A program made the translations under genes and the position numbers. 64,000 bases of DNA from Hyphomicrobiaceae bacterium (GTDB taxonomy: Bacteria; Pseudomonadota; Alphaproteobacteria; Rhizobiales; Hyphomicrobiaceae): contig JALHMB010000001.1 of NCBI GenBank assembly GCA_022844275.1, positions 434,001-498,000 of the forward strand, given 5' to 3'. A model generated the notes under the pieces. That model ran no database searches and was not told where the DNA came from. It saw nothing but the letters and a program-made list of their open reading frames with translations. Below are positions 1-64,000 of this stretch, in pieces. How positions within the stretch are numbered: the stretch's first letter is position 1; each line of letters begins with the position of its first letter.

Positions 1-424
1 GGCCACACGTGCGGAATGTATTCCACAGGCTACGCTCCGTGAGGCGCGGGTTCGTGGAGGCCGGCGAGATCATCAGCACGCCATTCTCGGCATAGACCTC
101 GGACGCGGGGATCGAGACACCCGAATTGAAGTGCCCGAGCACGAGCATGACCTTGTCACCGACGAACTTGTTGGCAACCGAGACACCTTCCTTGGGATCG
201 GAACGGTCATCGCCGATCACGAGTTCGATCTTCTGGCCGTTGATGCCACCCTTGGCATTGATATCGGCAACGGCCTGCTCGGCACCTTTTCTCATCTGAG
301 CGCCGAAGGTCGCGTTAGAACCTGTCATGGGGCCGCCGACGCCGATCTTGATCTGCGCGCTCGCCACACCGGTCATCGCGAGCAGCGCCGCGACGGCTAC
401 CCCGGACCACATGAGCTTCTTCAT
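1..424 (-). CDS. Branched-chain amino-acid-type ABC transporter substrate-binding protein (partial, C-terminus off the left edge)
   Basis: Periplasmic binding protein of the LivJ/LivK family, which captures branched-chain amino acids or related compounds for the Liv permease encoded just upstream. Only the first 141 residues are in the window. They start with a Sec signal peptide ([15 protein letters not shown], likely cut after ASA around residue 23) followed by the typical [11 protein letters not shown] strand, an [18 protein letters not shown] segment and [17 protein letters not shown]. The ATG at 424 is preceded by a GGGAGAGCG stretch. It is last in the minus-strand order livH-livM-livG-livF-DUF6867-binding protein, with a 187-bp gap before it. 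The true ligand cannot be told from the sequence. Confidence 0.9.
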
Positions 425-611
425 GCAACGCTCTCCCTTTTCGCCAACTGGCTGCTGAAAAATCGCGGACCGGCCTGGGCTTGTCCCGCCGGCTCAGGCG
501 CTGAAGTCCCGCCCGTGGGGGGCAGCATTCACCGAAAGTTTGGCAAAGTCACGCCCAATCCACAGCCGTTCGGTGGTCAGCGATCGGGCCCCGAATTGGC
601 AGCAGACACGC

Positions 612-977
612 TCAAATACCCGGGCGATCCGTCGTCCGCTTGGCAGGGTCAGATACGAGCCAATCGTATTGTTCGCGCATCTGGCGCTGGCGCGTGAGGT
701 GGAAACCGAACGCCGCGGCGGCGATCAGCACAACCAGATCAACCACATAACTGCGGGGCGCGATGAAGGGCTCTTCAAAGAGCGCGTGATGAATAAAGCG
801 CACGGCGGCGGCAATGAGAAAACCATAGGCCACGAGTTGCCATCGCGGCCGCCACGTCGACGCGATGGCACTGCCGGTCGCGTAGGCCGCAAGCCCCCCC
901 ATGACGACTGTCACGAGCAGGAAGACCCAGTCGCCGTTCGGGCCGGCATCGTAGAGCCAATCGGGCATGTACGTCAT
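612..977 (-). CDS. Small membrane protein of the liv operon, DUF6867-like
   Basis: A 121-residue protein with three or four predicted membrane segments (WVFLLVTVVMGGLAAYATGS, LVAYGFLIAAAVRFI, YVVDLVVLIAAAAFGFHL) and a basic, soluble C-terminus. Proteins of this type sit next to liv genes in many Rhizobiales and have no assigned role; I recall the family name DUF6867 but could not check it. The ATG at 977 has an AGGTG ribosome site 5 nt upstream; a GTG at 980 is in frame but too close to that site. The leader just upstream contains the relic palindrome 987-1014, which overlaps the livF stop codon. Confidence 0.75.
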   Translation of the reverse strand: MTYMPDWLYDAGPNGDWVFLLVTVVMGGLAAYATGSAIASTWRPRWQLVAYGFLIAAAVRFIHHALFEEPFIAPRSYVVDLVVLIAAAAFGFHLTRQRQMREQYDWLVSDPAKRTTDRPGI

Positions 978-986
978 CACACACCT

Positions 987-1014
987 CTAGTGTCCCGATA
1001 CTAAAGTTCTAGTG
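987..1014. repeat. Degenerate copy of the end of the twin-palindrome element
   Basis: A 28-bp remnant bounded by ctag at both ends. Read on the minus strand it keeps GAACTT, seven variable bases, then GGGACACTAG, which aligns without gaps to the 3' end of the two full 167-bp elements at 4985-5151 and 31333-31499. It supplies the TAG stop of livF and lies 6-9 bases before the start of the DUF6867-like gene. Confidence 0.6.
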
Positions 1015-1734
1015 CCGGCCGCCCTCGAGATAGGCGGCGCGGATCTCCGGCCGTTGCAGCAACTCGCCACCCGTCCCCTGCATGGTTATGCGGCCGTTGA
1101 CCATTACGTAGCCGCGATGCGCGAGCTTCAGCGCGTGATAGGCATTCTGCTCGACGAGGAAGATCGTCATGCCCTCATGCCGGTTGAGCTGATTGATGGC
1201 GTCGAAGATCTGCCGCACGATGATGGGCGCCAGGCCCAGCGAAGGCTCGTCGAGCATGAGGAGGCGCGGGCGGCTCATGAGCGCGCGCGCGATGGACAGC
1301 ATCTGCTGCTCGCCGCCGGAGAGCGTGCCGCCGCGCTGCGCGAGCCGCTCCTTGAGGCGCGGGAAAAGCGTGGTCACCCGCGCGAGGTCTTCCTCGAAAT
1401 GGCGCGCGCGATCGATCTCGGCGCCCATCTGGAGGTTCTCGAGCACGGTCATGCGCCCGAAGATCCGCCGCCCCTCGGGCGACTGCGCGATCCTGAGGCG
1501 CGCGATCTCGTGCGTCTCGAGCCGCGTGATGTCCTTGCCGGCGAAGCTGATTGTGCCGTCACGCGCGCGAGGATTGCCGCAGATGGTCATCATCAGCGTA
1601 GACTTGCCGGCGCCGTTGGCACCGATCAGCGACACGATCTCGCCTTCCGCGATCTCCATATCGACGCCCTTCAGCGCCATGATGCTACCGTAGTAGCTCG
1701 TGACGCCGCTGACGCTCAGAAGGGGCGTGCTCAT
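1009..1734 (-). CDS. livF: Branched-chain amino-acid ABC transporter ATP-binding protein LivF
   Basis: One of the two ATPases that power the Liv permease at the inner face of the cytoplasmic membrane. At 241 residues it has the length usual for LivF. Walker A is GANGAGKST (about residues 38-46), the ABC signature is LSGGEQQ and Walker B plus D-loop is LLMLDEPSLGLAP; the short form without the extra LivG insert marks it as LivF. Its ATG overlaps the livG stop by 4 bases, so the two are translationally coupled. The TAG stop at 1009-1011 lies within the relic repeat 987-1014. Confidence 0.95.
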   Translation of the reverse strand: MSTPLLSVSGVTSYYGSIMALKGVDMEIAEGEIVSLIGANGAGKSTLMMTICGNPRARDGTISFAGKDITRLETHEIARLRIAQSPEGRRIFGRMTVLENLQMGAEIDRARHFEEDLARVTTLFPRLKERLAQRGGTLSGGEQQMLSIARALMSRPRLLMLDEPSLGLAPIIVRQIFDAINQLNRHEGMTIFLVEQNAYHALKLAHRGYVMVNGRITMQGTGGELLQRPEIRAAYLEGGRH

Positions 1735-2639
1735 GGCAACTCTCCCTTCTCGACGGCTGCGACCTCATCGTCTTCGACGCCGAGATAGGCAGCGACCACT
1801 TTGGGATCGTTGCGCACGTACTCGGGCGTGCCATCGGAGATCTTGATCCCGTACTCGAGCACGATCACGTGGTCGGAAATCTCCATGACCACCGACATGT
1901 CGTGCTCGATGAGGAGTATCGACGTCCCGTGCTCGCGCTGGATCGTCTTGAGCAGCTTGTTGAGCTCGCCACTCTCGCGCGCATTGAGGCCTGCCGCCGG
2001 CTCATCGAGACAGAGAATCAAGGGATCGCTGCACATGGCGCGGGCGATCTCGAGGCGGCGCTGATCGCCATAGGGGAGGCTACCGGCGGAATCGTCGGCA
2101 CGGCTCGTCAGGCCGATGAGATCGAGCCAGTAGCGCGCGCGCTCGATGGCTGCCTGCTCGGCGCGCGCGTAGCGCGGCAGGCCGATGAGGCCGAGCACCG
2201 TCCAGCCCGAGGCATCCATCAGCGTATTGTGTTGGGCGACGATCAGGTTCTCGAGGGCCGTCATGCCGCTGAAGAGGCGAATGTTCTGGAAGGTCCGCGC
2301 AACGCGCGCCTTGGCCGCGATCTCGAAGTCCGGCATCCGCTCGAGCAGGAAGAGCGCGTTCTCGCCGCGGCGCATGTAACGCGCATCGCTCCGCGTGAGC
2401 ACGGCGACATCATCGGAGATGGCATTGCCCGTATGGCTCATGACCATGCGGCCGGATGTCGGCTTGTAGAAGCCGGTGATGCAATTGAAGACCGTCGTCT
2501 TGCCGGCGCCGTTCGGGCCGATGATCGCGGTGATATCGCCGCGGCCGGCACCGAACGTGACGTCGTTGACAGCAACGAGCCCGCCGAACCGCATGGTCAG
2601 ATGCTCGACTTCCAGAAGGGGCGCCGTCTCCCAGTGCAT
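1731..2639 (-). CDS. livG: Branched-chain amino-acid ABC transporter ATP-binding protein LivG
   Basis: Second ATPase of the Liv system. The 302-residue protein carries Walker A GPNGAGKTT (about residues 42-50), a long insert after the first strand, the LivG-type signature YGDQRRLEIARAM and Walker B LILCLDEPAAGL, and ends in VVAAYLGVEDDE, the usual LivG C-terminal helix. It is somewhat longer than the roughly 255 residues of E. coli LivG because of an insert near residues 70-100 (SDARYMRRGENALFLLER) that is common in Rhizobiales. Start and stop codons overlap those of livM and livF, showing a tightly packed operon. Confidence 0.95.
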   Translation of the reverse strand: MHWETAPLLEVEHLTMRFGGLVAVNDVTFGAGRGDITAIIGPNGAGKTTVFNCITGFYKPTSGRMVMSHTGNAISDDVAVLTRSDARYMRRGENALFLLERMPDFEIAAKARVARTFQNIRLFSGMTALENLIVAQHNTLMDASGWTVLGLIGLPRYARAEQAAIERARYWLDLIGLTSRADDSAGSLPYGDQRRLEIARAMCSDPLILCLDEPAAGLNARESGELNKLLKTIQREHGTSILLIEHDMSVVMEISDHVIVLEYGIKISDGTPEYVRNDPKVVAAYLGVEDDEVAAVEKGELP

Positions 2640-4060
2640 CAGCCGTGGCCCTCCTTGACGAGATCAGCGGAGATCGCGCGACGCGACGTGAGGAACAAGG
2701 TCGGCTGGCGGTTGGCAATGAGCCCGCGCGGCCGCCAGATCATGATGATCACCATGGCGAGACCGAACAGCAGCATACGATACTGCGTTGGATCGAAGCC
2801 GGCCCCGAAGATGTGCTTCAGCCAATCTAGCTCGCGCAGGATCTCGGTGCCGCCGATCATGGCGATCGCGGCAATGGCGACGCCGATCTGGCTGCCCATA
2901 CCGCCGAGCACGACGATCGCGAGAATGACGGCGCTTTCGAGAAAGGTGAAGGACTCGGGGCTGATGAAGTTCTGCCGCGCCGCGAAGAAGGCGCCGGCGA
3001 AGCCACCGAATCCGGCACCGATGGCGAAAGCCGTGAGCTTGGTGTTCGTCGTGTTGATGCCGAGCGAGCGGCACGCAATCTCGTCCTCGCGGAGTGCTTC
3101 CCAGGCACGCCCGACAGGCAGACGGCGCAGCCGGATCGTCACGATGTTTGTGAGAAGCGCCAGCATGAGGATCAGATAGAACAGGAATATCGTGCGATAG
3201 AGCGGCGTGAACTCCAAGCCGAAGGTCGCCGCAAAGCCGGTATCCGTCGCGTTGAACGGCAATCCGAAGAAGCTAGGTCGCGGAATTCCGGAAATGCCGG
3301 CATAGCCGCCCGTAACGTCCACCCAGTTGATGAGGACGAGGCGGATGATTTCGCCGAAGGCGAGCGTGACGATCGCGAGATAGTCGCCGCGCAGCCGCAG
3401 CACCGGAAAACCGAGGATGATGCCCCAGAAGGCCGCGAGGAGGCCGGCGACCGGCAGGCAGATCCAGAACGCCCATGCGGGCCAGAACGTTGGGCCGATC
3501 AGCTCGGCCATGAAGTCCTTCACGACATCGTTCGACGCGAGCAGCGCGTATGAATACGCACCGACCGCATAAAACGCGACATAGCCGAGATCGAGCAGCC
3601 CCGCGAGACCGACGACGATGTTCAGGCCCCAGCCGAGCATCACGTAGATGAGGATCTGGATACCGAAGTTGTCGATCCACTTGATCGAGCCTGCTTGTCC
3701 GACCAACGCAAGCGCGAGCATCGGATAAGCAAAGAGGAAGATGAGCCCGCCAATCGCGAAGCGGCGTGCCGCCTCCGGGCTCACAGTCGTGCCGGCGAAG
3801 ATCGGCACCCTGGCAACTCGCTCCGGCCGGCGCGCGTACCAGTCCATCGCAAGCAGCCAGACAAATCGCGCCGCAAAGGCAATCGCGACGAGCGTCAGCG
3901 TGAGTTCGACGCGCGGCTCCAGCATGAGCTGGTTGGAGAAATCCTGCTCCGCGCGCAGGAGCACGATCGGAATGCAGAGTCCAAGCGCAAGCAGCGCCGT
4001 CTTCGTCGCGTCGCGGGCTGCACCAAGAATTCCAACCGGCTGATGCGTGCCCTCTGCCAT
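2639..4060 (-). CDS. livM: Branched-chain amino-acid ABC transporter permease LivM
   Basis: Inner-membrane permease of the Liv transporter, 473 residues. About ten hydrophobic segments are visible, including GLNIVVGLAGLLDLGYVAFYAVGAYSY, a strongly conserved LivM stretch, and the cytoplasmic coupling segment GRAWEALREDEIACRSLGIN that contacts the ATPases. An N-terminal region of about 110 residues with two extra membrane segments precedes the core. An in-frame reading extends back to 4477, but that overlaps livH; the ATG at 4060, 5 bases after the livH stop, is the sensible start. The last bases overlap the livG start codon. Confidence 0.95.
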   Translation of the reverse strand: MAEGTHQPVGILGAARDATKTALLALGLCIPIVLLRAEQDFSNQLMLEPRVELTLTLVAIAFAARFVWLLAMDWYARRPERVARVPIFAGTTVSPEAARRFAIGGLIFLFAYPMLALALVGQAGSIKWIDNFGIQILIYVMLGWGLNIVVGLAGLLDLGYVAFYAVGAYSYALLASNDVVKDFMAELIGPTFWPAWAFWICLPVAGLLAAFWGIILGFPVLRLRGDYLAIVTLAFGEIIRLVLINWVDVTGGYAGISGIPRPSFFGLPFNATDTGFAATFGLEFTPLYRTIFLFYLILMLALLTNIVTIRLRRLPVGRAWEALREDEIACRSLGINTTNTKLTAFAIGAGFGGFAGAFFAARQNFISPESFTFLESAVILAIVVLGGMGSQIGVAIAAIAMIGGTEILRELDWLKHIFGAGFDPTQYRMLLFGLAMVIIMIWRPRGLIANRQPTLFLTSRRAISADLVKEGHG

Positions 4061-4065
4061 GGCGA

Positions 4066-4983
4066 TCACACCTTCTCGACTTCGGGTTTGCCGAGCAGCC
4101 CCGAGGGCATGAAGATGAGCGTGATCGCGAGGATCGAGAACACCGCCACATCCTTGTAGTCGATCGAGAAGTACGCCGACCACAGTGCCTCGATGAGACC
4201 GATCAGAAGGCCGCCGAGCACAGCTCCCGGCAACGATCCGATGCCGCCGAGGACGGCGGCCGTGAAGGCCTTGATGCCCGGCACGAAACCGTCCGCGAAA
4301 TTCACCACGCCGTAGTAGACGAGATAGAGAACACCGGCGACGGCGGCGAGCGCACCGCCCATCACGAACGTGATCGAGATCGTGCGGTCGACGTTGATGC
4401 CCAGCAGCGCCGCCATGCGACGATCCTGCTCGCAGGCCCGCTGGGCGCGGCCGAGCGGCGTGTACTGGACGATCCACCAGAAGATCGACAGCAGCACCAC
4501 CGTCACCAGCATGATGATCATCTGCTTGTAGGAGATCGTGACGGCATAATTCGCGCCCTCTTTGATGGTGATGACGTCATTGAGCATGGGCGCGATCGGC
4601 TTGTTGCGGGGACCCTGGACGAGCTGCACCAGATTCATCAGGAAGATCGACATGCCGATCGCCGAGATGAGCGGCGCAAGGCGGAAGGAGCCACGCAGCG
4701 GTCGGTAGGCGAGCCGCTCGATGGCCCAGCTCCAGAGCGAGGTCAGGAACATGGCCGCGAGCAGCACGACCAGCAGCGACATCGCGACCGAGCCGACGCC
4801 GAGCACCATCGTCATCACGAGGAAGAAAATGAGCGCGATGAACGTGGAGACCATGAAGAGGTCACCGTGCGCGAAGTTCACCATGCCGATGATGCCGAAC
4901 ACCATCGTGTAGCCGATCGCGATCAGGCCATAGATTGAGCCGAGCGTGATGCCGTTGATGATCTGCTGGAGGAAGTATTCCAC
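4066..4983 (-). CDS. livH: Branched-chain amino-acid ABC transporter permease LivH
   Basis: Partner permease of LivM, 305 residues with about eight membrane segments. The N-terminus LQQIINGITLGSIYGLIAIG and GIIGMVNFAHGDLFM are hallmark LivH sequences, and GRAQRACEQDRRMAALLGIN is the coupling loop. It heads the minus-strand liv operon. The start is a GTG at 4981-4983 placed one base after the end of the 167-bp twin-palindrome element, so the ribosome-binding region (GGGA, 7 bases before GTG) comes from the repeat. No better in-frame ATG lies nearby, so the start is plausible but unusual. Confidence 0.93.
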   Translation of the reverse strand: MEYFLQQIINGITLGSIYGLIAIGYTMVFGIIGMVNFAHGDLFMVSTFIALIFFLVMTMVLGVGSVAMSLLVVLLAAMFLTSLWSWAIERLAYRPLRGSFRLAPLISAIGMSIFLMNLVQLVQGPRNKPIAPMLNDVITIKEGANYAVTISYKQMIIMLVTVVLLSIFWWIVQYTPLGRAQRACEQDRRMAALLGINVDRTISITFVMGGALAAVAGVLYLVYYGVVNFADGFVPGIKAFTAAVLGGIGSLPGAVLGGLLIGLIEALWSAYFSIDYKDVAVFSILAITLIFMPSGLLGKPEVEKV

Positions 4984-4984
4984 G

Positions 4985-5151
4985 CTAGTGTCCCAATTCC
5001 GAAGTTCGCCCTACCTCGATGCTGGCGTCCCGAGCGAACTTCGGAATTAAAAGGGACACTAGAAGCATAATCTCGCTAGTGTGATTCAGATCGAGAAATT
5101 CGCTCGATGCCGTGCCGCGAGATGTGACGAATTTCTCGATCATCACACTAG
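4985..5151. repeat. Twin-palindrome element, copy A (78-bp and 76-bp palindromes with 13-bp spacer)
   Basis: Two adjacent imperfect palindromes. The first, 4985-5062, begins ctagtgtccc and ends gggacactag, with 14-bp inner arms at 4995-5008 and 5035-5048. The second, 5076-5151, begins ctagtgtga and ends tcacactag, with 14-bp inner arms at 5089-5102 and 5128-5141. They are separated by 13 bp. The whole 167-bp unit matches the element at 31333-31499 in inverted orientation, with the same palindrome lengths and the same spacer length. It forms the leader of livH. Confidence 0.85.
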
Positions 5152-5415
5152 ATCGCTCCTTGTCGTCATCTCACCAACGGCGGCACGTCGGCTGCCGGGT
5201 AGTCAGACCATGGGCAACGAATCGATCCGGCGGTATCGGGCAGGGCAAATTTTCTCCAGATAACTGTCGTCGTCCCCAGGGTTGGAGCCGAAGTCTGAGG
5301 GGAAGGCAGCGCGGTGTAAAGCACGCTTGCGCTGCAACTTGGCGGTGAACGCCCATTCTGCGGGCATCCTGTGCCGCGCCCGTCACAGCCTCGTCTCCAA
5401 GGCGCGGGCGCGCCC

Positions 5416-5661
5416 TCAGAGCATATTGTGCGTGCCGTCGCAGAAGGGCGGGTCGTCGGTGCTCTTGCAGCCGCAGAGATTGAAAGTGCCGGAAGATTCG
5501 GCGACGAACCGGACGGGTAGCAGGGACGTGCCCTTGTGGCCGGCTGTATCGCAGAACGGCTGCCGGGACGAGCGCCCGCACCTGCACCAGAGATAAGCCC
5601 GACCTTCTTCGAGCTCGACCTGATAGGGCCCGTTCTGTGCGACGACGGGTTCATCGGACAT
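5416..5661 (-). CDS. CDGSH iron-sulfur domain protein
   Basis: An 81-residue protein with two CDGSH zinc-finger-like motifs that each bind a 2Fe-2S cluster through three Cys and one His. The first is CRCGRSSRQPFCDTAGH (about residues 26-42) and the second CGCKSTDDPPFCDGTH (about 63-78). The first motif departs from the consensus after CD (TAGH instead of GSH) but keeps all four ligands. Family members are mitoNEET-like electron or cluster carriers; the partner here is unknown. It stands alone on the minus strand between the liv operon and a small conserved gene. Confidence 0.9.
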   Translation of the reverse strand: MSDEPVVAQNGPYQVELEEGRAYLWCRCGRSSRQPFCDTAGHKGTSLLPVRFVAESSGTFNLCGCKSTDDPPFCDGTHNML

Positions 5662-5782
5662 CGATCAGTCTCCTTGCCCTGTCCCCGGAGTTACCGGATC
5701 GCGAGGCCGCCGATCGGGACGGCCTCATGATTCGCATCTCGCATGGGAGGCGGATGCGAGGCAAGAGATCGCGGCGCCGCGC

Positions 5783-5971
5783 CTACTCGATGAGCTGCAG
5801 CCGGTCACGCTTGATCGTCGCGCGCGATGGCTCGCGGTCGACTGGCGCATTGTTCCAGCGCTCGTAGCGCACGCCTGGAAAGAGGATGATCTCCGCCGTG
5901 GGCTTGTCGCTGCGCGTGGATCGGCCGCGCTCGGACACCTGCATCTCGGGAAAGGCAACAATCATCGCCAT
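5783..5971 (-). CDS. Small conserved hypothetical protein (62 aa)
   Basis: A short charged protein containing ILFPGVRYERWN around residues 31-42, a phrase seen in small proteins of Rhizobiales, and a basic C-terminal end (RATIKRDRLQLIE). No membrane segment or known domain is visible. The ATG at 5971 is chosen because GGAG lies 7 bases upstream; a longer in-frame reading to 6169 lacks this site and has a low-complexity start. No function can be proposed. Confidence 0.6.
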   Translation of the reverse strand: MAMIVAFPEMQVSERGRSTRSDKPTAEIILFPGVRYERWNNAPVDREPSRATIKRDRLQLIE

Positions 5972-6137
5972 AGCTCGTCTCCAACCGAGGGCGCTCTGCT
6001 GAGATACGCGACACGGCCGGAATTCCCGGCAAACTCTTGCAGTTGATCTGAGCGGTGATGCGGTTAACAAAAGGTTAACGCGGCGCCGCGCGAGCGCGCC
6101 ATGCTGCGCTGCGATGCAGTGGGGCAACAATGGAGGC

Positions 6138-6878
6138 CTAGTCCGGGTACGCAGCTCGGACTTCTTCAAGCTGCACGATCATTGCCTCAAACTGTGCTTT
6201 CGCATCGGACTTAAGATAATCATGGATCATAACGCTGGTGGTGATCAAATAACTTACTGCGCCATCGAGCTCGGTCTGAAAGTCCTTTAGCTCAACCTGC
6301 TTGTACAAATGCAAGCCGTAGTCGTCCTGCTCAAGAACGGCATGACGACTACGAAGCGCTCCGAAGTCGTTATGCGCCCCGCTGCTAACGTGACTGTAGA
6401 CGGCTCTGTACTCATTCTCCATGCCAACGCGCTCGAATCGTTGCCAGATCTTGAGAGGTTTGAACCCTGCTGCGTCCAGTCCTTCCAGCTCAGCCTCATA
6501 CATCTCCAAGGCTTTGCCAACGCCCTCCCAATTGCCCAAATCTTCGAGGTAAGGATTGCCGCCATCGGCAGCACGCCTGAGCAGCGCGAGCCGGTCCGCG
6601 TAGAACTTGGCGAGCATGTTGTTCAAGTATTTTCTATCCTGAAAGAGGTTCCGAAAATCCACGTAGGCTTCAAGCATCGACCGAAACACTGCCGTACTGC
6701 TCGTCCGCTTTCGGGCTCGCGTCAGTTCAATCATTCCGCCCGTATGTTCAATCAAGGTTGCATACGAGCACATGAGGGCGCCGTCGGCGTGAAATCCCTT
6801 ATTGAAGCGCAGCCTCTTGGCCGCCTCGAGGGAGGCATCGTGGACGTTCTCAGCGAAAGTGAGAAGATCAACCGGCAT
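6138..6878 (-). CDS. DUF5677-like hypothetical protein
   Basis: A 246-residue, mostly helical, soluble protein. The segments GGMIELTRARKRTSSTAVFRSM, AYVDFRNLF and YSHVSSGAHNDFGAL resemble DUF5677/HEPN-like helical proteins; the spaced Arg and His residues in SGAHND fit that idea but do not prove it. Base composition is visibly lower in GC than the neighbours, which suggests acquisition. It ends 166 bp before the 62-aa gene and begins 31 bp from the end of the amidase gene. Function unknown. Confidence 0.65.
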   Translation of the reverse strand: MPVDLLTFAENVHDASLEAAKRLRFNKGFHADGALMCSYATLIEHTGGMIELTRARKRTSSTAVFRSMLEAYVDFRNLFQDRKYLNNMLAKFYADRLALLRRAADGGNPYLEDLGNWEGVGKALEMYEAELEGLDAAGFKPLKIWQRFERVGMENEYRAVYSHVSSGAHNDFGALRSRHAVLEQDDYGLHLYKQVELKDFQTELDGAVSYLITTSVMIHDYLKSDAKAQFEAMIVQLEEVRAAYPD

Positions 6879-6909
6879 CGCCGACCCCTATCCCAAGCCA
6901 GCGACAAAG

Positions 6910-7728
6910 CTAAAGCCGCCGATGGCTCGCGACGGGGATCAGGCCGCGCACGCGCGTGATCTGATCGCGCTCGATGTTGGCCGTCGCGTAGCCCGTGCCG
7001 TCCGAGACCTTCGCGATGACATGCCCCCAGGGATCGGCAATGAGGCTGTGACCATACGAGAGCCGCGTCGCACCGCCACCGTCGACGAACGGGCCATATT
7101 GGCCTGGTGCCACGATGTACGTCTGTGTCTCGATGGCGCGCGCACGGAGCAGGACCTCCCAGTGGTCCTTGCCCGTCTGAAGCGTGAAGGAGGACGGCAC
7201 CATGATGATGTCGGCGCCGCTCTTGGCGAGCGCGAGATAGAGCTCGGCGAAGCGCATGTCGTAGCAGATGGTGCAGCCGACCTTGAAACCCTCGAGGTCG
7301 TAGAGGACGACATCCGCGCCGGCCTTCACGGTCTCGCTCTCGTTGTAGGGCGTGCCGTCGGGCGCGGTGATGTCGAACATGTGGATCTTGCGGTAGCGCG
7401 CGACATCGCGCCCGGTGCGGTCGAACACGCAGGTCGTGTTGTAGACCTGACTGCCGCCGGGGATCTGCTCGATCATGCTGCCGCCGTGGACCCAGACCTT
7501 GTGCGTGCGCGCAAAGGCCTGCAGCGCTTCGTAGGCCTCACCGCCGGGAATGCGATCGGCATTGGCGAGTTTCACAGCTGTGGTGCCGCCGCGCCAGTTC
7601 CACACCTCTGGAAGGACCAACACGTCCGGCCGGTCGGTCTCGACGGCGCGGGACATGAGCGCCGTCGCCTGGGCGATATTGCGCGCCTTGTCGTGCATCG
7701 AGTTGGTCTGGACGACGGTAATGCGCAT
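6910..7728 (-). CDS. Carbon-nitrogen hydrolase (nitrilase superfamily amidase)
   Basis: A 272-residue cytoplasmic hydrolase of the nitrilase superfamily that cleaves non-peptide C-N bonds. The catalytic Glu-Lys-Cys triad is visible as LPEVWNWRG, RYRKIHMFD and TICYDMRFAELY. The CYDMRF form is typical of the Nit1/deaminated-glutathione amidase and related omega-amidase branches. The ATG at 7728 begins the first beta strand (MRITVVQTN); the longer reading to 7815 adds an unstructured leader. It lies 123 bp after tctA in the same direction and is likely the last gene of the tricarboxylate-type uptake operon, so an amide-bearing substrate for that operon is possible. Confidence 0.88.
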   Translation of the reverse strand: MRITVVQTNSMHDKARNIAQATALMSRAVETDRPDVLVLPEVWNWRGGTTAVKLANADRIPGGEAYEALQAFARTHKVWVHGGSMIEQIPGGSQVYNTTCVFDRTGRDVARYRKIHMFDITAPDGTPYNESETVKAGADVVLYDLEGFKVGCTICYDMRFAELYLALAKSGADIIMVPSSFTLQTGKDHWEVLLRARAIETQTYIVAPGQYGPFVDGGGATRLSYGHSLIADPWGHVIAKVSDGTGYATANIERDQITRVRGLIPVASHRRL

Positions 7729-7851
7729 TGTTTTTTGCCCTCGCCTGCTGGGAAGAGGTGTCCCCCGCTGATGTGGTGCTATGGCGAGGGCGGCCATGCA
7801 CACATGTTGCGCCAAGGGCGAGCCGCTGAAAAGAGCCGCGTTGTCCCGCCG

Positions 7852-9357
7852 CTACTCCTGGTCGAGCGCCACCGCCTCCCGCTTGGCGCGGAGCGCCGGC
7901 AGCAGCGGCACGATCAGCATGGCCGCCGCCATCAGCAGGCAGGCCAGCGAGATCGGCCGCTCGATGAAGATCGAGAAATCACCCTGCGAAAGTATCAGCG
8001 ACTTCCTGAGGTTGTTCTCGACCATCGGTCCGAGCACGAAGGCCAGCACGAGCGGCGCCGGCTCGTAGCCGAACTTGCGCATGAGATAGCCGAGGAGGCC
8101 GAACACCGTCATGACGAACACGTCGAAGACGGCGCTGCCCGAGCTGAACACGCCGACGACGCAGAACATCAGGATCAGCGGGAAGAGCAGCTTGTAGGGT
8201 ACTTTCAGCACCTGCACCCACATGCCGATCAGCGGAAAGTTCAGGATCAGCAGCATGATGTTGCCGATGTACATGCTGGCAACGATACCCCAGAAGATTC
8301 CGGGGTTCTGAGTGATCAGCAACGGACCCGGCTGGATGCCGTGAATAATGAAAGCGCCGAGCAGAAGCGCCATCACGACATTGGGCGGGATGCCGAGCGT
8401 CAGCAGCGGAATGAAGGCACCGCCAGCCGCCGAGTTGTTCGCCGCTTCCGGCCCCGCGACGCCCTCGATGGCGCCCTTGCCGAACATTTCGGGCCGCTTC
8501 GAGAGCTTGCGTTCGAGCGCGTACGAGGCGAACGAGGAAATCACCGCGCCGCCGCCGGGCAGCACGCCGAGAAAAAAGCCCAGTACGGTGCCACGCAAGA
8601 TCGCCCATTTCGAGTAGGCCCAGTCCTGCGCGGTCGGCCAGAGGCTGCCGATGCGCGACGATACCACCTCGCGCCGGATGCTGCGCTCGATGTTGGCAAG
8701 GATCTCGGCGACGCCGAACAAACCCATGACCACGGGAATGAGACCGACGCCATCGAGCAGTTCCAACCGGTCGAACGTCAGGCGCGGGGCGGCCGTGATC
8801 TGGTCGATGCCGACGAGGCCGAGTGTCACGCCGACGCACGCCATCAGCAGCGCCTTGGCCATCGAGCCGTGCGTCAGGAAGGCGAGAACGGTAAGTCCAA
8901 GCACCATCAGGCTGAAGTACTCGGGCGGCCCGAAGGCGATGGCGAACCTCGCCAACATCGGCGCCACGAGCATCAGCGCGATGATGGCGAATGTGCCCGC
9001 GGCGAACGAACCGATCGCCGCGATGCCGAGCGCGGGGCCGGCGCGCCCGTTCTTGGCCATCTGGTGGCCGTCGAGGCACGTGACGACGGAGGCCGCCTCG
9101 CCTGGAATGTTCACGAGGATGGACGTCGTTGAGCCGCCGTACATCGAGCCGTAGTAGATGCCGGCCATCATGATGATACCGGCCTCAGGCGAGCCCGAGA
9201 GCGTCACCGGCAGCAGAAGGGCCATGGCCGACACAGGGCCGATGCCTGGCAGCACGCCGACCAACGTACCGATGAACACGCCGAAGAAGCACGCCATCAG
9301 GTTGACGGGCTGCAATGCGACCGCGAAGCCGTGGCCGAGCGCCGAGAGGATTTCCAT
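7852..9357 (-). CDS. tctA: Tripartite tricarboxylate transporter permease TctA
   Basis: Large membrane subunit of a tripartite tricarboxylate transporter, which imports carboxylates with a TctC-type binding protein. The 501-residue protein has about eleven membrane segments and the conserved [19 protein letters not shown] near the start, [22 protein letters not shown], and [16 protein letters not shown]. Length matches the family (about 500). The ATG at 9357 has GAGGAGC 8 bases before it and lies 10 bases after tctB; the longer reading to 9396 overlaps tctB. Confidence 0.95.
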
Positions 9358-9367
9358 CGCGCGCTCC

Positions 9368-9829
9368 TCAGCCGAGCCAGGGACTGAGCCACCCATTGGG
9401 TAGCTGGATCAGCAGCAGCTTGTTCATCACGTACCAGATGCCGAACGTGGCGCCGAAAGAGACGAGCAGCGCCGTCGGCCAAGCCACGGGATCGACGAAG
9501 CGCATGAGCACGAGCAACAGCGCGAGCGAGCAGATGACGAAGCCGATCGTATCGAAGAGGTAGCCGAACACCAGCAGCAGAGCGATGATGAGCATCACCT
9601 TGCCCCAGCGCGTCTCGCGCCAGAGGCTCGCGATGTCTTCGCTGCCGTTCTTGATGGCGCTGAAGACGATCGAGGCCGCAAAAGCCGCCGTCAGCAGGCC
9701 GAGCCAGAAGATCGCAAAGCCCGAACCCGGCTCGCGTGTCTGACCGAGACCGAGCTCATAGCCCTGGAAGGCGACGAAGATGCCGAGAACGAGCCAGACG
9801 AGCCCGCCCCACATCTGGGCATTCCGCAA
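9368..9829 (-). CDS. tctB: Tripartite tricarboxylate transporter small membrane subunit TctB
   Basis: Small four-segment membrane protein (about 153 residues) that pairs with TctA. Segments are GGLVWLVLGIFVAFQGYELG, GFAIFWLGLLTAAFAASIVF, VMLIIALLLVFGYLFDTIGF and ALLVSFGATFGIWYVMN. The family usually begins a few residues before the first membrane helix. Here a TTG at 9829 lies about 12 bases after GGAGGAG, which I take as the start; an ATG four codons later and a longer reading to 9916 are alternatives, but the longer one begins inside a strong hairpin. Confidence 0.85.
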   Translation of the reverse strand: MRNAQMWGGLVWLVLGIFVAFQGYELGLGQTREPGSGFAIFWLGLLTAAFAASIVFSAIKNGSEDIASLWRETRWGKVMLIIALLLVFGYLFDTIGFVICSLALLLVLMRFVDPVAWPTALLVSFGATFGIWYVMNKLLLIQLPNGWLSPWLG

Positions 9830-9901
9830 TAATGAAATCGTCTCCTCCCATCGTTTTTTCTTGTTGATGCCAGCCCTGTCGAGAGGACTTCGGCGTACTT
9901 T

Positions 9902-9929
9902 CCCCTCTCCCCGCAAGCGGGGAGAGGGG
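9902..9929. promoter_or_regulatory. Intercistronic hairpin between tctC and tctB
   Basis: A perfect 13-bp stem (CCCCTCTCCCCGC and its complement) with a 2-base aa loop. No T-run follows it in the direction of transcription, so it is not a classic terminator. Its position right after the binding-protein gene fits a 3'-end stabiliser that lets the binding protein be made in excess over the membrane subunits. A shorter hairpin of related sequence lies at 54326-54343. Confidence 0.55.
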
Positions 9930-9936
9930 ATGCTTC

Positions 9937-10908
9937 TTAGTCCTTCTTGAGCAGACCGAGCTTGGTCAGCGCGGCCGTTTCTTGCTTGATCACATCCCGC
10001 ACAGCCTGCTCGTAATCCTTCGTATTCATGTACCGCGGAACCATGTCGTACTTCTCGAGCGTCGCTATTACAGCGGGATCGTCGATCGCCTTCTTGAATG
10101 CGTCATGCAGGATCTGGACGATCTTTGGATCCATGCCCTTCGGGCCGGCGATGCCGAACGGACTGTCGAAGACGAATGGATAGCCAAGCTCCTTCAGCGT
10201 CGGCACATCCGGCCAGACCTTACTCCGATTGGCGGTCCAGATCGCGAGAAGGCGGAGCTGTCCTGCCTCGACCAACGGCTTCCAGCCTGTCGAGTCAGCC
10301 TGCAACGTCGTGTGACCGCCGAGGACGGCCGCGCCCGTCTCGGCGCCGCCCTTAAAGGGCACCTGCGTCAGCTTGATGCCAGCGGCATCGGCAATTTGCT
10401 CCATGCCAATGTGCAGCGACGTGCCGGAGCCCGGCGTCGCATAAGTCACCTTGCCGGGATTCGCTTTGGCGAAGTCGACGACGTCCTGCCATTTCTTGAA
10501 GGGACCATCGGCCTTGGTCGTGATGCCGAAGGTATAGCCGGTCAGATGCACGATGTAGCTGAAGCTCTTCTCGGCATCCCAACTCACCTTCTGCATGAGC
10601 GGAAGGCGCATGACCGTGATCGGCATCTGCGCGATCGTATATCCGTCGGGCTTCGCCGTCGCCGCCATGGTCGCCGGACCGAGCGTGCCCGACGCACCGG
10701 CCTTGTTGTCCGTCACGATGGGCTGACCGAGATGCTTCGAGGCCGCCTCCGCGATTGCGCGCATGGCGACGTCCGTGGATCCGCCCGCCGGCCAAGGCAC
10801 GATCATCGTGATCGGCTTCGTCGGGTAGCTCTGCGCCATCGCCATTGTGGCCGTCGCCGCAACGACCGCCGCAGCCAGCGATGCAGTGAAGAAATTCCTG
10901 GACGTCAT
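9937..10908 (-). CDS. Tripartite tricarboxylate transporter substrate-binding protein (Bug family), copy 1
   Basis: Periplasmic binding protein of the TctC/Bug family, 323 residues. The signal peptide SLAAAVVAATATMAMA is followed by the family start YPTKPITMIVPWPAGGSTD and by conserved DNKAGASGTLGP and SGTSLHIGMEQ segments. The ATG at 10908 has GGAGGAG 5 bases upstream; the longer reading lacks a signal peptide at its start. It lies next to a second Bug gene in the same direction and the two share many blocks, for example FDSPFGIAGPKGMDPK, so they are an old tandem duplication. Confidence 0.93.
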   Translation of the reverse strand: MTSRNFFTASLAAAVVAATATMAMAQSYPTKPITMIVPWPAGGSTDVAMRAIAEAASKHLGQPIVTDNKAGASGTLGPATMAATAKPDGYTIAQMPITVMRLPLMQKVSWDAEKSFSYIVHLTGYTFGITTKADGPFKKWQDVVDFAKANPGKVTYATPGSGTSLHIGMEQIADAAGIKLTQVPFKGGAETGAAVLGGHTTLQADSTGWKPLVEAGQLRLLAIWTANRSKVWPDVPTLKELGYPFVFDSPFGIAGPKGMDPKIVQILHDAFKKAIDDPAVIATLEKYDMVPRYMNTKDYEQAVRDVIKQETAALTKLGLLKKD

Positions 10909-11025
10909 ATGTCTCCTCCGGTTTTGAATTTTCACGGCGCTGCTGCGCCTTAGCCCGCATAGTTGACCCGGCGCGTTCGATCGCGCTCTCGAAAACGTAG
11001 TCAGGCCCAATGCCCGATAGGAGCG

Positions 11026-12006
11026 CTATTTGGCAAGCCCTATTCGCTCGAGCGCCGCTTTCTCGTAGGCGGTCGTTTGCTTGATGATCTCGAGGTAACC
11101 TTTCTGATCGGCGTAATTCGGCACCATGAAGAATTTGTCGAGGACGGCGATCGTCTCTGGATCCTCGAGGCCCTTCTTGAAGGCGTCGTGGATGATCTGC
11201 ACGTGCTTCGGGTCCATGCCCTTCGGGCCGGCGATGCCGAATGGGCTGTCGAACACCCACGGGTAGCCGAGATCCTTCAGCGTCGGGACGTCCGGCCAGG
11301 CCTTGGCGCGCTCCTTGGTCCAGATCATGAGCGCGCGCATGGTGCCATCGCCGACGAAGGGCACGAGCCCGCTGCCGCCAACGGCCATGTCGATGTGTCC
11401 ACCGAGCACGGCCGCACGCTGCTCGCCATCACCCTTGAAGGGTACATGCGTGAGTTGGATGCCGGACTGCCCAGCGATGAGCTCCATTCCGATGTGCAGC
11501 GAGGTGCCAGCCCCCGGCGAGCCATAGCTCACCTTGCCGGGGTTGGCTTTTGCGAAGTCGATGACGTCCTGCCATTTCTTGAATGGGCTCTCGCCTCTGA
11601 CGCCCACGGCGAAGGCATAACCAGTTAGGTGAACGATGTAGGTGAAGTCCGTGTCGGGATTCCACGAGACTTTCTGGTTCTTCATGAGCGGCAGGCGGAA
11701 CACCGTGATCGGGATCTGCGAGATGGTGTAGCCGTCGGGCTTTGCCGTCGCCGCCATAGTCGCGGGGCCGAGCGTGCCCGAAGCACCGCCCTTGTTGTCG
11801 ACGATGATCGGCTGACCGAGATGCTTTTCTGCGCCACGCGCAATGGCGCGCATGGAGATGTCGGTCGAGCCGCCAGCGGGCCACGGCACGATCAGCGTGA
11901 TCGGCTTGGACGGAAATGCCTGAGCGTGTGCGGGCGTATGAAACGCGAGGGCGGCGGGTAGCAGTGCGGCAAAGACAATAGCAGTGAACACCCGGCGAAG
12001 GGGCAT
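11026..12006 (-). CDS. Tripartite tricarboxylate transporter substrate-binding protein (Bug family), copy 2
   Basis: Second TctC/Bug protein, 326 residues. It has a signal peptide (VFAALLPAALAFHTPAHAQ region) then FPSKPITLIVPWPAGGSTD. It matches copy 1 along its length (NKGGASGTLGPATMAATAKPD, KKWQDVIDFAKANPGKV) but differs in the ligand-contact loops: copy 1 has LQADSTGWKPLVEAG where copy 2 has DMAVGGSGLVPFVGDG. The ATG at 12006 follows GGGAGGAATGTT. One TctAB pair with two binding proteins suggests two related ligands or backup. It lies 117 bp upstream of copy 1. Confidence 0.93.
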   Translation of the reverse strand: MPLRRVFTAIVFAALLPAALAFHTPAHAQAFPSKPITLIVPWPAGGSTDISMRAIARGAEKHLGQPIIVDNKGGASGTLGPATMAATAKPDGYTISQIPITVFRLPLMKNQKVSWNPDTDFTYIVHLTGYAFAVGVRGESPFKKWQDVIDFAKANPGKVSYGSPGAGTSLHIGMELIAGQSGIQLTHVPFKGDGEQRAAVLGGHIDMAVGGSGLVPFVGDGTMRALMIWTKERAKAWPDVPTLKDLGYPWVFDSPFGIAGPKGMDPKHVQIIHDAFKKGLEDPETIAVLDKFFMVPNYADQKGYLEIIKQTTAYEKAALERIGLAK

Positions 12007-12211
12007 AACATTCCTCCCTTTGATGCTTCCCGCTTTCTGCGGGTTGTTCTTCAATTCGTGGAACGAAACACCGGCTGCGGGGACGGAAGCCGCGACCGGA
12101 AGCTCTTGGGCAACTCAGCCCTGCTCAGCAGGGCCTCACCCTTGTTCTTGGCACTGACAGTGGCCTGTCAGAACGCGCTTGTCCAGCGCGCCCCGATCTG
12201 CGGAACCGGCC

Positions 12212-12979
12212 TCAGGAGCCGATGGTCACCCCACCATCGGCGACGATCACCTGACCGGTGATGAAGGCGCCGGCGGGCGCGGCGAGGAATGCTGCGATGC
12301 CCCCGATATCTTCGGGCTCGCCGATGCGGCGCAGCGGCGTCGTGACGAGGCGACGCTGGAGATTTGCCTCGTCCTCCCAGAGCGCTTTTGCGAAATCGGT
12401 CTTGACCAAGCCCGGCGCGATGCAGTTGACGCGGATGTTCTTGGGGCCCCACTCGACGGCCAGTGCGCGTGCAAGTGCGAAGTCCGCTGCCTTCGATATC
12501 CCGTAGGCGCCGAGGATGTTCGATCCGCGGATGCCGCCGATCGAGGAGATGATAGTCACCGTGCCACCGCCCCGCTCGGCCATGCCGGGGATGGCGAGAT
12601 TGGCGAGCCACAGGTTCGACTTGATGTTCGTCGCCATGATCTTGTCGAACTGGTCATCGGAAATGCCCGCGAGCGGACCGTAGTAGGGATTGACTGCTGC
12701 GTTGCACACGAGTGCATCGAGCTTGCCGTACTTGTCGAGCGTACCTTTGACGAGCGCCTCCACCTCTTCGCGCCGCCCGATGTTGCAGGGAATGACGTGT
12801 GCTTCGCCGCCCTCTTTGCGGATTGCCGACGCCACCTCTTCGCAAGCAGGCGCCTTGCGGCTCGAGACCACAACCTTGGCGCCCATGGCCGCCATGATCT
12901 CCGCGATCGAACGGCCGATGCCGCGGCTCGAGCCCGTGATCAGCGCAACCTGGCCCTTTAGGTCGAAGGGGTTCTTCAT
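12212..12979 (-). CDS. SDR family oxidoreductase
   Basis: Classical short-chain dehydrogenase/reductase of 255 residues. The NAD(P)-binding motif is GSSRGIGRS (about residues 16-24), the NAG-like motif reads VCNAAVN, and the catalytic Ser and Tyr-x-x-x-Lys are in IISSIGG and YGISK. The C-terminus GQVIVADGGVTIGS is typical of the fabG-like group. It is first in the minus-strand operon with the two Bug proteins, TctBA and the amidase, and is divergent from the FAH-family gene, so it probably oxidises or reduces an intermediate of the same catabolic route. Confidence 0.92.
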   Translation of the reverse strand: MKNPFDLKGQVALITGSSRGIGRSIAEIMAAMGAKVVVSSRKAPACEEVASAIRKEGGEAHVIPCNIGRREEVEALVKGTLDKYGKLDALVCNAAVNPYYGPLAGISDDQFDKIMATNIKSNLWLANLAIPGMAERGGGTVTIISSIGGIRGSNILGAYGISKAADFALARALAVEWGPKNIRVNCIAPGLVKTDFAKALWEDEANLQRRLVTTPLRRIGEPEDIGGIAAFLAAPAGAFITGQVIVADGGVTIGS

Positions 12980-13133
12980 GATGGCGTCTCCTCGCTCGGA
13001 TTTGGGGTTGGCCGCATCTGAGCAGGCTTGCTATCCGGTGGCAATGGCGAGTGGCAATGGCTCTGGACAGGACCTCGGCCGCGCCCTACGCATGCGGGAC
13101 CCAATCAAAAATCCCTCAGAGGAGTGAAAGCCC
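12980..13133. promoter_or_regulatory. Divergent promoter region of the catabolic cluster
   Basis: A 154-bp gap between the start codons of the SDR gene (minus) and the FAH-family gene (plus). It must hold the promoters for both arms of the cluster. I see no clear dyad or named box in it. GAGGAG near the FAH start (13118-13124) is the ribosome site. Confidence 0.5.
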
Positions 13134-13982
13134 ATGAAGCTCGTTCGCTTCGGTGCGCCCGGCGCCGAGAAGCCTGGTCTCGTCGGCCCCGACGGCACGA
13201 TCCGGGACCTCTCGGCCCACGTGAAGGACATCGACGGCAGCACGCTCGGCGAAGCGAGCCTCGCCAAGCTGCGCGCGCTCAATCCGGCCTCGCTTCCCGC
13301 AGCGCCCGCAGGCGCGCGCCTCGGCGCACCGGTCGGTAATGTCCGGAACTTCGTCGCCATTGGCCTCAACTACGCCGACCACGCCAAGGAAGCCGGTCAG
13401 CCGATCCCGGCCGAGCCGATCGTCTTCTACAAGCTCACGAACTGCATTGTCGGTCCGAACGACGACGTGATGATCCCGCGCGACTCGACCAAGCTCGACT
13501 GGGAGCTCGAGATCGCCTTCGTCGTCGGCAAGCGCGCCCGCTATGTCGATCTCAAAGACGCCAAGAGCCACATCGCCGGCTACACGATCTGCAACGACAT
13601 CTCAGAGCGCGCCTTCCAGATGGAGCGCGGCGGCCAGTGGATGAAGGGCAAGTGCGCCGAAACCTTCGGCCCGCTCGGCCCCTGGCTCGTTACTGCGGAC
13701 GAGGTCAAGGATGTCGACAACCTCACGATGTCGCTCGACCTCAACGGCAAGCGCACGCAGTCGGGATCGACGAGCACGATGATCTTCAAGTGCGACTTCA
13801 TCCTGCACTACGTCTCGCAGTTCATGGTGCTCGAACCGGGCGATGTCGTGACGACAGGCACGCCGCCGGGCGTCGGCCTCGGCTTCAAGCCGCCCGTGTT
13901 CCTGAAGGCCGGTGACGTCATGAAGCTCACCATCGAGGGTCTCGGCACGCAGCAGCAGAAGGTCGTCCCCTTCAAGCTCTGA
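13134..13982 (+). CDS. Fumarylacetoacetate hydrolase family protein
   Basis: A 282-residue FAH-fold enzyme; the family hydrolyses or decarboxylates acylpyruvates and related 2-oxo acids using a divalent metal. The core motifs are visible: FVAIGLNYADHAKEAG, PIVFYKLTNCIVGPND, the metal-binding DWELEIAFVVGKRAR (E-x-E-type ligands) and VTTGTPPGVGLGFKPP. The closest match in kind is ureidoglycolate lyase / 2,4-diketo-3-deoxy-sugar-acid hydrolase, which would fit downstream of the sugar-acid dehydratase and dehydrogenase encoded next to it. Ribosome site GAGGAG lies 10 bases upstream of the ATG. Confidence 0.9.
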   Translation: MKLVRFGAPGAEKPGLVGPDGTIRDLSAHVKDIDGSTLGEASLAKLRALNPASLPAAPAGARLGAPVGNVRNFVAIGLNYADHAKEAGQPIPAEPIVFYKLTNCIVGPNDDVMIPRDSTKLDWELEIAFVVGKRARYVDLKDAKSHIAGYTICNDISERAFQMERGGQWMKGKCAETFGPLGPWLVTADEVKDVDNLTMSLDLNGKRTQSGSTSTMIFKCDFILHYVSQFMVLEPGDVVTTGTPPGVGLGFKPPVFLKAGDVMKLTIEGLGTQQQKVVPFKL

Positions 13983-14048
13983 AACGACCACGCCGGCGCG
14001 CCCGCAAACAAAACAAGAGGCGCGTCGGCTTGCCCGGGAGGCACGCCC

Positions 14049-15041
14049 ATGAAAGCGCTGGTCTACACCGGCCCGAAGACCATGGTCTTCCGGGACGAGC
14101 CCGATCCGCAGGCCAACGAGGACGTCGTCGTCAAAGTCGACGTCTGCGGCATCTGCGGCTCGGACATGCACGTCTACCTCGGACACAATCCGGCTCAACC
14201 GCCCCCGGAAATCCTGGGGCACGAAGCGGCGGGCGTCGTCGTATCCGGAGACCGGCGCGGACAGCGCGTCGCCATAAACCCTATTGTTTCGTGCAGCGAC
14301 TGCGATGTCTGCCGAAGTGGCCGGCAACATCTTTGCAGTCAGCGGCAAGTCATCTCACGCACACCGCGTCCAGGGGCATTCGCCGAGCTTGTCAGGGTGC
14401 CGGAACGCAATCTTTTCGCGGTGCCGAATACCTTGACCATGGAACTCGCAGCTTTGGCTGAGCCCTTCGCCGTCGGCTATCATGCCGTCAACCTCGGAGA
14501 GCGCGCGCTTCATGCGCCGCTCGCGGCTTCGAGCGTCGCAGTGATTGGCGGCGGTCCCATTGGCCTCGTCACTGCACAAATCCTCGGGTCGCGAGGCACG
14601 CAAAACATCCTCATCGCTGAAACGAGCGCCGCGCGGCGCGCCACAATCAATGCCGCGGGCCGCTTTGGAGCCTACGATCCACTCGGTGACCGCCGGCCGC
14701 CCAATGGAAGCGTCGACCTTGTTGTCGATGCCTATGGTGGGAAATCGTCGCGCGAGGAAGCCGTGCGGCTGGTCAGGCTCGGGGGCACCATCGTCCATGT
14801 CGGGCTCGCATCGGCCGAAGGCGGCATCGAATATCTCCAGCTCACCCGCGGCGAGATCAGCCTCCTGGGCTCCTTCGCCTACACGCCTGTCGAGTTCCGC
14901 GAGACACTGGCCGGGCTCGCGTCCGGTATTTTCGGACCGATCGAGTGGACGGAGCAGCGGCCTCTCTCGGAGGGCGCCACCGCCTTCTCCGAGCTTGCCG
15001 CGGGCAAGGTCGCGTCCGCCAAAATCCTCCTCAAGATGTGA
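14049..15041 (+). CDS. Zinc-dependent alcohol dehydrogenase family protein
   Basis: Medium-chain dehydrogenase of 330 residues. Catalytic zinc residues are seen in VCGICGSDMH (Cys) and GHEAAGVV (His-Glu); a four-cysteine structural zinc site is present as CSDCDVCRSGRQHLC; the NAD-binding Rossmann motif is VIGGGPIGLV. The set resembles threonine, sorbitol and L-idonate dehydrogenases. It lies 66 bp after the FAH gene and 13 bp before the enolase-superfamily gene, so it likely oxidises a sugar-acid or polyol in the same path. Substrate cannot be set from sequence. Confidence 0.9.
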   Translation: MKALVYTGPKTMVFRDEPDPQANEDVVVKVDVCGICGSDMHVYLGHNPAQPPPEILGHEAAGVVVSGDRRGQRVAINPIVSCSDCDVCRSGRQHLCSQRQVISRTPRPGAFAELVRVPERNLFAVPNTLTMELAALAEPFAVGYHAVNLGERALHAPLAASSVAVIGGGPIGLVTAQILGSRGTQNILIAETSAARRATINAAGRFGAYDPLGDRRPPNGSVDLVVDAYGGKSSREEAVRLVRLGGTIVHVGLASAEGGIEYLQLTRGEISLLGSFAYTPVEFRETLAGLASGIFGPIEWTEQRPLSEGATAFSELAAGKVASAKILLKM

Positions 15042-15054
15042 GCCAGACGAGAGC

Positions 15055-16176
15055 ATGGGCATGTCCGACACGACCATCGTAAGCCTGAAGACCACGCTGC
15101 TCCGCGTGCCGTGGAATGGCGATCCGCCCGCAGCCGGCATCGTGCCGCCAGGCCCGCGCGAGTACGTGGTGGTTGAGATCGGGACGAAGGGCGGCCTCAC
15201 GGGTCTCGGCTACCTGCATATCCTGAGCGGCGGCGCAGCGACGATCGCGACCTGCCTCGAAGAGATGATCGCGCCGAAAATCCTCGGGAGGGACGCAACT
15301 GAAGTCGAGGGCATCTGGCAAACGCTCTGGAAGAGCACGTACTGGGTCGGGCGCGGTGGCATCGCGACGTTCGCGCTTTCGGCCGTTGACATCGCGCTGT
15401 GGGATATCGTCGGCAAACGCGCCGGTCTGCCACTGCATCGCCTCTGGGGCAACGCCCGCGCGTCCGTTCCCGCCTATGGCTCCGGTTGCTGGCGCGGGCT
15501 CGGCCGCGACGGCATGATCGAGCGCGCGAAGTACTTCACCGGCATGGGCCTCAAGGCCATCAAGATGCAGGTCGCGCACATCCGGCCCTGGCGTGAGGAC
15601 GTCCGCAATGTCTACGCCATGCGTGAGGCGCTCGGCCCCGATATCGAGATCATGATCGACGTGAACATGGGCTGGACGGCCGACACGGCCATCCAGGCCG
15701 GCCATCACATCGATGAAGCCGATCCCTATTGGCTCGAGGAACCTGTCGTGTGCGAGGACTTCGACGGCTATCAGCGCGTGGCTGCCGCGCTGAAGACCCG
15801 CATTGTCGGCGGCGAGAGCCACTTCACGCGCTTTGACTTGCGGCCCTTCTTCCGCACGCCCTCCTCTCCCATTCTCCAGCCGGACCCCATGCGAGGCGGC
15901 CTGACCGAGCTTCGCAAGATCGCGGCAGTTGCAGATACGTGGGGCATTCAGATCGCGCCGCATCTGTTCCACGAGTTGACCGTGCACGTGATGGCCTCGA
16001 TCCCCAATGCCAACTATCTCGAGTACATGACCTGGAACGACGATCTCTGGGTCAATCCAGCCATTCCCGTCGATGGCCAGCTCAAGCCGGGTGAGGCACC
16101 CGGGCACGGCGTTGCCTTCAAGCCGGAGCTGCTCAAGGACCATCGCGTGGGAGGCAGCGAGGTGACGGCTCGCTGA
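15055..16176 (+). CDS. Mandelate racemase/muconate-lactonizing (enolase superfamily) dehydratase
   Basis: A 373-residue enolase-superfamily enzyme, probably an acid-sugar dehydratase. Metal ligands are in MIDVNMGW (Asp), WLEEPV (Glu) and VGGESHF (Glu), and the general-base His appears in IAPHLFHELTVH. The usual KxK motif on the second strand reads IKMQV, so the second Lys is replaced by Gln, which narrows the chemistry. The ATG at 15055 follows closely on the dehydrogenase gene; an ATG two codons later is also possible. The longer reading back to 14545 overlaps the dehydrogenase and is an artefact. Confidence 0.9.
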   Translation: MGMSDTTIVSLKTTLLRVPWNGDPPAAGIVPPGPREYVVVEIGTKGGLTGLGYLHILSGGAATIATCLEEMIAPKILGRDATEVEGIWQTLWKSTYWVGRGGIATFALSAVDIALWDIVGKRAGLPLHRLWGNARASVPAYGSGCWRGLGRDGMIERAKYFTGMGLKAIKMQVAHIRPWREDVRNVYAMREALGPDIEIMIDVNMGWTADTAIQAGHHIDEADPYWLEEPVVCEDFDGYQRVAAALKTRIVGGESHFTRFDLRPFFRTPSSPILQPDPMRGGLTELRKIAAVADTWGIQIAPHLFHELTVHVMASIPNANYLEYMTWNDDLWVNPAIPVDGQLKPGEAPGHGVAFKPELLKDHRVGGSEVTAR

Positions 16177-16300
16177 GGCGCCAAAGTCTCAGTGTCGGGC
16201 TCGCAAGCGCTAATCCGAACCTGCCGTTTTCCTTTCCTTCACCAATTGGTGGCTAACTCGGCAAGAATTGCTCCGCCCGCCTTGCCGAGGATGGTCCCCA

Positions 16301-16783
16301 ATGACTGCCAAAGCCGTCTGCCGCTTTGCTCAAGCCGCAATTGCGCTGGTCGCCCTGACCACTGCCGCTGCCGCCGAAGACCTCGTCGTCAAGTACGACC
16401 AGTCCCAGCTGCTGCGCGTGCCGCGCGCGGTGACCTCCATCATTATCGGCAATCCGAGCATTGCTGACGTGACCGTGCAGTCGCCGAATCTGCTGGTCAT
16501 CACCGGCCGTACGTTCGGCATCACCAACGTGATCGCCCTCGATTCCGACCGCAATGTCATCCAGGACCAGCGGGTCGTGGTGATCCGGGACGGCACGAGC
16601 CAGGTGAGCCTCTATCGAGGTGCGAAGCGCGAGACCTACAATTGCGCGCCCCACTGCAATCCGAGCCTGATGGCCGGCGACGACGCCAAGTACTTCGGCG
16701 AGGTCAAGAGCGGCTTCGAAGGCAAGACGCAGTTCTCCGACAAGGCCGCGGACGGCAACGGTGGCCCCGGCGGCAGCAACTAA
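16301..16783 (+). CDS. Secreted pilus-assembly N-terminal domain protein (CpaC/RcpA N-domain-like)
   Basis: A 160-residue protein with a signal peptide (AQAAIALVALTTAAAA) and a domain like the N-terminal domain of type II/III secretion and Cpa pilus secretins: LLRVPRAVTSIIIGNPSIADVT, LLVITGRTFGITNVIALD and VVIRDG. The secretin barrel itself is missing, so this is a stand-alone version. After the domain come two Cys (NCAPHCNPSL) and a Gly-rich tail. The ATG at 16301 has GAGGATGG upstream. No other pilus genes are near. It may bind an outer-membrane or pilus part, but that is inference. Confidence 0.8.
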   Translation: MTAKAVCRFAQAAIALVALTTAAAAEDLVVKYDQSQLLRVPRAVTSIIIGNPSIADVTVQSPNLLVITGRTFGITNVIALDSDRNVIQDQRVVVIRDGTSQVSLYRGAKRETYNCAPHCNPSLMAGDDAKYFGEVKSGFEGKTQFSDKAADGNGGPGGSN

Positions 16784-16815
16784 CGGAACCCACCTCTCGA
16801 CCACAACCGCGTTGC

Positions 16816-17115
16816 CTAGCCCTTCCTGATCTCAACCTCGATGAACGCGACATCGTGGTCCGTCGGGTTGATCACGTTGTGCTCGACGCCCTCGCCCCGA
16901 TAGTACGGCACGCCGTTCGTCAGCGGGACGACGCGCTCGGTGCCGCCGGGCTCCTCGAGTTTCAGCGCCCCGTCGGTCACGGGCAGCACTACGTAATCGT
17001 GGCCGTGCCGGTGCCAGCCCGTCTCGGCACCAGGTGTGAAATCCCACCGCGTCGTGATCACACGCTCGTTGTCGATGAGCACCGTCGGGACGGCCTTGGG
17101 GCGGGCTGAGGTCAT
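16816..17115 (-). CDS. Cupin domain-containing protein
   Basis: A 99-residue single-domain cupin. The metal-binding motif is GAETGWHRHGHDYVVLPVTDG with His-His-Glu-like ligands partly changed, and the second motif is YRGEGVEHNVIN. It lies 16 bp after the LysR gene on the same strand, so the two form an operon. Such small cupins often tune the level of a small molecule, but the substrate is unknown. Confidence 0.88.
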   Translation of the reverse strand: MTSARPKAVPTVLIDNERVITTRWDFTPGAETGWHRHGHDYVVLPVTDGALKLEEPGGTERVVPLTNGVPYYRGEGVEHNVINPTDHDVAFIEVEIRKG

Positions 17116-17131
17116 GATCGTTCTCCGGTTG

Positions 17132-18058
17132 TTATCGCTTCTTCCTCGAGCTTAGTGCGGCCTGCTCTTTCCGACCACCCAGTTGAATACGAAGCCCGAG
17201 GATCGCCTCACGCACGATGGTGAGCGCCTTCTCCTCCGACTTGTTGTGATGCTGGATCACGGCAAGCGTTCGCTGGAGCGGTGGATCGAGCGGGCGAACC
17301 ACCAGCCCTTTTTCCATCCCGGAAATTGCCATCTCGGGTACGATCGATATGCCGAGACCCACCGCTACGACTGCCTTTAATGCCTCTACAGTGCCGATCA
17401 CCATCGTTGCTTTTGGCGTGGGGACGGCTTGCGACAGCCAGCGTAGCACCACGTGCTGGATGGCACCTGGCTCGAGTATGAGCTGCTGGTGTGCGGCATA
17501 GGCCGGGTCCACGACTTCCGGAACGCCCTTCAGGTCCGCCGGCAAAATCGCCACCATGCGTTCGTCACTCAAAGCCTCCACACGAATGAGCGGCTCATCG
17601 ATCGGCAAGGTGACGACGCCGAGATCGATCTTGTTTTCCAGGATGGCCTCGACGCTCTCTGCCGTTGTGAGATTTCTGATCAGCAGCTCGATGCCGGGGT
17701 GCTCTGCACGCAGCGACTTGATCACCGGCGGCAGGAAGTACATCAGCGCCGAGAGACCGGTTCCCATGCGCACGCGACCAATCCAGCCATCCCTGAAGCG
17801 GCGCATGGCGGTGACGATGGCTTCCGCCTCCTCGCCGATCTTGGTCGCGCGCTCGATCACCTCCTGGCCGGCGATCGTCGCATACGCTTTCTTCCCGAGA
17901 CGCTCGACGAGCATGACGCCCAGGCGCTCTTCGAGCTCGCGGATCTGAACGCTGACCGCCGACTGTGAGAGATTGAGTTCGCGCGCCGCCCCAGTGAAGC
18001 TGCCGAGCCTCACGACGGTCTCGAGCGTGCGAAGCTGGTCCAGATTGAGCGCCCGCAT
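17132..18058 (-). CDS. LysR family transcriptional regulator
   Basis: A 308-residue LysR-type regulator. The N-terminal winged helix-turn-helix is clear (LRTLETVVRLGSFTGAAREL, LSQSAVSVQIRELEERLG), followed by the effector-binding domain with RMGTGLSALMYFLPPVIK and GLGISIVPEMA. It is divergent from a GNAT acetyltransferase gene and followed by a cupin gene. A 21-bp dyad 27 bases upstream of its start fits its own binding site, implying autoregulation and control of the GNAT gene. Confidence 0.93.
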   Translation of the reverse strand: MRALNLDQLRTLETVVRLGSFTGAARELNLSQSAVSVQIRELEERLGVMLVERLGKKAYATIAGQEVIERATKIGEEAEAIVTAMRRFRDGWIGRVRMGTGLSALMYFLPPVIKSLRAEHPGIELLIRNLTTAESVEAILENKIDLGVVTLPIDEPLIRVEALSDERMVAILPADLKGVPEVVDPAYAAHQQLILEPGAIQHVVLRWLSQAVPTPKATMVIGTVEALKAVVAVGLGISIVPEMAISGMEKGLVVRPLDPPLQRTLAVIQHHNKSEEKALTIVREAILGLRIQLGGRKEQAALSSRKKR

Positions 18059-18084
18059 TGATCACCTTTTTGCATCATTTCCAT

Positions 18085-18105
18085 TTAAACAATGAATTTG
18101 ATTAA
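18085..18105. promoter_or_regulatory. Candidate LysR operator
   Basis: A 21-bp near-perfect dyad with arms TTAAACAA and TTGATTAA around a 5-base centre, in an AT-rich patch between the divergent LysR (start 18058) and GNAT genes. It contains the T-N11-A form typical of LysR-type sites. Seen in sequence; binding is inferred. Confidence 0.6.
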
Positions 18106-18180
18106 TCGACAAGCCTGGAGCAGTTAGCGCCAGCCACAACGTTGGCCGACACCCAACCTATTCATCCGAACGAGATGATC

Positions 18181-18729
18181 ATGAGCAAAGAAATTTTCGT
18201 CCGGTTCGCGGAGCCGAGCGAGCGGGCTAGATTGAAAGCCATGCAGGCCTTCTCCATGAGGAGCCTCGGCGCTCCCTTCTACGAGGCCGAAGTCCTGGAT
18301 GCCTTCGTCGCCGACGTCGGCACCATGGACGACTTGCTGCTCGCGGACGGTACGTACCTGGTGGCATACAGCGGCGCGGAAGTCATCGCGTGCGGGGGCT
18401 GGACTTCACGCAGGTCAGTTCGCGAGGCGCGTGTGGTCAGAGGTGCCGCGCAAGTTGCGAGAACAGCCACAGTTTGCAGTGTTTATGTCCATCCGAGCTT
18501 TGCGAGGCGCGGGATCGCAACCGCTCTGATGAGCGCCATCGAAAACGAGATCCTGTCCGCCGGCTTCGACACCGCTTCCCTTACGGCGACGCTGTCGAGC
18601 ATCCCTCTGTACCGGCGCCTCGGCTATCGCAGTGGCGAGGCCGTCGCCGTGGAGCTGCGCAAAGGCATGAGCTTCGTCGCCATGAAAATGGAGAAGCGCC
18701 TGCGCTCGACAGCACTGAGAGCGGCCTGA
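18181..18729 (+). CDS. GNAT family N-acetyltransferase
   Basis: A 182-residue Gcn5-related acetyltransferase. The acetyl-CoA motif is VYVHPSFARRGIATALMSAIE (R/QxxGxG/A form: RRGIAT) and the fold ends with SIPLYRRLGYRSGE. The substrate is not clear. Two ATG codons (18175 and 18181) are possible; 18181 has GAG 6 bases upstream. The gene is divergent from the LysR gene and probably under its control. Confidence 0.85.
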   Translation: MSKEIFVRFAEPSERARLKAMQAFSMRSLGAPFYEAEVLDAFVADVGTMDDLLLADGTYLVAYSGAEVIACGGWTSRRSVREARVVRGAAQVARTATVCSVYVHPSFARRGIATALMSAIENEILSAGFDTASLTATLSSIPLYRRLGYRSGEAVAVELRKGMSFVAMKMEKRLRSTALRAA

Positions 18730-18846
18730 GATCAAGGAACGGCAGCGGGCGCGATGTCCGGGCTACGCATGGCCGGCGTGCCTTCCATCGCCGCCATCTT
18801 CCCTCTAGGCTACCTGGGTAGAGCAACTAAAACCCGGGAGCCGCCC

Positions 18847-19173
18847 ATGATCTTCGACCACCGCACGTACTACCTCAAGGCCGGCATGGTGCGCGCACAC
18901 CTCGCGCAATATGAGCAGTACGGCCTGAAGCCTCAGACCCGCCATCTCGGCCAGCCCTTTCTCTACGCGACCACCGAGGTCGGCGACGTAAATTCCTATG
19001 TGCACGTCTGGGCCTACAAGGATCTCTCCGACCGCACGGCACGTCGCGCAGCACTCTGGGCCGATCCCGAGTGGCTCGACTACGTCAAGCGCTCAGGCGA
19101 GCTCGGCGCGCTCCTGAAGCAGGAAAACAAGATTCTGCTGCCCGCGCCTTTCTTCAAGCCGACGACGGCCTGA
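18847..19173 (+). CDS. NIPSNAP family protein
   Basis: A 108-residue NIPSNAP-fold (dimeric ferredoxin-like) protein. It starts IFDHRTYYLKAGM, the usual first strand, and has YVHVWAYKDLSDRTARRAALWADPEW and a closing ILLPAPFFKP. The ATG at 18847 has GGGAG 7 bases upstream and begins exactly at the first strand; an ATG at 18754 would add an odd leader. A second family member with the same closing phrase lies at 35596-35931. Role unknown; some members bind heme or act on small organic molecules. Confidence 0.85.
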   Translation: MIFDHRTYYLKAGMVRAHLAQYEQYGLKPQTRHLGQPFLYATTEVGDVNSYVHVWAYKDLSDRTARRAALWADPEWLDYVKRSGELGALLKQENKILLPAPFFKPTTA

Positions 19174-19222
19174 GCTGGCGTCGCTCGCATGTCCCTCCCT
19201 CCGACATGAGCCCTCACCTCGC

Positions 19223-20179
19223 ATGACCACGCTGCTCCTGACGCACCCCGTCTTTCTCGAGCACGACACGGGCCCGGGACATCCCGAGCGCCCGGATCGG
19301 ATGCGCGCCATCGACAAGGTGCTCGCGCACGAGATCTTCCAGACACCGATGCTCGCGCGCGAGGAGGCGCCACTCCGCGACGACGTCGAGGACTGGATCG
19401 CGCTGACGCATCCGCGCGCCTACATCGAGCGCATCAAGGAGCTTCGACCGAGTCCTGGTGAGGGTCCCGTCCATCTCGATGGCGATACGCTGCTCTCAGC
19501 GGGCTCGTGGGAGGCCGCGCTACGGGCTGTCGGCGCCGGTTTGCGCGCAGTGGATGTGGTACTCGACAAGACCTCCGGCATGGCCAATGCCTTCTGCCAG
19601 GTCCGCCCTTGCGGCCATCATGCCGAGACGGCGCGCGCCATGGGCTTCTGCATCTTCAACAACGTGGCCATTGCTGCCATGTACGCACGCAAGAAGCACG
19701 GCGCCGAGCGCGTTGCCGTCGTCGATTTCGACGTTCATCACGGCAATGGAACCCAGGACATCTTCTGGAGCGAAAAGGATCTTTTCTTTGCCTCGACGCA
19801 CCAGATGCCGCTCTATCCGGGCACTGGCGCGCTCGGAGAAACCGGCGTCGGCAACATCTTCAATGCGCCCCTCCGCCCCGGCGACGGCGGCGAGCCATTT
19901 CGCGAGGCAATGGAATCACGCATATTGCCGGCCCTGCGGAACTTCAGCCCGGATCTGGTGTTGGTTTCTGCAGGATTCGATGCTCATCGCGATGACCCGC
20001 TAGCAAATCTGCAGCTTGTCGAAAGCGATTTTGCCTGGGCGACCGAGGCACTTGCCGAAGTGGCTCGTCGCCAGGCTCAGGGCCGTCTCGTCTCGATGCT
20101 CGAGGGAGGCTACAATCTGACCGGCCTTGCCCGCTCGGTCGCCGTTCACGTCAAGGGCCTGATGGACGCTGGATCGTAG
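19223..20179 (+). CDS. Histone deacetylase family protein (acetylpolyamine/acetoin-type amidohydrolase)
   Basis: A 318-residue zinc amidohydrolase of the class II HDAC/AcuC/AphA superfamily. Active-site features are [16 protein letters not shown] (His-His pair), [15 protein letters not shown] (zinc Asp and His), [14 protein letters not shown] (zinc Asp) and [11 protein letters not shown]. Bacterial members remove acetyl groups from polyamines or other small amines. It sits 22 bp before xseB and upstream of dxs, an order conserved in many Rhizobiales. Confidence 0.92.
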
Positions 20180-20201
20180 CGTCCCGCCCTGGGAGATCAC
20201 C

Positions 20202-20474
20202 ATGCAGACCACCAAGCCCCAGAATCGGCACGCCGATATCCGGGAAATGACGTTCGAGCGCGCCTTGAAGGAGCTTGAAGCCATCGTCGGCCGCCTCGAG
20301 CGCGGCGATGTCGAGCTTGAGGAATCCATCAACATCTACGAGCGCGGCGAGGCGCTGAAGGAGCATTGCGACCGCTTGCTCAAACAGGCCGAGGCCAAAG
20401 TCGAAAAGCTCACGTTCTCAGGCGACGGCACGCCCAAGGGCACCGCTCCCCTCGATCCCGACAAGGATACTTAG
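20202..20474 (+). CDS. xseB: Exodeoxyribonuclease VII small subunit
   Basis: A 90-residue XseB, the small helical subunit that coats the XseA catalytic subunit of exonuclease VII, which trims single-stranded DNA. The hallmark is [34 protein letters not shown], followed by [12 protein letters not shown]. It follows the HDAC-like gene by 22 bp and precedes dxs, as in related genomes. xseA is not in this window. Confidence 0.95.
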
Positions 20475-20811
20475 CGCGCTCGGATCATCCCGGCTGACGG
20501 GTGCCAGCGACGGCCTACTACTTTTGATGCAGGCGGGACACACAGTCCGCGCCCTGAGCGTTTTGCGCGCATTCACCCGGCAGCTTGCCGAGAAATCGCG
20601 CGGTAAATGCCTGGGGATAGACCGCCGGGCAGTACTTGCACGGACTGAATCACGAGAAAATGAGCGAGCTTCGCCACTATCGAACGCATGAACTTCTCCC
20701 CGGCCGAGGCAGCCGGGCCCATGTCTAGAAACGGAAGTGAACGGACGTAGACACAGAAAAGCTGACTCTGAGGGAGGGAGCACGGTGAGCGGATAACGCA
20801 ATGAGGTCACC
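20475..20811. other. 337-bp gap between xseB and the secreted 97-aa gene
   Basis: No gene is supported. On the minus strand an open frame of about 43 codons ending at 20520 reads CKYCPAVYPQAFTARFLGK, which looks protein-like, but it has no start codon and a stop sits just upstream; it could be a decayed gene. A purine-rich GAGGGAGGGAG tract (20770-20780) lies 30-40 bases before the next gene and may be part of its leader. Confidence 0.4.
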
Positions 20812-21105
20812 ATGCGACTCGGACTTGGAATTGTTGGTCTCCTGGCTCTGATGATCCCTGCGCCTGCAAGCGCGCACGATTGGTACCCGATTGAATGTTG
20901 CAGCGGCTACGACTGTGCGCCAGTCGAGCAGGCTGAGCGCCGGGAGGGCGACACTCTGATCGTCACCTCGAAGCATGGCACCGGCATGGTACCCGCCGCC
21001 ATGACCCGACGTGAATCCAAGGACCACCGGATGCACGTCTGCATGCGCAAGACCTGGGATGGCGAAATGCGTGTGATCTGCGTCTTTCTTCCACCCCAGA
21101 CTTGA
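20812..21105 (+). CDS. Conserved secreted hypothetical protein (97 aa)
   Basis: A 97-residue protein with a signal peptide (LGIVGLLALMIPAPASA) and four Cys in the mature part: ECCSGYDC and later MHVC and VICVF. The phrase HDWYPIECCSGYDCAPVE at the mature N-terminus is shared by a family of small secreted proteins in Rhizobiales. The paired cysteines suggest disulfides in the periplasm. It lies between xseB and dxs. Function unknown. Confidence 0.75.
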   Translation: MRLGLGIVGLLALMIPAPASAHDWYPIECCSGYDCAPVEQAERREGDTLIVTSKHGTGMVPAAMTRRESKDHRMHVCMRKTWDGEMRVICVFLPPQT

Positions 21106-21290
21106 AGTCTAGGCCGCGGCTCAGAAAGGCCGCGGACAGGTCCTGCACCCATTGCGACCTTTGGCGTCATCGCCGAAGGTAACCAAGGGCATAGGATAGC
21201 TTTTTCTTCGTGTATGGCCCGTGGCTTCTGCTACGCTCCGGAGCGCGATAACGCGGCGCCCAGCGCCCGAGATCCTGAGCTGGAAATTTG

Positions 21291-23216
21291 ATGTCCAATC
21301 CCGAGAGTAAGACGCCCCTCCTCGACCAGGTCCTGACGCCCGACGACCTCCGTCGACTCGCCGAAAAGGATCTGCGCCAGCTCGCCGATGAGCTGCGCCA
21401 CGAGACCATTGACGCAGTCTCGGTGACGGGCGGCCATCTCGGAGCCGGCCTCGGTGTCGTCGAGCTGACGGTTGCCCTTCACTATGTCTTCGACACGCCG
21501 CGCGACCGCCTCATCTGGGACGTCGGCCATCAGGCCTATCCGCACAAGATCCTCACAGGCCGTCGCGATCGCATCCGCACGTTGCGTCAGGGCGGCGGTC
21601 TCTCCGGTTTCACCAAGCGCGCCGAGAGCGCGTACGACCCATTCGGCGCCGCGCATTCCTCGACCTCGATCTCGGCTGGCCTCGGCATGGCCGTCGCTCG
21701 CGATCTCGATGGCAAGAAGAACAACGTCGTGTGCGTTATAGGCGACGGCGCCATGAGCGCCGGCATGGCCTACGAGGCCATGAACAATGCGGGTGCCCGC
21801 AATGAGCGCCTGATCGTGATCCTCAACGACAACGACATGTCGATCGCACCACCCGTCGGCGCGCTTTCGACCTATCTCGCACGCATCACGTCGAGCGGCA
21901 CGTACCTGCATCTGCGCGAAGCGATGAAACAGCTCGCCAAGCACCTTCCCAAGCAGTGGGAGCTGCGCGCCGCCCGCGCCGAGGAGTACACGCGCACCTA
22001 CTGGACCGGCGGCACGCTCTTCGAGGAACTCGGCTTCTACTACGTCGGTCCGATCGACGGGCACGACCTCAATGTACTGCTCCGCGTGCTCGAGAACGTG
22101 CGCGATGCCGGCCACGGGCCGATCCTGATCCACGTCGTGACGAAAAAGGGCAAGGGCTATCCGCCCGCCGAGGCTTCCGACGACAAGTACCATGGCGTAA
22201 ACAGGTTCAACGTCGTCACTGGCGCGCAGGTGAAGGTCAAGCCGAACGCACCGAGCTACACGAAGGTTTTCGCCGACAGCCTCATTGCAGAAGCGCGCAA
22301 GGATCCGAAGATCGTCGCCGTCACCGCCGCCATGCCTTCGGGGACGGGCCTCGACCTCTTCGGCCAGGAGTTTCCCGAGCGGACGTTCGACGTCGGCATC
22401 GCCGAGCAGCACGGCGTGACATTCGCCGCAGGTCTCGCAACGGAAGGCTACAAGCCGTTCGCAGCCATCTACTCGACCTTCCTCCAACGCGCCTACGATC
22501 AGGTCGTACACGACGTCGCCATCCAGCGCCTGCCTGTGCGTTTCGCTCTCGATCGCGCCGGCCTCGTCGGTGCCGACGGGCCGACGCATGCCGGTGCCTT
22601 TGACCTCGCCTATCTCGGCTGCCTGCCTGACTTCGTGATCATGGCTGCTGCCGACGAAGCCGAGCTTCGCCACATGGTTGCGACTGCCGTTGCCATCGAC
22701 GACCGCCCGAGCGCCTTCCGCTATCCGCGCGGTGAGGGTGTCGGCGTCGAGTTGCCCGAGGTCGGCGTCCCGCTCGAGATCGGCAAGGGCCGCATTGTCC
22801 GCGAGGGCTCGGCCGTCGCCATTCTCTCGCTCGGAACGCGCCTTGCCGAGAGCCTCAAGGCCGCCGACCAGCTCGCCGCCCTCGGCCTCTCGACCACGGT
22901 CGCCGATGCACGCTTCATGAAGCCGCTCGATGAGGATCTCGTGCGTCGCCTCGCGCGCGGCCACGAAGTGCTGATCACCATCGAAGAGGGTTCCGTTGGC
23001 GGCTTCGCCAGCCATGTCCTGCAATTCCTCGCGAGCGCAGGCCTGCTCGACAGCGGCCTCAAAGTGCGCCCCATGGTGCTGCCCGACACCTTCATCGACC
23101 ACGACAAGCCCGAGCGCATGTACGAGCAGGCAGGCCTCGGCGCTGCCGGCATCGTTGCGACCGTGCTCGGTGCCCTCGGCCGTCCCGTGCAAGCCAACGA
23201 GGCCGGCCGGGCATAG
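21291..23216 (+). CDS. dxs: 1-deoxy-D-xylulose-5-phosphate synthase
   Basis: First enzyme of the MEP isoprenoid pathway: condenses pyruvate with glyceraldehyde 3-phosphate, using thiamine diphosphate. At 641 residues it has the normal length. The ThDP-binding motif is [20 protein letters not shown]; the active-site His is in [20 protein letters not shown] follows, and the transketolase middle domain has [18 protein letters not shown] and [15 protein letters not shown]. The ATG at 21291 is preferred over an in-frame TTG three bases earlier. Confidence 0.97.
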
Positions 23217-23560
23217 AGCGCGACGCGCCGTCCCCACGATACTCGTGAAACCGAATATCTTTCTCGTTGCGTGCGCTGCGCGTGGTCCAGCGCTTCGGCG
23301 CTGTATCGGAAATCGATTGATCGGGCGCGGTCAGATAGGCTGCAGACTTGGTTTCCACGTCCCTAATCCGATTGCTCAAATGCAAGCCTCCGCTTTAATC
23401 GGCGCCTCATATTAACTTCGGTAAATAATGGAATTGGAACCGTAATTCCGGCAAATTTGATGCAACTGGCGTCTGAGCGGGAAACGCCTCGCCAGTCAAA
23501 ACGCCGGGCGCAGAGGCTTCTGCCGACGCCCGGCGCCGTCGCTATTTTGGGAGGTGCTGC
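23217..23560. other. 344-bp gap downstream of dxs; leader of the 84-aa gene
   Basis: No gene is seen. The right half is AT-rich (about 23380-23460, with attaacttcggtaaataatgg) and could hold a promoter for the 84-aa gene. A strong hairpin lies at 23502-23535 just before that gene's ribosome site. Confidence 0.5.
23502..23535 (+). promoter_or_regulatory. Leader hairpin before the 84-aa gene
   Basis: A 9-bp outer stem (CGCCGGGCG at 23502-23510 with CGCCCGGCG at 23527-23535) and a 4-bp inner stem (CAGA/TCTG) around ggct. It ends 13 bases before GGGAGGTG, the ribosome site of the next gene. Seen in sequence; whether it controls translation or terminates an upstream transcript is open. Confidence 0.45.
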
Positions 23561-23815
23561 ATGTCCGCAGCCGTCATGGAAAGCCAGCTCTTGGTTGCGC
23601 TCGGCACCGACGCGGATCTCAACGCGGCTGGATGCGCTGCCGAGGCTGCAAGCCCCGTCGGCATCATCGTCCGCCGCGGCACGCACTATCGTGGTGCCTG
23701 GTGTTGGCAGCGCGGTACCTATGCCTTCACGCCCGCCGGCTATAGCGAGGCGACGCTCAACGCGGCGACTATAGACGAAGCCCTGCGCGTGACGCGCCAG
23801 ATCGCGCTGAAGTAA
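23561..23815 (+). CDS. Hypothetical protein (84 aa)
   Basis: A small soluble protein with GIIVRRGTHYRGAWCWQRGTY in the middle and a helical C-terminus ending in RVTRQIALK. A very good ribosome site (GGGAGGTG, 5 bases before the ATG) and a normal codon pattern support it as a real gene. It resembles no family I know. It ends 15 bp before the convergent cupin gene. Confidence 0.65.
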   Translation: MSAAVMESQLLVALGTDADLNAAGCAAEAASPVGIIVRRGTHYRGAWCWQRGTYAFTPAGYSEATLNAATIDEALRVTRQIALK

Positions 23816-23830
23816 CGTCGGCCCGCCGCC

Positions 23831-24262
23831 TCAGGCGCGCCGGCCTTGGGGCGCCCACCCTGGCGGCGCCATCTCGAAGCCACTGAACTCGAATGCCGGG
23901 CTCACCGTGCAGCCGACCAGTGTCCACGCGCCTGTGCTTGCAGCACTCTGCCACACGCCCTCTGGCACCAGCACCTGAGGTCGCGCGCCAGCTGTCAGGT
24001 CATCGCCGAGTATGCTGACCGCGACCTGCTGCCCATCGCTCGACAGCGCGAGTTCGAGCGGCGCCCCAGCGTACCAGTGCCAGATCTCCGCCGCATCGAC
24101 GCGATGCCAATGCGAGCGCTCGCCGGCCTCGAGAAGATAGTAGATGGCCGTACCGGCACCGCGACCGCCGCCCGTTGGCTGATGTCGCCATGTCTCGACG
24201 AAATGACCGCCCTCGGGATGAGGCTTCATGCCAAGCGTGGCGATAATTTCTTGCGGGCTCAT
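23831..24262 (-). CDS. Cupin DUF985 family protein
   Basis: A 143-residue cupin of the DUF985 (Cupin_5) family. Family marks are GMKPHPEGGHFVETWR, TAIYYLLEAGERSHWHRVDAAEIWHWYAG and the closing GCTVSPAFEFSGFEMAPPGW. Some members act as sugar epimerase-like or metal-binding proteins, but the role is not settled. The ATG at 24262 lies 8 bases after the stop of the caspase-like gene, so the two are probably co-transcribed. Confidence 0.9.
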   Translation of the reverse strand: MSPQEIIATLGMKPHPEGGHFVETWRHQPTGGGRGAGTAIYYLLEAGERSHWHRVDAAEIWHWYAGAPLELALSSDGQQVAVSILGDDLTAGARPQVLVPEGVWQSAASTGAWTLVGCTVSPAFEFSGFEMAPPGWAPQGRRA

Positions 24263-24270
24263 GGCAAAGC

Positions 24271-25653
24271 TCACCGACAACCAAGCTCGCGCTCGCGCGC
24301 CTGCAGCGCATCGACCGCGGCGCGATCTGCCGGTGGCATCGCTGCGCGCGCCGCCTGCTGATCGCGGAAGCAGGAGCGCGTGTCGAACGCCTGACGCCCG
24401 CGCGCCGTCGTGAAGCAGTAGCCATGGTTGTGCCAGATGGCATTGCGGCGGTACCAGAGATCGTCGCAGCTTGTTGCTGCCGCGGGTGGCAATGTGGACG
24501 GTGCCGGCGCGCGTGGCGGGGGCACGGGAACCGCCACCGGCTGCGCGCGCGGCACGGCAATGGTGCGGCAGCATGCAATCCAGTTGCTGTGCGCCCATCC
24601 ACTCATGCCGTCGATCAGCTCGACCCGCCGCCAGGCCCCGCGGCTCTCATGCACCTTGAGCAGCGTGTCGGGCCCCATGGTGGCAATGCGCACATCGTTC
24701 GCCAGCGGACCGGTCCTGAGCGCAAGGAAGTTGTCGCCCTTGGGATCAAGTCCGGTGACATAGTGATACTGCTCCATCGTTGGCGGCGGCATCGGCATGC
24801 CGCGCGGCCCGGAGCGTGGCGCAGGCATGGGCGGCGCGTCGGCCATGCGTGTCGGCTGCGGCGCGCCCGTCGAAGCAAAGGCCACCTCGTCGACGAGCGA
24901 GGAATTCTCCCACGGGATCTGCGCCTCGTTCGTCTCCTGCTGCACGGCCGCGCGCACGCGCCGCATGACCGCGTGAACATCAGCTCCCGTGAGCGACATG
25001 TTCTGGAGCAGCGCGCGCGTGAAGGGGCTGTTGCGCCCGGTACCGTCGAGCGCGACGTTGCCGGGCTGCGTCGAGTACACGATGAACGAGCCGACGCCGG
25101 CGTACACGCGCGCGAGGCCCTTTGCCGCTACGCCTGTCGAGCGGGTCTTCTCATTCCCAGCGGCGACGCCTTCGGCAAAAGGATTATCGCGGCAGGCGTC
25201 CAGGATCAGGATGCGCGTGCGCGACAACCGCGAGAGATCGGCGAGAAATGCATTGAGCGGCACGAACTGGCGTTTGACGCCCTCCTCGTTCTCGATGCGC
25301 GCATCGACCGGAGCCAGGTAGTTCTCGCCGCCCAACTGCAGGGCATGGCCCGCAAAATACACAAGCGAGAGGTCATCGGGCTGCAGCTGGCGGGAGAACG
25401 TCGCGAACGCGCTCATCATCTGCGCGCGCGACTGATCGAGTTGCAGCGTCACGTCCCAGCCGAGATCGCGGAGCCGTGCGGCCAGGTCTTGCGCATCACT
25501 GACGGGATTAGGCAGGACGGACGTGAACTGGTAGGCGGAATTGCCGACCACGAACGCCCGCCGCGTCGCCGCATCCGCCGGCGCGCAGACCGTAGTCAGC
25601 AGCGCCAGCGGTGTGATTAGAAATAGCGCGACGCGCCAGAGCAGAGCCCCCAT
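24271..25653 (-). CDS. Secreted caspase-family protease with SH3 and YARHG domains
   Basis: A 460-residue protein with a signal peptide (LFLITPLALLTTVCAPADA), a caspase/peptidase C14 domain (about residues 28-255; catalytic His in VYFAGHALQLGG and Cys in LILDACRDNPFAEG), a proline-rich linker (about 270-300), a bacterial SH3-like domain (LALRTGPLANDVRIATMG to GWAHSNWIACC) and a C-terminal YARHG-like domain (CDDLWYRRNAIWHNHGYCF, RSCFRDQQAA). Such metacaspase-like proteins cut after basic residues in other systems; SH3 and YARHG domains often bind cell-wall or membrane parts. The ATG at 25653 follows GGAGGTGG. Confidence 0.9.
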   Translation of the reverse strand: MGALLWRVALFLITPLALLTTVCAPADAATRRAFVVGNSAYQFTSVLPNPVSDAQDLAARLRDLGWDVTLQLDQSRAQMMSAFATFSRQLQPDDLSLVYFAGHALQLGGENYLAPVDARIENEEGVKRQFVPLNAFLADLSRLSRTRILILDACRDNPFAEGVAAGNEKTRSTGVAAKGLARVYAGVGSFIVYSTQPGNVALDGTGRNSPFTRALLQNMSLTGADVHAVMRRVRAAVQQETNEAQIPWENSSLVDEVAFASTGAPQPTRMADAPPMPAPRSGPRGMPMPPPTMEQYHYVTGLDPKGDNFLALRTGPLANDVRIATMGPDTLLKVHESRGAWRRVELIDGMSGWAHSNWIACCRTIAVPRAQPVAVPVPPPRAPAPSTLPPAAATSCDDLWYRRNAIWHNHGYCFTTARGRQAFDTRSCFRDQQAARAAMPPADRAAVDALQARERELGCR

Positions 25654-25708
25654 AAGGCCACCTCCATTGGTTCCCGAGCGAACCAATAGCCGATGCAGCG
25701 CTGCTTTT

Positions 25709-26806
25709 CTATTCGGCCGGTATAGCCGCCTCGGCTTCGGCCCGCACGACAACGGGCTTGAGCAGCGGCAGCTCGGCAGGCCCACCGAAGGCCGCCTCGT
25801 TGAGGCGCACCCAGTTGTCGAGCTGGGCGACGCCTTCAGCCACGCTGATTTCCGGCTTCCAGCCGAGCACACGCTCGAGCTTGCGCACATCGCTGATGTA
25901 GACGCGCTGATCGCCGGGCCGCCAGTCGTCGTAGCGGAGCGGAATCTTGCGGCCCATGCGCTGCTCGAGCATCTCGATCAGCTCGACCAGCGATAGGAGC
26001 TGGCTCGTACCGCCGCCGATGTTGAAGGCCTGCCCCTTGATCTTATCGGGCGACATGATGGCCGCCTCGTAGGCCCGCACGAGATCGTCGACGTGAAGCA
26101 CGTCGCGGACCTGCTTGCCATCTCCGTAGATGGTGATCGGACGGCGCAGACGCGAGGCGATCGTGAACCAGGCGACCCAACCCTGATCCTCGATACCGAA
26201 CTGCCGCGTACCGTAGATGCACGACTGCCGGAAAGACGTCGCGGGGATGCCGTAAATCCGGGCGAAATCGAGCGTGTACTGGTCGGCAGCACCCTTCGAG
26301 CAGCCATAGGGCGAAAGGAAATCGAGTGCCTGCTCCTCGTCGATGCCATGGGGGCGGTCGACGTAAGCATAGCGGCTGCCGCGCAGATCGTAGCGCGCGC
26401 CTTCGATCTTGCCGTAGACCTTGTTTGTCGAGGCAAAGATGAAGACGGCTTCGGGCGAATGCCGCCGCACCGCATCGAGCAGGTTGAACGTGCCGAGCGC
26501 GTTGATCATGAAATCCGAGCGCGGGTCGGTCACCGAGGTCGTGACCGCGACCTGCGCCGCCAGATGGATCACAGCGTCGTAGCGCCGCTCGGAGATCACG
26601 CGTTCGACGGCCGCCCGTTCGCGGATGTCGACACGCTCGAAATCGAAGGAGGTTCCGTCGCGTAGCCAGTTGAGGTTCTGCTCGGTTCCATCGCGCGAGA
26701 GGTCGTCGAGCACTGTCACACGCCAGTTTCGAGTACCGAAGTATCGTGCAGCATTGCAGCCGACGAAGCCGGCTCCCCCCGTGATCAACACCTTCTTACC
26801 GCGCAT
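25709..26806 (-). CDS. NAD-dependent epimerase/dehydratase (CDP-tyvelose/paratose 2-epimerase-like)
   Basis: A 365-residue extended SDR acting on a nucleotide sugar. The NAD motif is ITGGAGFVGCNAARYF, the catalytic site is in FIFASTNKVYG and the YGCSKGAADQY form of the Tyr-x-x-x-Lys motif, and the C-terminal domain contains VHVDDLVRAYEAA-like DVLHVDDLVRAYEA and the late-stage WRPGDQRVYISD. The TNKVYG / YGCSK pair is typical of CDP-paratose 2-epimerase. The ATG at 26806 follows GAGGAGGAGC. It is divergent from a second epimerase and probably part of the same glycan cluster. Confidence 0.88.
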   Translation of the reverse strand: MRGKKVLITGGAGFVGCNAARYFGTRNWRVTVLDDLSRDGTEQNLNWLRDGTSFDFERVDIRERAAVERVISERRYDAVIHLAAQVAVTTSVTDPRSDFMINALGTFNLLDAVRRHSPEAVFIFASTNKVYGKIEGARYDLRGSRYAYVDRPHGIDEEQALDFLSPYGCSKGAADQYTLDFARIYGIPATSFRQSCIYGTRQFGIEDQGWVAWFTIASRLRRPITIYGDGKQVRDVLHVDDLVRAYEAAIMSPDKIKGQAFNIGGGTSQLLSLVELIEMLEQRMGRKIPLRYDDWRPGDQRVYISDVRKLERVLGWKPEISVAEGVAQLDNWVRLNEAAFGGPAELPLLKPVVVRAEAEAAIPAE

Positions 26807-27142
26807 TGCTCCTCCTCGAGCCACATGACAGCGAAGCCCCGCGGCCCCATAACCGCGCGAGCTTGCTTTGCTGGCCACCGCACGCTGAGACGCGGTGACA
26901 GCCAGAAAGGTTCAGACCTCGGACCTTATCTAACTGAAGATGAACAGAACCCGCGCCGGCAGTCGATGGCTCAAACGTCGAGTAGCGTGCCGGTATTGCA
27001 AGCGCGCATCAGGTCAGCGTGCAACAGTGCAACGACGGAACTTTCGCAGTTGCAGCGTTGTTCATCGCCAGTTCATCTGCGGTTGAGCAGGGAGCGATGT
27101 CTACAAGTGCCGGCTGTGCAAGCGCATGGAGCGTCCGCATCA
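26807..27142. promoter_or_regulatory. 336-bp divergent region between the two epimerase genes
   Basis: No gene is supported here although an in-frame extension of the downstream epimerase runs through it. It should hold the promoters of both epimerase genes. I see no clear dyad or sigma box that I would name. Confidence 0.45.
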
Positions 27143-28096
27143 ATGAGAATTCTCGTTACCGGGGGGGCGGGCTTCATCGGCTCCCACCTCACCCGACGCC
27201 TGCTCGCCGACGGCCACGAAGTCCACGTCATCGATAACGAATCCAACGGCTTACGCAGCACCGTCCCAGCGGGTGCCCACTTCGTCCATGGCGATGTCAT
27301 CCGACCCGAGGACCTGGAACTCGTCTTCGCCAAGAAGCTCGATGCGGTTTGCCACCTAGCCGGGCAGGTTTCCATCATCCGGGCGTTCGACAACCCCGTC
27401 GGTGACCTGCGCACGAACACCGAAGGCACAGTGAATGTGGTCCAGCAGTGCGTTAAGCATCGCGTGCCGCGACTCATCTATGCAAGTTCGATGACCGCTT
27501 ACGGCGACTGCGATCAGGTTCCGACGCCCGAGAGCGAGCCCTGCGAGCCGGATTCCTATTACGGAATCACCAAGTACGCGGCCGAGCGTTACGTTCATGC
27601 CACAGCCATCCGGCCGGATCTCGGCTTCGACTTCCGCGTAACCTCACTGCGCATGTTCAGCGTCTATGGCCCCGGCCAGGCCCTCGACAATCCCTACCAG
27701 GGCGTCCTCGGCATCTTCACCGGCCGGCTGATCCGCGGCGAGCCGCTGATCATCTTCGGCGATGGTGAGCAGACACGCGATTTCGTCTATATCGGTGACA
27801 TCATCGAGGGCTGGGTGACGGCATTGAAGAGCGACAAGGCCGCCGGCGGCATCTTCAATCTCGGCAGCGGCCGCTCGACCTCGATCAACGACCTCGCGGC
27901 CTATGCCGTGGGGGCTTTCGGCCACAAGCCCGGCACGTACGATGTGCGTCACGCCCCATCACGCCCCGGCGAACAGCGGCGCATCCAGGCCGACATCTCG
28001 CACGCACGCGCCGTGCTCGGCTGGGAACCACGCACCATGCTCGCGGAGGGCCTCGCCGAGACCGTCCGCAGTGGGCGCGCGCTCACCGGCGGCTGA
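27143..28096 (+). CDS. NAD-dependent epimerase/dehydratase (UDP-glucose 4-epimerase-like)
   Basis: A 317-residue extended SDR. It has [17 protein letters not shown] at the start, ASSMTAYGD and [13 protein letters not shown] as the catalytic Ser/Tyr-x-x-x-Lys, then [15 protein letters not shown] and [14 protein letters not shown] as in sugar-nucleotide 4-epimerases. The ATG at 27143 begins the first strand; an upstream reading to 26825 carries an unlikely leader. It leads a plus-strand operon with three glycosyltransferase-like genes, the first only 6 bp downstream. Confidence 0.9.
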
Positions 28097-28102
28097 AAAA
28101 CC

Positions 28103-29197
28103 ATGAAACTCCTTCTCGTCACAACGTGCGATCCCTGGACGCGCAGCGTCTCGACCGTCCATCACTACGTCGCCGCCGGGCGCGCGCTCGGCCACGACGT
28201 CGCGCTCTACGGTCCGCCGAACCCCGATCTGCCGGCGCTTCCCTATACGACCGATCTCGACGGCGTTGATCTCGCCCTTTCCGTCGTCCAGGTGCCGGGC
28301 GACCTCCCGCAAATGCCGCATCTGGCGCGTCTCATCGACACCATCCCGCCGGAGAAGCGCGCCGTCGTCGACCTCTGGGGCCGCTATAACGAGACGATCT
28401 TCGTCGATCACGACTTCAATCACCTGGAGAAGCTCGACGGTCATCAGGGTTGGGAGTGGGAGGAGGCCTTCCGCGCCATGTCCCCCACCATCCTGCAGCC
28501 GACACTGAGCCCGCTGCGTCCCGGCGTCGGCTCGTTCCTCTTTCATGCCTTCGCGCCCGATGCCGTCGTCGCGCCCGAGACGAGCGCCGAGAAAGCCGCA
28601 GCTCGCTGGCGCGACAGCGAGCGCTGGTTCGGCGTCGCCTATGTCGGCAGCAATTGGCAGCGTTGGGACCAGGTCCGCGATTTCCTCAAGGCCCATGCAC
28701 CGGTACGCAAGGAAGCGGGCTGGGCCGGCCTCATTGGCTGGGATTGGAAGGAGCGCCCCGAGTGGGCCGCCCAACAGGGATTAGCCGGCATCGATACCGA
28801 TCCCGAGCTGCTGCTCAATCTCGAGGTCACGATCAAGAACGGCGTCCGCTTCGACGAGATCTTCCGCTATCTCAACCAGTCGAAGTTCGTCCCCATTTTT
28901 CACCGGCCGCTCTTCCGTCACTTGAACTTCGTCACGGGGCGCTCGTTCGAAACCTTTCACGCCGACACCGTGCCCCTTCTCATGCTGCCGAAGCCGTTCG
29001 TCGAGGCCATCTATGGCCCGGCGGCACTGGCGCTCGTCCCCGGCGATGACATCGCTGCCTATCTGACCAAGTCCCTCAAGGAACCGGAACCCATCTGGGA
29101 TGCCGTCCTCAAGACGCGCGCCCATCTTGCCAAGCATCATTCCTACGCCCGCCGCTTCGACGAGCTGGCAACGATCACGGCCGGACGCAAACGATGA
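28103..29197 (+). CDS. CgeB-like glycosyltransferase, tandem copy 1
   Basis: A 364-residue cytoplasmic protein. The first strand (MKLLLVTTCDPWTRSVSTVHHYVAAGRALGHDVALYG) is a GT-B type N-terminal fold with a donor-side second half: FGVAYVGSNWQRW, then RSFETFHADTVPLLMLP, which fits the Glyco_trans_1_2 (CgeB-like) C-terminal pattern. It shares this plan with the next two genes. It overlaps copy 2 by 4 bases. Sugar donor and acceptor are unknown. Confidence 0.7.
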   Translation: MKLLLVTTCDPWTRSVSTVHHYVAAGRALGHDVALYGPPNPDLPALPYTTDLDGVDLALSVVQVPGDLPQMPHLARLIDTIPPEKRAVVDLWGRYNETIFVDHDFNHLEKLDGHQGWEWEEAFRAMSPTILQPTLSPLRPGVGSFLFHAFAPDAVVAPETSAEKAAARWRDSERWFGVAYVGSNWQRWDQVRDFLKAHAPVRKEAGWAGLIGWDWKERPEWAAQQGLAGIDTDPELLLNLEVTIKNGVRFDEIFRYLNQSKFVPIFHRPLFRHLNFVTGRSFETFHADTVPLLMLPKPFVEAIYGPAALALVPGDDIAAYLTKSLKEPEPIWDAVLKTRAHLAKHHSYARRFDELATITAGRKR

Positions 29198-30252
29198 ACA
29201 TCCTGTTCGTCATGAAGCATCGCGGCAATGCGGGGAACACCCACGCCGTGGCCGACTACATGCGCGTCGCGCCGCAGTTCGGGCACCGCGTCGCGATCTT
29301 CGGCCGCGCGCTGCCCTGGCTTCCCGAGATCAACTTCTCGGATCAGGTGCGCGAGTTCGACAAGGTGGTCTATCTGTTCGAATCCGAGATCTATCGGCTG
29401 AGCCCGGTGCACGAGACGACGCTCATCGGCGGCATCGCGCGCAAGGACCGCATGATCCTCGACATGGATGGGATGTATAATCCCGTCATCTGCCTCGACG
29501 GCTACGACCGCAATCACGACACCGAGGAAGAGCGCGCGCAGTGGCTCGAGCACTATCACGCGCTCGCCGACCACGTACACAAGCCGACGATCGCACCGCC
29601 CGCAGGCCCACGCGAAGTGCCGCTGACCTTCTACGGCTACGATCCCGCTCTTGAAACCGATCCGACGACAGCACCGGAGAAAATCTACGATATTCTCCAC
29701 GTCGGCCATAACTGGTGGCGCGGGCGCGACATCGAGAAGGTGCTCCTGCCTGTCGTCGCCAAGAATCGCAGCAAGATCGGCCGCGTCCGCTTCATCGGCC
29801 TGTGGTGGGACAAGCCGCCTACAGAACCCGGCTCCGGCAATCCTCTTGCCTTCGCGTTCGATTCCGACGCTTTCAAGCGCCTCGATATCGAGACGCAGGA
29901 CTCGGTGATGTACGACGAGGTCGTGCAGACCATGAGTATGGCGAAGATCAATATCTTCACGCAGCGCCCTGTCCTCCATCACCTCCGCCACCTGACGCTC
30001 AAGTACTTCGAGATCTTCTACGCCGATACGATCCCGCTGCTCGTGCTCGACGCCGATCATGCCGCCGACGTCTACGGACCGGCCGCGCGCGAGCTGGTCC
30101 TATCCGCTGGGCGTGCCGACGAGAAGATCATGGATGCGCTCGCCCGGCCGGAGCACTATCGCGAGGTCGTGCAGGAGGTGCGCCGTTATCTCGCCCGCCA
30201 TCACGGCTACGAGCAGCGCATGGGCGAACTCGCGACAGCGCTCAAGAGTTGA
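29194..30252 (+). CDS. CgeB-like glycosyltransferase, tandem copy 2
   Basis: A 352-residue paralogue of the flanking genes. It starts MNILFVMKHRGNAGNTHAVADYMRVAPQFGHRVAIFG, has YDILHVGHNWWRGRD at the start of the second domain, and LKYFEIFYADTIPLLVLDADH as the Glyco_trans_1_2-like acidic motif. DMDGMYNPVI matches DCDGAYNEPI of copy 3, pointing to a shared ancestor. Start and stop overlap copy 1. Activity is inferred from the fold only. Confidence 0.7.
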   Translation: MNILFVMKHRGNAGNTHAVADYMRVAPQFGHRVAIFGRALPWLPEINFSDQVREFDKVVYLFESEIYRLSPVHETTLIGGIARKDRMILDMDGMYNPVICLDGYDRNHDTEEERAQWLEHYHALADHVHKPTIAPPAGPREVPLTFYGYDPALETDPTTAPEKIYDILHVGHNWWRGRDIEKVLLPVVAKNRSKIGRVRFIGLWWDKPPTEPGSGNPLAFAFDSDAFKRLDIETQDSVMYDEVVQTMSMAKINIFTQRPVLHHLRHLTLKYFEIFYADTIPLLVLDADHAADVYGPAARELVLSAGRADEKIMDALARPEHYREVVQEVRRYLARHHGYEQRMGELATALKS

Positions 30253-30286
30253 TGACGGTGCTTGTCCTCGAGGAGCGCATCCCGAC

Positions 30287-31336
30287 ATGAAGCTGGTGTT
30301 CGTCTACTGGGGCTTCGAGAACGCCGGCAGCATGCTGGATCTCAAGGGCTACGCGCGCGCCGCCGAAGCTGCCGGCCACCAGGTTACGGTCTACGGGCCG
30401 CCAGGCCATGTCTTTGCGCTCGACTATTCCAAGGATCTCTCGAACGCCGACGCGGTCATCTTCGTCGTCGAATGGACGACCGATCTTCAGTTCGGCGACC
30501 GTCTCGACTGGTTGCGCCTCATCTCATCGGTGCCCCGCAGCCGGCGTGTCGTGATCGACTGCGACGGCGCCTACAACGAGCCCATCGCCTTCCGCGGTGA
30601 CTACAATCACAAGACGCCGGAGAAAAGCCGCGCCTGGATCGACATCTGCGACAGCATTGCCGACAAGATCTGCCAGCCAACCCTGAAGCCCGAGCGGGCG
30701 AACGTCATTCCCTTCCTCTTCCACATCTACGATCCCGCCTGGGAAACACCGCTCGATTTCTCGGCCAAAGAATTCGGCATGATCTATGTCGGCCACACGA
30801 AGTTCCGCTGGCACGGCATGTCGCAAGTGCTGCGCGGCATCGAGCCGATCCGCGATAAGATCGGCCGCATCGGCCTTGTCGGCGAAGGCTGGGATGCGCC
30901 CCTCGAGTGGACCGAGTGGAAGGAGATCCGCGACGACTACTACGTCGATCGCGACTATCTCAAGCAGCTCGGCGTCGAAGCGCTCGGCGCGGTCAAATAC
31001 AACGAAGTCATCGCCACTATGAGCCGGGGCATCTTCAATCCGGTCATCTATCGCCCCCTCTTTGAGCGGCTAGGTTTCGTCACCTGCCGCACGTTCGAGA
31101 CACCAGCCTCCGGGACAATTCCGCTCTTCCTGCTCGACTCAGACTACGTCCGCGGCGTATTCGGAACGGAGGCCGAGGCCCTGCTGCTCGGCCAGCGGCC
31201 CGATGAGAAAATTCTCGACGTTGTCAGCCGACCGCAGCACTACGCGGATATCGTGATGGGTATCCGCGAGGATTTCCGGCAGCGCCACAGTCCCGCAGCC
31301 CGCCTGAAGGACCTGATCGAGATCATCGAAGCCTAG
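30287..31336 (+). CDS. CgeB-like glycosyltransferase, tandem copy 3
   Basis: A 349-residue paralogue. It starts MKLVFVYWGFENAGSMLDLKGYARAAEAAGHQVTVYG, has GMIYVGHTKFRWHGM opening the second domain and CRTFETPASGTIPLFLLDSDY near the C-terminus. It starts 34 bp after copy 2 with no clear strong ribosome site. The last sense codon is GCC and the TAG stop at 31334-31336 is formed by the first bases of the twin-palindrome element, so the repeat trimmed or set the end of this gene. Function inferred from fold. Confidence 0.7.
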   Translation: MKLVFVYWGFENAGSMLDLKGYARAAEAAGHQVTVYGPPGHVFALDYSKDLSNADAVIFVVEWTTDLQFGDRLDWLRLISSVPRSRRVVIDCDGAYNEPIAFRGDYNHKTPEKSRAWIDICDSIADKICQPTLKPERANVIPFLFHIYDPAWETPLDFSAKEFGMIYVGHTKFRWHGMSQVLRGIEPIRDKIGRIGLVGEGWDAPLEWTEWKEIRDDYYVDRDYLKQLGVEALGAVKYNEVIATMSRGIFNPVIYRPLFERLGFVTCRTFETPASGTIPLFLLDSDYVRGVFGTEAEALLLGQRPDEKILDVVSRPQHYADIVMGIREDFRQRHSPAARLKDLIEIIEA

Positions 31337-31499
31337 TGTGATGATCGGAAAATTCGCCAGGCTTCGCGGCACTGCATCGAGCGAATTTCTCGATCTGAAT
31401 CGCACTAGAATATCTATGATTCTAGTGTCCCTTCTGCTTCCGAAGTTCGCTCGGGACGCCAGCAGAGAGGTTAGGCGAACTTCGGAAGCGGGACACTAG
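31333..31499. repeat. Twin-palindrome element, copy B (76-bp and 78-bp palindromes with 13-bp spacer)
   Basis: Inverted copy of the element at 4985-5151. The 76-bp palindrome is 31333-31408 (ctagtgtga to cgcactag) and the 78-bp palindrome 31422-31499 (ctagtgtccc to gggacactag), with a 13-bp spacer. The loop of the 78-bp palindrome keeps gctggcgtcccgag when read in reverse. Its left end gives the stop codon of the gene upstream; its right end lies one base before the GTG/ATG of the gene downstream. Confidence 0.85.
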
Positions 31500-31503
31500 T
31501 GTG

Positions 31504-32877
31504 ATGGCCAAGGCCAAGAGCCAAAGTTCGCAACCGACCGAGGCGCCCGGCGGACCGCCGCCCGTGCGGCGCATGGGCTTGCGCTATGGCTTCAATGAGA
31601 TCAATGGCTGGTGGCACCTTTCGGAAGGCCCGCACGGCGCGGAAATACGCCGCCGCCTCCGCCTGATGGACACGCGCGTCGTCCGCGTATTCGTCTTCGA
31701 TCCGCAGGTTCCCGATCCATTCAAGGATTGGCGCAGCTTCAGCGTCTGCATCCAGGGCGTGCTCGATGCCGGCGCGCTGCCAATGATCACCTTCGCTCGT
31801 TTTGCCCCGCCCTTCGACAATGTCTCGAGCATCCGCAGCTTCGTCGCGCGCTGCCGCGAAATCGTCTGGAGCGCGGTCCAGCAGTTTGGTGGCGAACAGG
31901 TCAAGGATTGGTACTGGTGTATCTGGAACGAGCCGAACAACCCGATTGTCGGCGGTGATGTCACCTATGATCAGTACCGCCACATTTACATCGAAACGGC
32001 GACGCGCATTCATGAGTTGCTCGCGCCTTATCTCGGCGGCGCAAAGGCCCGTATCGGCGGCCCGTCCATCGACGGGAACCACCGGCCGTACTGGATGGAC
32101 TGGATCGCGCGCCTCGTCGATGAAGTCGACGATCCGTTGCTCGGATTCGTGAATTGGCATCGCTACGGCGATTGGCGCCCTGCCGTGCCGAGCCATACGC
32201 TCGGGCTCCAGATGTGGAACTCGCCAGATGCCCCGCTCGGGAAAACGCTCGAAGCACTCTTGATGGCGCAGCTCCCGACGTACGAAGGTCGTGCGCGCGG
32301 CGTTGCGCGCCTAGTCAAGGGCCGAGACATCCTGAACATCTGCGGCGAGCTGAATACAATCTCACATCACGAGAACTATTACACGCTCGGCCTCAACCAG
32401 AACCTTTTCGGCGCCGTCTTCTACATGTCCGCGCTCATCCATCTGATCCGCGGCGGCGCCGATGCCGAAATGCGCTGGACTGCAACTGCCCACGGTAGCG
32501 ATGCCTACGGTCTCCTCTCCATGCGCGGCGAGCCCATGCCGCCGGCGCTTGCCAAGCAGGTCTTCGCCCAGCACGTACGCTTCGGCGACATCATCCGCTT
32601 TCCGCCGGCACGGCACGACTTTCCGGAGGTCGATACCGTTTTGGCCTCGCACGAGGACGGGCGCCTCAGCGCGGTGTTCGTTAACGTATCCGCGCGCCCG
32701 CTCGTGTTGCGCGCGGCGGAATGGTATGACGGCCTCGGCTCCTGTGGCGAGGTTCTGCGCCTCGATACGAGCACCGGGGGACGGGTGACACGAGGCCCCT
32801 TCGATGGGACGGTCCGCATCGAGGGCTACGGCATGGCCATCGTGAGCAATCGGGCAGCCCCGACCATAATCGACTAG
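31504..32877 (+). CDS. Glycoside hydrolase, GH39-like
   Basis: A 457-residue protein with a TIM-barrel glycosidase pattern like GH39 xylosidases: YGFNEINGWWHLSEG at the start, IWNEPNNPIVGGD carrying the acid/base Glu (NEP), HRYGDW, and ICGELNTISHHENYY carrying the likely nucleophile Glu. A small beta domain follows. No signal peptide is visible, so it may be cytoplasmic or act with the glycan genes around it. Start is ATG 31504 or GTG 31501, both directly after the twin-palindrome element, which therefore forms its leader. Confidence 0.75.
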   Translation: MAKAKSQSSQPTEAPGGPPPVRRMGLRYGFNEINGWWHLSEGPHGAEIRRRLRLMDTRVVRVFVFDPQVPDPFKDWRSFSVCIQGVLDAGALPMITFARFAPPFDNVSSIRSFVARCREIVWSAVQQFGGEQVKDWYWCIWNEPNNPIVGGDVTYDQYRHIYIETATRIHELLAPYLGGAKARIGGPSIDGNHRPYWMDWIARLVDEVDDPLLGFVNWHRYGDWRPAVPSHTLGLQMWNSPDAPLGKTLEALLMAQLPTYEGRARGVARLVKGRDILNICGELNTISHHENYYTLGLNQNLFGAVFYMSALIHLIRGGADAEMRWTATAHGSDAYGLLSMRGEPMPPALAKQVFAQHVRFGDIIRFPPARHDFPEVDTVLASHEDGRLSAVFVNVSARPLVLRAAEWYDGLGSCGEVLRLDTSTGGRVTRGPFDGTVRIEGYGMAIVSNRAAPTIID

Positions 32878-32909
32878 AAAGCCGCATACGGGGCTGAGGG
32901 AGACGACGG

Positions 32910-33470
32910 GTGGATAAGGCATTCGGCTGGATCGGCGAGATCTTCCAGACGCTGTTGCGGCTCCTGCCGTGGCTCGTCATCGTGCCCGCGACGCACGCCG
33001 GTGTCGCGTTCGTGCACGGGCATCGTGTGAAGAAGTGGGGTCCGGGCCTGCACTGGTATTGGCCGGTCGTGACATCGTACAAGCTGACGATGACCGTGCG
33101 GCAGACGCAGAAGATACAGTCGAAAGTCATCATGAGCGCCGACAACCAGACGATCATCGTCGGTGCGCTCGTGACCTACTACGTCGATGATATCGTCGCA
33201 GCCCTCGCCCATATCGCCGATCTTGCCTCGGACGTGATCGAGCGCGCGCAGGGCGCAATCCTCAACGAGGTCAGCAAGCATACGCTCGAAGAAATCCAGG
33301 CCGACCGCGTCGCATTCAACCATAAGCTCAAGGACGTTGTCGGTGCCAATCTGAATGGCTACGGCGTGCAGATTCTGCAGATCCAGCTCACCGAGCTCGC
33401 GCCGACGCAATCCATCGCCTTCAATGGCCACGCGGCCGTCGGCAACTACGCGCTGTGGAGCGGATTCTAA
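32910..33470 (+). CDS. Short SPFH (band 7/prohibitin-like) domain protein
   Basis: A 186-residue membrane-anchored protein. Residues 10-30 are hydrophobic (LLRLLPWLVIVPATHAGVAF), followed by the SPFH domain with GPGLHWYWPVVTSY, SADNQTIIVGALVTYYVDD and ILNEVSKHTLEEIQADR. Normal family members have a long coiled coil after the domain; here the protein stops at about residue 186, so it lacks that part. The start is a GTG 6 bases after GACGGG. It is the last gene of the glycan operon. Confidence 0.78.
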   Translation: MDKAFGWIGEIFQTLLRLLPWLVIVPATHAGVAFVHGHRVKKWGPGLHWYWPVVTSYKLTMTVRQTQKIQSKVIMSADNQTIIVGALVTYYVDDIVAALAHIADLASDVIERAQGAILNEVSKHTLEEIQADRVAFNHKLKDVVGANLNGYGVQILQIQLTELAPTQSIAFNGHAAVGNYALWSGF

Positions 33471-33479
33471 GAATCAAAG

Positions 33480-33606
33480 GCGGGTGGTTCCGGGAGGGTG
33501 TCCCTCCCGACGGGAGCGCGAGGGCTGGCCCTCGTCGCGCCGCAGGCGCGACGGGGCTTTCGCCCCTGGCCCCAACCGGGAGGGACACCCTCCCGGACCC
33601 ACCCGC
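33480..33606. repeat. GC-rich inverted-repeat element, copy 1 (127 bp), at a convergent gene end
   Basis: Left arm 33480-33509 and right arm 33577-33606 are 30-bp inverted repeats with one mismatch, each able to fold on itself (gggaggg-tgt-ccctccc). Three smaller hairpins lie between them. It fills the gap between the ends of the SPFH gene (+) and the TylF-type gene (-), and a ttttatga tail follows, so it can act as a terminator in both directions. Matching copies are at 61185-61305 and a half copy at 53449-53474. Confidence 0.8.
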
Positions 33607-33608
33607 TT

Positions 33609-34376
33609 TTATGATTTCACCCAATACACGCCCCACTCGTCGATGCGCTGGATCGGATCGCTGATGCCGTGCGTGGCGCGATACTCATCGACAGCAGTGC
33701 GGTGCGCTTCGAAGAGGTGATAGTCGTCCGCGATCAGCGTGCCGCCGGATGAGAGCTTGGGGTAGAGGTTCACGATCCCATCGCGCGTGCTCTCGTACAT
33801 GTCGCCATCGAGGCGCAGCACGGCCAGTTGCGTGATCGGCGCGGTCGGCAGCGTGTCCTTGAACAGCCCTTTCAGAAACACGACCTGCTCATCGAGCAGG
33901 CCGTAGCGCGCAAAGTTCGCCTTCACCTCGGGAAGCGAAACCGCGAAGTCCTTCCAGGTGTGAAAGTCCGCGCCTGCATCCGGCGCGACGCCCTCCGATG
34001 GCGGCGGAAGGCCGGCGAAGCTGTCGGCGGCGATCACGCGACGGTCCGTGATGCCGTACGCCTTCAGCACCGCACGCATCATCATGACGGCGCCGCCACG
34101 CCACACGCCTGTCTCTATGAAATCACCAGGAATGCCCGCGCGGATGACGCGCTCGCATTCAGCGCGCACATTCTCCATGCGCTTGAAGCCGATCATGGAA
34201 GGCGCTGCCGAAGGCCAGTCCCAGCCCTGCTCGCGGTACTCTTCGTAGTAGGCATCGACCTTCGAGGATGGCAGCGGCGGATCACGGTTGAGGCGGCCGA
34301 TCAGGCTGTCGCGCATGAGATCAAGGTAGGCTGTGCGCAGCGCCTCGACATCGGTGTTCTCGACTTGGCTCTTCAT
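33609..34376 (-). CDS. TylF/MycF family O-methyltransferase
   Basis: A 255-residue SAM-dependent sugar O-methyltransferase of the macrocin-O-methyltransferase (TylF) family. Visible marks are GDFIETGVWRGGAVMMMRAVL (SAM pocket), VIAADSFAGLPPPSEG, FLKGLFKDTLP and RLDGDMYESTRDGIVNLYPKLSSGG (metal-binding Asp pair), then IADDYHLFEAHRTAVDEYR. It fits modification of a surface sugar, in line with the glycan cluster it faces. Its TAA stop comes from the ttttatga tail of the repeat. Confidence 0.9.
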   Translation of the reverse strand: MKSQVENTDVEALRTAYLDLMRDSLIGRLNRDPPLPSSKVDAYYEEYREQGWDWPSAAPSMIGFKRMENVRAECERVIRAGIPGDFIETGVWRGGAVMMMRAVLKAYGITDRRVIAADSFAGLPPPSEGVAPDAGADFHTWKDFAVSLPEVKANFARYGLLDEQVVFLKGLFKDTLPTAPITQLAVLRLDGDMYESTRDGIVNLYPKLSSGGTLIADDYHLFEAHRTAVDEYRATHGISDPIQRIDEWGVYWVKS

Positions 34377-34672
34377 GGGCTCACTGGCTCAGGCGCGGTA
34401 TTTTAGGGTGCCCGATCGGTGGCACCAGGATGTACTAGCAGACTTTCGCGCTCCAAGGGCCACGGCCCCGCTTCCTACTACTAGGCCACCGTGCAGCAAT
34501 AGTATTCTCCGGATCGCAGTTTCCGCAGAAAGTTCCGCCGATCAGCCGGGAGAAGGTCAGACCTGCGGCTTCAAGGGCTGGTTGTGAGACGCAATCCTTG
34601 GAAGAATAGCCTCCATAGAGGCGGCGGCCCGCGAGTGCGCGGTTCGCCTCAGCCATCCAACGGAGATGACGC
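34377..34672. other. 296-bp gap without a supported gene
   Basis: Between the divergent TylF-type and GST genes. Minus-strand frames here are shadow readings of the GST start. GGAGATG lies 3 bases before the GST ATG. No other feature seen. Confidence 0.4.
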
Positions 34673-35545
34673 ATGAGCAGCGGCACGGAGTACGTCCCAC
34701 CCAAGGTCTGGACATGGGACAAGGAGAACGGCGGGCGCTTCGCCAACATCAATCGCCCCATTGCCGGCCCGACGCACGAGAAGGTGCTGCCTGTCGGCAA
34801 GCATCCCTTTCAACTCTACTCGCTCGGCACGCCCAATGGCGTGAAAGTGACCATCATGTTCGAGGAGCTTCTCGCGCTCGGGCACAAGGGTGCCGAGTAC
34901 GATGCCTGGCTCATCCGCATCGGCGATGGCGACCAGTTCGGATCGGGCTTCGTCGAGGTCAATCCCAACTCGAAGATCCCGGCCCTGCTCGATCGCACAG
35001 ACCCGGCCAAGCCCAGGCGCGTTTTCGAGTCCGGCTCGATCCTGCTCTATCTCGCGGAGAAGTTCGCGGCCTTCCTGCCCAAGGATCCCGACAAGCGCAC
35101 CGAGGCCCTGAACTGGCTCTTCTGGCAAATGGGAAGCGCACCCTATCTCGGCGGCGGCTTCGGGCACTTCTATGCCTATGCGCCCGCCAAGTGGGAATAT
35201 CCGATCAACCGCTTCGCCATGGAGGTGAAGCGCCAGCTCGATGTGCTCGACCGACATCTCGCCGACAACGCCTACATGGCCGGCGACGAGTACAGCATTG
35301 CGGACATGGCCATCTGGCCCTGGTACGGCGCGCTGGCCAAGGGCCTTCTTTACGGCGGCGGCGAGTTTCTCGACGTTGCAAGCTACAAGCACGTGAACCG
35401 CTGGACGGATCAGATCGCGCAACGCCCCACCGTCAAACGCGGGCGCATGGTCAATCGCATCCAGGGCGATCCATCAAGCCAGCTCCGCGAACGTCACGAC
35501 GCCAGCGACTTCGAGACGAAAACACAGGACAAGCTGGGTGGCTAG
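34673..35545 (+). CDS. yghU: Glutathione S-transferase, YghU type (nu class)
   Basis: A 290-residue GST. The extended N-terminus (EYVPPKVWTWDKENGGRFANINRPIAGPTHEKVLPVGKHPFQLYSLGTPNG) is the hallmark of YghU-like nu-class enzymes, which reduce organic peroxides and bind two glutathiones. The thioredoxin-like fold follows with VNPNSKIPALLD and FESGSILLYLAEKF, and the helical domain with QMGSAPYLGGGFGHFYAYAPAKWEYPINRF. ATG has GGAGATGACGC upstream. Confidence 0.93.
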   Translation: MSSGTEYVPPKVWTWDKENGGRFANINRPIAGPTHEKVLPVGKHPFQLYSLGTPNGVKVTIMFEELLALGHKGAEYDAWLIRIGDGDQFGSGFVEVNPNSKIPALLDRTDPAKPRRVFESGSILLYLAEKFAAFLPKDPDKRTEALNWLFWQMGSAPYLGGGFGHFYAYAPAKWEYPINRFAMEVKRQLDVLDRHLADNAYMAGDEYSIADMAIWPWYGALAKGLLYGGGEFLDVASYKHVNRWTDQIAQRPTVKRGRMVNRIQGDPSSQLRERHDASDFETKTQDKLGG

Positions 35546-35556
35546 AGCCCGATCGA

Positions 35557-35590
35557 GTGCGTGGGCGAAGTTCGAGTCCCGCCCACGCAC
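35557..35590. terminator. Hairpin between convergent GST and NIPSNAP genes
   Basis: A perfect 11-bp stem (gtgcgtgggcg at 35557-35567 with its complement at 35580-35590) around a 12-base loop. It fills the 50-bp gap between gene ends on both strands. There is no T-run on the plus strand, so it may work as a transcript end barrier rather than a classic intrinsic terminator. Confidence 0.5.
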
Positions 35591-35595
35591 GTCTC

Positions 35596-35931
35596 TCACG
35601 AACTGGAAGGCGGGCTCCGCGGCACTTTGAAGAACGGTGCGGGCACGAGCAGCTTGTTCTCCACCTTGACGACAAGCGGCCTCATCTTCTTCGCGTACGA
35701 CTGCCACTCGGGCGCTGCCAGAAGGCGCTTGCGGCGCTCGAAGCGATCATCGAGGCTGTCGTATCCCCACATATGGACGATCTGATTGAGCGGCCCGAAA
35801 TCCGTGTAGTAGTAGCCGACCATGTTGCCGAGTATGCGCACCTGGCATTCCATGCCCTCCTCCTCGTAGAGCTTGAGGAAGACGGGAACTTGCCCCGCAT
35901 GAAGAGTATAAATCCGCTCATCCACGAACAT
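35596..35931 (-). CDS. NIPSNAP family protein
   Basis: A 111-residue NIPSNAP-fold protein: DERIYTLHAGQVPVFLKLYEEEG, QIVHMWGYDSLDDRFERRKRLLAAPEW and LLVPAPFFKVP. It is a relative of the protein at 18847-19173. It stands alone between the GST gene and a PNPOx-like gene. Small-molecule role unknown. Confidence 0.88.
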   Translation of the reverse strand: MFVDERIYTLHAGQVPVFLKLYEEEGMECQVRILGNMVGYYYTDFGPLNQIVHMWGYDSLDDRFERRKRLLAAPEWQSYAKKMRPLVVKVENKLLVPAPFFKVPRSPPSSS

Positions 35932-36030
35932 GCGTGCACCTCGCTCGACTGTTGACCGGGAGCGAACATAGTCAAACGCCGCCCAAGAGCGAGAGCCTCC
36001 TGGTATCAGCGGGATTGCATTTGCATCCGA

Positions 36031-36615
36031 TCAACGCGCTCGTGGCGGCACGACATCCTTGAAGGCATCGAAACCCTTCCAGGCCGGCTCCACTGGAGCG
36101 ACGCCTTCGCAGAGCGTGTAAGGCGAGGCCTCGCCCGTCCGCAGGTTCGGAATGTAGCGCGGGCAGTTTGGGAATATGTGCTCTGGCACGACGCGCACGA
36201 TGTTCTGAGCGCCTGCCTTGCTCGCGATCAGCGGATCGTCGCCGTGCACGCTCGCGCGGCCATTGACGCGCAGCCGCTTCGGCTTCTCACCCATGTCGAT
36301 GAAGAGCAGGCCGACGTTCGGGTTGCTTTTGATATTGCCGAGGCTCTTGAACATGCCATTGCCGTCGTAGTCGGGAAAGACCAGCAGGTCCGGCGCCGCG
36401 ATGCTGACGAAGCCCGGCGGACCGCCCTTGAACGAACAATCTGGATGTCCATCCCCGTCCGCCGTCGCGAGAAAGAAAAAGCTCACGCTCTCGATGAACG
36501 CCTTGTCGTCGTCCTTGAACCTGTCGCGCCACAGGCGCTCGACGAGGCGGTCCGCAAGAGGCCGCGAGCCGAACTGGTCCTGAAGCTCGCGATTGCCGTC
36601 ATGGTACATGGGCAT
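36031..36615 (-). CDS. Pyridoxamine 5'-phosphate oxidase family protein
   Basis: A 194-residue flavin-binding split-barrel protein. Recognisable parts are FFLATADGDGHPDCSFKGGPPGFVSI, LVFPDYDGNGMFKSLGNI, VGLLFIDMG, LRVNGRASV, and a closing CPRYIP segment common to FMN-binding PNPOx-like proteins. The best ribosome site (GGAGGTG) lies 6 bases before an ATG at 36615, so I use this start rather than the earlier ATG at 36633. Substrate unknown; not the vitamin B6 enzyme itself. Confidence 0.85.
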   Translation of the reverse strand: MPMYHDGNRELQDQFGSRPLADRLVERLWRDRFKDDDKAFIESVSFFFLATADGDGHPDCSFKGGPPGFVSIAAPDLLVFPDYDGNGMFKSLGNIKSNPNVGLLFIDMGEKPKRLRVNGRASVHGDDPLIASKAGAQNIVRVVPEHIFPNCPRYIPNLRTGEASPYTLCEGVAPVEPAWKGFDAFKDVVPPRAR

Positions 36616-36697
36616 GGCCAGCACCTCCGACATGGACGAAGGTCGCCATTCTATGCGACCGCAGGCGTCCGCGCCAGTGGCCGCCCGGACGCCGCGC

Positions 36698-37207
36698 TCA
36701 GCAGGCGCGTCCTTGAAAGTGATCCCGGTAGTGCCCGCGCGTGAATCCGGTCAAGTCGCAGGCGTGACCGCGCCTCACCAGTTCCCCCGCCAGGTCGGGA
36801 ACGGATGATGTGCCGCACTGGGCTACTGTCCGCTCGTGCGAGCTCGCTCCCGAGCGACCATCACACACAGTGCCAGCGCCGACCGGCACACACCGCACGT
36901 CCTCGGACCTCACCATCTCGACCAGCGCCGCTCGTGCGGCCTCATACCCGGGCTGCTCACGCTCGGGCGTATTGATCCCGCAAAGGCGAATGCGCGCGCA
37001 GTTACCCCGCTGGCAAAGATCGAATGTATCGCCGTCGATCACGCGCGCCGTGCCGATGCTCGGCACGCCGGCTGTCCGCTTCGTGATCCACGCATTGAAG
37101 GCCGTGGCAGCAGCAAACAGGCTGAGAAGCGTCAACAGATAGGTGAGCGGCCGCGCCGTCCTGCGCCGCAACGGCCCTGGCCTGCCTGATCCTCTATTTG
37201 TCCTCAT
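36698..37207 (-). CDS. Membrane-anchored thermonuclease-like (SNase) protein
   Basis: A 169-residue protein with a basic N-terminus, one membrane segment (LTYLLTLLSLFAAATAFNAWI) and a staphylococcal-nuclease-like domain: ARVIDGDTFDLC (Ca-binding Asp), RIRLCGINTPE (Arg and Glu of the active site) and a late LVRRGHACDLTGFTRGHYRD. Six Cys suggest disulfides outside the membrane. The middle of the domain (DGRSGASSHERTVAQC) is unlike the usual DRYGR-type helix, so nuclease activity is uncertain. Confidence 0.75.
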   Translation of the reverse strand: MRTNRGSGRPGPLRRRTARPLTYLLTLLSLFAAATAFNAWITKRTAGVPSIGTARVIDGDTFDLCQRGNCARIRLCGINTPEREQPGYEAARAALVEMVRSEDVRCVPVGAGTVCDGRSGASSHERTVAQCGTSSVPDLAGELVRRGHACDLTGFTRGHYRDHFQGRAC

Positions 37208-37305
37208 ATGGCGGCATCTTCCCGATTATGGGTGCCGCACGGCCTTTCGAGGCGCACGACTGCGCGCCTCAATACCTCAGGGATCGCGCATTTGCGACCC
37301 CAGCG

Positions 37306-38316
37306 TCAGCGCATTGCCGGCGCAACTTCCTTCATGAAGAGACGCAGGGCGTTCATGGAGAATTCGACGGGCATTGGTCCGACGCGCATCCGGAGCGCGA
37401 CACCGCCGATGCCGAGCTTCGACAGCTCGACGAATTGATCCCGCACCGTACTCGGCGCTCCACAAACGAGGCCTCTCGGCATAGCCGCCGCGGAATCGCC
37501 CATGACCATATCGCGATAGCCAGGGCTTTGCGCCGAGCGATAGGCCTGCATCGACCTGTAGTAGCCGACCCCTTCTTCGAGCGCGATCTTGTCCGTGTCG
37601 GCGATCACGGTCTGACGCATGACCCAGGACTGCTGCAGCGCCTCGTCGATGGCTTTATCGTCGAAGCCACCCTCAGCCATGCCCTGTCGGAACCACCCGA
37701 TCTGCCGGGCCGTGGCTTCATTCGGCCCCGGCGGCAGAATGACCGACCGACCGCGCCGCCCCTGCGCCTTGATGGAGACCTCGGACGTCACCGCACGCAG
37801 GATCTGCGGATGAGGCTTCGTAAACGGGCGTGGGCGCATGTGCGGAATATCGAAGCTCCAGTACTTGCCATTGTGGACCACGCGCTCTTTCGTCCAGCAT
37901 TCGAGCATGATCTTCTCGATCTCTTCGAAGCGGTCCTGCGCCTCCTCGGGATCGATCTGGTAGGCGGTGTACTCGTAGAGGTTCACCATGCTACCGCGCC
38001 CAAGCCCGACGATCAGCCTGCCCTGGCTCAGATGGTCCAGCAGAGAGATCTGCTCGGTCAGCCGCAGTGGATGGTAGAGCGAGGTTTGAAGAACTGCGAA
38101 ACCGATCTTGACGCGACTGGTCGCGGCACTCAGCGCGCCGGCGAAAGTCGGCGGATCGACATACGTGCAGTTGCCGTCGAAATGATGCTCGGCGAGAAAC
38201 ACGGCGTCGGCGCCAAGCTCCTCCGCCAGCTTGGCTTCCTGCAGTGTTTCCTGGATATGGCGACCGTCGTCCGCAGGATCTTGGGTCTGCGGAAAGAGGA
38301 ACGAGGCAATTCTCAT
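37306..38316 (-). CDS. LLM class flavin-dependent oxidoreductase
   Basis: A 336-residue luciferase-like monooxygenase with an F420/FMN TIM barrel: LAEELGADAVFLAEHHF, RVKIGFAVLQTSLYHPLRLTEQISLLDHLSQGRLIVGLGRG and GAPSTVRDQFVEL. The AEHHF motif is common to alkanal monooxygenase-like proteins. It is divergent from the RidA-like gene with a 218-bp gap that should hold both promoters. The substrate cannot be read from the sequence. Confidence 0.9.
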   Translation of the reverse strand: MRIASFLFPQTQDPADDGRHIQETLQEAKLAEELGADAVFLAEHHFDGNCTYVDPPTFAGALSAATSRVKIGFAVLQTSLYHPLRLTEQISLLDHLSQGRLIVGLGRGSMVNLYEYTAYQIDPEEAQDRFEEIEKIMLECWTKERVVHNGKYWSFDIPHMRPRPFTKPHPQILRAVTSEVSIKAQGRRGRSVILPPGPNEATARQIGWFRQGMAEGGFDDKAIDEALQQSWVMRQTVIADTDKIALEEGVGYYRSMQAYRSAQSPGYRDMVMGDSAAAMPRGLVCGAPSTVRDQFVELSKLGIGGVALRMRVGPMPVEFSMNALRLFMKEVAPAMR

Positions 38317-38534
38317 GATGATCCCGTGGGTGTGGCAGCGCGAGTGCTGCTCTTGCCGCCATCATGAGAGAAAAAATCCTTATGATCGAGCCCATTAGCG
38401 CATCACTGCTGCCCGCGAAAAGTGCAGCTCGTATAGCAAGGCTGGCGGGATCGGGAAAAATGCCGGCACCTAACCTCGCTCGATGTGTATTGTCCGAGCT
38501 GGTTCCGCGATGCTGTTCACGAGGAGACTGAGCA

Positions 38535-38936
38535 ATGAGCAAGGCCGAGTATCTCAAGCCAAAGGGACTGGCGATCAACCCCGCGTATTCGCATGTGGCC
38601 GTCTCTTCCGGCGCCCGCACGATCTACATCGCCGGGCAAGTCTCCATCGATGAAAATGGTGCAGTGGTCGGCGCAGGTGATTTGGGAGCGCAAACCGCGC
38701 AAGTCATGCGCAATATCGGCCTGTGCCTCGCGGCCGCCGGCGCGAGCTACGAGCACGTCGTGAAGATCACGACATACGTGGTGAACTACAAACCGGAAGA
38801 TCGCGCAGTCATCGGCAAAGCCCGCACGCCGTTTTTCGCAGACCGGCCGCCGCCTGCGAGCACTCTTGTCGGCGTGAGCGCGCTGGCAGCTCCGGAGTGG
38901 ATGATCGAGATCGAGGCCGTCGCTGTCGTCGACTGA
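38535..38936 (+). CDS. RidA family protein (enamine/imine deaminase-like)
   Basis: A 133-residue member of the YjgF/YER057c/UK114 (Rid) family. It has IYIAGQVSIDENGAVVG, QTAQVMRNIGLCLAAAGASYEHVVKITTYV, and the closing PPASTLVGVSAL and MIEIEAVAVV. Rid proteins hydrolyse reactive enamines or imines. The active-site Arg region here is DRPPPAST, where the usual form has R just before PAS, so the deaminase activity is likely but not certain. Ribosome site GAGGAG lies 8 bases upstream. Confidence 0.9.
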   Translation: MSKAEYLKPKGLAINPAYSHVAVSSGARTIYIAGQVSIDENGAVVGAGDLGAQTAQVMRNIGLCLAAAGASYEHVVKITTYVVNYKPEDRAVIGKARTPFFADRPPPASTLVGVSALAAPEWMIEIEAVAVVD

Positions 38937-39121
38937 AACGAACGCGATAGCCACCTGACGTCATCGTGGGCCAGGCGGATGCACTCAGCGCCGTCTGGCC
39001 CTTTCAGTGACGTCATTCGCCGCCGTCGATAGTCGCCGCAAAACGCCGGAGCGGTTGACCTAAAAGGAGCGGAACACCTCCCAGAGCCCCAGCGTTGGAG
39101 AACCAAAAAGGAGCCCAACGC

Positions 39122-39394
39122 ATGAGCTTTGGTAAGCGAAATCCTACCGTCCAGCCCGCTCCGGAACGCCGGGGCGCGCCACGCGAGAAAGCCGACGCGA
39201 TCGGCCACATCCACGAGCGCGGCAAGACGCCGGTGCGCTGTGTCGTCGTCGAGTATTCCACCACAGGCGCAGAGCTGCAGATGCCCTCGATCTTCGGTAT
39301 CGGAAACACGTTCGAGCTGAGCGTCTCCGGTCGCACACACCACGCCCGCGTCGTCCGCCGCGCACCGCGGACGTTGTTTGTGGCGTTTAGGTAG
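39122..39394 (+). CDS. PilZ-like domain protein (90 aa)
   Basis: A 90-residue protein resembling a PilZ c-di-GMP-binding domain: ERRGAPREKADAIGHI near the N-terminus in the place of the RxxxR motif, CVVVEYSTTGAELQM in the place of D/NxSxxG, and a closing HARVVRRAPRTLFVAF strand. The binding residues are partly changed (EYSTTGA), so ligand binding may be weak. AGGAG lies 10 bases before the ATG. Confidence 0.78.
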   Translation: MSFGKRNPTVQPAPERRGAPREKADAIGHIHERGKTPVRCVVVEYSTTGAELQMPSIFGIGNTFELSVSGRTHHARVVRRAPRTLFVAFR

Positions 39395-39453
39395 GAAGCG
39401 CCCGCCGCATCACTTGGTCGGCTTTTTAATGATACTTCGCGCGATCCTGTCGG

Positions 39454-40233
39454 TTAAAAAGGGATTTCGTCGTCGAGCTTCCTGTTGAAGCCCCCACGTG
39501 ATTTTTTCATGTTCAGCTTATCTGCGTTCGCAGTAAGCCAATCCCATCCGATGGCGCTGATCAGATACCCCTCGATGGTGTGACCATCCAAATTCTCGTA
39601 ACTGTCGTTGCCGATCATCCTTTTGTTCAATAGGCCTCGTAGGCCGACATTGCAGGCGATCTTGTTGAAACCCGCCTTGTCCATCGCCTGCTCAATCGAC
39701 CAGAACGTCACAATGTCCCCAATTCCACTAGCCTCTCCGGCAGCGCACGCCAACGTCGCTAGCTCAAACTCGGTGAGACCAGCAGTTGGCGTATCAACGG
39801 TCACGGCCTGGATACTTGCTCTACCTTGCTGTTGTTGAAGGATAGCCTCGATACGTTTGGTGATCGCTGTTCCAAGCTCCGTAAAATCACGAGCTGCTTC
39901 TGACGCATACTTGATTATCGAGCGATGCTGAATATCGAACGGGTACTTCACCCGCTCCTTCTCGCAGACCAGGCAAAGATCCTTGCCTGCTGCGATAGCG
40001 AACCCCAATTCAAACCATACGTTCGGATTGTCGGCGGTGATATCAACGAACACCGCTGCGGCTTCTTTGATACCTTTTTCTACTTCATCGATCGGAATAG
40101 AGGCGCCTGGATCTCTGTCGACCCGATATGGTTCAAGGCCCGCCTTGCGTACGGCTGGCGCGAAGGTGTCATCGAAGCGCTTGTCGTATTTGCCGCCATC
40201 AAAGGGCTGCACCATGAAGCACCGGCGTTCCAT
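39454..40233 (-). CDS. TIR/nucleoside-deoxyribosyltransferase-like protein with C-terminal winged-helix-like domain
   Basis: A 259-residue protein, lower in GC than its neighbours. Residues 1-110 resemble the TIR-like and nucleoside 2-deoxyribosyltransferase group: MVQPFDGGKYDKRFDDTFAPAV, YRVDRDPGASIPIDEVEKGI, VFVDITADNPNVWFELGFAIA; the Glu in NVWFELG matches the catalytic Glu of such NAD/nucleoside-cleaving folds. A short Gln-rich linker follows (ILQQQQGRASI). Residues about 150-240 look like a winged helix (GLRGLLNKRMIGND, TIEGYLISAIGWDWL). It lies 430 bp from a tRNA pair. A defence effector is one reading; a metabolic enzyme is another. Confidence 0.65.
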   Translation of the reverse strand: MERRCFMVQPFDGGKYDKRFDDTFAPAVRKAGLEPYRVDRDPGASIPIDEVEKGIKEAAAVFVDITADNPNVWFELGFAIAAGKDLCLVCEKERVKYPFDIQHRSIIKYASEAARDFTELGTAITKRIEAILQQQQGRASIQAVTVDTPTAGLTEFELATLACAAGEASGIGDIVTFWSIEQAMDKAGFNKIACNVGLRGLLNKRMIGNDSYENLDGHTIEGYLISAIGWDWLTANADKLNMKKSRGGFNRKLDDEIPF

Positions 40234-40663
40234 CGCTTATCCCCAGCCTTCCCGTCGAACCGACTTCATCTGCGCCACACTAAGGGTATGCCACGATTAC
40301 AGGTGCGATCAACATACCGCACGAGCGCAATAGCAGCTGAGATATCGGCTCCTACTGTGCCTGTAACGGCGGCATTCACAACAGCCCGGTGCAAGCCGGG
40401 TTTTGTGATTTGCAACTTTCTTGGATGAGCTTTCGTCGCGCGAGTTTACTCAGAAACTGGCCGCAACTTCGTGTGCTGATCTAAAGCGGGCGCTCTGACC
40501 TCACCCCTGTCAACGCCCGACCTCCTCAGCACGTGAGGCAACTTCACCGACGACACGCAGTGCTAAGGGAGAGCATGAGTGTCCGGTATCCAGGTCCCAT
40601 ACAACAACAATCCGTCTCGCGATCGAGGCTGGAGGGATGAAGAGGGGTGTTGTCCGAGATTTA
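40234..40663. other. 430-bp gap between the TIR-like gene and the tRNA pair
   Basis: No gene is firmly supported. A minus-strand frame of about 45 codons (40277-40420) reads VVNAAVTGTVGADISAAIALVR but has only a TTG start. A hairpin with stem CCCGG/CCGGG (40385-40400) followed by TTTT at 40401-40404 looks like a small intrinsic terminator on the plus strand with no matching gene. Confidence 0.4.
40385..40404 (+). terminator. Possible intrinsic terminator without an assigned gene
   Basis: CCCGG stem, six-base loop, CCGGG, then TTTT. On the plus strand it could end a small RNA transcribed from the 40250-40385 stretch, but no promoter or product is evident. Confidence 0.35.
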
Positions 40664-40779
40664 TGGTGCTGCCAGAGGGGCTCGAACCCTCACGCCCCTT
40701 CCGGGGCACGAGTTTATTAGAAGGCCACATAGTAGCCTCCTAGGTAAACTCGCGCGTCTACCATTTCCGCCATGGCAGC
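40664..40779 (-). tRNA. tRNA-Leu-like gene with a 34-nt anticodon loop
   Basis: All tRNA-Leu parts are intact except the anticodon loop. Acceptor stem GCTGCCA pairs perfectly with TGGCAGC, followed by ACCA; the D-arm is GCG...CGC with GGTAGA; the long variable arm is CCCC/GGGG; the T-arm is GAGGG-TTCGAGC-CCCTC. The anticodon stem CGAGT/ACTCG (40748-40752 and 40709-40713) is paired too, but the loop between is 34 nt (40714-40747), not 7. The extra bases hold a 10-bp hairpin (40718-40742). No Leu anticodon appears in a 7-base loop position, with or without removal of 27 nt. It could be a decayed or a non-standard tRNA. Confidence 0.7.
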
Positions 40780-40918
40780 CGAAAACCACTCTACCGACAC
40801 TTCCTCTACAAACCGTTCAATTCGAGAGTTGCTGATCTGCCTCAAGCTACAACACGTCCGCGCGCAGCACGCAGGCCGGCATGTGCCCAGAGCAAAACAG
40901 CGATTTCGGCTAACCCAT

Positions 40919-41005
40919 TGGTGCCTCAGGAGGGACTCGAACCCCCACACCCTCGCGGATAACAGATTTTGAGTCTGTCGCGTCTACCGGTTCCGCCACT
41001 GAGGC
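40919..41005 (-). tRNA. tRNA-Leu (CAA)
   Basis: A complete 87-nt tRNA with encoded CCA. Acceptor GCCTCAG/CTGAGGC, D-arm GCGGAACCGGTAGACGC, anticodon stem ACAGA/TCTGT with loop CTCAAAA giving anticodon CAA, long variable arm, T-arm GGGGGTTCGAGTCCCTC. It lies 139 bp upstream (in its own direction) of the odd tRNA-Leu-like gene. Confidence 0.97.
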
Positions 41006-41067
41006 AACGGCGCGGCACTATAGCCACGGACCTCCGGCCGTCAATGCACCGGCAATCCTTCAGCCGC

Positions 41068-41778
41068 CTAGCCCCGTGCGCCGTCCGGCTTGAGGGCCTG
41101 AGCCGTGCCGATCATGCTGTCGCGCGTGGCGAGGCTGGCCAGCTGTTCCGCGCTCCAGCCGTCCGTGCCCTCGGGACGCATGGGCAGCACGAGATAGCGG
41201 CAGTCGGCCGTCGAATCGACGACACGCACCTCGACGCTATCCGGAAGCTCGGTGCCGAACTCGGAGAGCACGACGCGGGGCTCGCGCACCGTGCGCGTGC
41301 GATAGGCGCGCGACTTGTACCAGAGCGGCGGCAGGCCGAGGATCGTGCGCGGATAGCAGGAGCAGAGCGTGCACACGACCATGTGGTGCACTTTGGGTGT
41401 GTTCTCGAGCACGACGAGCTTCAAGCCGGGCACGCTCATGCCCATTTCCTCGACTCCGGCATTGCCGTCAGCCAGGAGGCGCGCCTTGAAGGCGGGATCG
41501 GTCCATGCACGCGCGACGATGCGGGCGCCGTTCTCCGGCACCTTGCCGTCCCAATCCTCGATCATGTCCTCGACTTCGCGCGCCGTGATGATCCCCTTCT
41601 GGATCAGCAGCTCGCGCATGGCGATCTCGAGGAATTCCCACTCCTCGCTCGGCTCCTTGATGTCGGGCTGGAAGGGGCCGTGATCATGCGGATGGTCATG
41701 ATCATGGTGATGCCCGTGATCATGATCGTGGTCATGCTCGTGATCGTGGTCATGATCGTGGTCATGATCGTGGGTCAT
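41068..41778 (-). CDS. Cobalt-type nitrile hydratase alpha / thiocyanate hydrolase gamma subunit with His-rich leader
   Basis: A 236-residue metal subunit. The metal site is VCTLCSCYPR; the T in CTLC marks the cobalt type, and the two Cys that become sulfenic/sulfinic acid are kept. The Arg after YP, where nitrile hydratases often have Trp, together with RPEGTDGWSAEQL, is closer to thiocyanate hydrolase gamma. The first 34 residues are almost pure His-Asp (HDHDHDHDHEHDHDHDHGH), likely a metal-binding tail and not part of the usual family. It is third in a three-gene set whose first two genes are the split beta halves; its ATG overlaps the stop of the gene before. Confidence 0.9.
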   Translation of the reverse strand: MTHDHDHDHDHDHEHDHDHDHGHHHDHDHPHDHGPFQPDIKEPSEEWEFLEIAMRELLIQKGIITAREVEDMIEDWDGKVPENGARIVARAWTDPAFKARLLADGNAGVEEMGMSVPGLKLVVLENTPKVHHMVVCTLCSCYPRTILGLPPLWYKSRAYRTRTVREPRVVLSEFGTELPDSVEVRVVDSTADCRYLVLPMRPEGTDGWSAEQLASLATRDSMIGTAQALKPDGARG

Positions 41779-42092
41779 GCTGCCCTCCGCGCGCTATCGT
41801 CCGGCTCGAGCCAGTGTTCGTAGATCTCGACGACGAGGCTGTCGCTCGGGCCATACGTGCCGTCGCCAGCCCATAGCTCGTCCATGGTGAAACGGACCCA
41901 ATAGAGCGTCACTTCCGGCGTGTCGTACTTGCCGACGGCCAGATGCTCGGGATTGTGGAACTCGCCAAAGCGCCGCTCGACGACACCGTGCTTGCCGCGC
42001 AGGTACCACGGCGTGCGGATGTGAATGGGTTGCGGCTGCAGTGGATGCTCATCGCGCACGCGGACTGCTTGGCCGACCTCGAATGCAGCCAT
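41775..42092 (-). CDS. Nitrile hydratase beta C-terminal half / thiocyanate hydrolase alpha-like subunit
   Basis: A 105-residue SH3-like barrel protein matching only the C-terminal half of nitrile hydratase beta: FEVGQAVRVRDEHPLQPQPIHIRTPWYLRGKHGVVERRFGEF, then LYWVRFTMDELWAGD and LVVEIYEHWLEP. The split into two genes is as in thiocyanate hydrolase (ScnA) and toyocamycin nitrile hydratase. The ATG at 42092 shares one base with the stop of the gene before; its stop overlaps the metal-subunit start. Confidence 0.88.
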   Translation of the reverse strand: MAAFEVGQAVRVRDEHPLQPQPIHIRTPWYLRGKHGVVERRFGEFHNPEHLAVGKYDTPEVTLYWVRFTMDELWAGDGTYGPSDSLVVEIYEHWLEPDDSARRAA

Positions 42093-42421
42093 CAACACTT
42101 CTCCGACTGCTCGGCGATGCGTGCCTTGACCTCGGCGAGCTTCGCGTTCATCTCGGCTTCGGTTACGACGCCCTTCTCGATGAGCAGGCCCCGCAGCGCA
42201 TAAGCCCATTTCTCGTAGTAGCCTGCGGCGTTGTAGTGCTCGGGCGTCAAGCTCTCGATCGTACGACGCATCTCGTCGACGACCCAGTAGCTGCGCGGAT
42301 TGGAGCGCATGAGCTGCATCAGGGCATCGACGCGGCGTTCCGACAGGGTCGGCACATGCTCATGGTTGTCGACCGGTCCGCCCGGCTCGCCGCCCATATC
42401 GTGCACGCCACGCTCGGCCAT
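42092..42421 (-). CDS. Nitrile hydratase beta N-terminal half / thiocyanate hydrolase beta-like subunit
   Basis: A 109-residue helical protein matching the N-terminal half of nitrile hydratase beta: GVHDMGGEPGGPVDNHEH, LSERRVDALMQLM, RRTIESLTPEHYNAAGYYEKWAYALRGLLIEKGVVTEAEM. The ATG at 42421 follows AGGAGGCGGCG, a strong site; a longer reading to 42484 is less likely. First gene of the three-gene set, in the order beta-N, beta-C, alpha, as in scnBAC. Confidence 0.88.
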   Translation of the reverse strand: MAERGVHDMGGEPGGPVDNHEHVPTLSERRVDALMQLMRSNPRSYWVVDEMRRTIESLTPEHYNAAGYYEKWAYALRGLLIEKGVVTEAEMNAKLAEVKARIAEQSEKC

Positions 42422-42584
42422 CGCCGCCTCCTTTTGCCTGCTTAACCAGCATCCTTGCGGCGGGCGGAGCGGCCCGTCAACCACATTGGATCAAAATGAC
42501 ATAACCTGTCGCACGGGGGTCATTGTCCGGCCCATGAGTTGCATACTAAATCAGGCTCTGCACACGGGTAATGATCGAGGGACC

Positions 42585-43172
42585 ATGCTTCGCAGAATGT
42601 ACGACTGGACCATGGCGCTCGCGGCCCGCAAGACGGCCGAATACTGGCTGGCCTTCATCGCCTTCGTCGAGAGTTCCGTCTTTCTCATTCCCGCCGACGT
42701 GCTCTTCGTGCCGATGGCGCTCGCGCGCCCGGAGCGGGCCTACAGATACGCCATCGTCGCGACGGCGTTCTCCGTGCTCGGCGGCGTCGCAGGCTGGTAC
42801 CTCGGCTATTACGCTTTCGACGCCGTCGCGAAGCCGGCGCTCGAGTTCTATGGCAAGTTCGAAGCCTTCGAACGCCTGCGCCAGTCGGCCGACGCCGATC
42901 TCGTGCTGCTACTGCTGGTGACGTCCGGCCTCTCGCATCTGCCGCCGATCAAGGTCGTCACGATCCTCTCCGGCGCGCTGCACGTGAACATCTGGCTGTT
43001 TATCGTATCGGCGATCATCGCCCGCGGCGCCCGGTTCCTGTTCCTCGCGTGGCTCCTCAACCGCTATGGCGAGCCCATCCGCCATTTCATCGAGGAGCGT
43101 CTCGGCACGCTCGCCGCCCTCGGCTGCGCGGCGCTCATCGGGCTGTACGTGGCGGTCAGGTATTTGACGTGA
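42585..43172 (+). CDS. YqaA family (DedA-superfamily/SNARE-associated) inner-membrane protein
   Basis: A 195-residue protein with about five hydrophobic segments (WLAFIAFVESSVFLIPADVLFVPM, VLGGVAGWYLGYYAF, VLLLLVTSGLSHLPPIKVVTILSGALHVNIWLF). The ESSVFLIPADV and GLSHLPPIKVVTILSG phrases are the YqaA form of the DedA fold, a group tied to lipid and membrane balance. The ATG at 42585 follows GAGGG by 3 bases; an ATG at 42533 is also in frame. Confidence 0.85.
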   Translation: MLRRMYDWTMALAARKTAEYWLAFIAFVESSVFLIPADVLFVPMALARPERAYRYAIVATAFSVLGGVAGWYLGYYAFDAVAKPALEFYGKFEAFERLRQSADADLVLLLLVTSGLSHLPPIKVVTILSGALHVNIWLFIVSAIIARGARFLFLAWLLNRYGEPIRHFIEERLGTLAALGCAALIGLYVAVRYLT

Positions 43173-43187
43173 GAGCAGCGGCGCCCG

Positions 43188-43685
43188 TTACTCGTCGTCG
43201 AATATCAAGCCCATGAGCTCGGATTGCGAAAGCCGCTCACGCGGCTTTTTGGGGATCTGACCACAGAGTGCGGCGGGATCACCCTTTCCGTACCTCCGAA
43301 GGTCATAGGCGATCGGAAATACGTCGGCGATCGGCAGTCCCAGAAATGCCGCAAGCGCTTTGGGATCCCTCGATATGGCATCGATATCGTGATAGCGCGC
43401 GAGATGGAACCATTGGCCATTGCGCGTGATCGACATCGTCAAAAAATGCTCTGTCATGCGCGGCTTCGTCGGATGGACATTCCCGATAAGCGCCCAGACG
43501 CGTAGCCCATTCGCGAGCGTCACTTCCGTACCAATCAGCTTGCCGTCAAGCTTCGAGACAGGCACCCGCTTCAGCGGCCGCACATAAGTTTCATCGGGAG
43601 CATCGGAGCCGGTAAACTGCCACACGGGATGCGCTTGCAGGTCGGCCACGGTTAGCGCATCGGCGGGTTTGGCTTTGTCGTTCAT
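43188..43685 (-). CDS. Hypothetical protein, possibly an immunity or toxin-system partner
   Basis: A 165-residue soluble protein. It holds HPVWQFTGSDAPDETYVRPLKRVPVSKLDGKLIGTEVTLANG at the front and WFHLARYHDIDAISRDPKALAAFLGL in the back half. I know no named family. It ends 15 bp from the YqaA gene and begins 25 bp after the double-CXXC protein, on the same strand, so the two are likely co-transcribed; this is the main hint of a joint role. Start ATG at 43685; an upstream reading to 43766 overlaps the next gene. Confidence 0.6.
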   Translation of the reverse strand: MNDKAKPADALTVADLQAHPVWQFTGSDAPDETYVRPLKRVPVSKLDGKLIGTEVTLANGLRVWALIGNVHPTKPRMTEHFLTMSITRNGQWFHLARYHDIDAISRDPKALAAFLGLPIADVFPIAYDLRRYGKGDPAALCGQIPKKPRERLSQSELMGLIFDDE

Positions 43686-43710
43686 CACAATCCACTGCCG
43701 ACTAATCGCT

Positions 43711-44409
43711 TCAGAAGGTCTCCCGATACTCGAGGAACGCGATATTCGTGAAAAGACGTTCCTCAATGAGTCGCTTCACCGGATCAGTGCACAGGATCAT
43801 GGCGTCCAATTCGATCAGTCGGAAGATCGCCGCGCCCTGCAGATCCCGCTCATCGACGTAGAAGCCCTTACCGGCCGTTCGGGCAGTGTGCGCCCTCATA
43901 ACGCCACTGCGCTCCTCATTCAAATCCAGCATCGTCTCCTCGACACCCTCGATATCGTGCTCTCTCCCACCACAGACTCTGCATTCCTCCATCTGCCGGA
44001 CGCTGGATCTTTCAAAGTTCAAATGCACCCGCTTGGTGACCCAAAGCTCAAACAACGGCTGGCCTTGATAAGGCAGCCACACGCGGGGTTTGCGGACGCG
44101 GGCGGGATTCGTTGGTGGCTTTAGACCCTTTCTCTGAAACATCTCAATCGCGCCGACTTCGAAGCCAAGGAAGTCCTTTAAGGACTCGGCCACTTCATCC
44201 GTAACTGCGATATCTTCTCCAAACCCCGTGATCGTAAAATCGCCAACCACGTTGGAGCCCGGTTCCCACTCTAAAATCATCGGCTGGATTCGGTGTTGGC
44301 GCGATCTTGTGCACGCCGGACAAAGGCCGAAATCTTGCGACCACGTCCCAAGGCGCGACGCCCGCGCGTACCGATCGTCATCCGGATCGGTGAAACACCA
44401 AATTTTCAT
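43711..44409 (-). CDS. Double-CXXC protein resembling SitI6/Gmx_para_CXXCG immunity proteins
   Basis: A 232-residue soluble protein with CPAC (about residues 30-33) and CRVCGG (about 142-147), a double zinc-knuckle layout as in the double-CXXCG proteins of Myxococcus that protect against swarm-type toxins. The first motif lacks the final Gly (CPACT). Between them is VGDFTITGFGEDIAVTDEVAESLKDFLGF, a strand-helix block typical of that family. No toxin gene is seen next to it, so if it is an immunity gene it is an orphan. Low confidence in the family name. Confidence 0.55.
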   Translation of the reverse strand: MKIWCFTDPDDDRYARASRLGTWSQDFGLCPACTRSRQHRIQPMILEWEPGSNVVGDFTITGFGEDIAVTDEVAESLKDFLGFEVGAIEMFQRKGLKPPTNPARVRKPRVWLPYQGQPLFELWVTKRVHLNFERSSVRQMEECRVCGGREHDIEGVEETMLDLNEERSGVMRAHTARTAGKGFYVDERDLQGAAIFRLIELDAMILCTDPVKRLIEERLFTNIAFLEYRETF

Positions 44410-44456
44410 CGTGCTCGCCGAAGTGCTCCAATCCGGAACTATTATGCCACATCGCC

Positions 44457-46541
44457 TTAAGTCAGCACCACCAACCCATCCACCGCAACCGCACCCTGCC
44501 CCTTCGCGCGCACGATGACCGGATTGATCTCGGCCTCGGCGATCTGCGGCGTATCGGACAGCGCGAGCTGCGAGATAGCGACGACAATCGCGGCCAGCGC
44601 TTCGAGATCGCCTTCGGGCAGGCCACGGAAGCCACGCAAAGGTGCGAAGCCCTTTACCTCGGCGATCATGGCGCGGGCCGCGGCGAGATCGACCGGCGCG
44701 GGGCGCACCGCGACATCGCCGTAGACCTCGGCGAGAATGCCGCCGACGCCGACCGCAACGAGAGGGCCTACGCGCGGATCACGGCGGAAGCCGACAATGG
44801 CCTCGCCGAGGCCCTTGATCATTTCCTGCACGACCACGCCGTCGATGCGCGCTCCGGGTGCCTTCCTCGGCACATCGAGAAACAGCGATGCAATGGCCGT
44901 TTTCAGTTCGCCGACGTCCGTAAGCCCGACCCTGACGCCCCCGACCTCGCTCTTGTGGGCGATGTCCGCCGAGAGGATCTTGGCAACGACAGGATATCTA
45001 AGTTTCAGCATGTCCACGCCGGCAGAATCGGTCACTTGCGCAATCGCGGGCACTCTCACGCCCAGCGCCTCGAACAGCTCCAGCGCCCGCTGCTCGTTCA
45101 GAGTTGCAGCGCCCTTCGCGCGATCGAGACATGCGCGCGCCGCCGCCGGCAGCTTGATTTCCTCGCGCGCACGTGGCGGCGTCCAGTCGAGATAGGCGGC
45201 GAGCGCATCGGCGCAGCATTCCGGCGTACGGAAACCTGCGATGCCCGCACTTGCCAACAGCTCCAGAGAGCGCGTCGCATTCGGCAGCAGGAAGGCGACG
45301 ATCGGCTTTTCGGCGTTCGCCCACTTCGCGAGCGGGGCGACGGCCAGCTCTGGAAAATACTCCGCCGATGAGCCGACACCGACGACCACCGCATCGACGC
45401 GCGGATCGGCCATGAAGCTCGACATGACCGTGTCGACGACTTCCGGCTTGGTGCCGGCCATGGTGAGATCGGCGATCGGCGCACCGGGCGCTACATCGAT
45501 CTTGAATGTCGCGAGGTTCGCGCTCAACTCTTCCGCCGCCGGCACAACCTCGATGCCACGCGATCCCAGATGATCCACCACAAGCGCTGCCGCGCCACCT
45601 GTCGTGGTGGTCACGGCGACGCGCTTACCTTTCGGCGGCTTGCGCCCCTTGAGCAGCAGCGGCGCTTCGATGAGGCTCTCGAAATGATCGAGGCGCATGA
45701 TGCCGCAATCGGCGAGGAAGGCATCGAGCGCGCGCGTCTCGCCGACCATGGCACCCGTGTGCGACTGCGCGAGCGCCTGGCCCAGATCCGAGCGGCCGAG
45801 CACATAGGCCATGACGGGCTTGCCGACCGCGTGCGCCTTGCGTGCCATGTCAGCGACGCCAACCGGATCACGCATGGTCTCGAGGAAGAGCAGGATGACA
45901 TCGGTATCGGGATCGTCCACGAGCATGGACGCGATCTCGCCGACGGTTAGGTCGCACTCGTTGCCGATCGAGACGAGCGTCGAGAAACCGATGCCGCGTG
46001 CCTCGCCGCGACTGACCAGCGCGCCGATCATCGAGCCCGACTGCGAGACGAGGCCCGTGCGACCTTTGGGCAGCCGTTCGCGCTCCAGCACGGCGTTTGC
46101 CGAAAGCGTCAGTGGCCAGTGCGTGTTGATCACGCCGAGACTGTTCGGGCCGATGAGGCGCACGCCCCCCTCGCGTGCCGCCGCGATGAGCGCCATTTGC
46201 CGCGCCTTGCCAGCCTCGCCGCCTTCCGCGAAACCGCCCGCGAAGATGGTCGCCGCCGCGACACCCGCCCTGCCGCAGTCGCGGATGGCCTCGACGACCG
46301 AATTCGTGCCGAGCATCACATAGGCGTGGTCCGGCGGCTCGGGGCACTCGGCGAGCGAAGCATAGCAGGGCTCGCCGAATAGCTCCTTGTAACCGGGGTT
46401 GATGGGATAGATCGTGCCGGTGAAGCCGTGCTTGCGCAGATAGCGCTGCGGGCGCGAGTTGTTCTTCTTCACGTCACCGGACGCGCCGACGATGGCAACG
46501 CGCTCCGGGCGCAGTAAGCGATCGCCAAATGACCTGGCCAT
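44457..46541 (-). CDS. ADP-forming acyl-CoA synthetase (acetate-CoA ligase family, fused alpha-beta)
   Basis: A 694-residue NDP-forming acyl-CoA synthetase, which makes an acyl-CoA from an acid, CoA and ATP with release of ADP. Order of domains: CoA-binding (VAIVGASGDVKKNNSRPQRYL), a succinyl-CoA-ligase-like middle (GLVSQSGSMIGALVSRGEA, STLVSIGNECDLTVGEIASML), and an ATP-grasp end (YPVVAKILSADIAHKSEVGGVRVGL, GVVVQEMIKGLGEAIVGFRRD). The ATG at 46541 is used; a longer reading to 46571 adds only a few residues. Confidence 0.92.
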   Translation of the reverse strand: MARSFGDRLLRPERVAIVGASGDVKKNNSRPQRYLRKHGFTGTIYPINPGYKELFGEPCYASLAECPEPPDHAYVMLGTNSVVEAIRDCGRAGVAAATIFAGGFAEGGEAGKARQMALIAAAREGGVRLIGPNSLGVINTHWPLTLSANAVLERERLPKGRTGLVSQSGSMIGALVSRGEARGIGFSTLVSIGNECDLTVGEIASMLVDDPDTDVILLFLETMRDPVGVADMARKAHAVGKPVMAYVLGRSDLGQALAQSHTGAMVGETRALDAFLADCGIMRLDHFESLIEAPLLLKGRKPPKGKRVAVTTTTGGAAALVVDHLGSRGIEVVPAAEELSANLATFKIDVAPGAPIADLTMAGTKPEVVDTVMSSFMADPRVDAVVVGVGSSAEYFPELAVAPLAKWANAEKPIVAFLLPNATRSLELLASAGIAGFRTPECCADALAAYLDWTPPRAREEIKLPAAARACLDRAKGAATLNEQRALELFEALGVRVPAIAQVTDSAGVDMLKLRYPVVAKILSADIAHKSEVGGVRVGLTDVGELKTAIASLFLDVPRKAPGARIDGVVVQEMIKGLGEAIVGFRRDPRVGPLVAVGVGGILAEVYGDVAVRPAPVDLAAARAMIAEVKGFAPLRGFRGLPEGDLEALAAIVVAISQLALSDTPQIAEAEINPVIVRAKGQGAVAVDGLVVLT

Positions 46542-46657
46542 AAGCTCAATACCTCCCTCACCAGCCCGCAATTCATTCTGCCGAGCCGCTTGTTCGGGGT
46601 ATGTCTAGCTGATGCTATCGCATTCCGCCATATGTCCGGACATCGCAGAGGTATGAC

Positions 46658-47284
46658 GTGACTACAAACGTCGAGCGCTACCAGCGGATCGCCCGGTTCT
46701 ACGACCTCCTGGATGCCCCCTTCGAGAGGAAGCGATATCGCGCACTGCGCCCGCTCCTTTTCGAGGGCCTGTCGGGGCGCCTGCTCGACGCGGGGATCGG
46801 CACGGGGCGGAACTGCGAGTTCTATCCCCCTGAGGCCGAGGTCTCGGGCATCGACACCAGCACGGCCATGCTGGAGCTGGCGCGCGAACGCTGTCCAACG
46901 CTGGCGGAAGGGGGCCGGCTCTACCAGATGGACGTCACCGCACTCCAATTTCCGGCGGCATCATTCGACAATGCCGTTTCGAGCTTCCTATTCTGCGTCC
47001 TGCCGGACGATCAGCAGGTGCCGGCGCTGCGCGAACTTGGGCGCGTGGTCAAACCCGGTGGTCTTATCCGCCTGCTCGAATATGTCCGCCCGAGGGGCCG
47101 ATTGCGTCGCGCCATGACGTACATCTGGCAGCCCTGGATTGCCTGGGCTTATGGCGCGAGCTTCGACCGTAACACTGAGCAATACATCCCCACGGCCGGC
47201 CTCGAACTCGTCGAGAGCCAGTTCGTCTTCGACGATCTCATGAAAATGCTGACGGTACGCGTCGTGGCGCACCCTGCCACCTAG
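46658..47284 (+). CDS. Class I SAM-dependent methyltransferase
   Basis: A 208-residue methyltransferase. It begins RYQRIARFYDLLDAPFERKRYRALRPLLF as UbiE/menG-like proteins do, and has the SAM motif LLDAGIGTGRNCEFYPP, then GIDTSTAMLELA and the post-motif FDNAVSSFLFCVLPD. The GTG at 46658 follows AGAGGTATGAC. It is divergent from the acyl-CoA synthetase gene, with 116 bp between, and ends 3 bp before a decayed kinase gene. Substrate unknown; a phospholipid or small molecule is possible. Confidence 0.85.
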   Translation: MTTNVERYQRIARFYDLLDAPFERKRYRALRPLLFEGLSGRLLDAGIGTGRNCEFYPPEAEVSGIDTSTAMLELARERCPTLAEGGRLYQMDVTALQFPAASFDNAVSSFLFCVLPDDQQVPALRELGRVVKPGGLIRLLEYVRPRGRLRRAMTYIWQPWIAWAYGASFDRNTEQYIPTAGLELVESQFVFDDLMKMLTVRVVAHPAT

Positions 47285-47287
47285 CTG

Positions 47288-47559
47288 ATGACCGATCCGT
47301 CGTTCGCGCCGTATTTGAGCCGCTGGCATCTGACGCCGGACGACGAGGCGATCGTCACGCCCGCCGCACGCCTTCTGCCGGTGATCGCGTGCGGCACGCC
47401 GGCCATACTGAAAATCGTGGCTCTCGAGGAAGCAGGCGCGGCAGTGAATTGCTGGCGTGGTGGTGCGGCCTATCGGCTGCTTGGCTCCTCATCGACGGCA
47501 TGAGCGCCGACATCGACCTCGCCGTGGCGCAATTGGCCCTCTCGGAACTGGCGGCCTGA
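47288..47559 (+). pseudogene. Remnant of a streptomycin 6-phosphotransferase-like (APH(6)) gene
   Basis: The first 57 codons read FAPYLSRWHLTPDDEAIVTPAARLLPVIACGTPAILKIV and EEAGAAVNCWRGGAAYRLLG, which match the N-terminus of APH(6)/streptomycin kinases. The frame then hits a stop at 47501-47503. In another frame the stretch from about 47482 to 47559 reads WLLIDGMSADIDLAVAQLALSELAA, which looks like the C-terminal tail of the same family. About two thirds of the gene, including the kinase active site, is missing. A deletion with frame change is the simplest history. Confidence 0.7.
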
Positions 47560-47602
47560 ACCGGAAAGCCGTCCACAGGACCCCAAATATGCGACACTAA
47601 TA

Positions 47603-47631
47603 TTGACATGAGATGTTTGTCTCATTAACTT
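47603..47631 (+). promoter_or_regulatory. Promoter with embedded TetR-type operator
   Basis: TTGACA at 47603-47608 with TTAACT at 47626-47631 (17-bp spacing) as candidate -35/-10. The spacer holds a 6-bp inverted repeat, ATGAGA (47608-47613) and TCTCAT (47620-47625), 6 bases apart. It sits before the SnoaL-TetR gene pair, as expected for autoregulation by the TetR protein. Confidence 0.6.
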
Positions 47632-47666
47632 TCTACCGTCTAACGTCGAGAACAGGAGATCGCGCC

Positions 47667-48089
47667 ATGGCGTTGAGCCCGCAGCAGATGGATCGGATGA
47701 TGGACGAGCACTTCGCCTACGAAGGTCGCGATGACGTCGAAGGCGTGCTCGCGACACTGACGGAGGACGTCGAGCATGACATCGTCGGCTGGCCGCTCGG
47801 GCCGGCACATAGTCGCGACGGCGCGCGCCAGTTCTACGAGACGATGTTCGTCGATCTCGCGGACAGCTCGGTGAGATGCGTGAAGCGCCTCTATGGTTCA
47901 AACTTCATGGTCGACGAATCCATTTGGAGCGGGAAAGCCCCCGGCCGGCCGTTCGGGCTCGAGGGACGCAATCGTCCGCTCGAATTCCGCCTGCTCCATG
48001 TCGTCGAGTTCGCGGACAACGGCGCCATCAAGCGCGAGAATGTGTGGATCGACCTCGCCGCCATCATGCAGCAACTGCCGCAGGACTGA
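47667..48089 (+). CDS. SnoaL/NTF2-like nuclear-transport-factor-2 family protein
   Basis: A 140-residue cone-fold protein: MDEHFAYEGRDDVEGVLATLTEDVEHDIVG, HSRDGARQFYETMF, and FRLLHVVEFADNGAIKRENVWID. These features fit SnoaL-like polyketide cyclase or ester-isomerase proteins. ATG at 47667 has AGGAG 8 bases upstream. It is coupled to the TetR gene, whose GTG follows the stop after one base. Confidence 0.85.
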   Translation: MALSPQQMDRMMDEHFAYEGRDDVEGVLATLTEDVEHDIVGWPLGPAHSRDGARQFYETMFVDLADSSVRCVKRLYGSNFMVDESIWSGKAPGRPFGLEGRNRPLEFRLLHVVEFADNGAIKRENVWIDLAAIMQQLPQD

Positions 48090-48090
48090 C

Positions 48091-48711
48091 GTGGCAGGCA
48101 CGGAAAAATCCGGTCGCGCAAACCAGAAGACGCGCACACGCAAGGATCTTCTCCAGGCTGCGGCCCGGCTCATGAAGGAAGGGCGCAGCGTCACTCTTGA
48201 GGAAGTGGCCGAAGCCGCACTCGTCTCGCGCGCAACGGCCTATCGCTACTTTCCGAGCATCGAGACGCTGCTCGTCGAGGCTGCTGTCGACGTCGCCGTT
48301 CCCGGACCGAGCGAAGTGTTCGGCGACGTGACATCGCGCGAGCCTGTCGAGCGTCTGCTGCGCGCCGAAACGGCACTCTACGACATGATCGCTGCGAACG
48401 AACCGCTCCTGCGCACCATGCTCGCGCACACCATCCAGCAGGGCGCGCGCGCTGACGACGACGGCAAGCTGCCCAAGCGTCAGAACAGGCGCACGCCACT
48501 CATCGAGGCCGCACTCGAGCCGGCGCGCCAGGAGTTCAGACCCGCGGCCCTGCGCGAGTTGACACGAGCACTGGCGCTGATCATGGGTCCGGAAGCCTTC
48601 ATCGTCGTCAGGGACGTGCTGCAGCTCGATGATGCGAAGACGCGAAAGCTAAAGCTCTGGGTCATTCGCGCGCTGGTCGAAGCGGCGAAGAAATCGGCCG
48701 CGCGAGACTGA
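48091..48711 (+). CDS. TetR family transcriptional regulator
   Basis: A 206-residue TetR protein. The DNA-binding helix-turn-helix is RKDLLQAAARLMKEGRSVTLEEVAEAALVSRATAYRYFPSIETLL, followed by an all-helical ligand domain. The start is GTG 48091, one base after the stop of the SnoaL-like gene; the longer reading back to 47893 overlaps that gene. The palindrome upstream of the pair is a likely operator. Confidence 0.9.
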   Translation: MAGTEKSGRANQKTRTRKDLLQAAARLMKEGRSVTLEEVAEAALVSRATAYRYFPSIETLLVEAAVDVAVPGPSEVFGDVTSREPVERLLRAETALYDMIAANEPLLRTMLAHTIQQGARADDDGKLPKRQNRRTPLIEAALEPARQEFRPAALRELTRALALIMGPEAFIVVRDVLQLDDAKTRKLKLWVIRALVEAAKKSAARD

Positions 48712-48882
48712 GTTCGGCACGGTGACGAGCGCCCACGAAGAGTATTACGATCCAGGTTCATACCGGACGCCTAGCGGCTCATCGTGGCGACCGCTTGGCA
48801 TTAAACACAGCTTTCTGTTCTGCCGGGAGATTGCTACGTTAACGAGTGAAGTGCGGATCAAGAAATCTGTTCGGAGGCAGGC

Positions 48883-49662
48883 ATGAAGCTCGCGGGCAGC
48901 GTCGCGCTGGTCACTGGGGCCAATCGCGGTCTCGGCGCGGCGTTTGTCGAGGGGCTCGTCGCTCGGGGCGCCAAGGTCTATGCGTGCGCCAGAGAGGTCG
49001 CAAACCTTGCGCCGCTCATCCAGCGCGCCCCAGATCGGATCATCCCCCTTCAACTGGATGTGACAGATCAACAATCCATCGACGCTGCCGCGGTCCGCGC
49101 CTCCGACACGACGCTTCTTGTCAACAACGCCGGGCGGCTCGATCAGCTGAGCCTTGGCGAAGCGGGCGATCTCTCCTCACTCCGTGCGGAGATCGAAGTG
49201 AACGTCTTCGGCATGGCCGCGATGTGCCTGGCGGTCGCTCCCGTGATCGGTCGTAACGGCGGCGGGGCGATCGTGAATATGCTCTCGCGGGCCGCCATCG
49301 TGCCACCGCCGCACTTCGGCACCTACGCCGCCTCCAAGGCTGCAGCGATGTCGCTCACGCACTCCATGCGGTGGGATTTCGAGCCCCTTGGCATCAGGAT
49401 GATCGGCGTCTACGCGGGCCTCATCGCGACGGAAATGGTCTCTAATATCAACATGCCCAAGGTTTCGCCGGAAGCCGTTGTCGGCCGCGTTCTCGATGGC
49501 ATCGAAGCGGGTGAGAACGATATTGCCGTGGACGAGCCGAGCACGCTTCTTCGAGCTCAGTTCCACGCCGGCCTCGAGGAAGCACTTCAAGCCGCACGCG
49601 ATCGATCCACCTATATCCGCGCCAATTTCCCGACGACGCGCCCGCGCAAGGAGCGGACTTGA
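48883..49662 (+). CDS. SDR family oxidoreductase
   Basis: A 259-residue classical short-chain dehydrogenase. It has LVTGANRGLGAAFVEGLVARGAKVYA (NAD(P) motif TGANRGLG), LLVNNAGRL (NNAG), and YAASKAAAMSLTHSM (Tyr-x-x-x-Lys). Ser is in NMLSRAAIV. GGAGGCAGGC precedes the ATG. The substrate is unknown. Confidence 0.9.
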   Translation: MKLAGSVALVTGANRGLGAAFVEGLVARGAKVYACAREVANLAPLIQRAPDRIIPLQLDVTDQQSIDAAAVRASDTTLLVNNAGRLDQLSLGEAGDLSSLRAEIEVNVFGMAAMCLAVAPVIGRNGGGAIVNMLSRAAIVPPPHFGTYAASKAAAMSLTHSMRWDFEPLGIRMIGVYAGLIATEMVSNINMPKVSPEAVVGRVLDGIEAGENDIAVDEPSTLLRAQFHAGLEEALQAARDRSTYIRANFPTTRPRKERT

Positions 49663-49811
49663 TCATCGCGTCCTGCTGATGAACGCCGGCCACTCCCCTT
49701 TCTGATGCACTGCGAAGCAGCCGCCTAGCGGGCGAACGCGCCAGCCCCTATTGTGCCGCGCACTCAATAAAAGCTTGTCCGTCTGAAAATTCGAGATCAA
49801 GGGGAGCGCCT

Positions 49812-50687
49812 ATGCGCCTTGCTATTGCTGCACTTGCCGCGATGACCTTTACGACCGGCGCCGTCGCGCAAGGTACCGCGCCGCTTTTTGCGACGACCAA
49901 GGTCGAAGGCACCGACAACGTCTATATCTTTCGCTATCAGGGCCATCAGGCGATGTTCGTCGTGACGCCGGCAGGCGTGATCGCGACCGACCCGATTGCG
50001 TATGGCCGGCCTCAGGCTGCCGTGACGTACGTCGATGAAATCAAGAAGATCACCAAGGCGCCCATCAAATTCCTGATCTACAGCCATCATCACTATGATC
50101 ACGCAGCTGGCGGCAAGCCCTTCAAGGACGCGGGCGCTACCGTGATCGCACACAACCAGGCCAAAGCGCGTCTGACAAAGCTGAAGGGCAAGGACGTCGT
50201 AGTTCCTGATCAGGGTGTCGGCAACAAGCACACGATCAGGCTCGGCGGAACGGTGCTCGAGCTGCATTACACCGGGCGCAACCATTCCGACTCGTCGCTG
50301 GTGATGTTCCTGCCGAAGGAGAAGATCATCTTCGCGGTGGATTTCAACACGCTCGGCGCGGTGCCTTCGCGGCTTGCCGTAAACGACTCCTACCCAATCG
50401 AGTGGGAAGCCTCACTCAAGAAAACGCTCGCCCTCAAATGGGACCGCCAGATTCCGGGGCATCCGGGACCGAATGGACGGCTCGGCACGCGTCAGGACAT
50501 GGAGCAGCAGCTCGCCTTCATGACCGCGCTGTCCGATGAAATAAAGAAAGCGTCCGATGCCGGGAAGTGCTTCTCGCCGGCCGACGCCGAGGTCAAGCTG
50601 CCTCAGTATTCGACCATGACGGGCTACGAGCAGAACCTACCTTGGAACCTCCATCGCTGGTGCGGTTACTGGGGCCGCGGAATCTGA
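49812..50687 (+). CDS. Secreted MBL-fold metallo-hydrolase
   Basis: A 291-residue metallo-beta-lactamase-fold protein with a signal peptide (LAIAALAAMTFTTGAVA). The metal motif is SHHHYDHAAGG (HxHxDH form), a further His is in HYTGRNHSDSSLVMFLP, and Asp in FAVDFNTL; a C-terminal QNLPWNLHRWCGYWGRGI closes it. The layout fits class B-like hydrolases acting in the periplasm, but not a named antibiotic beta-lactamase. Substrate unknown. A strong terminator follows. Confidence 0.9.
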   Translation: MRLAIAALAAMTFTTGAVAQGTAPLFATTKVEGTDNVYIFRYQGHQAMFVVTPAGVIATDPIAYGRPQAAVTYVDEIKKITKAPIKFLIYSHHHYDHAAGGKPFKDAGATVIAHNQAKARLTKLKGKDVVVPDQGVGNKHTIRLGGTVLELHYTGRNHSDSSLVMFLPKEKIIFAVDFNTLGAVPSRLAVNDSYPIEWEASLKKTLALKWDRQIPGHPGPNGRLGTRQDMEQQLAFMTALSDEIKKASDAGKCFSPADAEVKLPQYSTMTGYEQNLPWNLHRWCGYWGRGI

Positions 50688-50718
50688 TTAAGTCGGACTA
50701 AGAGCCGTCGACAAACGT

Positions 50719-50749
50719 GGTCCAAGCAACGGAGTTGCTTGGACCTTTT
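50719..50749 (+). terminator. Intrinsic terminator of the MBL-fold gene
   Basis: A perfect 12-bp stem, GGTCCAAGCAAC at 50719-50730 and its complement at 50734-50745, with a 3-base loop, directly followed by TTTT. It ends the MBL gene on the plus strand and separates it from the convergent DUF1398 gene. Confidence 0.85.
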
Positions 50750-50768
50750 GCTGCGCGAGCGCAGCAAA

Positions 50769-51176
50769 TCAGGGTTGTGCCGGAAACATCTCGACATGGC
50801 TCTCCGCTGATCGGCCGTAATAGACAGCACGGCGACCGAGGAATGATACCGTGTAGCTCGCGCAACCCGCTGCACGGACCTTCGCGCAGAAGCCCAGATA
50901 CGTATAGCCCGGTGCTTTCGTCTGCGCCTCGCGAATGGCCGCTTGGATTGTCTCAGAATCGAAGCTTTTCGCGACCGCCCCTTGCACGGCGACGGCTGGA
51001 AGCTCGATGCTTTCGCCGTGGGGCGTGTAATAGATCGCCGTGCCACGACGAAAATCGATCGTGTAGCTCTCGAAGCCCGCATCCGCGAGCGTCATCACGA
51101 TCTGAGGAAAATCCATCGTGCCGTTCTCGGCAGCGTGCAGGCAAGCTTCGGCGATGGCGGTCTTGTCGGGGTTCAT
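50769..51176 (-). CDS. DUF1398 family protein
   Basis: A 135-residue soluble protein. Family marks are FPQIVMTLADAGFESYTIDFRRGTAIYYTPHGES and TYLGFCAKVRAAGCASYTVSFLGRRAVYYGRSAE, two similar blocks that suggest an internal repeat. DUF1398 proteins are common but of unknown function. It is convergent with the MBL gene and 195 bp from the next SDR gene. Confidence 0.85.
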   Translation of the reverse strand: MNPDKTAIAEACLHAAENGTMDFPQIVMTLADAGFESYTIDFRRGTAIYYTPHGESIELPAVAVQGAVAKSFDSETIQAAIREAQTKAPGYTYLGFCAKVRAAGCASYTVSFLGRRAVYYGRSAESHVEMFPAQP

Positions 51177-51371
51177 AGTCCGGCACCTTGTCTACTCCAG
51201 CGATCATCATATACGCGCATAGAGCCCCCATCAGCCCGCGCTTTCCTGAGCGGACGCGGAATCTGATGTGCAGATCGGCATGTCTTGCTCTCTGTTTGAC
51301 GCCCCTCCCCTCCCCGTGCCAGCTTGCGGCAACCAAAATCCGCATAAGCGTCAAGAGGAAAGGCACCGACG

Positions 51372-52289
51372 ATGGCTGGCTGCTTGGAAGGTAAAGTCGT
51401 AGTCGTAACCGGCGCAGGCCGCGGCATCGGCAGGGGCATGGCCATGCTCGCCGCTCAAGAGGGCGCGAAGGTCGTCGTCAACGACCTCGGCGCCACGGTC
51501 GACGGTGAAGGCGCCGCCAGCCAGCAGCCCGCCGAGGAGGTGGTCGAGGAGATCCGCAAGGCCGGCGGCCAGGCCGTCGCCAACTTCGAGAGCGTCGCGG
51601 AACCGAAGAGCGCGGAAAAGATCGTCCAGTGTGCGCTCGACCACTTCAAGCGCATCGATGGCGTGATCAACAATGCCGGCATCCTGCGCGACCGCATTTT
51701 CCACCGCATGTCGATCATGGACTTCGACCAGGTCATCAAGGTGCACCTCTACGGCGCCTTCTATGTGAGCCGCGCGGCCGCGAACCACTTCAAGGAGCAA
51801 GAGTCCGGCGCGTTCGTGCACTTCACCTCGACCTCGGGCCTCATCGGCAACTTCGGTCAGGCGAACTACGCCGCCGCCAAGATGGGCATCGTCGGCCTTT
51901 CACGTGGCATTGCTCTGGACATGCAGCGCTACAACGTTCGCTCGAATTGCATCTCGCCCTTTGCCTGGAGCCGCATGATCGGCACCATCCCGACCGAGAC
52001 GCCCGAGCAGCAGGCCCGCGTCGAGCGCATCAAGAAGATGACGCCCGACAAGATCGCGCCGCTCGCCGTCTTCCTGCTCTCTGACCTCGCCAAGGAGGTC
52101 TCGGGCCAGATCCTCGCCTCGCGCATGCACGAGATCTATCTCTTCAACCAGACCCGCCCGATCCGCAGCGTGCATCGCGCCGAGGGCTGGACGCCACAGA
52201 CCATTGCCGAGCAGGCCCTTCCGGCCATGCGCTCCTCTTTCACGCCACTCGACCGCTCAGGCGATGTGTTCTCGTGGGATCCGATCTAA
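51372..52289 (+). CDS. SDR family protein, hydroxysteroid/3-hydroxyacyl dehydrogenase-like
   Basis: A 305-residue short-chain dehydrogenase of the longer MFE-2-like type. NAD motif VVVTGAGRGIGRGMAML, NNAG in GVINNAGILRDRIFHRM, active-site STSGLIGNFGQANYAAAKMG with Ser and Tyr-x-x-x-Lys, and a C-terminal extension of about 50 residues with SVHRAEGWTPQTI. The extension and ILRDR segment are typical of enzymes acting on 3-hydroxyacyl-CoA or steroids. It is 70 bp upstream of a D-2-hydroxyacid dehydrogenase gene. Confidence 0.9.
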   Translation: MAGCLEGKVVVVTGAGRGIGRGMAMLAAQEGAKVVVNDLGATVDGEGAASQQPAEEVVEEIRKAGGQAVANFESVAEPKSAEKIVQCALDHFKRIDGVINNAGILRDRIFHRMSIMDFDQVIKVHLYGAFYVSRAAANHFKEQESGAFVHFTSTSGLIGNFGQANYAAAKMGIVGLSRGIALDMQRYNVRSNCISPFAWSRMIGTIPTETPEQQARVERIKKMTPDKIAPLAVFLLSDLAKEVSGQILASRMHEIYLFNQTRPIRSVHRAEGWTPQTIAEQALPAMRSSFTPLDRSGDVFSWDPI

Positions 52290-52359
52290 GATGAACACCA
52301 CGACGGGCGCGCCATGCGGCGCGCTTAGTCGTTCATGAGCCCAACGACAGAGAGAAACA

Positions 52360-53334
52360 ATGGCCGCCTTCCCTGCCCGCAAAGACACGAACGTGCTTTT
52401 CGCGCACGTCGCCTACGAGTTCACCGAGCCCTTCACCGCGCGCAAGACCGGCATGAACTTCGAGATCGCGCGCAACTACGACGAACTCGTCGCGAAGCTG
52501 CCGAACGCCGACGTACTCTCGGTCTCCATGATGTGGAAGAACGAGCTCGCCGCGAAGAGCCCGCGCCTGAAGCTCATCCAGTCCATCAGCGCCGGCACCG
52601 ACCAGTACGATCGCGAAGTGTTGAAGGCGAGCGGCATCCGTCTCGCGAGCGGCCACGGCGTGAACGCCAATGCCGTCGCCGAACACGCCATCGCACTCAT
52701 GCTCTCGCTCTCGCGCCAGCTCCATTTCCTGCGCGACCTGCAGCACGTGAAGTCGTGGCGCGGCATGCAGGGCGATCGCACCGTTCGCGAGGACGAGATC
52801 GAGGGCAAGACCGTGCTCATCGTCGGCGCGGGGCGAATCGGCCAGCAACTTGCAGCCTTCTGCAAGGCTTTCGGCATGAAGGTCATCGCAACGCGGCGGA
52901 ACGTGGCAGCTGGCGCCGGCGCGGCCGACGAGGTCGTCGCCGACAGCGCGTTGATGTCGAAGCTGCCCGAGGCTGATTTTGTGGTTCTTACCTGTCCGCT
53001 GACGCCCGAGACGACCAACCTCATCTCGGCACCGCAGATTGCGGCCATGAAGCCGACGGCCTTTCTCGTCAACGTCGCACGCGGCAAGGTCGTCGACGAG
53101 CCGGCGCTCATCTCCGCTCTTCAAGCGAAGAAAATTCGCGGCGCCGGCATCGACGTGACGGTCGAGGAGCCGCTGCCCGCAGCTTCCCCGCTCTGGTCCA
53201 TGCCGCACGTGATCGTCACGCCTCACACGGGCGGCGAAACTGTGCGCTATGAGGATCGCGTCATCGACCTGCTCATCGAGAACGCCGATCGCCTCGCGCG
53301 CGGCGAGACCAAGCTCGTCAACGAGATCGTGTAG
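52360..53334 (+). CDS. D-2-hydroxyacid dehydrogenase
   Basis: A 324-residue NAD-dependent dehydrogenase that reduces 2-oxo acids to D-2-hydroxy acids or the reverse. NAD motif VLIVGAGRIGQQLAAFCKAFG, active-site Arg in LVNVARGKVVDEPAL, Glu in VTVEEPLP, and His in VTPHTGGETVRYEDR. It follows the SDR gene in the same direction. Substrate not defined. Confidence 0.9.
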   Translation: MAAFPARKDTNVLFAHVAYEFTEPFTARKTGMNFEIARNYDELVAKLPNADVLSVSMMWKNELAAKSPRLKLIQSISAGTDQYDREVLKASGIRLASGHGVNANAVAEHAIALMLSLSRQLHFLRDLQHVKSWRGMQGDRTVREDEIEGKTVLIVGAGRIGQQLAAFCKAFGMKVIATRRNVAAGAGAADEVVADSALMSKLPEADFVVLTCPLTPETTNLISAPQIAAMKPTAFLVNVARGKVVDEPALISALQAKKIRGAGIDVTVEEPLPAASPLWSMPHVIVTPHTGGETVRYEDRVIDLLIENADRLARGETKLVNEIV

Positions 53335-53448
53335 CATTCATTATCTTTTTGTTTGCCGCGGGCTGCTGGAAAGGGGTGCTGTCGCATTCAAGCGCAGTGC
53401 AATGGCCGCGGCCGCCATGCGGACAGGTCGAGCACGTGGCAACCGGCA

Positions 53449-53474
53449 GGGGACACCCTCCCGGACCCACCTGC
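53449..53474. repeat. GC-rich inverted-repeat element, half copy
   Basis: Only the right arm (ggggacaccctcccggaccc...) and the atttatgattt tail are kept. It lies at another convergent end, between the hydroxyacid dehydrogenase (+) and isochorismatase (-) genes. Compare 33480-33606 and 61185-61305. Confidence 0.7.
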
Positions 53475-53488
53475 ATTTATGATTTGGA

Positions 53489-54163
53489 TCAGCGCGGCCC
53501 GGCGTTCGAGAGCGGAAGGGCCTCCAATTGCGCCATCGTGTCGGCCAGCGTCGCAACCTCGGCCCAGCCGACCTTCATCATCTCGATTGCCGGATCGTGC
53601 AGATGCGGCAGCGTCGTGCCAGTCGCTTCCTCGACGACGATCGGCGCGTAGTCGCGGAACATCGCGTCCTTCGATGACGCGGCAACGCACTGGTTGGTGA
53701 GAACGCCCGTGAAGATCACGGTCTCTGCCTTGAGATTGCGCAGCAACGTGTCGAGGCTCGTATTGTAGAACGCACTGAGGCGAACCTTCTCGACGTACCA
53801 GTCTTCGGGCAGCGCACCGAGAGGCTCGTAGATCTCGTAGCCCCACGTGCCCTGGCGCAGCCCGCCCTCCTTGAGGAACGGCCGCTGGCGCATGAACGTG
53901 CCACCGTCGATCAGGCCGCGCGTACCATGCCGCGTCCAGATGACCGGCACGCCGCGGCGGCGCGCCTCGACAGTCAGCTGCCTGATGGGCTCGATCGACC
54001 GGCGCATATGCGAGATGTCGATGCCGGAATTTGCATAGTGCCCCTCCGGACTCAGAAAATCGTTCTGGGCATCGATGTGGACGAGCGCGGTCCGGCCCGG
54101 AACCAGGTCCGTATGAATGGGCGCGAATGGCACCGTGCCCGTAGCTTCGGCATCTGAGCTCAC
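53489..54163 (-). CDS. Isochorismatase-family cysteine hydrolase
   Basis: A 224-residue cysteine hydrolase. Catalytic Asp in VHIDAQNDFLSPEG, Lys in VEKVRLSAFYNTSLD, and Cys in GVLTNQCVAASSKDAMF with the usual cis-peptide segment. The GTG at 54163 has GGAGAGG 5 bases upstream; the longer reading to 54241 is without a site. Members hydrolyse isochorismate, nicotinamide, N-carbamoyl compounds and others; the substrate is open. Confidence 0.88.
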   Translation of the reverse strand: MSSDAEATGTVPFAPIHTDLVPGRTALVHIDAQNDFLSPEGHYANSGIDISHMRRSIEPIRQLTVEARRRGVPVIWTRHGTRGLIDGGTFMRQRPFLKEGGLRQGTWGYEIYEPLGALPEDWYVEKVRLSAFYNTSLDTLLRNLKAETVIFTGVLTNQCVAASSKDAMFRDYAPIVVEEATGTTLPHLHDPAIEMMKVGWAEVATLADTMAQLEALPLSNAGPR

Positions 54164-54325
54164 GATGTCCTCTCCACTGGGGTGGTCGTCGTCAGATAAT
54201 TGTCGGCCGGGCGCGTTCGCGCGGTCAAGCTTCAGGGCCAAGCCTATCTCCAGACCGACCAGGAGACGGATTTATCGGCCTCGCACGTTTAAGTTCCCGG
54301 GATCGCCCTTGCAAGCGCCGGTCCC

Positions 54326-54343
54326 CCTCTCCGAACGGAGAGG
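54326..54343. other. Short hairpin between isochorismatase and tlpA
   Basis: Stem CCTCTCCG/CGGAGAGG with loop aa. It sits in the 248-bp gap upstream of the isochorismatase gene and downstream of tlpA, and is similar in sequence to the hairpin at 9902-9929. It may end the tlpA transcript, though no T-run follows. Confidence 0.4.
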
Positions 54344-54411
54344 AGGTGAGGGGCGGTCGCAAGCAATCCACTCCACAGGGCCGCCCCTCTCCCTGCCTCA
54401 ATCGCGCCAGG

Positions 54412-55113
54412 CTATTTCAACACCGCGCGGATCAGCGCCTCGGCTTCGGGCGTGTCCCATTCGGCGGGTCCGACGAGGCGGCCAACCTCTTGGCCCTCGG
54501 CATTGATCAGCAGCGTTGTCGGCAGCCCGATGGCTTTCAATGTCGTGGCCATGCGCGCGCTCGGGTCCGAAAGCACGGCGAGTCGCCGCACGCTGATCTG
54601 ATCAAGGAACTTCCTCGCGCCTTCGATACCCGTGCGGTCGACGCTCACGGCAACCACCTCGAACTTGTCCGAGCCGAGCTCCGTCTGCAGGCGATCGAGG
54701 CCCGGCATCTCCTTGCGGCAGGGTGCGCACCACGTGGCCCAGAGATTGAGCAGCACGACCTTGCCCTTCCAGTCGGCGAGCGTGACTTCACGTCCCTCGG
54801 CATCGACGAATGGAGCGGCGGGCAACTCCTCGGGTACGCTCTTGAAGACGAACGCGGCCATCTGGCCGGTGCTCAGGGCATTCCGACCCGGCCCAGCCGG
54901 CAGCGGCGCATCTGACTTTGCCACGGGAGCCGACGGCGGCACGGGCGCGGAAACCACGGCCGAGCCTTTGCGATTGTCAGGGTCCCCCAGGGTCACGTAT
55001 ACCGCGCCGAATCCGATCAGGGTGAAGACGGCGGCGACCGCGATATAGGCTATGAGGGGCAGACCTCCGGCTGCAGCCTTGCCGGCCCCGCCGCTGCTCT
55101 CGTCGCTGCTCAT
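54412..55113 (-). CDS. tlpA: TlpA family thiol:disulfide interchange protein
   Basis: A 233-residue membrane-anchored thioredoxin-like protein facing the periplasm. One membrane segment (LPLIAYIAVAAVFTLIGFGAVYV) is followed by a Pro/Ala linker and a thioredoxin domain with WCAPC active site in LNLWATWCAPCRKEMPGLD, and GLPTTLLINAEGQEVGRLVGP. It matches Bradyrhizobium TlpA, needed for cytochrome aa3 maturation. The ATG at 55113 is used. It is divergent from argH, the same layout as in related genomes. Confidence 0.92.
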   Translation of the reverse strand: MSSDESSGGAGKAAAGGLPLIAYIAVAAVFTLIGFGAVYVTLGDPDNRKGSAVVSAPVPPSAPVAKSDAPLPAGPGRNALSTGQMAAFVFKSVPEELPAAPFVDAEGREVTLADWKGKVVLLNLWATWCAPCRKEMPGLDRLQTELGSDKFEVVAVSVDRTGIEGARKFLDQISVRRLAVLSDPSARMATTLKAIGLPTTLLINAEGQEVGRLVGPAEWDTPEAEALIRAVLK

Positions 55114-55166
55114 GATCGTACTTTCGACTTCCCGAAGCCCATGCCCGTGACTGAAGAGGCCCCGCC

Positions 55167-56576
55167 GTGACCCGTTCCGATGCCAATAAGATGTGGGGTG
55201 GCCGCTTCGCAATGTCACCCGCCGATCTGATGGTCGAGATAAACGCCTCCATCGGCTTCGACAAGGCCATGGCGCCGCAGGATATCGCGGGTTCCAAGGC
55301 TCACGCCGAGATGCTCGCGCGCCAGGGCATCATCTCGAACACCGATGCGCGGGAGATTCTGAAGGGCCTGGAGCAGATCCGCGGCGAGATCGAGCGCGGC
55401 GAATTCGCCTTCTCGCAGGCCCTCGAAGACATTCACATGAATGTCGAGAGCCGGCTCGCTGAGCTGATCGGTCCTGCCGCCGGACGCTTGCACACGGCTC
55501 GCTCGCGCAATGATCAGGTCGCGCTCGACTTCAGGTTGTACGTGCGCGACAGCCTCGATGCCTTCGACAGCTTGCTCGCCGGCCTCCAGCAGGTGCTGGC
55601 GACGAAGGCCGAGACGCACGCCGATGTCGTCATGCCGGGCTTCACGCACCTCCAGCCGGCGCAGCCCGTGACCTTCGGCCACCATCTTCTCGCCTATGTC
55701 GAGATGCTCGGCCGGGATCGCAGCCGCTTCGCCGATGCCCGAACGCGCCTCAACGAAAGCCCGCTCGGCTCGGCGGCGCTCGCCGGCACGTCCTTCCCGA
55801 TCGACCGCGACTCGACCGCCGAAGCCCTCGGCTTCGATCGCCCGACAGCAAATTCCCTCGATGGCGTCTCGGACCGCGATTTCGCGCTCGAAACCCTCGC
55901 TGCATCGGCGATTTCGGCGATGCATCTCTCGCGGCTCGCGGAGGAGATCGTGATCTGGATGACGCCGCAGTTCGGCTTCGTCCGCCTCTCCGACAAGTGG
56001 ACGACGGGCTCCTCCATCATGCCGCAGAAGCGCAATCCGGATGCGGCCGAGCTCTGCCGGGCCAAGGTCGGGCGCATTGCCGGCGCCTTCCAGAGCCTCT
56101 TGATGGTCATGAAGGGCCTGCCGCTGACCTATTCCAAGGACATGCAGGAGGACAAGGAAGTCACGTTCGACGCGCTTCGCGCCTTCGCTGTCGCGGCGGC
56201 CGCCATGCGCGGCATGATCGAAGACCTCGAGCCTGTGCCGGAGACCATGCGGGCCGCGGCCGGCCGGGGTTATTCGACCGCCACGGACCTCGCCGACTGG
56301 CTCGTGCGCACCTTGGGCCTCCCCTTTCGCGAGGCGCACCATGTCACGGGCACCATCGTCAAACGGGCCGAGAGCAAGGGCGCAGCGCTGGAGGACCTAT
56401 CGCTGGCCGAGATGCAGGCCGTCGAGCCCCGGATCACAAAAGACGTGTTCAGCGTCCTATCCGTGGACGCCTCTGTCAGGAGCCGGACGAGCTATGGGGG
56501 AACCGCGCCACAGAACGTCCGCAAAATGGCGCGACGCTGGATAAAGCGTTTGGAAAAAGCTTCGGGGAAGGCCTAG
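55167..56576 (+). CDS. argH: Argininosuccinate lyase
   Basis: Last enzyme of arginine synthesis: splits argininosuccinate to arginine and fumarate. At 469 residues it has the normal length and includes the family signature [24 protein letters not shown]-like start ([16 protein letters not shown]) and [17 protein letters not shown]. The GTG start has GAGG upstream. It is divergent from tlpA and followed by lptM and lysA, a conserved order in Rhizobiales. Confidence 0.97.
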
Positions 56577-56644
56577 ATAGGTCGCTGTGCACGATATTTC
56601 GTGCGCCGGCCTGGCCGGAGCCGGGCCCCAATGAACGGATGGAC

Positions 56645-56848
56645 ATGATCGCACGAGTTGCAGGGATCGGCATGGTGCTGGGCTTGCTGGCGACTTCGCT
56701 GGCGGGCTGCGGCGTGCGCGGTGCGCTGGACAATCCGTCGGCCAACGGCAAATCGGGCGCCACCACCACCGCTGCGGCCGCGAAACCCGGCGAGCCGGCG
56801 CCGAAGCCGCCGCACAAGGATTTCTTCCTGGACGGCCTGCTCCGCTAA
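56645..56848 (+). CDS. lptM: Small LptM-like lipoprotein
   Basis: A 67-residue lipoprotein. The lipobox is LLATSLAGC and a Pro/Ala-rich tail follows, ending in PHKDFFLDGLLR. A gene of this kind between argH and lysA is found in many proteobacteria; the family (formerly YifL, now LptM) helps mature the LPS translocon LptD in E. coli. ATG at 56645 (or two codons earlier) has no strong site but lies in a fitting position. Confidence 0.8.
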   Translation: MIARVAGIGMVLGLLATSLAGCGVRGALDNPSANGKSGATTTAAAAKPGEPAPKPPHKDFFLDGLLR

Positions 56849-56990
56849 AGCGACGGTGTCGCATTTAGGGTCCGACGCTTCAGTCACCCGCTGGCGCGCG
56901 CGCATTTCCCAATGTAATTGAGAGCTTCCGCGGTGCCGGAGCGCGTCCCGCGCTATCCTGACCCACCGCAAGCGCTGTCCCGAGCCTCAG

Positions 56991-58268
56991 ATGCACCACT
57001 TCACCTACCAACACGGCCGGCTTTTTGCCGAGGACGTCGACATCGCGGCCCTCGCCGATGAAGTGGGGACGCCCTTCTACGTCTATTCGACGGCGACGCT
57101 CGAGCGCCACTACAAGGTCTTCGCCAAGGCTGTCGGAGCGCCCAAGTCGCGGGTCTTCTTCGCCATGAAAGCGAACAGCAACCTCGCCGTGCTGAGCACG
57201 CTTGCCCGTCTCGGTGCCGGGGCCGACACAGTATCTGAGGGCGAGATCCGCAGGGCGCTCGCCGCCGGTATGCCGGCCAACGCCATCGTTTTTTCGGGCG
57301 TCGGCAAGAGCGACGCTGAGCTTGCCTTCGCGGTCGATGCGGGCATCTACCAGATCAACATCGAGACCGAGGGCGAGCTTCACGCGCTCTCGCGCATCGC
57401 CACCGCCAAGGGCAAGCGCCAGAACGCCGTCTTCCGTATCAACCCGGACATCGGCGCCGGCGGCCACGCCAAGATCACCACCGGCTCCGACGACAACAAG
57501 TTCGGCATCAGCCTGAGCGAGGCGGAGCGCCTCTATACGGTCGCTGCAAACCTGCCCGGCGTGCGCATCCTCGGCCTCGCGACCCACATCGGCAGCCAGA
57601 TCCACATGCTCGATGAATTGCAGCTCGCCTTCGGCCGTCTGCGCGAGCTGACCGAGCGTCTCTCGAGCCTCGGGCACCGCGTTGAGCGCATCGACCTCGG
57701 TGGCGGGCTCGGCATTCCCTATGAAATGGCCGAGGCCGTCGAGCACGGGCCGGGCCTGATCGAGGACTATGCCGCCATGGTCGCAAAGACCTTCGCCGAC
57801 CTCGATCTCGAACTCGCTTATGAGCCGGGCCGCCTCATCGTCGGCAATGCCGGCATTCTCGTCACCCGCGCCCTCACGCTCAATCCGCGCGCGGGAAAGA
57901 CGATCCTCGTCGTCGATGCCGCCATGAACGATCTCATACGTCCCGCCATGTACGATGCCTTTCACGACATCTGGCCCATTCGCGAGCCGGTGCGCGGCGG
58001 CCCCGAGCGCCTCTATGACGTGGTCGGGCCGATCTGTGAGACCGGCGATACGTTCGCTACGGCCCGAACGCTTCCCGAGACGCAGCCCGGCGACCTCATC
58101 GCGCTCATGACCGCCGGGGCCTATGGCGCGGCCATGTCATCGACCTACAACTCTCGGCTCCTGGTGCCCGAAGTCCTGGTCCGCGGTGCCGAATGGGCCA
58201 TCGTCCGCCCTCGGCCGAGTTATGAGGAGCTGATCAAGCTTGACCGCCTGCCGGGATGGCTCAGCTGA
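56991..58268 (+). CDS. lysA: Diaminopimelate decarboxylase
   Basis: Final step of lysine synthesis: decarboxylates meso-diaminopimelate with PLP. The 425-residue protein has the PLP-Lys in VFFAMKANSNLAVL, the Gly-rich phosphate site in DLGGGLGIPY, and the active-site Cys-Glu in GPICETGDTFA. It is 142 bp after lptM. Confidence 0.97.
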   Translation: MHHFTYQHGRLFAEDVDIAALADEVGTPFYVYSTATLERHYKVFAKAVGAPKSRVFFAMKANSNLAVLSTLARLGAGADTVSEGEIRRALAAGMPANAIVFSGVGKSDAELAFAVDAGIYQINIETEGELHALSRIATAKGKRQNAVFRINPDIGAGGHAKITTGSDDNKFGISLSEAERLYTVAANLPGVRILGLATHIGSQIHMLDELQLAFGRLRELTERLSSLGHRVERIDLGGGLGIPYEMAEAVEHGPGLIEDYAAMVAKTFADLDLELAYEPGRLIVGNAGILVTRALTLNPRAGKTILVVDAAMNDLIRPAMYDAFHDIWPIREPVRGGPERLYDVVGPICETGDTFATARTLPETQPGDLIALMTAGAYGAAMSSTYNSRLLVPEVLVRGAEWAIVRPRPSYEELIKLDRLPGWLS

Positions 58269-58514
58269 TCCCGCCGGCCACGATCCCGCCGCACTGCCTC
58301 CGCACGGTACGGTTGAACGCAAATTGATCGGGATGCTGGATCGTTTTGCAGCGCGATTAACGTGAGGCGTGTTAGGAACTAACGTGCCGGGGCGTGGGTA
58401 CGACCGGTACGCTAGTGGAAGTATGCCCACGCTGAATGTTGTGCACGAACGCCGAGTGCCGCGATCACGGGCTGAATTCGCCCCGATCCGCCGATTCGCA
58501 GTAAGGTGCGCCCT

Positions 58515-61175
58515 ATGGCTGATTTGACGACCCCGCCGCGGTCGAGCGCCACCACGGTGTTCGAGAACAAGATCCGGTTGAGCCGCTGGGCCCAGCTCTT
58601 CGAACGGCTTTGGCCGCGGACCTGGGCGTTGCTGGCCGTCATTGCCCTTTTCGCGCTGGTTTCGCTCGCGGGCCTCTGGCCGCGCCTCCCCGAGAGCGCC
58701 CACTATGCGCTCCTCGGTCTTTTCGGCCTCGCGACTCTCGCCGCCCTCTTCTGGATGGCGCGGACGCCCTTTCCGAGCCGCGAGGAGGCGCTCCGCCGCC
58801 TTGAGCAGCGCTCGTCGATCGCTCATCGGCCCGCATCATCCTACGAGGACACGCTCTCGGCGCCGGATGTCGGCGGCGCCACCGAAGCCCTCTGGCAAGC
58901 CCATCGTGCTCGCCTCGCCGCCACCCTCTCCAAGCTCCGCGTCGGTACGCCCTCGCCGCGCGCGGATCGCGCCGACCCCTGGGCGTTGCGTGTCGTGTTG
59001 CTGATCGGCGTCGGCGTGCTCGCTGCCGCGGTCGGCGATGGCTTCATGGACCGCCTATCGCAGGCCTTCCGCTTCGGCACGCCCGCGACCACCGTCAGCA
59101 CCGCGCGGCTCGATGCCTGGGTGACACCGCCTGCCTACACAGCCCGCCCGCCGCTCATGCTCGTCGACGGCTCACGCGCAAGCGCGCCGCCCGTGCTCGG
59201 CGAGGCCACCCCCGCTTTCGAAGTGCCGACCAAGAGCGCGCTCACCGTACGCGCCAGCGGCGAAGGCGCTGGCTCGATGACCCTCGAGGTCACCGACGAG
59301 GCCGGCAAGGTTGAGATCCTCACACCGAAGAAGGCACAACTCCCGCCCGGCCTCACGACCACAACGGAAGTCGCAGAGATCCGCGTGGAGCTGACGCGCC
59401 CCGTCACGGCGCGCGCGCGCGGCGTCTCGGGCGAGCCGCAGTGGGCATTTCGCATCATCCCCGATCACCTGCCGAAGATCAGCCTCACCAAGGATCCCGA
59501 GCGGATGCCCCGCGGCTCGCTCAAGCTCTCCTACAAGGTCGAGGATGACTACGGCATCGCGAGCGCGGAAGCGCGCATCACACGCGTGCGCCCGAAGCCC
59601 GGTGATCCCGCAACGAGTTGGGCGCGTCCGAAGAAGCTGGGTGCACGCCCGCCACTCGAAAAGCCACCCGTGTTGACACTGCGCCTGCCGCGCACCAACG
59701 CGAAGCAGGCGGAGGGCACGAGCTATCACGAGCTCTCCGGCCACCCGTGGGCGGGAATGCGCGTTCGCATGGTACTCTCGGCCAAGGATCAGGCCGGCCA
59801 GATCGGCAAGAGCGAACCCGTCGAGTTCATCCTGCCACAGCGCCGCTTCGACAATCCGATCGCGCGCGCCGTCGTCGAGCAACGCCGCTATCTCATCGAG
59901 GATCCACGCAATCGCGAGCAAGTGCTCGTTGGCATCGACGCCATTGCCGCCGAGCCCGAAGGCTTCTTCCCGGACTACAGCGCCTACATCAGTTTGCGCG
60001 GTGCCTACTGGCGGCTTATGCGTGATCGCAGCCGCGATGGCATGAAGAGCGTCGTGGATCAGCTCTGGCACGTCGCCCTGCGTCTCGAGGACGGCAATCT
60101 CTCGGAGGCCGAGCGGCGCCTGCGCCAGGCCCAGGAGGATCTCGCCAAGGCCCTGCAGGAAGGTGCGAGCGACGAGGAAATCCAGCGTCTCATGAACGAG
60201 CTGCGCCAAGCGCTCAATCAGTTCATGGAGCAGCTCGCACGTCAGGCCGAGGGTCAGCCGCCTCAGCCCATGCCGCAGGGCCAGCAGAACCAGATGCTGA
60301 GCCAGCGCGATCTCGAGCGCATGATGCGCGACATCGAGAACATGGCGCGCCAGGGCTCGCGCGATAACGCGCAGCAGATGCTGAGCCAGCTTCGCGACCT
60401 GCTGGAGCGGCTGCAGTCCGGCCGCATGGCGCGTCAGCAGGGCCAACAGAACCAGCAGGCCATGCAGATGATGGACCAGTTCGGGGACATCATCCGCCAG
60501 CAGCAACAGCTTCTCGACGACACGTTCAACGAGCAACGCCAGGCGGGCGAGGACGGCCAGGAAGGTCAACAGGGGCAGCAGGGTCAACAAGGCCAGCAAG
60601 GTCAACAGGGCCAGCGCGGTCAGCGTGGGCAGCAAGGCCAGGGGCAGCAGGGGCAACGCGGCCAGCGTGGGCAGCGCGGCCAACAGCAAGGCCAGCAAGG
60701 GCAGGGCCAGGGTCAAGGCGAGCTGAGCCGCCGCCAGGGCCAGTTGCGCGACCGTCTTGGCCAGCTCGGCCAGGGCATGCAGCAGTTCGGTATGCAGCCG
60801 CCATCTCAGCTCGGTGGGGCTCAGCGCTCCATGGAGGAAGCCGAGGAGGCCCTTCGCAACGGCGATCTCGACGGCGCCGCCCGCGCCGAGCAGCGCGCGC
60901 TCGAACAGCTTCGCCAGGGCGCCCAGCAAATGGCCCAACAGATGCTGCAGCAGATGCCCGGCCAGTTCGGCCGCTCCGCTGACGTGCCGCTCGATCCCAT
61001 GGGACGTCCGCAGCGCACCGAGGGTCCCGATCTAGGTACATCCGTCAAGGTGCCCGACGAGATCGACATCCAGCGCGCCCGCGAGATCCTGGAGGAGCTG
61101 CGTCGCCGCCTCGGCGATCAGCAGCGCCCCCTCCTCGAACTCGACTACATCGAGCGCCTGCTCCGTCGGTTCTAG
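58515..61175 (+). CDS. TIGR02302 family protein with Gln/Gly repeat tract
   Basis: An 886-residue membrane protein of the TIGR02302 family, found after lysA in Rhizobiales. Two or three N-terminal membrane segments (WALLAVIALFALVSLAGLW, ALLGLFGLATLAALFWMA, RVVLLIGVGVLAAAVGDGF) are followed by a large periplasmic part with a Q-rich coiled region (about 540-660) and a long QGQQGQ tract (about residues 683-745). The closing QLLQQMPGQFGRS and ELDYIERLLRRF end is typical. ATG 58515 follows AAGGTG. Role unknown, perhaps in envelope assembly. Confidence 0.9.
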   Translation: MADLTTPPRSSATTVFENKIRLSRWAQLFERLWPRTWALLAVIALFALVSLAGLWPRLPESAHYALLGLFGLATLAALFWMARTPFPSREEALRRLEQRSSIAHRPASSYEDTLSAPDVGGATEALWQAHRARLAATLSKLRVGTPSPRADRADPWALRVVLLIGVGVLAAAVGDGFMDRLSQAFRFGTPATTVSTARLDAWVTPPAYTARPPLMLVDGSRASAPPVLGEATPAFEVPTKSALTVRASGEGAGSMTLEVTDEAGKVEILTPKKAQLPPGLTTTTEVAEIRVELTRPVTARARGVSGEPQWAFRIIPDHLPKISLTKDPERMPRGSLKLSYKVEDDYGIASAEARITRVRPKPGDPATSWARPKKLGARPPLEKPPVLTLRLPRTNAKQAEGTSYHELSGHPWAGMRVRMVLSAKDQAGQIGKSEPVEFILPQRRFDNPIARAVVEQRRYLIEDPRNREQVLVGIDAIAAEPEGFFPDYSAYISLRGAYWRLMRDRSRDGMKSVVDQLWHVALRLEDGNLSEAERRLRQAQEDLAKALQEGASDEEIQRLMNELRQALNQFMEQLARQAEGQPPQPMPQGQQNQMLSQRDLERMMRDIENMARQGSRDNAQQMLSQLRDLLERLQSGRMARQQGQQNQQAMQMMDQFGDIIRQQQQLLDDTFNEQRQAGEDGQEGQQGQQGQQGQQGQQGQRGQRGQQGQGQQGQRGQRGQRGQQQGQQGQGQGQGELSRRQGQLRDRLGQLGQGMQQFGMQPPSQLGGAQRSMEEAEEALRNGDLDGAARAEQRALEQLRQGAQQMAQQMLQQMPGQFGRSADVPLDPMGRPQRTEGPDLGTSVKVPDEIDIQRAREILEELRRRLGDQQRPLLELDYIERLLRRF

Positions 61176-61184
61176 TCAATAAAG

Positions 61185-61305
61185 GCGGGTGGGTTCGGGA
61201 GGGTGTCCCTCCCGATAGAGCGCGAGTCTAGTCTCGCTCGCGCCGCAGGCGCGAACAGGGCTGCCGCCCTGTAACCCGTCCCGGGGGACACCCCCGGAGC
61301 CCCCG
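61185..61305. repeat. GC-rich inverted-repeat element, copy 2, at a convergent gene end
   Basis: Left arm 61185-61214 matches copy 1 at nearly every base (gggagggtgtccctcccg); the right arm (61280-61305) is more diverged. A tttttta tail follows and gives the TAA stop of the minus-strand permease gene. It lies between TIGR02302 (+) and the permease (-). Confidence 0.8.
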
Positions 61306-61309
61306 TTTT

Positions 61310-63076
61310 TTATGGACTTGTTGCCGTGTTCGGCGATGCGTTGGGAGCGGCACGCCGCGGGCTTCCCTGCCCGGATCGGCCCGACGCGATCGCCTGGTGC
61401 AGCGCCAGCACGGGCAGCAGCCCGACCAGCACGATCGCCAGCGAACCCGCGCCTGCGCTCTCGAACAGCTCAAGCGAAGCGAGACTGTAGACGTGCGTTG
61501 CGAGTGTCTCGAAGTTGAAGGGCCGCAGAAGAAGCGCCGCCGGCAGCTCCTTCATGGCATCGACGAACACGAGGAGGCCGGCACTCCCCAGCGCCGGAAG
61601 CAGCAGCGGCAGGTGCACGCGCACCATGGTCGAAAGCGGCGTCGCACCGAGCGTGCGTGCGGCGGCATCGAGGTTCGGCGAGACGCGCTCCATGCCGGCC
61701 TCGATGGCACCGAGCGAAACCGCGAGAAATCGGATCGCAAAAGCCAGCACCAATGCCGATAGCGTTCCCGTCAGCAGCAATCCGAGCGGCAGCCCGAACA
61801 GCGCCCGCGACAGCGCATCGAGCCGGTTGTCGAAGGCGGCGAGTGGAATGAGCAGGCCTAGCGCCAGCACTGTTCCGGGCAGCGCATAGCCGACACTCGC
61901 GAGGCGCACGGCAAGCCGAATGAAGGCCCCACCCACAATGCGGCGCGCATAGGCGAGGATGACCGCCAGCACGACCGTCACGATGGCCGCGAGCACGGCC
62001 AGCAGCACGCTGTTCCAAGCGGCCTTCGAGAGCGCGGCCCAGCCTGCATCATCGGTGAAGTGGATGGCGTTGTAGGCAAGCACGAGGCACGGCAGCACGA
62101 ACCCCGCAATGAACGGAATGAGGCAGACGACGATCGCGCCTACCGCCCACCAGCCCGAAAGCGCAGAGAACGGGATCGAGCGGTATCGCCCTGTCGTGTG
62201 ATGGAACTGTCGCCGCCCGCGCGCGTGACGCTCGATCGCAAACAGGATCAGCACGAGGGCCACCGCCGCGAGCGCGATCTGCGCCGCCCCACCGAGGCTC
62301 GATCGCTGCAGCCAGGTTGCATAGAGCGCCGCCGAAAGCGTCTCGACGCCGAGGTGCTGCACGGCACCCAGATCATTGAGGCATTCCATGAGCACGAGCG
62401 CGACACCGGCCGCGAGCGCTGGTCGTGCCAGCGGCAACGCCACGCCGATGAACGCACCCCAGGGCGTGCGCCCGAGCGTACGCGCGACCTCCAGAACGCA
62501 GATGGACTGCTGTACGAAGCTCGCGCGCGCGGCGAGATAGACATAGGGGTAGAGCACGCTCGAAAGCAGGAAAATAGCGCCACTCGTCGAGCGGACGTCG
62601 GGGAACCAGTAGTCGCGCGGCGTTCGCCAATGGAAGTAAGCTCTCAGCGCGCCCTGCACGGGGCCCGCATAGCCGAGCAGATCGACATAGCAGTAGGCGA
62701 CGATGTACGTCGGCACCGCGAGCGGGATCACCAGAAGCCGATCGAGGATCCCGCGCCCCGGAAAGCGGTACATGGTGATGATCCAGGCCGTCCCCGCGCC
62801 CACGATGAGCGTGGTGACGGCGGCGCCGGCCATGACAGTCAGCGTCGTGCTGAGTGCATTCGGCAGGATCGTCCGAACGAGGTGCGGCCACGTCTCGAAG
62901 CCCGACGAGAGGGCAAGCACAGCGATTGCCGCGACCGGGAGCGCGACCAGTGCGACAATGAGACCGACCGCAATCGTCCAACCCGGCGAAACCTGACGCC
63001 GCCCGCGCCAGGCGCTGAGCTTATGCCCCCACCATCTACCGCGCTCTGTGGATGTCGAAACGTCGCCACTCTGCAT
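61310..63076 (-). CDS. ABC transporter permease, ferric iron/thiamine type (FbpB/ThiP-like)
   Basis: A 588-residue permease with two fused permease halves and about twelve membrane segments. Both halves carry an EAA-like loop (EVARTLGRTPWGAFIGVALPLARPAL and LDAAARTLGATPLSTMVRVHLPLLLPAL). The front has VAYCYVDLLGYAGP and DYWFPDVRSTSGAIFLLSSVLYPYVYLAARASF, as in ferric-iron FbpB permeases. The ATG at 63076 is used in place of a longer reading to 63121. The binding protein and ATPase are not in this window. Confidence 0.88.
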   Translation of the reverse strand: MQSGDVSTSTERGRWWGHKLSAWRGRRQVSPGWTIAVGLIVALVALPVAAIAVLALSSGFETWPHLVRTILPNALSTTLTVMAGAAVTTLIVGAGTAWIITMYRFPGRGILDRLLVIPLAVPTYIVAYCYVDLLGYAGPVQGALRAYFHWRTPRDYWFPDVRSTSGAIFLLSSVLYPYVYLAARASFVQQSICVLEVARTLGRTPWGAFIGVALPLARPALAAGVALVLMECLNDLGAVQHLGVETLSAALYATWLQRSSLGGAAQIALAAVALVLILFAIERHARGRRQFHHTTGRYRSIPFSALSGWWAVGAIVVCLIPFIAGFVLPCLVLAYNAIHFTDDAGWAALSKAAWNSVLLAVLAAIVTVVLAVILAYARRIVGGAFIRLAVRLASVGYALPGTVLALGLLIPLAAFDNRLDALSRALFGLPLGLLLTGTLSALVLAFAIRFLAVSLGAIEAGMERVSPNLDAAARTLGATPLSTMVRVHLPLLLPALGSAGLLVFVDAMKELPAALLLRPFNFETLATHVYSLASLELFESAGAGSLAIVLVGLLPVLALHQAIASGRSGQGSPRRAAPNASPNTATSP

Positions 63077-63367
63077 TGGCTGCCGGGCTCTCCGCCGCCC
63101 ACTTGGGGAGAGGCTCCCCAAAAACGCCGCCCGGGCGGCTGGTCAACCACGTCATTACCCTTCTAGACCTCCGCGGTCGAGTATCTAGGCTGACGCACAA
63201 AGCACGCCCACGATTTTGCGGCAGCGCACAATGGCCCCAAAGCACTCTCAGATGAATTGACCGAACATAGTCAACGCTCTGGCCAGTTTGCCCCCCGTCG
63301 GCTAGTAGTCATCCTAAGCGCTTAAATGACAATCGGCGCCGAGATGGATGATGAGCAGGGAGGTTGC

Positions 63368-64000
63368 ATGGCCGCCACGAGCCAAACAGCGAATGGCCTG
63401 ATCCCGGGCGCCGGCACGCCGGTACAGTTCACCCGCGATGAAGAGCTGACCGCCTATCGCGAGATGTTGCTGATCCGCCGCTTCGAGGAGAAGGCGGGCC
63501 AGCTCTACGGCATGGGTTTCATCGGCGGCTTCTGCCACCTCTATATCGGGCAGGAGGCGGTCGTCGTCGGCATGCAGATGGCGATCAAGCCAGGCGACCA
63601 AGTGATCACCACCTATCGCGATCACGGCCACATGCTCGCAACGGGCATGGACCCGAAGGGTGTCATGGCCGAGCTTACCGGCCGCCAGGGAGGCTATTCC
63701 CGCGGCAAGGGCGGCTCCATGCACATGTTCTCCAAGGAGAAGAATTTCTACGGCGGTCACGGCATCGTCGGTGCCAACGTACCGCTCGGCGCGGGTCTCG
63801 CCTTCGCCAACAAGTACCGCGGCAACGACAACGTCTGCCTCACGTACTTCGGTGACGGCGCCGCCAACCAGGGCCAGGTCTACGAAACCTTCAACATGGC
63901 GAAGCTCTGGCACCTGCCGGTGATCTTCATCATCGAGAACAACCGCTATGCCATGGGCACGGCGATCGAGCGTTCATCGGCGACGACGGATTTCTCACGC
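63368..64000 (+). CDS. pdhA: Pyruvate dehydrogenase E1 component alpha subunit (partial, C-terminus off the right edge)
   Basis: The first 211 residues of the thiamine-diphosphate-binding alpha subunit of pyruvate dehydrogenase E1. The start after GGGAGG reads MAATSQTANG; then AYREMLLIRRFEEKAGQLYGMG, GFCHLYIGQEAVVVGM, TTYRDHGHMLATGMDPKG, GGHGIVGANVPLGAGLAFANK, and the ThDP motif opening YFGDGAANQGQVYETFN with IIENN. The frame is open to the window edge. Expected next gene would be pdhB. Confidence 0.95.
   Translation, partial: MAATSQTANGLIPGAGTPVQFTRDEELTAYREMLLIRRFEEKAGQLYGMGFIGGFCHLYIGQEAVVVGMQMAIKPGDQVITTYRDHGHMLATGMDPKGVMAELTGRQGGYSRGKGGSMHMFSKEKNFYGGHGIVGANVPLGAGLAFANKYRGNDNVCLTYFGDGAANQGQVYETFNMAKLWHLPVIFIIENNRYAMGTAIERSSATTDFSR

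Follow-up and report, generated by a model that had tools for sequence, protein, structure and literature searches.

The window analyzed here, a stretch of 64,000 nucleotides, contains a compact operon of three genes in the order betaN-betaC-alpha (Table 1). The operon is of the split-beta type: its PF21006 and PF02211 domains lie in separate genes, as in the definition of thiocyanate hydrolase (SCNase), and a TGATG overlap at 42090–42094 joins betaN to betaC. Alpha, betaC and betaN each have a single match in the genome at E ≤ 0.001.

Table 1. Features of the betaN-betaC-alpha operon, with positions in the 64,000-nucleotide window
Feature	Position	Strand	Details and basis
Alpha (metal) subunit gene, Co-type nitrile hydratase family	41068–41778	−	236 aa; PF02979, E 2.3e-81
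CTLCSC metal-binding motif, alpha residues 136–141, followed by Y-P-R144	41356–41373	−	alignment
His/Asp tract, alpha residues 1–34	41677–41778	−	17 H, 11 D
ATGA overlap of betaC stop and alpha start	41775–41778	−	sequence
GGAGGG, probable ribosome-binding site of alpha	41783–41788	−	sequence; also precedes the ATG in L003, L004 and L005
betaC gene (C-terminal half of nitrile hydratase beta)	41775–42092	−	105 aa; PF02211, E 6e-21
betaN gene (N-terminal half of nitrile hydratase beta; counterpart of S. canus AnhD)	42092–42421	−	109 aa; PF21006, E 2.8e-20

Judged by its CTLCSC motif and PF02979 domain, alpha is the metal subunit of a Co-type nitrile hydratase family enzyme, in agreement with a first-pass annotation of this DNA that had placed it in a cobalt enzyme. 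The protein passes the cut-offs of PF02979 (272 bits, cut-off 27.2) and TIGR01323 (261.3 bits, cut-off 249.85), and CTLCSC is invariant across 40 aligned sequences (alignment A1). Membership of the thiocyanate hydrolases was rejected, as alpha scores 213.1 bits with the SCNase gamma model TIGR03887, below its cut-off of 291.45; a scan of 10 further three- or four-gene alphas, some of them without a full N-terminus, gave no score above that cut-off either. The residue following CTLCSCYP tracks architecture type: it is Arg in 87/92 three-gene alphas, the type found here, and Trp in 90/103 alpha-beta-activator alphas. The window residue is Arg (codon 41347–41349).

Flanking regions at 44457–46571, 46658–47284 and 49683–50684 were compared with two related loci, L003 and L004. 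A CoA-ligase gene is 90% identical and the gene at 49683–50684 is 80% identical in L003, and the gene at 46613–47281 shows 81% identity in L004. These partly shared flanking genes suggest vertical inheritance of the operon in the close-relative group. In a crude gene-picking comparison of 45 three- or four-gene loci, the most widespread neighbor families reach at most 7 of them, the operon frames and the frames antisense to these being set aside. AT skew is 0.207 at 60001–64000 and lies between −0.06 and 0.09 in the rest of the window.

The N-terminal tract of alpha

The alpha protein begins with MTHDHDHDHDHDHEHDHDHDHGHHHDHDHPHDHG, encoded at 41677–41778 on the minus strand. As the first-pass annotation had noticed, these first 34 residues are nearly all His and Asp, with 17 His, 11 Asp, 1 Glu, 2 Gly, 1 Pro, 1 Thr and Met1. 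The start codon is credible because its ATG overlaps the TGA of betaC, GGAGGG lies upstream, and the starts of the alphas at L003–L006, as far as the inferred start codons of these homologues go, fall at the corresponding place, with GGAGGG ahead of the start in three of the four (L003–L005). The densest 12-residue window of the tract contains 7 His. In the core control, which took two 60-residue stretches per protein from 230 alphas (the window alpha plus 229 homologues), the densest 12-residue windows contain 0–3 His (0 in 135, 1 in 216, 2 in 106 and 3 in 3 of the 460 stretches), and by this comparison the His density of the tract is not due to chance. AlphaFold2, run with a 40-sequence alignment, assigned pLDDT values below 50 to alpha segments 1–4 and 14–39, with block means of 43–48 for residues 1–40, 73 for residues 41–50 and 83–98 beyond. 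The tract is, by this model, predicted to be intrinsically disordered.

Activators and tails across the family

The first-pass annotation had remarked that no P47K or nitrile hydratase activator gene stands next to alpha, and had proposed that the tract may store or deliver cobalt in cis. No activator gene adjoins the operon, the P14K/NhlE type included, and TIGR03889, the model of Co-type activators, has no match in the whole genome, which is given as 98.9% complete; as a positive control, its cut-off was passed in 80 of 385 same-class genomes, and the model matched all three activator-type control genomes. P47K was the wrong expectation, since it belongs to Fe-type enzymes, and the Fe-type activator is one subgroup of the cobW-family proteins (PMC2770081). 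A CobW/P47K-type protein was rejected as the activator: the genome has seven cobW-family places, counted at family level, and none lies inside the window. As to an SCNase-type P15K, the genome shows a single betaN-like gene and no match to TIGR03889, a model of Co-type activators.

Other genomes were searched in the same way. Of the sampled genomes, 32 have only three-gene loci among those listed, which is the sense of ‘three-gene-only’ here, and in none of them does TIGR03889 pass its cut-off; in two three-gene-only genomes, G067 and G160, weak sub-cut-off matches lie close to their own alpha genes. The cut-off was passed in 15/15 genomes that have both locus types. In a further set of 15 genomes with three- or four-gene loci, an activator is found elsewhere in three (those of L009, L039 and L049) and in none of the other 12, among them the genome of L004, Hyphomicrobium sp. 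CS1BSMeth3, the nearest named relative. The proviso that an activator might always occur elsewhere in the same genome therefore describes those three genomes, but neither this one nor the 32 sampled ones.

At three loci (L010, L013 and L037) an extra betaN-like gene stands in front of the operon, giving betaN-betaN-betaC-alpha, and TIGR03889 has no match in the genomes of L010 and L013. It may encode a P15K-like activator that belongs to a different sequence type.

For the survey of tails, a tail was defined as at least 4 His within a 12-residue stretch ahead of the core. Frequencies were taken from a same-class sample of 149 loci, the best-scoring listed places of 385 genomes, because the other 80 loci, which supplied the profiles of betaN, betaC and alpha, had partly been picked by the tract pattern MTHDHDHD. 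Tails are present at 45/49 three-gene loci, 42/77 alpha-beta-activator loci and 0/5 beta-alpha-activator loci. The contrast between three-gene (45/49) and activator-adjacent (42/82) loci gives a Fisher p of 9e-7, a test that left out 18 of the 149 loci (nine alpha-beta and two beta-alpha loci without a visible activator, and seven truncated or odd ones). The earlier statement that normal alpha or gamma subunits lack such a tract does not hold, as tails occur in 2dd4_C, in 3qxe_A and at the 42 activator-adjacent loci above. At the remaining 35/77 alpha-beta-activator loci the tail is missing, so its function is dispensable at those loci.

A tree was built from 254 alpha cores with FastTree only, with long branches flagged and the same-class and pattern-picked sets mixed. 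Architecture changes twice on it and the tail 32 times; because architecture changes only twice, the association rests on one or two independent contrasts. Nine supported, independent pairs unlike in tail could be drawn; in almost every one of 200 pairings, the members of all nine agreed in architecture. Over similar tree lengths, 6 changes of tail presence were counted for 97 three- or four-gene alphas (proteobacterial rows only, with a few actinobacterial rows and one Chloroflexi row left out) and 23 for 109 activator-bearing alphas (p 0.002); in the same-class sample alone the counts are 3 and 19 (p 0.008). When a tail is taken as at least 5 His, the counts become 15 without and 28 with an activator (p 0.07; same-class 8 and 21, p 0.13), and at 6 or more His they are 22 and 18 (p 0.53; same-class 16 and 14, p 0.20). 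Without an activator, tail presence is thus kept better and tail length is not, in a contrast that fades under stricter definitions. Three-gene alphas carry a tail at 32/33 loci of three-gene-only genomes and at 12/15 loci of genomes that also have an activator (p 0.08).

Two activators themselves, at L109 (433–813, minus strand) and L186 (1918–2328, minus strand), carry C-terminal His/Asp tails (HHHDHDHHH and HHHDHDHDHDHG), and at both loci the alpha tail is weak. These tails hint at a role in maturation. With only 2/112 activators so equipped and no such C-terminal tail seen in the relatives of the two, a general transfer of the tail to the activator was rejected.

A lineage of three-gene loci without tails is found in the Streptomycetaceae. 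Among 16 such loci, none of the 15 readable alphas has a tail; the N-terminus of L259 is unreadable owing to an in-frame stop, and L265–L269, whose alphas are partial, odd or missing, did not enter the count. In the one genome of this group that was checked, that of L070, nothing passes the TIGR03889 cut-off. Directly after CTLCSCYP, 15/16 of these loci have Leu, Val or Ile, and L249 has Arg. These tail-less alphas, together with the S. canus enzyme reported to mature via betaN, show that a missing activator does not by itself call for a tail.

These results bear directly on the proposal that cobalt is stored or delivered in cis by the tract, which would so replace the missing activator. The higher frequency and fewer changes of tails at activator-less loci, the 32/33 against 12/15 split, and the two activators with His/Asp tails beside weak alpha tails all argue for it, as does the suggestion that a His-stretch of UreG compensates for a missing UreE (PMC2770081). 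The same data also argue against it: the association comes down to one or two contrasts, the nine tail-differing pairs nearly never differ in architecture, the difference in rates fades at 5 and 6 His, and tailed activators are only 2/112 and absent from relatives. Tail-less Streptomycetaceae alphas and the reported maturation of the S. canus enzyme without a separate activator weigh further against replacement, as does Pseudomonas putida, where a tailed alpha still needs P14K (PMC3511329). We consider replacement of the activator by the tract unlikely. What stands of the proposal is that composition fits a metal role and that tail presence is steadier without an activator; the tie between tail and missing activator, for which a comparison of orthologues had been recommended, appears at 45/49 three-gene loci but is blurred by the tails at 42/77 activator-adjacent ones.

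Constraint on the tract sequence

Tract length, counted to the Gly of HDHG, varies from 23 to 34 residues among the window alpha and those of L003–L005, at 91–93% identity. Free variation in close relatives, which the first-pass annotation had named as evidence against a cobalt role, thus applies to the length of the tract but not to its presence. In each of the six pairwise comparisons of these four sequences, the 11 ungapped H/D codons show 3–6 synonymous and no amino-acid differences, which points to selection at the protein level. Among less close equal-length tails, near 80% core identity, some pairs have more amino-acid than synonymous changes (14 against 2, for example). The pattern fits selection for composition and not for exact sequence or length.

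At the DNA level the tract is a 12-base imperfect tandem repeat of 7.4 copies with 76% matches, and an antisense ORF at 40969–41823 on the plus strand was dismissed as a by-product of this repeat. Such a repeat raises the prospect of a weakly constrained stretch whose length shifts by slippage and which has no important function, a reading in line with the variable length among close relatives and with the equal-length pairs richer in amino-acid than synonymous changes. However, the tail is retained in 90/97 proteobacterial three- or four-gene alphas, and at the start of the tract in the four closest sequences the H/D alternation is preserved, the changes there being synonymous only; we regard an idle repeat as improbable. 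A role of the repeat in mRNA or DNA, as a hairpin over the start codon, has even less to recommend it. The window stretch does fold with a z of −1.62, but the values at four other loci are weaker (−0.26, −0.78, −0.01 and −1.04) and synonymous positions vary among the closest sequences, and a hairpin as the purpose of the repeat was rejected as next to inconceivable.

His/Asp repeats bind many divalent metals. The tail could therefore serve another end, such as buffering of Zn or Ni, solubility or subunit contacts, and its gain and loss beside activators would sit well with this. Such uses do not readily explain why the tail lies on the cobalt-bearing subunit in those 90/97 alphas and is rare on other subunits, where a His-rich stretch of at least 5 His in 12 was seen in three cases, and we rate them as rather doubtful. 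At L168, where alpha has no tail, the betaC-bearing frame has a His-rich insert (SHAHSHDHDHE) inside the C-terminal half of beta.

Proposed role and comparison with known systems

We lean, with some reserve, towards a disordered metal-gathering tail that aids the maturation of alpha, with betaN doing the work of an activator and the tail being no replacement for one. Composition, position and retention suggest that the tail may be an auxiliary, low-affinity arm that raises the local cobalt around apo-alpha during maturation. By analogy with what is reported for AnhD of Streptomyces canus, betaN would perform the task that falls to a separate activator in other systems: it would form a complex with alpha, permit cobalt insertion and cysteine oxidation, and swap the cobalt-loaded subunit into the enzyme. 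The betaN of the window is, on this analogy, probably a built-in maturation chaperone, and the tail would assist activator function without taking its place.

Several points count against a metal-gathering tail. The His17 stretch of Monosiga is dispensable for metal incorporation according to a review (PMC7193024), and the data for P. putida imply no stable extra cobalt on its tail (PMC3511329). Tails are missing at 35/77 alpha-beta-activator loci, and for some less close relatives with tails of the same length, amino-acid differences outnumber synonymous ones. The chaperone role of betaN is itself transferred from S. canus, and the window betaN is 37–41% identical to its four best Streptomycetaceae counterparts. 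For the proteobacterial three-subunit branch, which as a rule is devoid of a separate activator, one could go further and picture the tail as a built-in cobalt donor working with betaN, so that capture, insertion and swapping are all performed by the enzyme's own subunits. We think this stronger version unlikely; if true, the steady retention of the tail (90/97) would reflect a division of labor between tail and betaN.

The tract is real and typical of its family, in which such tails are common whether or not a separate activator gene is present; it makes a good, if unremarkable and not novel, case of a tail that probably gathers metal. The entry of cobalt into nitrile hydratase-type enzymes bears on a basic question, metalation without a dedicated chaperone, and on an enzyme used in industry that in most cases depends on an activator. 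Many test pairs are available in nature within the large branch that has native His/Asp tails and no activator, and the useful result here is a survey in which the tail and the loss of the activator come apart. A literature search on His-rich stretches of nitrile hydratase or thiocyanate hydrolase, which reached only a minority of subscription papers, gave a eukaryotic His stretch and no study of bacterial alpha-subunit N-terminal His/Asp tails, which is weak evidence of absence.

Among the closest known systems is the gamma subunit of thiocyanate hydrolase from Thiobacillus thioparus (PDB 2dd4_C), which shares the core family and whose His/Asp N-terminus, DHDHDHDHDHDHK, aligns to part of the tract. 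Two of the structural genes of thiocyanate hydrolase are halves of beta. There are three structural genes in all, and the enzyme has its own activator, P15K, as the gene order given in PMC7193024 also has it. The window differs in that alpha falls below the SCNase gamma cut-off (213 against 291) and no activator was found. The alpha of the Co-type nitrile hydratase of P. putida (3qxe_A), which we take to be the enzyme of strain NRRL-18668, shares the cobalt motif, and its His-rich N-terminus, GQSHTHDHHHDG, could also be aligned. In the work on that strain, protein sequencing gave an alpha N-terminus of GQSHTHD, P14K is called necessary for functional expression, and the purified enzyme contained about 0.9 Co per alpha-beta (Table 2 of PMC3511329), which argues that its tail holds no stable extra cobalt. 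That tail is shorter than the one in the window, and the P. putida enzyme has separate alpha and beta genes with P14K.

In organization, the window operon resembles AnhDEA of S. canus, which has the same betaN-betaC-alpha order. The published account recognizes no activator gene in the S. canus genome and describes an enzyme that takes up cobalt without an activator, with AnhD, its betaN, as metal and swapping chaperone (PMC7329996). AnhA is given there as 21.33 kDa, a mass that leaves no room for a long tail; the tail-less L070 alpha is 21.1 kDa and the window alpha 26.7 kDa. The two groups also differ after CTLCSCYP, where Streptomycetaceae three-gene alphas mostly have Leu, Val or Ile and the window alpha has Arg. 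The fused beta-alpha nitrile hydratase of Monosiga brevicollis carries the His17 stretch between its beta and alpha domains, and its activator is described as undiscovered (PMC3323583; PMC7193024); that protein is a eukaryotic fusion with poly-His, unlike the His-Asp tract of the window. Finally, His-stretches occur in the metal chaperones UreG and COG0523, and for UreG it was suggested that the stretch compensates for the absence of its partner UreE (PMC2770081). Those proteins are GTPases of metallocentre assembly, whereas the tract described here forms part of an enzyme subunit.
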